Assembly: GCA_015069095.1 (NCBI GenBank)
Contig: SVJH01000023.1
Coordinates: forward strand, 1 to 33,080
DNA length: 33,080 nucleotides
Direction of reading: 5' to 3'
From: Oscillospiraceae bacterium
Lineage (GTDB): Bacteria; Bacillota; Clostridia; UMGS1810
Below the pieces are notes generated by a model that was not told where the DNA came from, did no database searches, and worked only from the letters and a program-made list of their open reading frames with translations. Position numbers and translations under genes: made by a program. Below are positions 1 to 33,080 of the stretch, piece after piece. Position 1 is the stretch's first letter; the number at the start of each line of letters is the position of its first letter.

Positions 1-12
1 TAAATGTGGAAG

Positions 13-117
13 TTATTCTATTGTATTCCCACACTCTACATCAATTACGACTCTTACGTTAATGTAGTTTTTTATCTCCTTATTTCGGAATTTATCGCCC
101 TCTGCGTTAAACACCAT
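13..117 (-). CDS. possible 34-aa ORF or degenerate conserved segment downstream of rlmD
   Basis: A short reading frame (ATG at 117, TAA at 13-15) lies just downstream of the rlmD stop and would encode 34 residues ending in VRVVIDVECGNTIE. There is no convincing ribosome site before the ATG. The same frame stays open upstream of the ATG into the 3' end of rlmD, so the ATG may not be a real start. The wording of the peptide looks protein-like (alternating hydrophobic strand residues), but I do not recognise a family. It could be the tail of a broken gene or a chance ORF. The segment has no clear terminator for rlmD. Confidence 0.2.
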   Translation of the reverse strand: MVFNAEGDKFRNKEIKNYINVRVVIDVECGNTIE

Positions 118-149
118 ATGCTTCGCAAAGTGCCTAAAATAAAGGATTT

Positions 150-1508
150 CTACGTATTTTGTCTTTGTAGCAAAACCACAGTCTCGACGTGTGTTGTATT
201 TGGAAACATATCGACAGGTGTCAGTTTTTTAAGGATATACCCTTTTTCTTTTAAAATTTCAACATCTCTTGCAAGTGTTGCACTATTGCACGAAACGTAA
301 ACGACTCTTTTTGGAGAAATCGTTTCTATAAGGTTTAAAAGTTCTTCTGAGCATCCTTTTCTTGGTGGGTCGACTACAACTACATCTGCTTTACATCCTT
401 CTTTTAAAAGTGAATTTACAACTTCAAACGCATCTCCTGCGTAGAACGAAGCATTTTCTATTCCGTTCATTTTTGCATTTTCTTTTGCGTTTACAATTGC
501 ATCTTCTACTATTTCAACGCCTATTACTTTCCCTGCTTTTTTTGCCATAGTAAGTGTTATTGTACCTACTCCGCAGTAAAGGTCAAATACTGTGTCATTT
601 TCGTTTAAATCGGCATATTCAAGTGCTTTTGCATATAGATTTTCCGTCTGTTTTGTATTTACCTGAAAGAACGAATGCGTCGAAATTTTAAACTTCAAAT
701 CAAAAAGAGACGCTAAAACGTAATCTTCTCCCCAAAGCGTAATATTTTTTTCACCAAGTATTACGTTACTTTTATTTGTGTTTATATTCTGCACAATCGA
801 TGTAACATTATATTTTTCAAGTTCTTTTGCTAAAAACTCAACATTTGGAATTTTCTTTTTAGAATTTGTAACAAAACAAACAAACGACGAATCATTAAAA
901 TCACGTATGTAAATGTTTCTTATTACACCCTTGTGAGTTTCTTCGTTATAGATACTCAAATTATTTACTTTTATAAATTCAAGACAAATTTTTGCTATTT
1001 CGTTTATATTTTTTCGACTGATAAAACATTTATCAAAAGGTACTATTCTATGTGATTTAGACGCAAAAAATCCCATCTGCACATTCCCATTTACAATACC
1101 AACAGGTATCTGCGCTTTATTTCTGTAATAGCACTCATCAGGCGACGGAATTATTGGATAAAACTCAAAATCGCCTTCTTTGTATGATGTTATTTTATAA
1201 ATATTGTTCTTTACAATACTTTCTTTTATTTCAAGTTGGTTTTTATACTTAATATGCATTATTTCGCATCCGCCGCATTTTGGAAATGACGGACAGATTG
1301 CATCTTGTCTTATTTCGCTTTTCTTTACAAAACTTTCAATTTTTGCATAAGCATAATTCTTATTTGGCTTTAAAATTTTTGCCATAACAACATCGCCTAT
1401 GGCAGCATTCTTAATAAAAAGGGTATAACCGTCTTTTTTGGCTATACCCTCCCCACCAAAGCCGATATCTGTTATTTCAACTTTAACAATATCATTCTTT
1501 TTCAGCAT
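150..1508 (-). CDS. rlmD: 23S rRNA (uracil-5-)-methyltransferase, RlmD/RumA type
   Basis: This 452-aa protein is an SAM-dependent RNA m5U methyltransferase, probably acting on 23S rRNA. An N-terminal TRAM-like domain covers about residues 1-60. It is followed by an iron-sulfur cysteine set at C72, C78 and C81, with the fourth ligand probably C161 (FDKC). The C-terminal Rossmann domain has the SAM motif DLYCGVGTITL, the DPPRKGC motif, and the catalytic cysteine in VSCNSATLARD near residue 405. Length is normal for the family. The ATG at 1508 shares its A with the stop of the upstream nucleotidyltransferase gene (TAATG), and AAAGGA lies before it, so the two are translationally coupled. It is the last gene of the eight-gene typA operon. 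Gram-positive RlmCD paralogs are hard to tell apart by eye, so the exact uridine modified is inferred. Confidence 0.93.
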   Translation of the reverse strand: MLKKNDIVKVEITDIGFGGEGIAKKDGYTLFIKNAAIGDVVMAKILKPNKNYAYAKIESFVKKSEIRQDAICPSFPKCGGCEIMHIKYKNQLEIKESIVKNNIYKITSYKEGDFEFYPIIPSPDECYYRNKAQIPVGIVNGNVQMGFFASKSHRIVPFDKCFISRKNINEIAKICLEFIKVNNLSIYNEETHKGVIRNIYIRDFNDSSFVCFVTNSKKKIPNVEFLAKELEKYNVTSIVQNINTNKSNVILGEKNITLWGEDYVLASLFDLKFKISTHSFFQVNTKQTENLYAKALEYADLNENDTVFDLYCGVGTITLTMAKKAGKVIGVEIVEDAIVNAKENAKMNGIENASFYAGDAFEVVNSLLKEGCKADVVVVDPPRKGCSEELLNLIETISPKRVVYVSCNSATLARDVEILKEKGYILKKLTPVDMFPNTTHVETVVLLQRQNT

Positions 1509-2251
1509 TATTTAAGGATTCCTTTATATGTGTTTTCCACTTCTTTATAACTTTCTAAATTTCCGATATCATAGCGTTTACCTATCATTTCAAACGCGTT
1601 CACATCTGTTTGAGTACAAAGGTATGCTATAAAACTTCCGGGCGCATCTGTTCCGCAGCCTTCGTTAATACCTTTTTTTACATAAGGCAAATCTTTTTTA
1701 GCATAAATATAAAACGGTGGAACTGCAAAATGTGATGGTGGGTTTTCAGGTTTTTCCACCATACTCTTTACATAACCTGTTTCGTCTTTATCTATAACTC
1801 CGCATTTCTGAAGTTTTTTAATACTTTCTTCATAGTAACACATTATGCAAGATGTTTTCTTTTCTTTGTAAAAATTAACAAAATGCGAGAATGAAAAATC
1901 AAGCACATTGTCGCCTGCAATAACTAAGAGGTCATCATCTAAATTAAGTGATTCTATTGCAAATTCAATATCTTTTACAGCACCAAGTCTGTGGTCATTA
2001 TCAATTGAACCATCGTCTAACACTGTTATAGGTTTTGTAAGGTTATTATTATTTTCCCAGTTTTTAAAATGCTCATAAAATTTATGGTTTGAAATAATAA
2101 CATAACCGTCAATTTCACTTATTTTATCAATATCTTCAAGCAAATGGTCAAGAATTGTTTTATCTTTTACTTTAAGTAGCGGTTTTGGAAAATTTTCTGT
2201 TAAAGGATAAAGTCTTGTTGCGTATCCTGCCGCAAGTACTACACATTTCAT
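1508..2251 (-). CDS. sugar-1-phosphate nucleotidyltransferase
   Basis: This 247-aa protein has the NTP_transferase fold that turns a sugar-1-phosphate and an NTP into an NDP-sugar plus pyrophosphate. The nucleotide-binding signature at residues 6-26 reads LAAGYATRLYPLT, then PKPLL. The usual GxGTRL is GYATRL here. Later motifs are AGDNVLDF (metal and sugar-phosphate site), VEKPENPP and a final RYDIGN segment. There is no left-handed beta-helix C-terminal domain, so it is a short single-domain enzyme like RmlA/HddC/GalU relatives. The ATG overlaps the stop of the GHMP kinase gene by four bases (ATGA), which strongly suggests that kinase and nucleotidyltransferase act in succession on the same sugar. 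The base (UTP, dTTP, GTP or CTP) and sugar cannot be read from the sequence. Confidence 0.85.
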   Translation of the reverse strand: MKCVVLAAGYATRLYPLTENFPKPLLKVKDKTILDHLLEDIDKISEIDGYVIISNHKFYEHFKNWENNNNLTKPITVLDDGSIDNDHRLGAVKDIEFAIESLNLDDDLLVIAGDNVLDFSFSHFVNFYKEKKTSCIMCYYEESIKKLQKCGVIDKDETGYVKSMVEKPENPPSHFAVPPFYIYAKKDLPYVKKGINEGCGTDAPGSFIAYLCTQTDVNAFEMIGKRYDIGNLESYKEVENTYKGILK

Positions 2252-3429
2252 TTTATACCAACTCCATTTTCAGATTTACAAAAATACACGCCGAATGTAT
2301 CTTTATACTGTGGGAATTTTTCAAGATAGCGTCTTGTTATTTCTTCTTTGATATGTTCTTTATATTCAGGATTTACAATTGCCATACAGCACCCTTTAAA
2401 GCCTGCACCGGAGAATCGCCCACCATAAATTCCTTTAGTTTCTGTCATAATATTGTATATTTCTTTAAGTTCATCAGAACCTGTTTCAAAATTATTTATA
2501 GAACTGTAACCCGATTCAAAAACAAGTTTTCCATAGCCTTCTAAATCGCCGTTTGCCCAACACTCGGCACCTTTTTTAACTCTTTCACATTCAGTATAAA
2601 AGTGCGTCGCTCTTTTTGCCCAGTCCTTTGGGATTCTATCTTTATATTCCAAAAATGTTTCATAAGGTACATCTCTAAGACGGGAATCAGCATATTTTCC
2701 GTAAGGAATACCGCTAAGTGCCTTTATTAAATATGATGCACTTTTACATTCGTCAACTCTCATATTAAAACTGCTTCCTACAAGTGTTCTTTGAACACCT
2801 GAGAAAATTACTGCAAATTCAAAAGGTTTCATATTAGGATTATTAGGGATGTACTTATATGTGTCATCTTTTGTATCGAGAAACAACAAATGGTCCTTTT
2901 TACATAAAACTTCGCAACTTTGGTCAAGTTTTCCAACATGAACCCCGACATAGTCCTTTTCGGCACTGAGTGCAAAGTCAATGTATTCCTGCTCGGTAAG
3001 TTCAATATTATTTACCATAGCAAGTGCTTTTAAAAAGCAGATAATTACTGCAGCAGAAGACGAAAGACCGCCTATTGGCATTGAACCGTATATAAGACCT
3101 TTTAGACCAATTTTAAGATTTTTATCCCGTGCAAGATACCTTGTTCCGCCTCTTAAATAATCTGCCCAGTCATTTTGCATTTCAGGAACGTCGTTAAGCG
3201 GGAAAGATACTCTTCCTTCCATATTAAGACTTTCAAGTTCAATTACTTTTGATTTATCGGGAACAAAAAGTATTTCTATTCCCTCATCAATTGCAAATCC
3301 TGATACCAATCCGTACTGATGGTCAACATGTGCCCCGATAGGACATAATCTGTACGGACAAAAAGTTTTCATTATTTCTTCATCAGTGTTAAATCGTTTT
3401 TTGAATTCGTCTTTTAAATTTAAAACCAT
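2248..3429 (-). CDS. GHMP sugar kinase, galacturonokinase-like (commonly labelled galactokinase)
   Basis: This 393-aa cytoplasmic kinase phosphorylates a sugar at C1 with ATP. Visible motifs are the sugar-binding signature CPYRLCPIGAHVDH (residues 24-37), the GHMP ATP loop GLSSSAAV (121-128), the catalytic-Asp motif VGKLDQ (165-170) and the C-terminal GGRFSGAGFKGCC (336-348). Classical galactokinases read GEHTDY at the sugar site; here it is GAHVDH. From memory, plant galacturonic acid kinase has PYRICPLGAHIDHQ at this place and also the AKRA, LRVSEC-type and FSGAGF-GCC motifs matched here. I therefore infer a uronic-acid or related sugar substrate rather than galactose. AAGGGG precedes the ATG. 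The gene overlaps the nucleotidyltransferase gene by four bases. Kinase fold is certain; substrate is inference. Confidence 0.85.
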   Translation of the reverse strand: MVLNLKDEFKKRFNTDEEIMKTFCPYRLCPIGAHVDHQYGLVSGFAIDEGIEILFVPDKSKVIELESLNMEGRVSFPLNDVPEMQNDWADYLRGGTRYLARDKNLKIGLKGLIYGSMPIGGLSSSAAVIICFLKALAMVNNIELTEQEYIDFALSAEKDYVGVHVGKLDQSCEVLCKKDHLLFLDTKDDTYKYIPNNPNMKPFEFAVIFSGVQRTLVGSSFNMRVDECKSASYLIKALSGIPYGKYADSRLRDVPYETFLEYKDRIPKDWAKRATHFYTECERVKKGAECWANGDLEGYGKLVFESGYSSINNFETGSDELKEIYNIMTETKGIYGGRFSGAGFKGCCMAIVNPEYKEHIKEEITRRYLEKFPQYKDTFGVYFCKSENGVGIK

Positions 3430-3441
3430 TTCTTTTCCCCT

Positions 3442-4383
3442 TTAATTCAATATTAACAGAGTTGAAAACATAATAAGTGTGATTACAAATACTATTAGAA
3501 CAAATATTTTTTTGTTTTTTCTGACTGATTTAAGATGGCATAAAACTGTTGAAAAGCCAACAAAAATCGGTGGTAAAAATGTCATAAACGGCGATGCTCC
3601 CTGAGCAAAATACATATATGACATAATAAACATAAGTGTGTAAAATGCTGAGAATTTAATATAGCCTTTAATATATTTCCCACTTATTAAAAATAAAATA
3701 AATGTAAATAAAGACATCGACAATATCACAATTTTATCAACCGTCATATTTGTAAAAAATGGACCTATTCCTTCGCCCTTTTGCACTGTCAAATCAATTG
3801 GAAATGCATTTATAAAATCTGTGTGAATAAAAATTGAAAGTATAATAATTACAGTCATGTTTACAAATGCTGTCCAGGCTGTTTTCTGATTTTTTATTTT
3901 AAAATATGAAAAAAATCCAATTAAATACATTGCTACTACAAAAACTTTATAACTTAGTGCAAGTATCGCCAAAGTCATAAGCATTATGTACCATTTAATA
4001 AGTCCGTCAAATTTGAGATAATACATATATATCAAAAACGATGACAAAAGGCACGAAAATGCACTGCCTTCTGTTTTATATGCAAAAACGCTTACAATTG
4101 CAAGATAAAGCCATATCATTGCAAGTGAAATCTTTTGAGTGTTTGCTTTTCTCATTACAAGATACAAAAGATGAGCACTTGCTATTATACAAGTTATATC
4201 AAATATTCTGTTTATAACATTGTGTTTAAAATTTCCTGATAAAAGTTTTATCGAAAAATCACTTGCGCTTTTAATAACTTCATTTTGGATACCAATATTA
4301 TCATAAGAAATAAAAAACAATCCAAATGCAACAAACAATATTAGAACTATTGATGTTGCAGTTATGTAAAAGGATTTATTCAA
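3442..4383 (-). CDS. polytopic membrane protein of unknown function
   Basis: This 313-aa protein has about ten or eleven hydrophobic helices, roughly at residues 8-28, 60-78, 85-104, 107-125, 132-160 (two), 170-188, 215-234, 240-260, 265-285 and 293-312. The segment between helices 1 and 2 (about 30 residues) is the only sizeable extracytoplasmic loop. No transporter or glycosyltransferase signature is recognisable. It starts at TTG (4383) behind AAAGGAG. It sits 12-13 bases from each neighbour, between the six-hairpin enzyme and the GHMP kinase, so it may import or export a sugar, or build a glycan, for the same pathway; this is inferred only from position. EpsG/polymerase-type or TraX-type membrane proteins are alternatives I cannot support by motif. 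Confidence 0.8.
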   Translation of the reverse strand: MNKSFYITATSIVLILFVAFGLFFISYDNIGIQNEVIKSASDFSIKLLSGNFKHNVINRIFDITCIIASAHLLYLVMRKANTQKISLAMIWLYLAIVSVFAYKTEGSAFSCLLSSFLIYMYYLKFDGLIKWYIMLMTLAILALSYKVFVVAMYLIGFFSYFKIKNQKTAWTAFVNMTVIIILSIFIHTDFINAFPIDLTVQKGEGIGPFFTNMTVDKIVILSMSLFTFILFLISGKYIKGYIKFSAFYTLMFIMSYMYFAQGASPFMTFLPPIFVGFSTVLCHLKSVRKNKKIFVLIVFVITLIMFSTLLILN

Positions 4384-4396
4384 AATAAAATCTCCT

Positions 4397-6049
4397 TTAT
4401 TTTACTTTAATTTCTACTGTTATTTCTTTATCTTTTTTAAGATTTATTTTATAAGGCGTAAATATAAATCCGCCTACAAGCGAAAAGAAATTTTCGCCTT
4501 TTTCTATATTCTCTTCAGATACAATATGTACTTTTTCATTTGCTATTACCGGAAGTGTAAATACGGCGTCCACATCGGTTTTTACTATTATTTTTACGTC
4601 ATCATCAAAAATATATTTTACATAAAAACTTCCGTTTGTTTCGCCTAAATCATTCATTAAACTTCCACTGGCCATAAGATTTTCATCAACAAAAGCATCT
4701 GATGACAAAAGATTTGAATAACCTTCATTTTCAATTCTCATTGTTGAACATATATCAAAAACGGAATTTCTTTGCATCTGAAAATTGTTTGGTTCTGTTA
4801 TCTGATACTTTGTCATTGAGGCTGCCATAACAGGTCCTAAATCCATATGATAAAGCATTGTTATTGCCCCACCAAGCGGATTTGCACGTTTGCAGAAAGA
4901 AAAATCGTTCTCGCAAATACTTGCTCGCCATTTCTTTTTTGAAACAAGTGTTATGCCAACTGTATCAAATTTTTTTACGCCGTATTCCTCGTCACGGGCA
5001 AGTGTGCAAGCATTATACTGAGTATATTTAAGGCAAATATGTGCAAGAGATTTTGCATGTGTAACCTGATGATGCAAACAAGCAGGCTCACCTGCTTCGC
5101 AGTACATAAGTCCGCCATACAAAAATCCGTCGTGTGAGCATCTTTCATACATTTTAAAATTTCTTATTGCCGCTTCTTTTACTCTGTCATCGTCTACATC
5201 TAAAAAAGCAGTCTGACATCCATCGCTTGTACGGCTTCCATAGTATGTCCATTTTCCATTTCTTGAACCGAAACTGTTATCCCACGCACCATCAGGAAGC
5301 ATAAACTCAAGATGTGTAATAATTACGCTTTTTATTTTTTCCATCGCTTTTTTATCGCCTAATATTTTAGCAGCACTGTAAAGTGATGGAAGCGACTCTT
5401 CAACATTGTAACCAATATCAACAGGTCTTCTGCCTCTTTTTGTTACACCGTCTATTGGATGACCTTCGCCATATAAAAGATTATCTTCGCTTATATGATT
5501 AAGTGAAAATTCAAGCCATTTATATGCCTTTTCTTTGTACTTTTCTTCTTTTAAAATTCTATATGCAATCGCCATTGAATGTGTCCATCCGCAATAATAA
5601 TTTATTACAGGATTAGGACTATGCGGACCGCCAAGATAATCATACAAAAACTCACTTTGCCATTTGAAAATATCAAACCATTTATTGTATGTTTCTTTAT
5701 CTAAACAATCTTTAAAATGAATTAGCGTTTCTGCAAGAGAGATTTGATAAAAAGATGTTATTCCTCTCCACCCATTATTAACATCGTTATAGTAGCCGCC
5801 ATCCTTATGCTTTGTGTTGTTTTCTGCCCAGTCAACAAAAAGACGTGCACAGTTTAAATACTTTTCGTCATTTGTCTTGCTATACATATAAGTAAGCGGA
5901 AAAACTGCATCTGCACATCTTCCGTGATTTGACGCACAAGCAGGGCAAATAAGTGCACCATAAAGTTTTTTATCTTTAATACTTGTAAGTTGGTATTCAA
6001 CTAATCTGTCGCACCAACCCTTTAAAAGATTAAACGCTCTCTCTTTCAT
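4397..6049 (-). CDS. putative six-hairpin (alpha/alpha)6 glycosidase or polysaccharide-lyase-like enzyme
   Basis: This 550-aa protein has no signal peptide, so it is probably cytoplasmic. The first 350 residues have the repeated helix-pair texture of (alpha/alpha)6-barrel carbohydrate enzymes, with aromatic- and glycine-rich turns such as WRGITSFYQ, YYCGWTHSMA, YGEGHP, GSRTSDGCQ and HHQVTHAKS. The last 180 residues look like beta-strands, as in the beta-sandwich C-terminal domains of heparinase- and lyase-like enzymes. Residues 35-45 carry an unusual CPAC-x3-H-x2-C cluster that could bind a metal. I cannot assign a GH or PL family. AAGAGGCG precedes the ATG. Placed upstream of a membrane protein, a sugar kinase and a nucleotidyltransferase, it plausibly releases the sugar that the kinase then phosphorylates (inference). 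Confidence 0.6.
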   Translation of the reverse strand: MKERAFNLLKGWCDRLVEYQLTSIKDKKLYGALICPACASNHGRCADAVFPLTYMYSKTNDEKYLNCARLFVDWAENNTKHKDGGYYNDVNNGWRGITSFYQISLAETLIHFKDCLDKETYNKWFDIFKWQSEFLYDYLGGPHSPNPVINYYCGWTHSMAIAYRILKEEKYKEKAYKWLEFSLNHISEDNLLYGEGHPIDGVTKRGRRPVDIGYNVEESLPSLYSAAKILGDKKAMEKIKSVIITHLEFMLPDGAWDNSFGSRNGKWTYYGSRTSDGCQTAFLDVDDDRVKEAAIRNFKMYERCSHDGFLYGGLMYCEAGEPACLHHQVTHAKSLAHICLKYTQYNACTLARDEEYGVKKFDTVGITLVSKKKWRASICENDFSFCKRANPLGGAITMLYHMDLGPVMAASMTKYQITEPNNFQMQRNSVFDICSTMRIENEGYSNLLSSDAFVDENLMASGSLMNDLGETNGSFYVKYIFDDDVKIIVKTDVDAVFTLPVIANEKVHIVSEENIEKGENFFSLVGGFIFTPYKINLKKDKEITVEIKVK

Positions 6050-6069
6050 AAAATTCGCCTCTTATAATA

Positions 6070-6888
6070 TTAAAGTTTTATAATCTTTTCCAACATATTA
6101 TCAAGATGTTCGTTTTCAAATAGTTCAATCATCCCTTTATCGCAAGCGCTTGCAATTTTAGGATCGATTGGAAGATTGCTTATTGTGTCAATGCCAAATT
6201 TTTCGGCAATTTCTTTTATATTGCTTTCGCCAAATACTTTTATTTCTTTTCCGCAGTCTTCACATTTTACATAACTGTAGTTTTCAACAATTCCAAGTAC
6301 AGGAATATCCATAAGAGAAGCCATTTTTACTGCTTTTTCAACTATCATTGAAACAAGTTCTTGAGGAGATGTTACAATAATTATTCCGTCAATCGGAATA
6401 GACTGAAATACTGTAAGCGGTACATCGCCTGTTCCAGGAGGCATATCAATAAACATAATGTCTTCATCCTGCCATATTACATCTGTCCAGAACTGTTTTA
6501 CAACTCCCGAAATAACAGGGCCTCTCCATACAACAGGGTCGGTATCATTTTCAAGCAGAAGATTGATACTCATAATATCTAACCCTGTTTTTGATGTTTG
6601 AGGATAAATTCCGCTTCCGTCTGTAACGGCTTTTTCTTTTACATTAAACATTTTAGGAATAGAAGGGCCTGTGATATCTGCATCAAGTATTGCAGTTTTA
6701 AGACCATTTCTTTGTGCTAAAACAGATAGCATACCGGTAACGGAAGATTTACCTACTCCACCCTTACCGCTGACTATTCCTATAATCTTTTTAACACTTG
6801 ATTTTTCGTGTGGTTTTTCTATAAAACTTTCTTTTTTATTTGAGTTACAATCACTTTTACATGTTGAACAATCGTGTGTGCATCCCAT
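6070..6888 (-). CDS. mrp: Mrp/NBP35-family iron-sulfur cluster carrier ATPase
   Basis: This 272-aa P-loop ATPase is a probable scaffold or carrier for iron-sulfur clusters. The deviant Walker A is GKGGVGKSS, followed by LDADITGPSIPKMF and the Walker B-like IDMPPGTGDVPLT. The N-terminus carries a four-cysteine segment (MGCTHDCSTCKSDC) typical of the clostridial form. A CxxC pair (KCEDCGKEI) lies near residue 210 in place of the usual bridging CxxC. AAGGAAG precedes the ATG. It lies 20 bases downstream of ung in the typA operon. Iron-sulfur targets nearby include RlmD. Confidence 0.92.
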   Translation of the reverse strand: MGCTHDCSTCKSDCNSNKKESFIEKPHEKSSVKKIIGIVSGKGGVGKSSVTGMLSVLAQRNGLKTAILDADITGPSIPKMFNVKEKAVTDGSGIYPQTSKTGLDIMSINLLLENDTDPVVWRGPVISGVVKQFWTDVIWQDEDIMFIDMPPGTGDVPLTVFQSIPIDGIIIVTSPQELVSMIVEKAVKMASLMDIPVLGIVENYSYVKCEDCGKEIKVFGESNIKEIAEKFGIDTISNLPIDPKIASACDKGMIELFENEHLDNMLEKIIKL

Positions 6889-6908
6889 TTGTATCGCTTC
6901 CTTTTCTT

Positions 6909-7583
6909 TTATATGTTTTCTATTTGCCAGTCAATTGGCTCTTTGTTTAGTTTTATAAGTATTTCATTTGCTTTTTTAAAGTGCCCGCATCCAAAAAATC
7001 CTCTGCTTGCAGAAAGTGGACTTGGATGAACGGTTTCAAGCACAAAGTGTTTTGATTTATCAATATATTGTGCTTTTTCTCTTGCATTATTTCCCCAAAG
7101 AAGAAAAATTATCGGCTCCTGCCTGTTATTTAAATGTTTTATAACATTTGTAGTAAATATTTCCCAACCTTTTTTCTGATGCGAATTTGCAAGTCCATCA
7201 CGCACTGTAAGTGATGCATTAAGAAGAAGTACTCCCTGTCTTGCCCACTTTTCAAGATAGCCGTTGTTTGGAATATAAAGTCCCAAACTTTCTTTAAGTT
7301 CTTTATACATATTAAGAAGTGACGGCGGAATTGCTATTCCTTTTTGCACAGAAAACGCAAGTCCATGCGCCTGATTTTCGCCGTGATACGGGTCTTGTCC
7401 AAGTATTACTACTTTTGTATCCTTATATGATGTCCATTTAAGTGCATTAAAAATATCGTTCATATCAGGATGAATTTTGTGTTTTGAATACTCTTCTTTT
7501 AGAAATTCGCGAAGTTTCAAATAATAATCCGCTTCAAACTCATCTTTTAAAAGGTTATCCCAGTCATTATTAAGTTTAACCAT
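6909..7583 (-). CDS. ung: uracil-DNA glycosylase, family 1
   Basis: This 224-aa enzyme removes uracil from DNA in base-excision repair. The water-activating motif GQDPYHG (catalytic Asp), the uracil-binding [10 protein letters not shown], the FLLWGNNA segment and the DNA-intercalation motif [13 protein letters not shown] are all present in the family order. Length is typical. GGAGGA sits just before the ATG. The gene is 12 bases downstream of typA in the same transcription unit. Confidence 0.97.
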
Positions 7584-7595
7584 AATATCCTCCGA

Positions 7596-9413
7596 TTATT
7601 TTGCATTTCTTGCTTTTGCACGAAGTGATTTATCAAGTATTCTTTTTCTTAATCTTAAATAATTTGGTGTTACTTCCAAAAGTTCATCATCGCCTATAAA
7701 TTCAATGCACTGTTCAAGCGACATTACTGTATGCGGTACAAGTCTTAATGCTTCGTCAGAACCTGATGCGCGCATATTTGTAACATGTTTTTTCTTACAT
7801 ACGTTAACTTCAACGTCTTCTATTCTTGAGTTTTCACCAACAACTTGTCCTGCATAAACTTTTTCGCCGGGACCTATAAACATTGTTCCTCTGTCTTGTG
7901 CATTAAATAGTCCGTATGTTACGCTTTCGCCGGTTTCAAATGCAACAAGTGAACCTCTTTGTCTGCTTAAAATTTCGCCTTTATATTCTTCATAACCCGA
8001 TACTATATGATTCATAATACCGTTTCCGCGTGTATCAGTTAAAAGAATTGAACGGTAACCTATAAGACCTCTTGAAGGAATATCAAATTCGAGTCTTGTA
8101 TATCCTGTCGCGCCCGTTGTCATATTTCTCATCTGCGCTTTTCTCTCGCTTAGTTTATCAATGACAACACCAACACAGTCTTCAGGAACATCTATCATTA
8201 AAAGTTCAATCGGCTCGCAAACCTTTCCGTCTATAACTTTGTTTATAACTTCAGGTTTTGATACCTGAAATTCATATCCCTGTCTTCTCATTGTTTCAAT
8301 CAAAACAGATAAGTGAAGTTCTCCACGGCCCGATACTTTAAATGCATCTGCGCTATCTGTTTCTTCTACTTTCAAACTTACGTTTGTTTCCATTTCTTTA
8401 AACAGACGTTCTCTTAAATGTCTTGATGTAACATAATCGCCATCCTGTCCCGCAAACGGAGAGTTATTTACAGAGAATGTCATAGAAAGTGTAGGCTCAT
8501 CAATTTCAACAAATGGAAGTGGGTCAATGCAAGAAGCATCACAAATTGTTTCGCCTATATTTATTTGTCCTACACCTGAAATATTAACTATGTCCCCTAC
8601 TTTTGCTTCGTCTACTTCCTGTCTTTTTAGACCTTCAAACTGATATATTTTACCAATTTTAACATTTCTGTTTTTGCCGTCTTTACCACATACAACGACA
8701 CTTTGACCAACTTTCATTGTTCCTCTTTCAATTCTTCCAAGTGCCATTGTTCCAACGTATTCATCGTAGTCTATATTTGAAATCAAAAACTGAAGCGGTT
8801 CATCTTCCTCGCCTTCAGGCGCTTTTACGTTTTCAAGTATCATATCAAAAAGCGGTTTCATATCTTCGCCTTTTACATCTGGAGTTCTTGTCGCATAACC
8901 ATCTCTTCCTGATGCAAAAATAACAGGCGAATTAAACTGTTCATCTGTTGCTTCGAGTTCTAAGAAAAGTTCCAATACTTCGTCTACAACTTCATGCGGT
9001 CTCGCATTTGGTCTATCAAGTTTATTTACAACGATAATTGGATTTAAATTAAGTCCAAGTGCTTTTTTAAGTACAAATCTTGTCTGTGGCATACATCCTT
9101 CAAATGCATCAACAAGTACAAGTACACTGTCTACCATTTTAAGTACACGTTCAACCTCGCCACCAAAATCGGCATGCCCCGGTGTATCTACAATGTTAAT
9201 TTTTACTCCGTTATACATAAGTGATGTATTTTTTGAAAGAATTGTAATACCACGTTCTTTTTCAAGATCATTGTTGTCCATAACACGTTCATCAACATGC
9301 TGATTTTCTCTAAAAATACCACCTTGCTTAAGCATAGCATCAACAAGTGTTGTTTTTCCATGGTCAACGTGCGCTATAATTGCAATATTTCTTAAATCTT
9401 CTCTTTTGCTCAT
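7596..9413 (-). CDS. typA: translational GTPase TypA/BipA
   Basis: This 605-aa ribosome-associated GTPase is involved in 50S assembly and stress growth. It has the G1 motif AHVDHGKTT, G2 RGITI, G3 DTPGHADFGGEV and G4 NKLDR, then EF-G-like domains II, III and V and the BipA-specific C-terminal domain ending in KARNAK. An upstream in-frame GTG at 9428 would add five residues, but that GTG lies inside the ribosome site (GTGAGG). The ATG at 9413 has GAGG at the right distance and gives the usual MSKREDLRNIAIIAHVDHG start. It is the first gene of an eight-gene operon reading from the consensus promoter at 9476-9504. Confidence 0.96.
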   Translation of the reverse strand: MSKREDLRNIAIIAHVDHGKTTLVDAMLKQGGIFRENQHVDERVMDNNDLEKERGITILSKNTSLMYNGVKINIVDTPGHADFGGEVERVLKMVDSVLVLVDAFEGCMPQTRFVLKKALGLNLNPIIVVNKLDRPNARPHEVVDEVLELFLELEATDEQFNSPVIFASGRDGYATRTPDVKGEDMKPLFDMILENVKAPEGEEDEPLQFLISNIDYDEYVGTMALGRIERGTMKVGQSVVVCGKDGKNRNVKIGKIYQFEGLKRQEVDEAKVGDIVNISGVGQINIGETICDASCIDPLPFVEIDEPTLSMTFSVNNSPFAGQDGDYVTSRHLRERLFKEMETNVSLKVEETDSADAFKVSGRGELHLSVLIETMRRQGYEFQVSKPEVINKVIDGKVCEPIELLMIDVPEDCVGVVIDKLSERKAQMRNMTTGATGYTRLEFDIPSRGLIGYRSILLTDTRGNGIMNHIVSGYEEYKGEILSRQRGSLVAFETGESVTYGLFNAQDRGTMFIGPGEKVYAGQVVGENSRIEDVEVNVCKKKHVTNMRASGSDEALRLVPHTVMSLEQCIEFIGDDELLEVTPNYLRLRKRILDKSLRAKARNAK

Positions 9414-9475
9414 TAAAAACTGCCTCACTTTTTTTGTATATATTAAAATATTTTATCATTATTTTCCAACATATA

Positions 9476-9504
9476 ATTATAGCATCAAAATACCTTTATG
9501 TCAA
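9476..9504 (-). promoter_or_regulatory. consensus sigma-A promoter for the typA operon
   Basis: On the minus strand, TTGACA (9504-9499) and TATAAT (9481-9476) are separated by exactly 17 bases. Both hexamers match the consensus perfectly. Transcription would start near 9469, giving a leader of about 55 bases to the typA ATG. It is the only strong promoter seen upstream of the eight genes down to rlmD. Confidence 0.85.
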
Positions 9505-9527
9505 CTTATTATGCTATTTTTAAACAC

Positions 9528-9561
9528 AAAAAAATTGTGCAGATTTCTTTGCACAATTTTT
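9528..9561 (-). terminator. rho-independent terminator of the large secreted-protein gene
   Basis: Just past the TAG of the 1290-aa gene, a stem of about 12 bases (AAAAATTGTGCA pairing with TGCACAATTTTT, loop of about 8) runs directly into seven T residues on the minus strand. It separates that gene from the typA promoter immediately downstream. Confidence 0.85.
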
Positions 9562-9568
9562 ATTTAAT

Positions 9569-12500
9569 CTATTTTACTGTTGTTTCCAATAAATCTGCAA
9601 GTGGAATGTTTAGGTTATCCCAAAGCATTACTTTTGCATTACAACCCGTAGCATTTAAAGAATCAAAGTCAACATCAACTTCGTATGATGTTTTATTTGA
9701 AGTTGCATCTACTGCTTTTGCAGCAACCATTTCGCTTTCTGATGAATAAATTGCTACAACAAGTTTTGCACTTTCTTCAACAACACAAGTTACATTCGCC
9801 TTTGCTCCAGTATCATTTGTATTTACATCTGCTGATGCTATGATGTTTCCGCTTGTAAATGCTACTGTGTTTGTGCCACCATTAAGTGCCACGTTATTTT
9901 CGCCTACATAAACTCCTTTGCCATTTACAACTGCATATCTTCCCGCATCAGGAACAAGTGTAATTGTTCCGCCAACTGTTGATGGAACTACACTTCCACC
10001 AACTGATACGTCTACAATATAGTCTGTGTGGCTTTTAAAATATGAAGCTGCAAGTGAACCTTTTTCGCCTATTACGTTGCTTTTTGTATCATACGCATCA
10101 CTTATAAATATAATCGTGCTTACTTCCGATGCGCTGTTGCTTTCGGTTCTGCTACCTGCAAACACACCAACGTTTGTTGTATCAGAAATTCCTGAAAGAC
10201 CATTCTTTGTATTTAAACTTACATTTGGTCCGATTACAATATTTGTAGTACCTGTTACGCAATCCGAACCGCCCCATGTTGCTGAAATAATTTTATAATC
10301 AAATTCGTTGTAACATCCGCCATAAACTCTTCTTGTTACTTCTCCGCCCAAAAGATTTATAACAGTATTACCTGTCATTGCATAGTTTTCACTACCGCCA
10401 AATATCGCTTCAACTATACCACCTGTCATAGTAACATTAGTATTAGATGTAATTTCAGCAGAAGTTGAACCTGCGTAAACATTCATTACTTTACCACCTG
10501 AAATAGTGATGTTTGTTTCAGGAGTAGTACCGCCTGCAAATTGACCGGCACCAACGATATATTTTGTAACAGCATTACCTGTAAAGGTAATATTTGTGCT
10601 GCCTGTAACAGCTGCGCTTCTGCCGCCACCAAAAATTCGGCATTCAACTGCATTTGCTGTATCTGTACTGTTAACATTTCCTCCAACAATAACGTTTGTA
10701 TTACCTGTTACTTTTCCGCTTGTGTTAAATCCACCGCCGAAAATTCTTGCATATTTACCACCGTAAATTCTAACATCAGTACTTGCTACGGTAGCATTAT
10801 TTTTACCGCCGTATACAACAAATCTTGATTCTATACTGTTTGCACTGTCATTATATGATGTTACAGTATCTGCAATTTCAAGTGTATGTCCGTTTGCAAA
10901 AATACTTGCTGAATTATCTACAGAACTTGTTGAACTTAACGCAACAGTTGCTGTGCCTTTTAAAACAAGGTTTTCAAACTTTGTATTACCCATTATGTCT
11001 GTTGATTCAGGAAGTGTTAATACAACGCTGCTTGTTTTACCTGTAATAGTAAAACTTCCACGTTCTTTTTCTGCATCTTCATATGTCATATCATCTAAAA
11101 GAACAATTTTTGAAACAGGTAATTTAAATGCTGCTTTAAGTGATTTTAAAGGTGCACTTTCGCTTAAACCACTGTTTGCGTCGTTACCTGCATTTGAAAC
11201 ATATGCTACAGAATTTGCAACATCAACCGGCTCAACTGTAATATCATCTACGTATAATGCAGTGTTATATGGAGCATTAGTACCAGTATCGTCATCCATC
11301 AACTGGTCAAACATAATTTCATCTTTAAGATTTCCGCTTGAATCTTTACCCATTGTAAAGATGTATTCTCCATATGTCCAGGTACCTGCAGGTAAATCTA
11401 TTGTTTTAGCCGTTCTTGTTTCTTTTGTTTCATCTGATATAATACCAAATGAAACCTTACCTTCGTTTTCGCCATAGAACCATGCGCCTAATTTGTATGT
11501 GTTACCAACTGTTGCATTTTTCAATGCATCTCTAAGTTTTAGTCTGTGCTGAAGCTGCTCAATACCATCTATTTTTAATGAATAACTTCCGCCGTGTACT
11601 TGTTTTGTCGAGTAGAATACATGTCCGCCAAAAGCGCCGCCACTTGTCCAGTCTTCATTCAATGTAAGTATATTTTCTGCGCCTTCTTCAAAATCCAAAG
11701 TTGCATAACCGTCAGTTACTGCATCTTCAAAATAAGATGTTCCTGTTTCTTCGATTTTTATGTCGTCAATATAAATATCATTAATTACTACTGATGAATC
11801 TCTCTGGTCAATAGCAAAAGCTGCTGTTAATCCGGTATTTGTTTTAATATCCAAATAAACAGATACATTGTTCCATGTGTTTGGTTTTAAAGCACTATCT
11901 TCACCTACTGGATAATATTTGTTTGAACCCCAGTAGCTGTTCATTGTTTTATCGTCTTTTGTAGTATATTTAGCACCAAATCTAATACCTTTTTCAGATT
12001 CTTCGCCTTTTGGATAAATTTTAAAAGAAATTTTTGTTTTCTTTCCAATATCGCTATCTTCAAACATATCAAGAAGTGATACACGAGTTGCGGTGGCATT
12101 TGTTCCCGGTGCATTTATCAAAAGAGATTTTCCTTCTGTACCAATGCCTTTTTCAGAATTCGAAACGACACTTACATCACCTGTAATATTACCAGTCCAG
12201 TCAACACCTTTAATTAAATCTCTTGTGTTTTCAAAGTCAATTACTTCGTTTCTGCCTGCACCCATAAACATTGAAGGTGTTTCTATAATTTTGATATCGT
12301 CAACATAGATATATTGATATCCACCTTCAAACGAAGTTCCAGCATCGTTTCTCTGATCAAAGAATAGGTTTTTTGCACCTGTTGCCGTTGAAGGAATTGT
12401 TATATTAAATTCAATGTCATTCCAAACACCTTCATTAAAATCTACACCTTTTTTTAAGTATACAGCTGATTTTTTTCCACCATCTGCTGATGCAGAAATG

Positions 12501-13441
12501 GTAGTTTTTAAACCAGTTCTGATATCTAAATCAGATGTGCCTTCTACATACATTTTATAACTAATTGTATATGTTTTGCCTGCTGTAGTAGATTCGCAAG
12601 ACAAAATGTTATAAAGTTCATTTCTGTTTTTGTATCCTGCACCTCTTAAAACTTTTCCCTGACCGGCACCAACAGGGTCATTAACAATGTATTTTCCGCC
12701 GTTAGCGTCAACATCATAAACAGTTGCAGAATTACTATATCCTCTTAACGTAGTATATGTAGCATCTTCAAAATCTAATGTTTCGCCAAGATTATAACTT
12801 GCAAATACAGATGCTTCAGATGTTGGTTTTGTATCTGTAGCATCAATCACTTTTATAAGTTTTACATCATCAATGTAAAAACGCTGTGTATCTGTAACAT
12901 TTTCGCCACCTGAAAGTTCAAATCTTACATTTAGCGAACCGCCGGATGCAATATTTGACGCGTTATAAACAAACTCATTTGATGAAACAGTCATCCACAT
13001 TTTTTCAGGCACAGATGCAATTGTTCTTGTTGCAGAGCCTAAATATGCAGTAGTACCAGTATCCTTTAAAGGTTTAACAACAATGCTTTTTGCACCAGCG
13101 CTATTTGCGTGCATTACATAAGCTGTAATTTTATATGTTGCTCCTTCTTCTAAAACTGTGTTATCTAAAAATACTTTTGCAATAACTTGCTCTACTCCTG
13201 TTGCACCTGCCTTTCTTCGTGCAACTAACACTTTTTTACTTTGTGCACCATCAATGTAGTTGGGTGCATTATTCTGTAAAAATGTGCCTGTAGAAGTTCC
13301 GCCTGCAGCATAATCACTGCTTGTTGCGCTTTCAAAGGTTTGTGTCCATACCGTTTGATAATCAGTATATGCATATGTATTAACAACACATACTGACATA
13401 AGCATTGTGAAAACTAAGATGATTGATAATAGTTTTTTCAT
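9569..13441 (-). CDS. large secreted multi-module protein: four jelly-roll-like repeats plus beta-helix
   Basis: This 1290-aa protein begins with a signal peptide (MKKLLSIILVFTMLMSV, cleavage likely after TYA near residue 25). Four tandem modules of about 170 residues follow. Each opens with an F/LDFE-type strand and closes with a strand of the type [YI]xDDIxI, ending near residues 195, 388, 563 and 745, like CBM4/9-type jelly rolls. A YVSNAGNDANSG motif near 750 introduces a right-handed beta-helix (about 780-1070) of repeated GG-rich turns such as IFGGG and ITISGG. The last 75 residues, ending VMLWDNLNIPL, resemble a C-terminal domain often found in clostridial secreted proteins. There is no LPxTG, SLH or transmembrane anchor. 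Likely role is polysaccharide binding or surface coating; no catalytic residues could be assigned. Confidence 0.85.
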   Translation of the reverse strand: MKKLLSIILVFTMLMSVCVVNTYAYTDYQTVWTQTFESATSSDYAAGGTSTGTFLQNNAPNYIDGAQSKKVLVARRKAGATGVEQVIAKVFLDNTVLEEGATYKITAYVMHANSAGAKSIVVKPLKDTGTTAYLGSATRTIASVPEKMWMTVSSNEFVYNASNIASGGSLNVRFELSGGENVTDTQRFYIDDVKLIKVIDATDTKPTSEASVFASYNLGETLDFEDATYTTLRGYSNSATVYDVDANGGKYIVNDPVGAGQGKVLRGAGYKNRNELYNILSCESTTAGKTYTISYKMYVEGTSDLDIRTGLKTTISASADGGKKSAVYLKKGVDFNEGVWNDIEFNITIPSTATGAKNLFFDQRNDAGTSFEGGYQYIYVDDIKIIETPSMFMGAGRNEVIDFENTRDLIKGVDWTGNITGDVSVVSNSEKGIGTEGKSLLINAPGTNATATRVSLLDMFEDSDIGKKTKISFKIYPKGEESEKGIRFGAKYTTKDDKTMNSYWGSNKYYPVGEDSALKPNTWNNVSVYLDIKTNTGLTAAFAIDQRDSSVVINDIYIDDIKIEETGTSYFEDAVTDGYATLDFEEGAENILTLNEDWTSGGAFGGHVFYSTKQVHGGSYSLKIDGIEQLQHRLKLRDALKNATVGNTYKLGAWFYGENEGKVSFGIISDETKETRTAKTIDLPAGTWTYGEYIFTMGKDSSGNLKDEIMFDQLMDDDTGTNAPYNTALYVDDITVEPVDVANSVAYVSNAGNDANSGLSESAPLKSLKAAFKLPVSKIVLLDDMTYEDAEKERGSFTITGKTSSVVLTLPESTDIMGNTKFENLVLKGTATVALSSTSSVDNSASIFANGHTLEIADTVTSYNDSANSIESRFVVYGGKNNATVASTDVRIYGGKYARIFGGGFNTSGKVTGNTNVIVGGNVNSTDTANAVECRIFGGGRSAAVTGSTNITFTGNAVTKYIVGAGQFAGGTTPETNITISGGKVMNVYAGSTSAEITSNTNVTMTGGIVEAIFGGSENYAMTGNTVINLLGGEVTRRVYGGCYNEFDYKIISATWGGSDCVTGTTNIVIGPNVSLNTKNGLSGISDTTNVGVFAGSRTESNSASEVSTIIFISDAYDTKSNVIGEKGSLAASYFKSHTDYIVDVSVGGSVVPSTVGGTITLVPDAGRYAVVNGKGVYVGENNVALNGGTNTVAFTSGNIIASADVNTNDTGAKANVTCVVEESAKLVVAIYSSESEMVAAKAVDATSNKTSYEVDVDFDSLNATGCNAKVMLWDNLNIPLADLLETTVK

Positions 13442-13506
13442 TCTTTCTTACCCCTTTATAAAAATATTTATTTTCAAAAAACATAGATGTTTAAATAAAT
13501 CACATC

Positions 13507-13535
13507 ATTATACAACTTTACACTCAATATGTCAA
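13507..13535 (-). promoter_or_regulatory. perfect sigma-A promoter of the large secreted-protein gene
   Basis: TTGACA (13535-13530) and TATAAT (13512-13507) lie 17 bases apart on the minus strand, both perfect. The predicted start is near 13500, leaving a leader of about 58 bases with AAGGGG before the ATG at 13441. This predicts high, constitutive transcription of a monocistronic unit. Confidence 0.88.
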
Positions 13536-13567
13536 TATGTTTTTCTGTAAATAGATGTAACAAACAC

Positions 13568-14524
13568 TCATTTTTCTATATTTTCAAAGTAATTTTCAAG
13601 TTCTTTTTTAAGTTCATAGCAATTTGAAATTGTATTTATTTTCCCACGCATCAATGCACTGTCTTTAAGACCTTTTATATACCATGCGGCATGTTTTCTA
13701 AATTCCCTTATACCAATATGTTCGCCTTTGTATTTTATTAAAAGGTCAAGATGATAAAACAAAGTTTCTTCTTTTTCCTCAAGTGGAATTTGTCTGTACG
13801 AACCCGTTTTAAGATATTCATTTGTCTGCTCAAAAATAAACGGATTTCCCTGTGCACCCCTTGCTATCATCACAGCATCGCATTTAGTATAATCAAACAT
13901 TCTTTTCGCATCTTCAGGGCTGAATATATCACCGTTTCCTATGATTGGAATATTTGCTTTTTCTTTAATTCCTTTTATTATATCCCAATCTGCTTTCCCA
14001 CTGTAATACATTTGCCTTGTCCTTGGATGAACTGCAATTGCATCAGCACCTGCTTCTTCAATTACCTTTGCAATAAGTGGTGCATTAACCTCTTCAAATC
14101 CACTGCGGATTTTACATGTAACAGGTACATCCACCTCTTTTTTTACTGCTTTTACAATTTTATAAATCAAGTCAGGATTTTTCATAAGGGCACTTCCGTC
14201 GCCATTATTTGCAACCTTAGGTGCAGGGCATCCCATATTTATATCAAGAACACTTGCACCGGTTGAAAGTGCAACAAAAGCAGTTTGTGCCATAATATCA
14301 GGGTCGCTTCCAAAAATCTGAACAGCAAGTGGTTTTTCCTCATCTGTGCTAATTAAAAGGTCTTTTGTTTTTTTGTCTTTGTAATACATTGCCTTAGAAC
14401 TTACCATTTCAGAGTAAACCATACCTGCACCATATTTTTTGCATACAACACGAAAAGGCAGGTCACAAATACCTGCCATCGGTGCTAAAAATATATTATT
14501 GTCTGCTGTTTTAATAAATTCCAT
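13568..14524 (-). CDS. dusB: tRNA-dihydrouridine synthase
   Basis: This 318-aa FMN-dependent enzyme reduces uridines in the tRNA D-loop. The TIM barrel shows APMAGICDLPFR at the N-terminus, DINMGCPAPKV with the catalytic cysteine in GCPAPK, KIRSGF, AVHPRTR, IGNGDIFSPEDA and MIARGAQGNP for FMN phosphate binding. A small helical C-terminal domain completes the usual length. The ATG at 14524 shares a base with the rhaB stop (TAATG), with GGAGA upstream, so it is co-translated with rhaB. The DusB assignment over other Dus subtypes rests on overall likeness to the single Firmicute enzyme. Confidence 0.93.
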   Translation of the reverse strand: MEFIKTADNNIFLAPMAGICDLPFRVVCKKYGAGMVYSEMVSSKAMYYKDKKTKDLLISTDEEKPLAVQIFGSDPDIMAQTAFVALSTGASVLDINMGCPAPKVANNGDGSALMKNPDLIYKIVKAVKKEVDVPVTCKIRSGFEEVNAPLIAKVIEEAGADAIAVHPRTRQMYYSGKADWDIIKGIKEKANIPIIGNGDIFSPEDAKRMFDYTKCDAVMIARGAQGNPFIFEQTNEYLKTGSYRQIPLEEKEETLFYHLDLLIKYKGEHIGIREFRKHAAWYIKGLKDSALMRGKINTISNCYELKKELENYFENIEK

Positions 14525-15990
14525 TATTTCTCCATTAGTTTATTGTAAGTTTTGCTTATTTCGTTCCATTTTTCTGTATTTTCGCTACTGTACGATTTAA
14601 GTTCAAACGAATTTGCAATTATTTTTCTTGCTTCTTTAAGGTCTTTAATTTCGCCCGCTGCAATAAGTTGTACTGCAATATTTCCAAGGGCTGTCGCTTC
14701 AATTGGTCCTGCAAATACATTTACGCCACAAGCATCTGCGCACATTTTACAAAGAAGCGGATCTTTTGTACCGCCACCAACAATATTTATACTTTTAAAA
14801 TCTTTTCCTGCAAGTTTTTTAAGATTTTCAAAAGAATATTTGTATTTAAGCGCCAAACTTTCGTAAATACATCTTACAATTTCGCCAACTGTCTGTGGTA
14901 CATACTGATTTGTTCTTTCACAGTACTGTTGAATACGTTTTGGAATATCACCAGGTTTTCCAAACTCAGGATAATCAGGATCTATAAAGCATTTAAACCC
15001 TTCAGATGCAAGTGCCAACTGTTCTAAATCATAGAAAGAGTACTCTTTGCCTTGTTTTATCCATGTTCTTCTTGATTCCTGAATAAGCCAGAGTCCCATA
15101 ATATTTGTTAAATATCTTATTGTGCCATCATATCCACCTTCGTTTGTGTATGATGATTTCATACCCTCTTTTGTTACCGAAGGTTCTTTAAGTTCTGTTC
15201 CAAAAAGCGACCATGTACCACAACTTATATAAACAAAATCGTCTTCCTGCGACGGAACACTTACAACTGCAGATGCTGTATCGTGAGAGCCCACTGCAAT
15301 TACTTTTGCTTTTTCTATTTGCAACTCTTCGCACACCTCATCTGTAAGTTCACCTACTACTTCGCCCGGTTTTATAATATCGCAAAGAAGTTCTTTGTCA
15401 AGCCCTATTTTTTCAAGAAGTTTTTCGTTCCAGTTTCTTTTGTGTGGGTCAAGCATCTGTGATGTTGAAGCAATTGTATATTCATTCTTTTTAACACCTG
15501 TTAAAAAGTAATTTAAAAGGTCAGGTATGAAAAGAATTTTATCTGCAAGGTCAAGTTGTTCTTTTCTGTATTTGGATACATAATAAAGTTGGAAAATCGT
15601 GTTGAAATTAAGAATTTGTATACCTGTTTCGTCATAAAGATTTTCAAGTGTCATTTCGTTTTTAAATTCTTCTATCATATTGTCGCATCTGGCATCACGG
15701 TAGTGAACAGGATTTGAAACAAGTTCGCCGTTTTTATCAATTATACCAAAATCAACTCCCCATGTATCTATGCCTATAAAGTCAAAACCGCCCATATTAT
15801 TTGCTTTTACCATCGCCTGTTTAATCTGGTCAAAAAGATAGATAATATCCCAGTAAAGAGTTTTTCCTACCTTTACACCATTATTTGGAAAACGATGTAT
15901 TTCTTCAATCTGAATTTTTCCGTTTTCAAGGCTTGCAAGTATTCCTCTTCCTGATGAAGCACCAAGGTCTATTGCTAATATTTTTTTCAT
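14524..15990 (-). CDS. rhaB: rhamnulokinase (FGGY family)
   Basis: This 488-aa enzyme phosphorylates L-rhamnulose with ATP in L-rhamnose breakdown. The N-terminal ATPase signature is DLGASSGRG. The sugar-site segment GIDTWGVDFGIID and the motifs GSHDTASAVV and ISCGTWSLFG are RhaB-like, and the adenosine motif is VGGGTKDPLLCKM. Length matches RhaB. GGGAGA precedes the ATG. No rhamnose isomerase, aldolase or transporter is adjacent in this window; the only partner is dusB. A related deoxy-sugar kinase (for example fuculokinase) is less likely given the motifs. Confidence 0.88.
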   Translation of the reverse strand: MKKILAIDLGASSGRGILASLENGKIQIEEIHRFPNNGVKVGKTLYWDIIYLFDQIKQAMVKANNMGGFDFIGIDTWGVDFGIIDKNGELVSNPVHYRDARCDNMIEEFKNEMTLENLYDETGIQILNFNTIFQLYYVSKYRKEQLDLADKILFIPDLLNYFLTGVKKNEYTIASTSQMLDPHKRNWNEKLLEKIGLDKELLCDIIKPGEVVGELTDEVCEELQIEKAKVIAVGSHDTASAVVSVPSQEDDFVYISCGTWSLFGTELKEPSVTKEGMKSSYTNEGGYDGTIRYLTNIMGLWLIQESRRTWIKQGKEYSFYDLEQLALASEGFKCFIDPDYPEFGKPGDIPKRIQQYCERTNQYVPQTVGEIVRCIYESLALKYKYSFENLKKLAGKDFKSINIVGGGTKDPLLCKMCADACGVNVFAGPIEATALGNIAVQLIAAGEIKDLKEARKIIANSFELKSYSSENTEKWNEISKTYNKLMEK

Positions 15991-16016
15991 ATTTCAATCT
16001 CTCCCATAATCGCATC

Positions 16017-16049
16017 GTATTTACTTATTTATACTTATTATGTAAATAC
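16017..16049. promoter_or_regulatory. inverted repeat upstream of rhaB, possible operator
   Basis: GTATTTAC (16017-16024) and GTAAATAC (16042-16049) form perfect 8-base arms separated by 17 bases. The repeat begins 27 bases upstream of the rhaB ATG and lies in the intergenic region shared with the divergent LCP gene. Arms this far apart (25 bp centre to centre) are unlike a compact dimer site but could fit two half-sites. The region is very AT-rich, so chance is possible. Confidence 0.35.
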
Positions 16050-16064
16050 TTTACACTAAATTAC

Positions 16065-16093
16065 TTGATTTGTCAAATTTTTTATGTTAAAAT
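16065..16093 (+). promoter_or_regulatory. sigma-A-like promoter of the LCP-family gene
   Basis: TTGATT (16065-16070) and TAAAAT (16088-16093) are 17 bases apart on the plus strand, with four and five matches to consensus. The start would be near 16100, about 15 bases before the GTG start codon. Confidence 0.55.
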
Positions 16094-16114
16094 AAATATA
16101 TATCAATTAGGGCG

Positions 16115-16963
16115 GTGTTTATACTGTTTAAGCGTTTTAAACTATCATATTTTGCTTTGCTTTTTTTAATAATTTTTACAGTAACTTTTTTAGGTGTGTT
16201 GTTTGGAACATCTTATTTTAACGTTAAGTCAACTTATTATCTTAACACACTTGGGGACAACCTTAAAAATGAAGTTAACATTTTGCTTTCCGGAATAAGT
16301 GATGACGGAAATAACATCGATTTTATAACTGTTTTAACTATTAAACCAAGAAGAAGTAAAATTGAAATTACGCAAATTCCTACTGATACATTAACACGAA
16401 TAGTTGATACAAACCAGCCGCTTAAAAATGTTTATTCAATCGGTGATACAGAAATATTTATACAAAAAGTTTCAGAAATTACAGGAATACATTTTACATA
16501 CTATGCAATTGGTAAATTTCAAGCATTCGAAAATGTAATTGACATTTTAGGGAATATAAAGTACGATGTGCCGTACGATATGAAGTACAATGACACTAAA
16601 ACTCAGACTAATATAAATGTTTCTGGAAATTTAAAAGAAATAAACGGAAAAAACACTCTCGATATTATAAGATATTCTAAGTTAAATCATTTACCTAAAG
16701 ATACCGACACCTTTGCATCGCAACTGTTAAGTGTAATTCTTAGCCAGAATCTTAACGAAAAAGATATAGAAAAAATGGATAACATTGTAAGAGAATTTTC
16801 ACAAAATTCCAATACTAATCTTAAAAGCGATGACGTTGAAACATACATTTCGATATTTAAAAGCATAATTGTAAAAGATATAAAAATTAAAAATTTTGGT
16901 GGAAAATACAAAAATATCGACGGTTATACATATTTTATACCTGACGGTAATTTGAAGGATTAA
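16115..16963 (+). CDS. LytR-CpsA-Psr (LCP) family protein, divergent
   Basis: This 282-aa protein has one N-terminal membrane helix (about residues 10-32) and an extracytoplasmic domain resembling LCP phosphotransferases, which attach anionic polymers to peptidoglycan. Supporting segments are the strand pair FITVLTIKPRRSKIEITQIPTDT, the YYAIGKFQAFENVIDILG helix and the NGKNTLDIIRYSK motif. The arginines expected after this last motif in canonical LCP proteins (RxR and DxxRxxRQ) are absent: here the sequence continues LNHLPKDTDTF. Catalysis may therefore be altered. The start is GTG at 16115, just behind AGGGCG, a close spacing. The gene ends convergently on the microprotein operon. Confidence 0.72.
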   Translation: MFILFKRFKLSYFALLFLIIFTVTFLGVLFGTSYFNVKSTYYLNTLGDNLKNEVNILLSGISDDGNNIDFITVLTIKPRRSKIEITQIPTDTLTRIVDTNQPLKNVYSIGDTEIFIQKVSEITGIHFTYYAIGKFQAFENVIDILGNIKYDVPYDMKYNDTKTQTNINVSGNLKEINGKNTLDIIRYSKLNHLPKDTDTFASQLLSVILSQNLNEKDIEKMDNIVREFSQNSNTNLKSDDVETYISIFKSIIVKDIKIKNFGGKYKNIDGYTYFIPDGNLKD

Positions 16964-16992
16964 AAAAGGCATCGGATTAAAATCCGACGCCT
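16962..16992 (-). terminator. rho-independent terminator of the microprotein operon
   Basis: Read on the minus strand, AGGCGTCGGAT pairs with ATCCGATGCCT (one G-T wobble) around a TTTA loop and leads straight into TTTTTT. It lies five bases beyond the last microprotein stop and abuts the LCP stop codon. There is no T-run on the plus strand, so it serves the minus-strand operon. Confidence 0.85.
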
Positions 16993-16997
16993 ATCTA

Positions 16998-17138
16998 TCA
17001 GCAGCAGTTATTACATGTTCCGTTTGAACATAAAAGCCATATTATAACAATGGCACCAATTATAATCCAAATACCGTTACAATCAAAAATGGAGTTGTTA
17101 GAGCATGAAACGCTGCTTTGTCTGCACATATCACACAT
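16998..17138 (-). CDS. cysteine-rich single-helix microprotein (46 aa), third of three
   Basis: ATG at 17138 behind GGAGGT encodes 46 residues ending in TGA. It carries eight cysteines (C2, C5, C12, C20, C37, C42, C45, C46) flanking one hydrophobic helix at about residues 23-36 (IWIIIGAIVIIWLL). The N-terminus has a CxxC pair (MCDMC) and the C-terminus ends in NNCC. I do not recognise a named family; the layout recalls small YjcZ-type and clostridial spore-associated proteins. It follows the second microprotein by 15 bases and precedes a strong terminator. Confidence 0.75.
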   Translation of the reverse strand: MCDMCRQSSVSCSNNSIFDCNGIWIIIGAIVIIWLLCSNGTCNNCC

Positions 17139-17153
17139 ATTTTTTACCTCCAA

Positions 17154-17294
17154 TTACTGACAGCAACCGTCATTGTTTGAGCATTCACAATCATTGTTGT
17201 TTAAGAACAATAAAAGAATAAGAATAATAAACCATAATGCTGTTGAGCCGTTGTTCTGACCGCCGCAGCAGTTGTTGTTAAATAGTCCGAACAT
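17154..17294 (-). CDS. cysteine-rich single-helix microprotein (46 aa), second of three
   Basis: ATG at 17294 behind a full TAAGGAGGTG ribosome site encodes 46 residues. The order is an asparagine-rich N-terminus with a CC pair (C9, C10) and NNG, one hydrophobic helix at about 19-31 (ALWFIILILLLFL), then NNND followed by CxC (C36, C38) and a terminal CCQ (C44, C45). The layout mirrors its two neighbours. Function unknown; a small membrane or spore-coat protein is plausible. Confidence 0.78.
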   Translation of the reverse strand: MFGLFNNNCCGGQNNGSTALWFIILILLLFLNNNDCECSNNDGCCQ

Positions 17295-17331
17295 TATATA
17301 CACCTCCTTATTTTTTTACTTTGTTTAACTT

Positions 17332-17424
17332 TTAATCACAGCAACCAAACAGAAGTAAAAACACGAGTATGAAAAATAAGATACCGTCGTTTCCGTTAAA
17401 AAGGCTGTTACAACATCTTGACAT
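17332..17424 (-). CDS. cysteine-rich single-helix microprotein (30 aa), first of three
   Basis: ATG at 17424 behind CGGAGGTG encodes only 30 residues: MSRCC at the start, NGNDG, a hydrophobic helix at about 15-26 (ILFFILVFLLLF) and a terminal GCCD. A CC pair lies on each side of the helix. Similar tiny NDG-ILFFILVFLLLF proteins occur in Clostridia as unnamed ORFs (recollection, not checked). It lies 37 bases upstream of the second microprotein and is the first gene after the promoter at 17474-17502. Confidence 0.75.
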   Translation of the reverse strand: MSRCCNSLFNGNDGILFFILVFLLLFGCCD

Positions 17425-17449
17425 ATTTAGCACCTCCGTTTTATATTAG

Positions 17450-17462
17450 CGGTTAAAAACCG
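17450..17462. repeat. short inverted repeat in the microprotein leader
   Basis: CGGTT-AAA-AACCG forms perfect five-base arms between the promoter and the ribosome site of the first microprotein. It is too short for a terminator and has no T-run; it could be a small operator or chance. Confidence 0.25.
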
Positions 17463-17473
17463 TTTTAATACAT

Positions 17474-17502
17474 ATTATGAATTCTAACTTTTTTTGTTAC
17501 AA
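17474..17502 (-). promoter_or_regulatory. candidate promoter of the microprotein operon
   Basis: On the minus strand TTGTAA (17502-17497) and CATAAT (17479-17474) are separated by 17 bases, with four and five matches to sigma-A consensus. The same bases also read AC, 16 bases, then CATA, as in mother-cell sigma-K promoters, although the downstream TA of that consensus is only half matched. Sigma class is therefore open. Confidence 0.5.
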
Positions 17503-17535
17503 ATCGCATTATTTAAAAATCAAAAGGAGAACTTT

Positions 17536-18651
17536 ATGAAAGCAATTATCCTTACAATATCTGCCGGAGGCGGACACCATACTGCAACAAAAGCAATCGA
17601 TGAGCATTTAAAAACTTTTGGAATTGAAACAATTACAATAGATGCTTACAAGTATTTTAATACATTACTAAGCAATACAGTTGAAAAAGGATATCTTATT
17701 TCAACAAAATACATTCCTAAAATATACGGAAGATTTTACAGAATGGCAGAAAAAAGAACAGAAAAAGAAACATCTGTAAGAATGGGTGCTATGGGTTCGA
17801 GCCTTGTATTTAAAAAATTTGCAAAATTTATTCAGGAACAAAATGCCGATGTTATAATAACAACACATCTTTTTGGCGGTGAACTTTTAACTGCTATGCG
17901 TGAAAAAGGTATGATAAACTCCCTTTTAATCGGTGTTGTTACAGATTTTACAGTTCATCCTTTCTGGGAAGAAACAAATCTTGATTATTACGTTACTGCA
18001 TCTGAACTTTTAGATTACCAGATGTATAAAAAAGGAATTACAAAAGATAGAATCCTTCCTTTTGGAATACCTATTCATCCTAAATTCGCAAGGAAAACGG
18101 ATAAAAGCGAAGCGAGAGAAAGACTTGGGCTACTTGAAAAAACTACCGTTATGGTAATGGCAGGCTCTATGGGATATGGTTCAGTATATAAACATATAAT
18201 GCATCTTGATTCATCCCCTCTTGATTTTCAGATAATATGTGTTTGCGGAAGTAACAAAAAACTGAAAAAACAGTTGGATGCATATTCAGCAAACAAAAAT
18301 ATGATTGTTTACGGGTTCACAACAAATGTTGATCTTTTAATGGATGCATCCGACTACATAATAACAAAACCCGGCGGTCTTAGTGTATCTGAAGCACTTG
18401 CTAAAGGTCTTCCGCTCATACTTATCGACCCTATTCCAGGTCAAGAAGACAGAAACAAGGAGTTTCTTTTAAATGTAGGTGTTGCAATTACTGCAACAAA
18501 AACTCACCCGGCTGATGAAGCAATTTATCAACTCGAAAAAAGTGATATAAGAAAAGCCTCACTTGATGATATCATTAAAAACATTGCTAAACCTGATGCC
18601 GGCAAAAAGCTTGGTGAATTTATAGTTGAAAATATCAAAAGAGATAGATAA
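17536..18651 (+). CDS. MGDG-synthase-type glycosyltransferase (UgtP-like)
   Basis: This 371-aa protein belongs to the MGDG synthase/UgtP group (GT28-like). These enzymes usually transfer a sugar from a UDP-sugar to diacylglycerol at the inner membrane face. The N-terminal acceptor domain opens with ILTISAGGGHHTATKAI. The C-terminal GT-B domain contains VMAGSMGYG, VYGFTTNVDLLMDASD, the donor motif TKPGGLSVSEALAKGLP and PGQEDRNKEFLL. A longer frame begins at a TTG at 17494, but the ATG at 17536 has AGGAG six bases upstream and gives the family's normal start. The 3' end overlaps the CCA gene by 26 bases. It probably makes glycolipid or a lipoteichoic-acid anchor; sugar and acceptor are inferred. 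Confidence 0.86.
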   Translation: MKAIILTISAGGGHHTATKAIDEHLKTFGIETITIDAYKYFNTLLSNTVEKGYLISTKYIPKIYGRFYRMAEKRTEKETSVRMGAMGSSLVFKKFAKFIQEQNADVIITTHLFGGELLTAMREKGMINSLLIGVVTDFTVHPFWEETNLDYYVTASELLDYQMYKKGITKDRILPFGIPIHPKFARKTDKSEARERLGLLEKTTVMVMAGSMGYGSVYKHIMHLDSSPLDFQIICVCGSNKKLKKQLDAYSANKNMIVYGFTTNVDLLMDASDYIITKPGGLSVSEALAKGLPLILIDPIPGQEDRNKEFLLNVGVAITATKTHPADEAIYQLEKSDIRKASLDDIIKNIAKPDAGKKLGEFIVENIKRDR

Positions 18652-19798
18652 AATATTAAAAACACTAAACAATAACGGCTTTGAAGCATATATTGTCGGC
18701 GGTTTTGTACGAGATATGTGTCTTGGAAAATGCGCAAACGATTATGACATTGCTACAAATGCACTTCCTGATGATATACACTTCTTATTTGACAAGTGCA
18801 TTGATACAGGGATAAAACACGGTACTGTTACTGTGGTGATGAATTCTATCCATGCAGAAATTACAACTTACCGAAGCGACGGAGAGTATATAAATCACAG
18901 AAAACCTGAAAAAGTTGAGTTTACATCTTCACTCAAAGAAGACCTTAAAAGACGCGACTTTACAATAAATGCTCTTGCCTATAACAATGAAATCATAGAT
19001 CTTTTTGGTGGAATAGACGACATTAAAAACAAAATAATACGTACAGTTGGCAGCGCCGACAAACGTTTTAATGAAGATGCTTTAAGAATGCTTCGTGCAA
19101 TAAGATTTTCGTGCTCTATTGGATTTAGTATTGATGCAAATGTTAAAAATGCAATAAAAGAAAATGCGCATCTTATAGAATTTGTAAGCAAAGAGAGAAT
19201 AAAAACCGAGTTTGACAAAATTGTTTTATCTGATTATACAGAAAATTTGAAAGAAATTAAAAATCTAAGCTTTTTTAATTTTATATTCCCCAACTTACAA
19301 ATTGCTATCGATAATGATGTTTCTTTTGATTTAATTTCAAAAGCAAAAAAAGATACGGCAGTAAGGTATACTCTTTTATTTAAACTTGCCAACACAGCAA
19401 ATCCAAAAGATTTTTTAGATAAGTACAAGTTTTCTAATAAAGAAAAAGAAGAAATCATATCTTTGGTAAATTTAATAAGTATCAATGATTTAAATGATGA
19501 AATTTCAATAAAAAAGGTGCTTTCAAAAACTGATAAAGCATTATTTGAAAAATCACTTTATATAAAAAAACTACTCGGCATTGACGTTTTAAAAACTGAA
19601 GAAATATACTTAAAAATCAAAGACGACCCTTGCCATATAAGCGATTTGAAAATTAGCGGAAAAGACATTGAACAACTTGGAATAAGTGGTAAAAAAATAA
19701 GCGATACTCTTTTATTTCTTAATGAGTGCGTTATAAAAGACAAATCACAAAACACAAAAGAAAAACTTTTAAATATAGTAAATAAACATCTTAAGTAA
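18626..19798 (+). CDS. cca: CCA tRNA nucleotidyltransferase / poly(A) polymerase family
   Basis: This 390-aa class II nucleotidyltransferase adds or repairs the 3' CCA of tRNA. The head domain has YIVGGFVRDMCLG and the metal pair in DYDIAT, then EITTYRSDG and the RRDFTINALAYN motif, and EDALRMLRAIRFS in the neck. The C-terminal body is helical and less conserved. Translation likely starts at TTG (18626) inside the glycosyltransferase gene. GGTGA lies nine bases upstream, and the resulting MKISKEIDKILKTL start fits the family. Strict specificity (CCA versus only A or CC addition) is not readable here. Confidence 0.9.
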   Translation: MKISKEIDKILKTLNNNGFEAYIVGGFVRDMCLGKCANDYDIATNALPDDIHFLFDKCIDTGIKHGTVTVVMNSIHAEITTYRSDGEYINHRKPEKVEFTSSLKEDLKRRDFTINALAYNNEIIDLFGGIDDIKNKIIRTVGSADKRFNEDALRMLRAIRFSCSIGFSIDANVKNAIKENAHLIEFVSKERIKTEFDKIVLSDYTENLKEIKNLSFFNFIFPNLQIAIDNDVSFDLISKAKKDTAVRYTLLFKLANTANPKDFLDKYKFSNKEKEEIISLVNLISINDLNDEISIKKVLSKTDKALFEKSLYIKKLLGIDVLKTEEIYLKIKDDPCHISDLKISGKDIEQLGISGKKISDTLLFLNECVIKDKSQNTKEKLLNIVNKHLK

Positions 19799-19814
19799 AA
19801 AGGACTGAATACAA

Positions 19815-20672
19815 ATGAAAGTTAAAGCATATGCAAAAATCAACCTTGCTCTCGACGTACTAAAAAAACGCGACGACGGATACCACGATGTCAGTATGAT
19901 TATGCAAACAATATCTCTTTGCGACGTACTTGACATCAACCCTATTTACGAAGAGGGAAAAACAACTACACGCACAAACTGCGACGAAATTCCTGATATG
20001 GAAAAAAATATTGCACACAAAGCAGCACTTGCTTTTTTTGAAAAAACTAATCTTAAATACAGTGCCGATATTTTTATAAAGAAAAACATTCCACATTCTG
20101 CAGGACTTGCAGGCGGAAGTGCAGATGCTGCGGCAGTTCTTTTAACATTAAACGACATTTTTAAAACAAAACTATCAAAAGATGAACTATGCAAAATCGG
20201 TTCAACTCTTGGTGCCGATGTTCCGTTTTGTATACTTAAAGGAACATTTCTTGCAGAAGGTATTGGCGATATTTTAACTCCGCTTCCTTCTTTTAAAGAC
20301 CATTCACTTTTAATTATCAAACCACCGTTTGATGTTTCTACACCTGAGGTTTACAAAAATTTAAAACTTACAAAAAGCACTGTGCATCCTCCTATTGAAG
20401 ATATTATCGATGCACTTACTAAAGATGATTATAAGTTTATTTTTGAAAATTCTTCAAATGTTTTAGAAAGTGTTACTGCAAAAAAACACAAAGACATTGA
20501 AAAAATCAAAAGTGAACTTAAAGACTTTGGTGCCAGCCTTGCCCTTATGAGCGGAAGCGGACCAAGTGTATTTGGAATTTTTAAAAATGACAAAAAAATT
20601 ATAGAAGCCTACAATCATTTTAAAAATATATACAGCGATACATTCATAACAAAAACAATATGTAATGTATAA
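19815..20672 (+). CDS. ispE: 4-diphosphocytidyl-2-C-methyl-D-erythritol kinase
   Basis: This 285-aa GHMP kinase phosphorylates CDP-methylerythritol in the MEP isoprenoid pathway. The N-terminal KAYAKINLALDVL and GYHDV motifs, the ATP loop PHSAGLAGGSADAAA, LGADVPF and the C-terminal MSGSGPSVFGIF are diagnostic. AAAGGAC precedes the ATG. The gene lies 16 bases downstream of cca and reads toward spoIIR; the order ispE-spoIIR is familiar from clostridial genomes. Its stop codon overlaps the candidate sigma-F -35 element of spoIIR. Confidence 0.96.
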   Translation: MKVKAYAKINLALDVLKKRDDGYHDVSMIMQTISLCDVLDINPIYEEGKTTTRTNCDEIPDMEKNIAHKAALAFFEKTNLKYSADIFIKKNIPHSAGLAGGSADAAAVLLTLNDIFKTKLSKDELCKIGSTLGADVPFCILKGTFLAEGIGDILTPLPSFKDHSLLIIKPPFDVSTPEVYKNLKLTKSTVHPPIEDIIDALTKDDYKFIFENSSNVLESVTAKKHKDIEKIKSELKDFGASLALMSGSGPSVFGIFKNDKKIIEAYNHFKNIYSDTFITKTICNV

Positions 20673-20696
20673 ACTTTAAAAAATATGTTAAAAATG
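20667..20696 (+). promoter_or_regulatory. candidate sigma-F (forespore) promoter of spoIIR
   Basis: GTATA (20667-20671) is followed after exactly 15 bases by GTTAAAAATG (20687-20696). The sigma-F consensus is GYATA, 15 bases, GGnnAnAnTR; only the second G of the -10 differs. Position fits, about 32 bases upstream of the spoIIR ATG, and spoIIR is sigma-F-dependent in Bacillus subtilis. AT-rich sequence makes part of the match easy to obtain. Confidence 0.5.
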
Positions 20697-20728
20697 AAAT
20701 CATCAAATTTACAAAAAAGGTGTGTCCT

Positions 20729-21337
20729 ATGAAAAAATTGATGATTTCTTTTTGTTTTGGCTTAATAATTACTTTTGGCATATGTACTCACTTTAGTGTG
20801 CTCGAATCGACCATATCAAAAAATGTTATAAGATTACATATTATTGCCGATGACAATTCAAAAGATGAACAGGCTTTAAAATTAAAAGTAAGAGATGCTG
20901 TTTTATTAAAAACAAAAGATATTTTTACAAACGATGTCGATATTCTTTCTGCAAAAAACAATATAAAAAATAATCTTGGTATCATTGAAAAAACAGCAAA
21001 AGAAGAAATAATTAAAAACGGATATAATCACGATGTTAATGTTACATTTGAAAAAAGTTATTTTCCGACAAAAGTGTACGGAAAAGTGACTTTACCACTT
21101 GGAACATACGATGCTGTAAAAGTAAAAATCGGAAAGGCTAAAGGTAATAACTGGTGGTGCGTTATGTTTCCGCCGTTATGTTTTACAAACGGAGCATCTG
21201 CCAAATTAGATGATGACTACTTCAAAAATAATCTTTCAGATAATGAAATAAGTTTTATCACAACTAAAAAAAGTCCGCAAATAAAGTTAGAATTCAAACT
21301 TTACGAACTTTGGCAAAAATTAAAAAAGGCGTCATAA
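20729..21337 (+). CDS. spoIIR: stage II sporulation protein R
   Basis: This 202-aa exported signalling protein is made in the forespore and triggers SpoIIGA to process pro-sigma-E in the mother cell. A hydrophobic export segment covers about residues 5-22. The conserved part includes VIRLHIIADDNSKDEQALKL, VRDAVL, the FPTKVYGKVTLPLG strand region and the NWWCVMFPPLCF motif with its cysteine pair, all typical of SpoIIR. An in-frame GTG at 20720 would add three residues, but AAGGTG sits correctly before the ATG at 20729. The TAA stop lies in the loop of the terminator hairpin. Presence of this gene marks the host as an endospore former. Confidence 0.93.
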   Translation: MKKLMISFCFGLIITFGICTHFSVLESTISKNVIRLHIIADDNSKDEQALKLKVRDAVLLKTKDIFTNDVDILSAKNNIKNNLGIIEKTAKEEIIKNGYNHDVNVTFEKSYFPTKVYGKVTLPLGTYDAVKVKIGKAKGNNWWCVMFPPLCFTNGASAKLDDDYFKNNLSDNEISFITTKKSPQIKLEFKLYELWQKLKKAS

Positions 21338-21350
21338 GACGCCTTTTTTT
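21322..21350. terminator. bidirectional terminator between spoIIR and the UPF0340 gene
   Basis: GGCGTC (21328-21333) and GACGCC (21338-21343) pair around an ATAA loop, extended by A-T pairs, with a T-run on the plus strand and an A-run before it, giving a T-run on the minus strand too. The two genes converge here. The spoIIR TAA is 21335-21337, in the loop. Confidence 0.88.
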
Positions 21351-21906
21351 ACATTAAATCCTCATCATATTTTGCTCTTATTCCGCCAATGCATTTAAGT
21401 CTTGAGCGAGCACAAATTATATTTGCCTCACCTATTTTATTAAGACTTACTCTTAGCGGTACAACAACGCTTTTTATGTGCATTCCAATTAAAGTTCCGC
21501 CAATATCAAGTCCTGCTTTTGCCTTTGCATTTATGCTTTCTACCAAAACAGGATTTTCAAAACCATTATATGCACTTGTTCCGAACGATCCGCCTGCTTT
21601 TGGCTGTGGAACAACATTTACCTGGTCAAAATCATATTTTAAAGCACATTCTTTTTCAACTACAAGAGCTCTGTTTAAATGTTCACAACACTGAGCAGCA
21701 AGAAAAATATTCTTTTTATTTAATATAGAATAAATTGTTTCAAAAATAATTTTTCCAACATCAACATTTGAATTTGTTCCTATTTTGCTTCCACAAACTT
21801 CACTTGAAGAACACCCAACAACAAAAATGTCCCCTTCTTTTATTTTTGATACCTCAATTATTTCATTTACAACAGTTTCTAATTCTTTTTTTATTTTATC
21901 AATCAT
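21349..21906 (-). CDS. UPF0340/TIGR01440 family protein (YwlG-like)
   Basis: This 185-aa conserved protein of unknown function matches the YwlG/TIGR01440 family by the motifs VGCSSSEVCGSKIGTNS, AAQCCEHLNRALV, VPQPKAGGSFGT and KAGLDIGGTLIGMH. Length is typical. AAGGAG precedes the ATG. It has its own promoter (21937-21965), and its stop overlaps the edge of the terminator shared with spoIIR. The family is widespread in Firmicutes with no established reaction. Confidence 0.9.
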   Translation of the reverse strand: MIDKIKKELETVVNEIIEVSKIKEGDIFVVGCSSSEVCGSKIGTNSNVDVGKIIFETIYSILNKKNIFLAAQCCEHLNRALVVEKECALKYDFDQVNVVPQPKAGGSFGTSAYNGFENPVLVESINAKAKAGLDIGGTLIGMHIKSVVVPLRVSLNKIGEANIICARSRLKCIGGIRAKYDEDLM

Positions 21907-21936
21907 CTTAAAGTACTCCTTAAAAATTATGTAATT

Positions 21937-21965
21937 ATTGTATCATATAAGTTTTAATATGTCAA
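21937..21965 (-). promoter_or_regulatory. sigma-A promoter of the UPF0340 gene
   Basis: TTGACA (21965-21960, perfect) and TACAAT (21942-21937, five of six) lie 17 bases apart on the minus strand. The -35 hexamer contains the TGA stop codon of the upstream polysaccharide deacetylase gene. The predicted start is near 21930. Confidence 0.75.
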
Positions 21966-22825
21966 AATTTTATTATATTTTCAAAAAATTCTTTTGTTGT
22001 GTACGAGCCTTTTCTGTTATAGCGTTTCATTCTGTATAAACATTTTGGATCTTTTGTTATATTATTTATTCCTTCCACACACGAAAAAGAGCCAAGGTAT
22101 CCTATATCTTTTACTACATCGTGCGAACTGTTTGATATAAGCCCGTACGGAAATGTTAATACTTCGCATACTCTTCCTGTTTTTTCTTCAATCATTTTAT
22201 GATTTAAAACAAAATCGTCATAAATAAGTTTTTTGTACTCTTCATTAGTTTCTTTTATGGTTTTTAATACGCCTTTTCTGTTATCATCGTATGTATGAAG
22301 ATTATATGTATGATTTTGTATTTCAACAAGCCCTGAATCATGCATTGTTTTTAAAATATCCCAGTTACAATATGAATAATAAAGGTTTGTATCGTCTATC
22401 TCGCTGTATTTTTGAGAATAACTACCCACAACCGAAAGAACTATTTTTATATTCTTTTCTTTTATTATCGGAAAAACATATTGATAATTATTATAAAATC
22501 CATCATCAAAAGTTATCATAATCGGTTTTTGAGGCAGACTTTCTCCACTGTAAACATATCTTTTTAAGTCATCAAAATTTATCGGTGTATACCCATTTTG
22601 CAATATGTAATTTATATCTTCTTCAAACATTTTCGGGGTAACTGTAAAACTGTTGATTTTGTTTTCGTCATCGTATACAAGATGATACATAATTATAGGA
22701 AGTTTTATTCCTGTTTCATTAGTATTTACACTTACAGTCGGTTTTACAAAAATCGCACATATGGCATAACTAACAAATGTTATAGCAAAAAGTAATGTAA
22801 AAAGTATATGGCTTAATTTTTTCAA
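21962..22825 (-). CDS. membrane-anchored polysaccharide deacetylase
   Basis: This 287-aa protein has an N-terminal signal anchor (about residues 5-28) and an extracellular NodB-homology domain. Motif 1 is MITFDDG with the catalytic and metal aspartates. Motif 2 is QNHTYNLH, supplying the metal histidines. LTFPYG matches motif 3. The YHLVYDDENKINSFTV segment ahead of the domain is typical of clostridial cell-wall or spore-cortex deacetylases. It starts at TTG (22825) with GGAGG seven bases upstream. It lies downstream of the GH13 gene but beyond a hairpin, so it may be transcribed partly apart. The substrate (N-acetylglucosamine in peptidoglycan or an exopolysaccharide) is not readable. Confidence 0.88.
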   Translation of the reverse strand: MKKLSHILFTLLFAITFVSYAICAIFVKPTVSVNTNETGIKLPIIMYHLVYDDENKINSFTVTPKMFEEDINYILQNGYTPINFDDLKRYVYSGESLPQKPIMITFDDGFYNNYQYVFPIIKEKNIKIVLSVVGSYSQKYSEIDDTNLYYSYCNWDILKTMHDSGLVEIQNHTYNLHTYDDNRKGVLKTIKETNEEYKKLIYDDFVLNHKMIEEKTGRVCEVLTFPYGLISNSSHDVVKDIGYLGSFSCVEGINNITKDPKCLYRMKRYNRKGSYTTKEFFENIIKF

Positions 22826-22854
22826 TGTTTAACCTCCGATTTTTTTACATTTAC

Positions 22855-22889
22855 AAAAAATACCTTGCCATATAATTTATATGACAAGG
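22855..22889 (-). terminator. rho-independent terminator of the GH13 gene
   Basis: On the minus strand CCTTGTCATATAA pairs with TTATATGGCAAGG (one T-G wobble, almost no loop), then TATTTTTT. It lies ten bases after the GH13 stop and just before the deacetylase ribosome site. Confidence 0.75.
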
Positions 22890-22898
22890 CATGCTATA

Positions 22899-24740
22899 TT
22901 ATGAAATTTTTACTAATGCAAAACCATCTTTTAAAACTTTTATTTCTCCATTTTCATATTTTGCATTTGAAGATAATAAAACATTTTCTTCTTTACATTT
23001 AAAATACGCACCATTTTCATCATAGTTTGCAATTACAGCATAACATTCATCGTCTTGGTATCGCTTAAATGCAACGCATTTTTCGCCTGCAAAAAGTGTA
23101 TCAACTTTTCCAGTTTGAAATGCTTTTATTTCATTTTTTATTTTTGCAAGTTTCTTAAAAAACGCAAGCAAATTTTCATCCATATTATTCCAAGGGAAAA
23201 ATCTTCTGTTAAACGGGTCTTCGTATCCTGAAAGTCCTACTTCATCGCCGTAATAAATTGCACAACCTCCTGGAACAAAAAACTGCAAAAATGCGCAAAG
23301 TTTAACTTTAGAGATTGCATAATCGTAGTTTTCTATTTTATACGTTGATTTTTCTATTCGTGATATATTCTGATCTGCTCTTGACATTAGTGTTATTATT
23401 CTCTGTGTGTCATGAGTAGATAAACTTGTCATAAGACAGTCCAGAACAGGTTTAGGATAGTTTTCAGCAATTGTCATCACAGTATTTATAAAATCGTAAC
23501 CGGAAAGATGCTCAGAAGCAAAACCTATTATTGCATTCTGATAAGGATAATTCATTACTGAATCAAGTTCACTGTCAGAAAAGTATTTTCTTACTCTTCC
23601 ATAGCTTTCCTTATTTGATGCATCTTCCCATACTTCACCCATTACGAGTGCATTTTTATTTATTTCTTTTACACGTTTGTGAAGAAGTTTTATAAATTCA
23701 TCAGGAAGTTCATCTGCAACGTCAAGCCTTATTCCGTCTGCACCGAGTGATAGGTATTTTGCAACAACACTATCTTCATCTGTGATTATATATTTTATAA
23801 AATCCTCGTTCATTTCATCTACACATGGAAGTGTATCTATGCCCCACCACGATGTGTAACTGTCAGGATATTTATCAAACATAAACCAGTTAAAGTATTT
23901 TGAGTCCCTTCTGTGATATGCACCCGTACCAAAAATATTATCTTTATCAAAATATATACTGTTGCTTCCTGTATGCGAAAACGCACAGTCAATAATTATT
24001 TTTATACCTTTTTTGTGAGCACTTTTGCATAACGATTTAAAATCATCATCATTTCCAAGCATCGGGTCAATTCTTTTGTAATCTGCCGTATCGTATCTAT
24101 GATTTGAATATGCCATAAATATAGGATTTAAATAGATTACACTAACACCAAGGTCTTTTATATAATCAAGTTTTTTCTCTATTCCTTTTAAATTTCCACC
24201 AAAAAAATCATTATTCCATATTCTACCGTTTTCATCCGGCAAAAACACAGGACATTCATCTGTACTTTCGTGGATGTAATAAGGTTTAAGTTTATCAGTT
24301 AAATCACACTCGCCATCTTTATAAAAACGGTCAGGAAAAATCTGATAAAAAACTTTTCCCTTAAAAGAAACAGGCGTATCATAATTTTTATCAATACATG
24401 TGATCTGCCATTTTTCTCCTTCGCCGATATTTGTGTCGTTATACCCTGTTTTAAAAAGATTAAATGAACCTTGTGTGGTTTCGATATAAAAATAATAGTG
24501 ATAAAGTCCGTTATTTACAAGTGAAAACTGACCTGAGTACGTTTCGTAATCGTCTTTTTTATCTTTTAGTAAAAGTCTTGTTTTAAGATAAAATCCTTCG
24601 TAATCTTCAACAATTACAAAACATTTTGTTGTATTACAATGACACGGTATTTTTATATTTAAAGTGCATCTTTCGTCTTGTCTAAGGCATCCGAAAGGTA
24701 CTTTGTATTCTTCGTTTTTACTATCAAAAAGAATTCTCAT
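22899..24740 (-). CDS. cytoplasmic GH13 alpha-glucan hydrolase (neopullulanase/cyclomaltodextrinase type)
   Basis: This 613-aa protein has no signal peptide. The first 120 residues form a beta-rich N-terminal domain of the kind seen in neopullulanase-like GH13 enzymes. The barrel then gives LGVSVIYLNPIF and NHRYDTADY, the nucleophile in DGIRLDVADE, the acid/base in MGEVWED and the third acid in LSTHDTQR. A small C-terminal beta domain follows. GAGGT precedes the ATG. It follows glgP across a terminator-like hairpin, so it is probably a member of the glycogen locus that debranches or hydrolyses limit dextrins and maltodextrins. Exact specificity (neopullulanase, cyclomaltodextrinase or maltogenic amylase) is open. 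Confidence 0.88.
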   Translation of the reverse strand: MRILFDSKNEEYKVPFGCLRQDERCTLNIKIPCHCNTTKCFVIVEDYEGFYLKTRLLLKDKKDDYETYSGQFSLVNNGLYHYYFYIETTQGSFNLFKTGYNDTNIGEGEKWQITCIDKNYDTPVSFKGKVFYQIFPDRFYKDGECDLTDKLKPYYIHESTDECPVFLPDENGRIWNNDFFGGNLKGIEKKLDYIKDLGVSVIYLNPIFMAYSNHRYDTADYKRIDPMLGNDDDFKSLCKSAHKKGIKIIIDCAFSHTGSNSIYFDKDNIFGTGAYHRRDSKYFNWFMFDKYPDSYTSWWGIDTLPCVDEMNEDFIKYIITDEDSVVAKYLSLGADGIRLDVADELPDEFIKLLHKRVKEINKNALVMGEVWEDASNKESYGRVRKYFSDSELDSVMNYPYQNAIIGFASEHLSGYDFINTVMTIAENYPKPVLDCLMTSLSTHDTQRIITLMSRADQNISRIEKSTYKIENYDYAISKVKLCAFLQFFVPGGCAIYYGDEVGLSGYEDPFNRRFFPWNNMDENLLAFFKKLAKIKNEIKAFQTGKVDTLFAGEKCVAFKRYQDDECYAVIANYDENGAYFKCKEENVLLSSNAKYENGEIKVLKDGFALVKIS

Positions 24741-24750
24741 TTTTTACCTC

Positions 24751-24786
24751 AAAAAAATAAAAAGAGCAGGGTTACGCCTGCTCTTT
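24751..24786 (-). terminator. terminator-like hairpin between glgP and the GH13 gene
   Basis: AAAGAGCAGG (24761-24770) pairs perfectly with CCTGCTCTTT (24777-24786) around a six-base loop. On the minus strand it is followed by TTATTTTTTT. It starts five bases after the glgP stop and ends ten bases before the GH13 start, so the GH13 gene needs read-through or a promoter inside glgP. Confidence 0.85.
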
Positions 24787-24791
24787 ATTTA

Positions 24792-27206
24792 TTAGTATTT
24801 TATATTCCAGATGTTATCAGCATATTCTTTAACCGCTCTGTCAGATGAGAAAATACCTGCTTTTGCGATATTAACAAGCGACATATCTGTAAATTTATCT
24901 TGATTTTTATAAACTTCGCTTACTTTAACTTGAGCATCTACATATGAATTGAAATCTGCAAGCGTCATATATGCATCTGCTACGCCAAATGAATTTGTAA
25001 GAAGTGATTTATAAATATCATCAAATCTTGCACCAAGACTTCCATTGATTAACATATCAAGTACTTTTTTAAGTTTTTCGTTACCGAATACATATGCGTT
25101 AGGGTCATAACCTTTGCGCCACAATTCATCTACTTCGTGTGCTTTCAAACCAAATAGGAAGATATTGTCATTTCCTACCTGTTCGCTGATTTCAACGTTA
25201 GCACCATCAAGTGTACCAAGTGTAACAGCACCGTTAATCATAAGTTTCATATTACCTGTTCCTGATGCCTCTTTTCCGGCAATTGAAATCTGTTCTGAAA
25301 TTTCTGCTGCAGGAATGATAATTTCTGCAAGTGAAACTTTATAATCTTCAATAAATACAACTTTTAGTTTATCTTTTACATCTACATCGTAGTTAACAAG
25401 GTTTGCAACTGCACAGATAAGTCTAATAATCTGTTTTGCCATTAAATAACCCGCTGATGCTTTTGCTGCAAACACAAATGTTCTTGGAACAAAAGGAGCA
25501 TTTGGATTTGCTTTGATTGTATTATACATATGCATAATCTGAAGAACATTAAGAAGTTGTCTTTTATATTCATGCAGACGTTTAATCTGTACATCAAATA
25601 GTGATGTAGGATCTACCTTTATACCATTTTTTGTTGAGATATAATCTGCAAGTTGTTCTTTTTTAGTAAGTTTAATTTTTCTAAGTTCTTCAAGGACATT
25701 CTTATCTCCTTGATATTTCATAAGATCTTCAAGGTATGTTGCATCATCCATAAACTTATTACCTATAAGTTTAGATAAGAATTTTGTTAGTTCAGGGTTT
25801 GACTGGCAAAGCCATCTTCTGTATGCAATACCATTTGTAACGTTTGTAAATGTTGATTTACCTATGTTATAGTAATCTTTAAATATACTCTGTACCAAAA
25901 TATCACTATGAAGTTTTGATACACCGTTTACTGTATGACAAGCAGCAAGGCAAAGGTTTGCCATTCTTACTTCATCGTGTGCAATAACTGCCATATAATC
26001 GATTTTTGCAAGATCTCCAGGATAGATTTCATTTAAAGAATGAACAAGTCTTCTGTTGATTTCGCATACAATCTGATATACACGAGGAAGTTCTGTGCTA
26101 AATAGGCTCTGTGGCCATCTTTCAAGTGCTTCGCTCATAACAGTATGGTTTGTGTAAGAAAGTGTTTTATTTGCAATTTCCCATGCACTGTCCCATTCGT
26201 AGCCATGGTCGTCAACAAGTATTCTCATAAGTTCAGGTACACAAAGTGCAGGATGAGTATCGTTAATGTGAATTGCAACTTTGTCGCCTAAATTATCTAA
26301 TGTACCATATTTTTTAAGATGTTTTCTTATAATACTCTGAAGTGAAGCAGAAACTAAAAGATACTGCTGTTTAATTCTAAGTCTTTTACCTTCAATATGG
26401 TTATCGGCAGGGTATAAAATTTTTGAAATTACTTCTGCCATTGTATTTTCTTCAAGAGACTGAACGTATTCACCTCTTGAGAAAGCATTCATATCAAGGC
26501 TGTTTTTAGATTTTGCACTCCATAAAATAAGTTTATTTACAGCTTTTGTGTTATAACCTGAAATGTACATATCATAAGGAATTGCCATAACACTGTGGTA
26601 ATTTACATGATCTACTTTATGCTGACCGTTTTCCCATGTTTCATATACCTGACCGCCAAATTTAACTTCATAAGCGTCATCTTCACGTCTGTTAAGCCAA
26701 ACGTCGCCCATTTCAAGCCAGTTATCAGGAAATTCCATCTGCCATCCGTCTACGATTTTCTGTTTGAAAATACCAAATTCATAGCGGATAGAGTAGCCTG
26801 TTCCCATCATACCAACACTTGTCATGGAATCCATATAGCAAGATGCAAGTCTTCCAAGACCACCGTTGCCAAGTCCGGCATCAGGTTCCATTTTGTAAAG
26901 TTCTGTAATATCTATTTTCTCATCTTTAAGAGCATTTTTGAAAACACTCTCAACACCTAAGTTAAAAAGATTATTTCTAAGCGATGTTCCAACAAGAAAT
27001 TCCATTGACATATAGAAAACCTGTTTGCCGTTTTCATCTTCAAATCCATCTTTAAAACCTTTTCTTTTTTCTGCCAATAAATCTTTTACCACAAGGCAGA
27101 GTGATTTGTATACTTGCTGATTTGTTGCTTCCTTTATGTAGCAACCAAAAGTGTTAAGACACTTTTTGTTAATCATCTCAAGTACTTGTTCTTTTTTGTA
27201 AGCCAT
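24792..27206 (-). CDS. glgP: glycogen/starch phosphorylase
   Basis: This 804-aa PLP enzyme (GT35) cuts alpha-1,4-glucan with phosphate to glucose-1-phosphate. It shows the N-terminal SMEFLVGTSLRNNL and PDAGLGNGGLGRLASCYMDS. The central part has IHINDTHPAL and NVTNGIAYRRWL. The PLP lysine region is EASGTGNMKLMINGAVTLG, followed by DGANVEI. Length is typical. A strong GGGAGG lies before the ATG. The 86 bases between it and glgA hold no convincing promoter or terminator. Confidence 0.97.
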   Translation of the reverse strand: MAYKKEQVLEMINKKCLNTFGCYIKEATNQQVYKSLCLVVKDLLAEKRKGFKDGFEDENGKQVFYMSMEFLVGTSLRNNLFNLGVESVFKNALKDEKIDITELYKMEPDAGLGNGGLGRLASCYMDSMTSVGMMGTGYSIRYEFGIFKQKIVDGWQMEFPDNWLEMGDVWLNRREDDAYEVKFGGQVYETWENGQHKVDHVNYHSVMAIPYDMYISGYNTKAVNKLILWSAKSKNSLDMNAFSRGEYVQSLEENTMAEVISKILYPADNHIEGKRLRIKQQYLLVSASLQSIIRKHLKKYGTLDNLGDKVAIHINDTHPALCVPELMRILVDDHGYEWDSAWEIANKTLSYTNHTVMSEALERWPQSLFSTELPRVYQIVCEINRRLVHSLNEIYPGDLAKIDYMAVIAHDEVRMANLCLAACHTVNGVSKLHSDILVQSIFKDYYNIGKSTFTNVTNGIAYRRWLCQSNPELTKFLSKLIGNKFMDDATYLEDLMKYQGDKNVLEELRKIKLTKKEQLADYISTKNGIKVDPTSLFDVQIKRLHEYKRQLLNVLQIMHMYNTIKANPNAPFVPRTFVFAAKASAGYLMAKQIIRLICAVANLVNYDVDVKDKLKVVFIEDYKVSLAEIIIPAAEISEQISIAGKEASGTGNMKLMINGAVTLGTLDGANVEISEQVGNDNIFLFGLKAHEVDELWRKGYDPNAYVFGNEKLKKVLDMLINGSLGARFDDIYKSLLTNSFGVADAYMTLADFNSYVDAQVKVSEVYKNQDKFTDMSLVNIAKAGIFSSDRAVKEYADNIWNIKY

Positions 27207-27292
27207 TTATAAATTGCCTCCCTAAAATATATTTAAATCTAATTTACCAACCACAATCAGACTCTTAATATATAAGGCTCAAACCTTTATCA

Positions 27293-28738
27293 TTAGTAAT
27301 TTATTATTTCATTATAAACGTTAACATAACTTTGTGATGGAATTTTCCAACTGCTATCAACTTTCATAATGTTTTTAACTGTTTTTTTGTAATTTTCTTT
27401 ATCATAGTAATATGCAATACTTCTTTTTACTGCGCCAAGCATATCGTGTGCGTTATAACCTTTGAATGTAAAGCCTTTTCCTTCTGCTGTTGTAATATTT
27501 ATAGGCTGTACTGTATCGTTAAGTCCGCCTGTTTCACGAACAATCGGAATAGTTCCGTATCTCATAGCGATAAGTTGACTTAGTCCGCAAGGTTCGCTAA
27601 GCGACGGCATAAGGAACATATCTGCTCCGGCATAAACCTGACTTGCAAGTTCTGAGTTAAACACAATGTTTGCACTCATTTTTTCAGGATATTTCCACGC
27701 AAAGAATTTAAACAAATCTTCATATCTGCTATCACCGGTTCCTACAACGACAAACTGAACATCTTCGTTTAAAAGTTCGTCGCAAACGTATTCTACAAGG
27801 TCAAGCCCTTTATGTGCTACAAGGCGTGTTATCATTGCAATAACAGGAACATCCTCTCTTATTGGAAGACCTAATTTTTCCTGTAAGAAAAGTTTATTTT
27901 CTTTCTTTTTATTAAATTCGCCTGTTTTATAATTTGTATGAAGATGTTTATCCTTATTTGGATTAAATGTATCGGTATCAATGCCGTTTGTTATACCAAC
28001 AATTTTGTACTCATACTGCTTTAATATTTCACTTAGCCCGTGTGCAAAGAACGAATATCTTATTTCATAAGAATAAGTTTCAGATACGGTAGATATTTTA
28101 TCGGCAAGAACAATTGCACTCTTCATAAAGTTAATGCAATCGCCATATGTCATAACACCGCGCATTTCTTCGCCAAAACCAAGTACATTTGATAAAAACT
28201 CGTTAGGCATTTTACCCTGATATTCAATATTATGAATTGTAAATAACGTTTTTATTCTTCTGTACTCTTCAATATTACTGTAATGAGTTTTCAAAAATGC
28301 AGGTACAAGTGCAGTCTGCCAGTCATTTAAATGAATTACATCAGGCATAAAATCAATATGCATAAGCATTTCAAGTATTGCTTTTGAAAAATAAGCATAT
28401 CTTTCGCCGTCGTCATAATGACCGTATGCACCATCACGGTTAAAATAGTATTCATTATCAATAAAATAATATTTTACTTTTTTATATGTTGTTTCAAATA
28501 TTCCAACGTGAACTCTTCTCCACGCAAGATCTACACCAAAACTTTTTACAAATTTTATATTTTTATCCTGTTTATCTTTTATTGATTTATAATAAGGGAT
28601 TACAACACGGATGTCCATATCTTCATTTTTTGCAAGACAAGCCGGAAGTCCCTGAGCAACGTCGCCAAGACCACCTGTTTTGGCAAACGGTGCCGCTTCT
28701 GATGCAGCAAATAAAACTTTCATTATACTATTATTCAT
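27293..28738 (-). CDS. glgA: glycogen synthase (ADP-glucose type)
   Basis: This 481-aa GT5 enzyme elongates glycogen from ADP-glucose. The donor-binding KTGGLGDV lies at the N-terminus. VIHLNDWQTALVP, TIHNIEYQG and ITNGIDTDTFNP follow, and the C-terminal domain has SLSEPCGLSQLIAMRYG and VRETGGLNDTV. The given ATG (28738) lies only about two bases from AGAAGGGA, which is tight. The next in-frame ATG (28723) gives the canonical MKVLFAASEAAPF start, but that ATG lies rather far from the ribosome site. The start is therefore uncertain by five residues. A hairpin separates it from glgD upstream. Confidence 0.96.
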   Translation of the reverse strand: MNNSIMKVLFAASEAAPFAKTGGLGDVAQGLPACLAKNEDMDIRVVIPYYKSIKDKQDKNIKFVKSFGVDLAWRRVHVGIFETTYKKVKYYFIDNEYYFNRDGAYGHYDDGERYAYFSKAILEMLMHIDFMPDVIHLNDWQTALVPAFLKTHYSNIEEYRRIKTLFTIHNIEYQGKMPNEFLSNVLGFGEEMRGVMTYGDCINFMKSAIVLADKISTVSETYSYEIRYSFFAHGLSEILKQYEYKIVGITNGIDTDTFNPNKDKHLHTNYKTGEFNKKKENKLFLQEKLGLPIREDVPVIAMITRLVAHKGLDLVEYVCDELLNEDVQFVVVGTGDSRYEDLFKFFAWKYPEKMSANIVFNSELASQVYAGADMFLMPSLSEPCGLSQLIAMRYGTIPIVRETGGLNDTVQPINITTAEGKGFTFKGYNAHDMLGAVKRSIAYYYDKENYKKTVKNIMKVDSSWKIPSQSYVNVYNEIINY

Positions 28739-28779
28739 TCCCTTCTAAAAAAAATAAATCAACGACTTTTGTAATAGAT

Positions 28780-28805
28780 GTAAAAGGGAGAAAACTCCCT
28801 TTTAC
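28780..28805 (-). terminator. hairpin after glgD (partial terminator or mRNA-stabilising element)
   Basis: GTAAAAGGGAG (28780-28790) and CTCCCTTTTAC (28795-28805) pair perfectly over 11 bases with an AAAA loop (TTTT on the minus strand). It directly abuts the glgD stop. The T tract (TTTT) is part of the stem and is followed by ACATC, so termination may be partial, leaving glgA at reduced level. Confidence 0.7.
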
Positions 28806-29918
28806 TTATACAATTTCTGCTTTGTTAATAATTAGTGGCGCTGTTTCTGCACCGATAAGTGTTCTGCCTTTATTGATTTTTACGTCTTTATCTGCTATAA
28901 CGCAATCAATGTTACAACCTTTTTCAATAATGCCGCCCTGCATAATAATTGAATTTTTAACGTAGCAATCTTCTTCAATTGTAACATTTCTGAATATTAC
29001 GCAGTTTTCAACATGACCTTTAATTGTACAACCATCTGCAATAATGCAATCGTCTACAACTGCATTTTCGCCGTAGAATGTAGGCACTTCGTCACGTACT
29101 TTTGTATAGATTGGAGAATCTGATGCAAAAAGTGCTTTTCTTACGCCTTCATCCATTAGTTTAAAGTTGTTTTTAAAGTAAGAAACAACATTGTCATTTC
29201 TTAGTACTATATTTTTAAATTCATAAGCATTGATGCTTATTTCTTTGCTTGCAAACGATTCCTGTAAAAAGTCTCTTTCGAAGTGGTACTTTCCGTGCGC
29301 TACACAGTTTTTAACCATTTCCATTAAAAGATTTCTTTCGATGATAAACATTCCCATACCAACAAGGTCATATTTATCACTAATAGAATCAATTGCAACA
29401 TCAGTTACCTTATTGCCTTTTGTTTTTAAAAGAAGTCTTCTTTCTTTACCGCCACATTCTTTTTCTTTATTTGCAATAACTGTTACATCTGCACCTGATT
29501 TTATATGAGCTTCAAGTGCTTCTTCGTAATCGATATTACAAATTGTAACGGCATCAGATAGAACAACATAATCAGATGAGCAGTGGCGAAGGAATGAAAG
29601 TGCACCGTAAAGTGCTTCAATTTTTCCTCTGTAAACTTCTGTCTGTCCTGATAAAAACGGTGGAAGAATGAAAAGTCCTCCGTTTTTTCTGTTCAAATCC
29701 CATTCGCTTCTTGAAATCAAATGGTCCATAAGAGATTGATAATGATGTTTTGTAATAACACCAACTGTTGTTACATTTGAATTAACCATATTGGAAAGTA
29801 CAAAGTCAATCTGTCTGTATCTTCCGCCAAACGGAACAGAGGCAACAGTTCTGTTTTTTGTTAAATCGCCCAAGGTGCTATCATAAATATTTGAAAAAAT
29901 AATTCCAACCATATCCAT
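28806..29918 (-). CDS. glgD: glucose-1-phosphate adenylyltransferase, GlgD subunit
   Basis: This 370-aa subunit partners GlgC in ADP-glucose synthesis. The N-terminal nucleotidyltransferase fold is visible in NRTVASVPFGGRYRQIDF, but the usual GGxGxRL ATP loop is replaced by IIFSNIYDSTLGDLT, as expected for the poorly active GlgD. The C-terminal left-handed beta-helix has hexapeptide repeats (VVDDCIIADGCTIKGHVENC). A longer frame reaches 29960, but the ATG at 29918 has GGAGGA seven bases upstream and gives MDMVGIIFSN, so that start is chosen; it lies 16 bases after the glgC stop. In Firmicutes GlgC and GlgD form a heterotetramer. Confidence 0.95.
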   Translation of the reverse strand: MDMVGIIFSNIYDSTLGDLTKNRTVASVPFGGRYRQIDFVLSNMVNSNVTTVGVITKHHYQSLMDHLISRSEWDLNRKNGGLFILPPFLSGQTEVYRGKIEALYGALSFLRHCSSDYVVLSDAVTICNIDYEEALEAHIKSGADVTVIANKEKECGGKERRLLLKTKGNKVTDVAIDSISDKYDLVGMGMFIIERNLLMEMVKNCVAHGKYHFERDFLQESFASKEISINAYEFKNIVLRNDNVVSYFKNNFKLMDEGVRKALFASDSPIYTKVRDEVPTFYGENAVVDDCIIADGCTIKGHVENCVIFRNVTIEEDCYVKNSIIMQGGIIEKGCNIDCVIADKDVKINKGRTLIGAETAPLIINKAEIV

Positions 29919-29934
29919 AGCTATTTCCTCCGTC

Positions 29935-31128
29935 CTATATAATTTCGCCAGGTTTAACAACCTGTTCGATATCTAAAATATTATCTTTACCAACTACGCT
30001 GATATCCCACTGTTGATAATCGTCAGGATTTCCGCCGATTTTACATTTCTTTTCAACTGTTACGTTTTCGCCAATAATAGAATACTTAACAGATGCATTT
30101 GAACCTATATGAGTATTTGGCATAACAACACTGTCTGAAATTTCAGCAAATTCATCTATTACACAGCCTGTAAATATAATACTGTTTTTAACATTACCTT
30201 TTACTATTGAGCCTTCGGCAACATATGAATTTGTAATATTAGCACTCTTTGTAATTAAACTTGGTGGCTGAGCATAGTTTCTTGAATAAATTTTGAATTT
30301 TTTGTCTTTAAGTTTTATATCGCTTTTTGGATCAAGAAGGTCCATATTTGCTTCCCAAAGACTTGAAATTGTTCCAACGTCTTTCCAGTATCCGTCGAAC
30401 TGATAAGCATAAAGTCCTTTTTTATCTTCCAAAAGTCGAGGAATAATATCTTTACCAAAGTCATTTGATGATTTTGGATTTTCTTCATCTTCAATAAGGT
30501 ATTGTTTAAGTATTTTCCAATTGAAAATGTATATACCCATCGATGCTTTTGTACTTGTTGGTTTTTTAGGTTTTTCTTCAAATGCTGTAATTTTATCACC
30601 ATCTTTTGCATCGTCTGTTTTCATAATACCAAATCTTGATGCTTCTTTAAGAGGAACATCAAGTACAGCAATTGTACATTCTGCTCCCTTTTCTTTATGG
30701 AATTTAAGCATTTTGTTGTAATCCATCTTATAGATGTGGTCCCCTGATAAAATAAGGACATATTCCGGATTGTAAATATCAATAAAATGCATATTCTGAT
30801 AAATAGCATTTGCAGTACCTTTGTACCATTCTGATTTTTTACTCTTTGAATATGGCGGAAGAATATGTGCGCCACCAAAGTTACGGTCAAGACCCCAAGG
30901 TCTTCCGTTTCCGATATAATTGTTTAATTCAAGAGGTTGGTACTGAGTTAATATACCAACGGTATCAATCCCTGAATTAATGCAGTTAGAAAGTGGGAAA
31001 TCAATAATTCTGTATTTTCCACCAAATGGAACGGCAGGCTTTGCAGTATTTTCTGTAAGTACTTTAAGTCTGCTGCCCTGTCCACCCGCAAGAAGCATTG
31101 CTATGCATTCTTTACGTCTTTTTAGCAT
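29935..31128 (-). CDS. glgC: glucose-1-phosphate adenylyltransferase, GlgC catalytic subunit
   Basis: This 397-aa enzyme makes ADP-glucose from glucose-1-phosphate and ATP, the committed step of glycogen synthesis. The ATP loop [38 protein letters not shown], the sugar-phosphate site VEKP-like FEEKPKKP and [16 protein letters not shown] are present, followed by a beta-helix tail. An upstream GTG- or ATG-type frame reaches 31158, but AGGTGA sits correctly before the ATG at 31128, giving [12 protein letters not shown]. Gene order glgB-glgC-glgD-glgA-glgP is that of clostridial glycogen loci. Confidence 0.96.
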
Positions 31129-31146
31129 GTTACTCACCTCGCGTTT

Positions 31147-31166
31147 ATTATATGGCATTTTGCCAT
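31147..31166 (-). promoter_or_regulatory. TATAAT plus abutting palindrome upstream of glgC
   Basis: A perfect TATAAT (31152-31147 on the minus strand) directly follows the palindrome ATGGCA-TTT-TGCCAT (31152-31166), which shares its outer base. A weak TTAAGT lies 17 bases upstream of the -10. If used, the leader would be only about 12 bases and begin near the ribosome site, so promoter activity is doubtful. The palindrome could be an operator or hairpin controlling glgCDAP separately from glgB. Confidence 0.35.
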
Positions 31167-31222
31167 TTTACTTAATTAAATCATTTGTAATAAGTAAAAA
31201 CAAGATGTAATATTGCCCTAAT

Positions 31223-33080
31223 TTATTGTTTTTTATAATATACCGTCGACATTGGCGGTATTGTTATACTGATTGAATCTTCAAATCCATGCATTGGATC
31301 TTTTTTAGATGAAACTATTTTAAGTTTAGTGCCGTTTCCACCATATTTTTTAGCATCCGATGAAAATACAGGTTTATATTTTCCTTCTTTTGGAACACCA
31401 ATTTTGTAGTTATCTCTTTTAACAGGACAGAAATTGCAAACGCAAATAACTTCATCGTTATTTTTGTCAATTCTTCTAAACGATATAATACTTTGCTCGT
31501 TATCATCACAAGCAATCCATTTAAAACCGTTCCAATCGACATCATTTTGCCATAACGGTTTGTTGTCCAAATAAAATGCATTAAGTTCTTTAACAAATGT
31601 CTGCATTTTTTTATGCTTATCATATTCTAAAAGCATCCAGTCAAGCGGTTTTGCATAATCCCATTCTATAAACTGTGCAAATTCATTCCCCATAAACATA
31701 AGTTTTTTACCGGGATGCGCCATCATATAACCATAAAACGCTCTTAAATTATTAAACTTTTCATCATATTCACCAGGCATTTTGCCTATCATCGAACATT
31801 TTCCGTGCACTACTTCATCGTGTGATAAAGGAAGTATAAAGTTTTCTGAAAATGCGTATGTGAGTGAAAATGTAATTGCATTTTGATTGCCTTTTCTAAA
31901 GAACGGATCCTGCGACATATAAGATAACATATCGTTCATCCATCCCATATTCCATTTAAGGTTAAATCCAAGTCCACCATCGTAACCCGGTTTTGTTATC
32001 ATTGGAAATGCAGTCGATTCTTCCGCAATCATAAGAACAGATTTGCTTTCAGAAAACGCTGCTGCATTTAAACGTCTTAAAAATTCAACCGCTTCGTAAT
32101 TTATATTTCCACCGTCTTTATTTGCTCTCCACTGACCATCATTTTTTCCATAATCAAGGTAAAGCATTGATGCAACAGCATCAACTCTTATTCCGTCAAC
32201 ATGATACTCTTTAAGCCAGTATATGACATTTGAAATAAGGAAAGACATTACTTCGCCTCTGCCGTAATCAAATATTCTTGTTCCCCAGTCAGGATGTTCA
32301 TTTTTAAGAGGATCAGCATATTCATAACAGCAAGTACCGTCAAACTGATAAAGACCGTTTTCATCTTTTGGAAAATGAGCGCCAACCCAGTCGATTATTA
32401 CTCCTATTCCTTCGTTGTGGCATTTGTCAACAAAACTCATAAAATCATGAGGAACACCATATCTTGAGCTTAGTGCATAATATCCTGTAACCTGATATCC
32501 CCATGAAGGATCAAACGGATATTCCGAAACAGGCATAAGTTCAATGTGAGTATATCCCATCTTTTTAACGTATGCTATAAGGTCGTCCCCTATCTCATTA
32601 AAAGTACAAAAATTTCCGTCTTCACGTTTTTTCCACGAACCTAAGTGTACTTCATATATATTTATTGGATTATTGAGCATTTTTTTGTTGGACTTTGCAC
32701 GTCTGTATGCCGCATCGTTCCATTTGTATCCGTCAAGATTATATACTTTACTTGCATTGTCTGGTCTTACCTCGCAGTGATATCCGTACGGATCGGCCTT
32801 CATTACAAAATTTCCATCTTTAGTTTCAACACAGTATTTATATGTGTCATACACATTAAGGTCTGCAACAAATACTTCCCATATACCAAAAGCGTTTCTG
32901 CACATAAAAATATCGTTATTGTTCCAATTATTAAAACTACCAACAAGTCTTACGCTTTTTGCGTTTGGCGCCCACACTCTAAAGATATAACCATTTTGTC
33001 CGTTTTCTTCATGAATATGGCATCCCATAAACTTATATGCGTAAAAATTTTTTCCTTCAAGAAAGAGTCGAAATTCTTCA
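31223..33080 (-). CDS. glgB: 1,4-alpha-glucan branching enzyme (5' end beyond window)
   Basis: This GH13 family 9 enzyme introduces alpha-1,6 branches into glycogen. The CBM48 domain (RVWAPNAKSVRLVGSFNNW) is followed by the barrel motifs ELMPVSEYPFDPSWGYQ, the nucleophile region DGIRVDAVAS, the acid/base in MIAEEST and LPLSHDEVVHGK. The C-terminal beta domain ends at TAA. An ATG at 33028 would give 601 aa, but the frame stays open for 17 more codons to the window edge, reading EEFRLFLEGKNFYAYKFMGC, which is the conserved N-terminal helix and LGxH segment of GlgB. The true start is therefore outside the window. It is the first visible gene of the glycogen locus. Confidence 0.96.
   Translation of the reverse strand, partial: EEFRLFLEGKNFYAYKFMGCHIHEENGQNGYIFRVWAPNAKSVRLVGSFNNWNNNDIFMCRNAFGIWEVFVADLNVYDTYKYCVETKDGNFVMKADPYGYHCEVRPDNASKVYNLDGYKWNDAAYRRAKSNKKMLNNPINIYEVHLGSWKKREDGNFCTFNEIGDDLIAYVKKMGYTHIELMPVSEYPFDPSWGYQVTGYYALSSRYGVPHDFMSFVDKCHNEGIGVIIDWVGAHFPKDENGLYQFDGTCCYEYADPLKNEHPDWGTRIFDYGRGEVMSFLISNVIYWLKEYHVDGIRVDAVASMLYLDYGKNDGQWRANKDGGNINYEAVEFLRRLNAAAFSESKSVLMIAEESTAFPMITKPGYDGGLGFNLKWNMGWMNDMLSYMSQDPFFRKGNQNAITFSLTYAFSENFILPLSHDEVVHGKCSMIGKMPGEYDEKFNNLRAFYGYMMAHPGKKLMFMGNEFAQFIEWDYAKPLDWMLLEYDKHKKMQTFVKELNAFYLDNKPLWQNDVDWNGFKWIACDDNEQSIISFRRIDKNNDEVICVCNFCPVKRDNYKIGVPKEGKYKPVFSSDAKKYGGNGTKLKIVSSKKDPMHGFEDSISITIPPMSTVYYKKQ

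Follow-up and report, generated by a model that had tools for sequence, protein, structure and literature searches.

A constrained three-gene operon of cysteine-rich, single-helix microproteins in Clostridia, with a sigma-K-type promoter and a probable place in the outer layers of the spore

Cysteine-rich proteins that self-assemble are known from the spore surface of C. difficile (CdeC and CdeM) and of C. sporogenes (CsxA) (PMC6101409, PMC7677010, PMC7333573). The consensus sequence for sigma-K, the late mother-cell factor, has been published (PMC3789822, PMC517825). In C. difficile, the sigma-K coat genes cotA, cotE, CD0596-cotCB and CD2399-cotD have promoters of the AC / CATA type, and the autoregulated P2 promoter of sigK has the form AC / CATATAAT (PMC3789822); in B. 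subtilis, the sigma-K regulon includes yjcZ (PMC517825). The coats of clostridial spores have few proteins in common with those of Bacillus, and proteins of fewer than 50 residues are routinely omitted from both annotation and proteomics. Here, we analyze three such small genes, A, B and C, within a window of 33,080 nucleotides (the whole stretch of DNA analyzed), which is contig C35 of a draft genome of 2.06 Mb. We describe from direct observation the genes, their operon, the coding constraint upon them, the type of their promoter and their genomic association with sporulation.

The A-B-C operon and the constraint on its frames

All three ORFs are contained in the 572 bases that separate the stop codon of an LCP-family gene (16963) from the ATG of a glycosyltransferase gene (17536). 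They are arranged head to tail, with intergenic spacings of 37 bases (A-B) and 15 bases (B-C), and a GGAGG precedes each at the normal distance, in agreement with the good ribosome sites claimed in a preliminary description of this DNA. That description had also provided the operon with a promoter and a strong terminator. The terminator stands (its hairpin folds with -18.7 kcal/mol, z -6), but the promoter site claimed is a weak sigma-70-like one (TTGTAA-17-CATAAT, 9/12), and the conserved element upstream of A is of the sigma-K type.

Table 1. Features of the locus and its surroundings (window coordinates)
Feature	Position	Strand	Remarks
Secreted-looking protein	9569-13441	-	1290 aa, repeated carbohydrate-binding-like blocks
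LCP-family gene	16115-16963	+	
Intrinsic terminator of the A-B-C operon	16967..16992	-	11-pair hairpin, then T-run
ORF C	16998..17138	-	46 aa, 8 Cys, core IWIIIGAIVIIWLL
ORF B	17154..17294	-	46 aa, 6 Cys
ORF A	17332..17424	-	30 aa, 4 Cys, MSRCCNSLFNGNDGILFFILVFLLLFGCCD; first gene of the operon
Shine-Dalgarno region of A	17428..17436	-	GGAGGTGC
Sigma-K-type promoter	17472..17497	-	AC-N16-CATAATAT (ACAAAAAAAGTTAGAATTCATAATAT)
MGDG_synth / diglucosyl-diacylglycerol-synthase-like (ugtP-like) glycosyltransferase	17536..18651	+	divergent neighbor of the operon
SpoIIR gene	20720-21337		within the same window

Relatives of the locus were reached by way of the neighboring glycosyltransferase gene. A-B-C is present, in the same order and divergent from that gene, in genomes of the same family (G001, G003, G005, G006, G007 and G008) and in one of another family (G022). 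The cluster also occurs in G013, a further genome of the family in which the glycosyltransferase gave no match at the threshold used, and on a metagenome-derived contig of a Clostridiaceae bacterium (JAAYMJ010000287.1), the one named relative to emerge from a contig scan whose tblastn filter short matches probably do not pass. Among four f1 genomes belonging to three genera, the nonsynonymous distance (dN) spans 0.04-0.18 (A), 0.09-0.34 (B) and 0.13-0.42 (C), with synonymous sites at or near saturation; A differs from its f1 relatives by a dN of 0.08-0.16, its synonymous sites being saturated. Such low dN beside saturated synonymous sites means that the frames are under coding constraint, and purifying selection on A, B and C is strong. 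The three ORFs had initially been taken for real genes unless their frames should prove unconserved or free of coding constraint; orthologous frames exist in at least eight other genomes, the dN is 0.04-0.42 with saturated synonymous sites, and conservation and dN together rule out chance ORFs.

In many lineages from several families, the arrays are divergent from the MGDG_synth/ugtP-like glycolipid synthase gene (in the window, the region 17425-18651; loci L003, L004, L005, L007, L008, L012, L015, L017, L020, L021, L062 and L077). When the neighbors of arrays in other families were examined, no spore gene in common was found.

The layout of A is CC - N-D-G-ILFFILVFLLLF - CC and that of B is a Cys cluster, STALWFIILILLLF and a second Cys cluster; there are two CC pairs in A, two in B and one in C. 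The AlphaFold2 model of B is a single helix of 18 residues (16-33), with weak overall confidence (a mean pLDDT of 57.5 that rises to about 79 in the helix), and the shared layout proposed earlier, one helix between Cys clusters, is thus upheld. In 125 relatives, an uninterrupted hydrophobic core, rich in Leu, Ile, Phe and Trp, has a median length of 13 residues (mostly 12-15). The median number of cysteines among them is 4; 93 have at least 3 and 8 have none, while 13 of the 125 combine few Cys with at least two Tyr and 19 have neither. Some relatives bear Gly/Tyr tails in place of Cys, and GYGYG tails occur in the arrays at L054, L091 and L152. One protein of 64 aa (L048:1495-1689) includes two core segments. 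Proteins of this form are likely, but not certain, to insert into a membrane, the core being short for an ordinary membrane span, and metal binding through the cysteines is possible.

Promoters of the A-B-C clusters and related arrays

The motif AC-N16/17-CATANTAT is present upstream of A in 10/10 complete clusters, 31-53 bases 5' of the start codon and with spacer sequences that are unrelated to one another; 1000 dinucleotide shuffles gave a mean of 0.03/10 and a maximum of 2. On both strands of the 33 kb window the strict pattern occurs twice, and one of these occurrences is the A promoter. By its sequence, the motif matches the sigma-K consensus. As a positive control, AC-N15-18-CATANNNT was found in 11/12 of the regions upstream of sigK in the host and related genomes, mostly as CATATAAT. 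A vegetative sigma-A promoter was rejected as the dominant signal, because conservation falls on AC and CATANTAT and not on TTGACA/TATAAT.

Across the Clostridia, AC-N16/17-CATANNNT lies upstream of 40 of 77 distinct arrays versus 3 of 154 control windows, which were the same upstream pieces reversed or complemented (p 7e-20, a value that is too small, as are those given below for genomes, since the arrays and genomes counted are partly related and their independence is overstated). A variant -10 element with AATA (AATANNAT[AG]TA or AATANTAT) precedes 21/77 arrays versus 2/154 controls. A whole-genome scan with TAAC-N17-CATANNNTA gave no excess over the reversed control, this pattern being so strict that it misses the window's own site with its 16-bp spacer.

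At the -35 position, GTAAC is found in 8/10 clusters, and the GTAACA of the window resembles a SpoIIID box, for which the C. difficile consensus is KRTAACARK (PMC5025042); SpoIIID may also act at the A promoter. A second form of promoter, in which GTAAC is followed at similar spacing by AATANNATATA, replaces the CATA form in f7, f53 and other families (L040, L045, L051, L055, L056, L060, L094, L157 and L169), and this form may mark lineages in which recognition by sigma-K or sigma-E has shifted.

Extent of the family and its association with sporulation

Among 293 genomes sampled across the Clostridia, the A profile is matched in 55, the B profile in 56 and the C profile in 26 (many of these last matches being weak); a broader A/B profile finds 78 genomes with a cut-off of E<=0.01 and 52 when this is tightened to E<=1e-5. 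When 398 genomes were sampled across the whole phylum, the only matches at E<=0.001 were the host genome and three marginal genomes outside the class, and strong matches are confined to the class Clostridia. Among relatives, an array holds between one and three genes, and those of B and C type are often found together. The A and B profiles align with one another (hhalign 96%, E 2e-9, to be read with caution as both are hydrophobic), whereas the alignment of A/B with C is weak (61%, 9 columns); A and B thus look homologous, and C is not clearly joined to them. The preliminary description had envisaged a family expanded by tandem duplication. As a recent, lineage-specific event, such an expansion does not survive the comparison: the A-B-C order is kept in other families (L020, L062), the host genome has a single copy of each gene, and the operon is an old one that belongs to a broad, unnamed Clostridia family.

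Up to E 10, neither Pfam nor NCBIfam, the YjcZ models included, matched the window proteins or any of 14 relatives, and the family had no match in the PDB; a search of the open-access literature for the core motif found nothing. A phage or mobile origin was rejected on the lack of PHROGs, viral-contig or plasmid matches (one relative in the plasmid search), and a structured RNA in place of proteins on the lack of an Rfam match.

The host encodes sigK (G000:C46:48587, 316.8 bits versus a curated cut-off of 298.65). SpoIIR is present in 52/55 genomes with A versus 157/238 of those without it (293 genomes; Fisher p 5e-6), and the corresponding figures are 48/52 and 161/241 when the broad profile is applied with E<=1e-5 (p 9e-5). 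Strong family matches were found in just 4/84 SpoIIR-negative Clostridia: G158, whose genus mates have SpoIIR; G280, whose assembly is in fragments; and two genomes of f47, G246 and G275. The spore context suggested initially has therefore gained support from the sigma-K-type promoter, the co-occurrence with SpoIIR and the near absence of members from the rest of the phylum. YabG, sought as a sigma-K control gene, was not found in the host and related genomes. Many spore formers have no detectable member, so the family is not essential to sporulation.

The f47 genomes genuinely weigh against a role under sigma-K alone. In G246 (about 1.21 Mb read, tblastn) SpoIIR was not found, and neither was a close sigE or sigK; a sigF-like factor, at 294 bits, falls short of the equivalog cut-off (321), and YabQ exceeds its own. 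SpoIIR was not found in G275 either, and the family members of both genomes are strong. Both genomes carry a B-C array with an altered -10 (L177, G246:C5:150000-169999; L178, G275:C23:133000-152999): the f47 promoters keep TGTAACAC and have AATA instead of CATA, and the G246 array has AATACTATA in place of the CATANTATA of the others. Perhaps f47 no longer has the full sporulation program of its ancestors. The G246 array (L177 11550-12030) lies 3' of a tRNA-like sequence, and copies of a GTAGGGGCAGCGTA element stand on either side of it, as an inverted repeat on the upstream side.

Proposed role and comparison with known systems

Judged from its sequence, A-B-C is probably one sigma-K-dependent operon of the late mother cell, which encodes cysteine-cross-linked, single-helix microproteins of the spore's outer layers. 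The genes would be transcribed from the sigma-K promoter late in spore formation, and each product would be a single-helix microprotein whose hydrophobic core, about 13 residues long, lies between ends rich in Asn, Gly, Asp and Cys. These proteins would be delivered to the outer membrane, coat or exosporium of the forming spore, where they would associate by means of the short hydrophobic helix and become fixed, through cysteine disulfides, in an insoluble layer; the relatives with Gly/Tyr tails would perhaps use tyrosine cross-links instead. More tentatively, the genes may represent a broad, uncatalogued and sigma-K-driven Clostridia family with a 13-residue core and interchangeable Cys- or Gly/Tyr-rich tails, whose members build a hydrophobic layer of their own, held by cross-links, in the spore envelope.

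The genes could also belong to the mother cell at an earlier stage, under sigma-E and SpoIIID, with products that work at the outer membrane of the forespore or in the attachment of cortex and coat. Sigma-E and sigma-K have similar -10 elements (PMC3789822) and the -35 GTAACA fits the SpoIIID consensus (PMC5025042); however, ATA at the sigma-E spacing occurs in only 1/10 clusters versus AC at the sigma-K spacing in 10/10, and we consider this timing unlikely. That the proteins act outside the spore, as regulatory or stress microproteins of the membrane that sense metals or redox state through their cysteines and are switched on in stationary phase, seems to us distinctly improbable: the single hydrophobic helix would suit such a function, as would the strong members in f47, where SpoIIR and a close sigE or sigK were not found, but the promoter is of the sigma-K type, strong matches are rare in SpoIIR-negative Clostridia and almost lacking in the rest of the phylum sample, and the spacing of the cysteines is not fixed as in a metal site, some relatives having Gly/Tyr tails. 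Toxin-like or antimicrobial peptides (of the type I toxin or bacteriocin-like kind) share the small size and the one hydrophobic helix; nonetheless, with a conserved three-gene order, a developmental promoter, no Rfam antitoxin RNA nearby, no PHROGs match and, for one relative, no plasmid match, this origin can be given very little credence.

If the genes act as spore-layer proteins under sigma-K, as we favor, a family that can be recognized by its core, shares a developmental promoter and recurs in arrays across a wide range of spore-forming Clostridia offers a concrete list of candidates for missing envelope components, and a short annotation rule (profile plus AC-N16/17-CATA promoter) could find more members cheaply. 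Among the described systems, the YjcZ family of Bacillus, which comprises very small membrane proteins of sporulation, resembles A, B and C in the small single-helix protein and in the sigma-K control of B. subtilis yjcZ. It presumably differs in cysteine content and core motif, and the comparison with its models gave no YjcZ match even at E 10. CdeC, CdeM and CsxA have a high Cys content in common with A, B and C (4, 6 and 8 Cys in 30, 46 and 46 aa); they are far larger proteins in which the short hydrophobic helix is missing, and kinship in sequence is not expected. The sigma-K coat genes of C. difficile have a similar promoter logic, but their products are enzymes or larger coat proteins. 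Because no family model matches the A/B/C family, CdeC, CsxA and yjcZ are best regarded as parallels in working and not as evidence of kinship.
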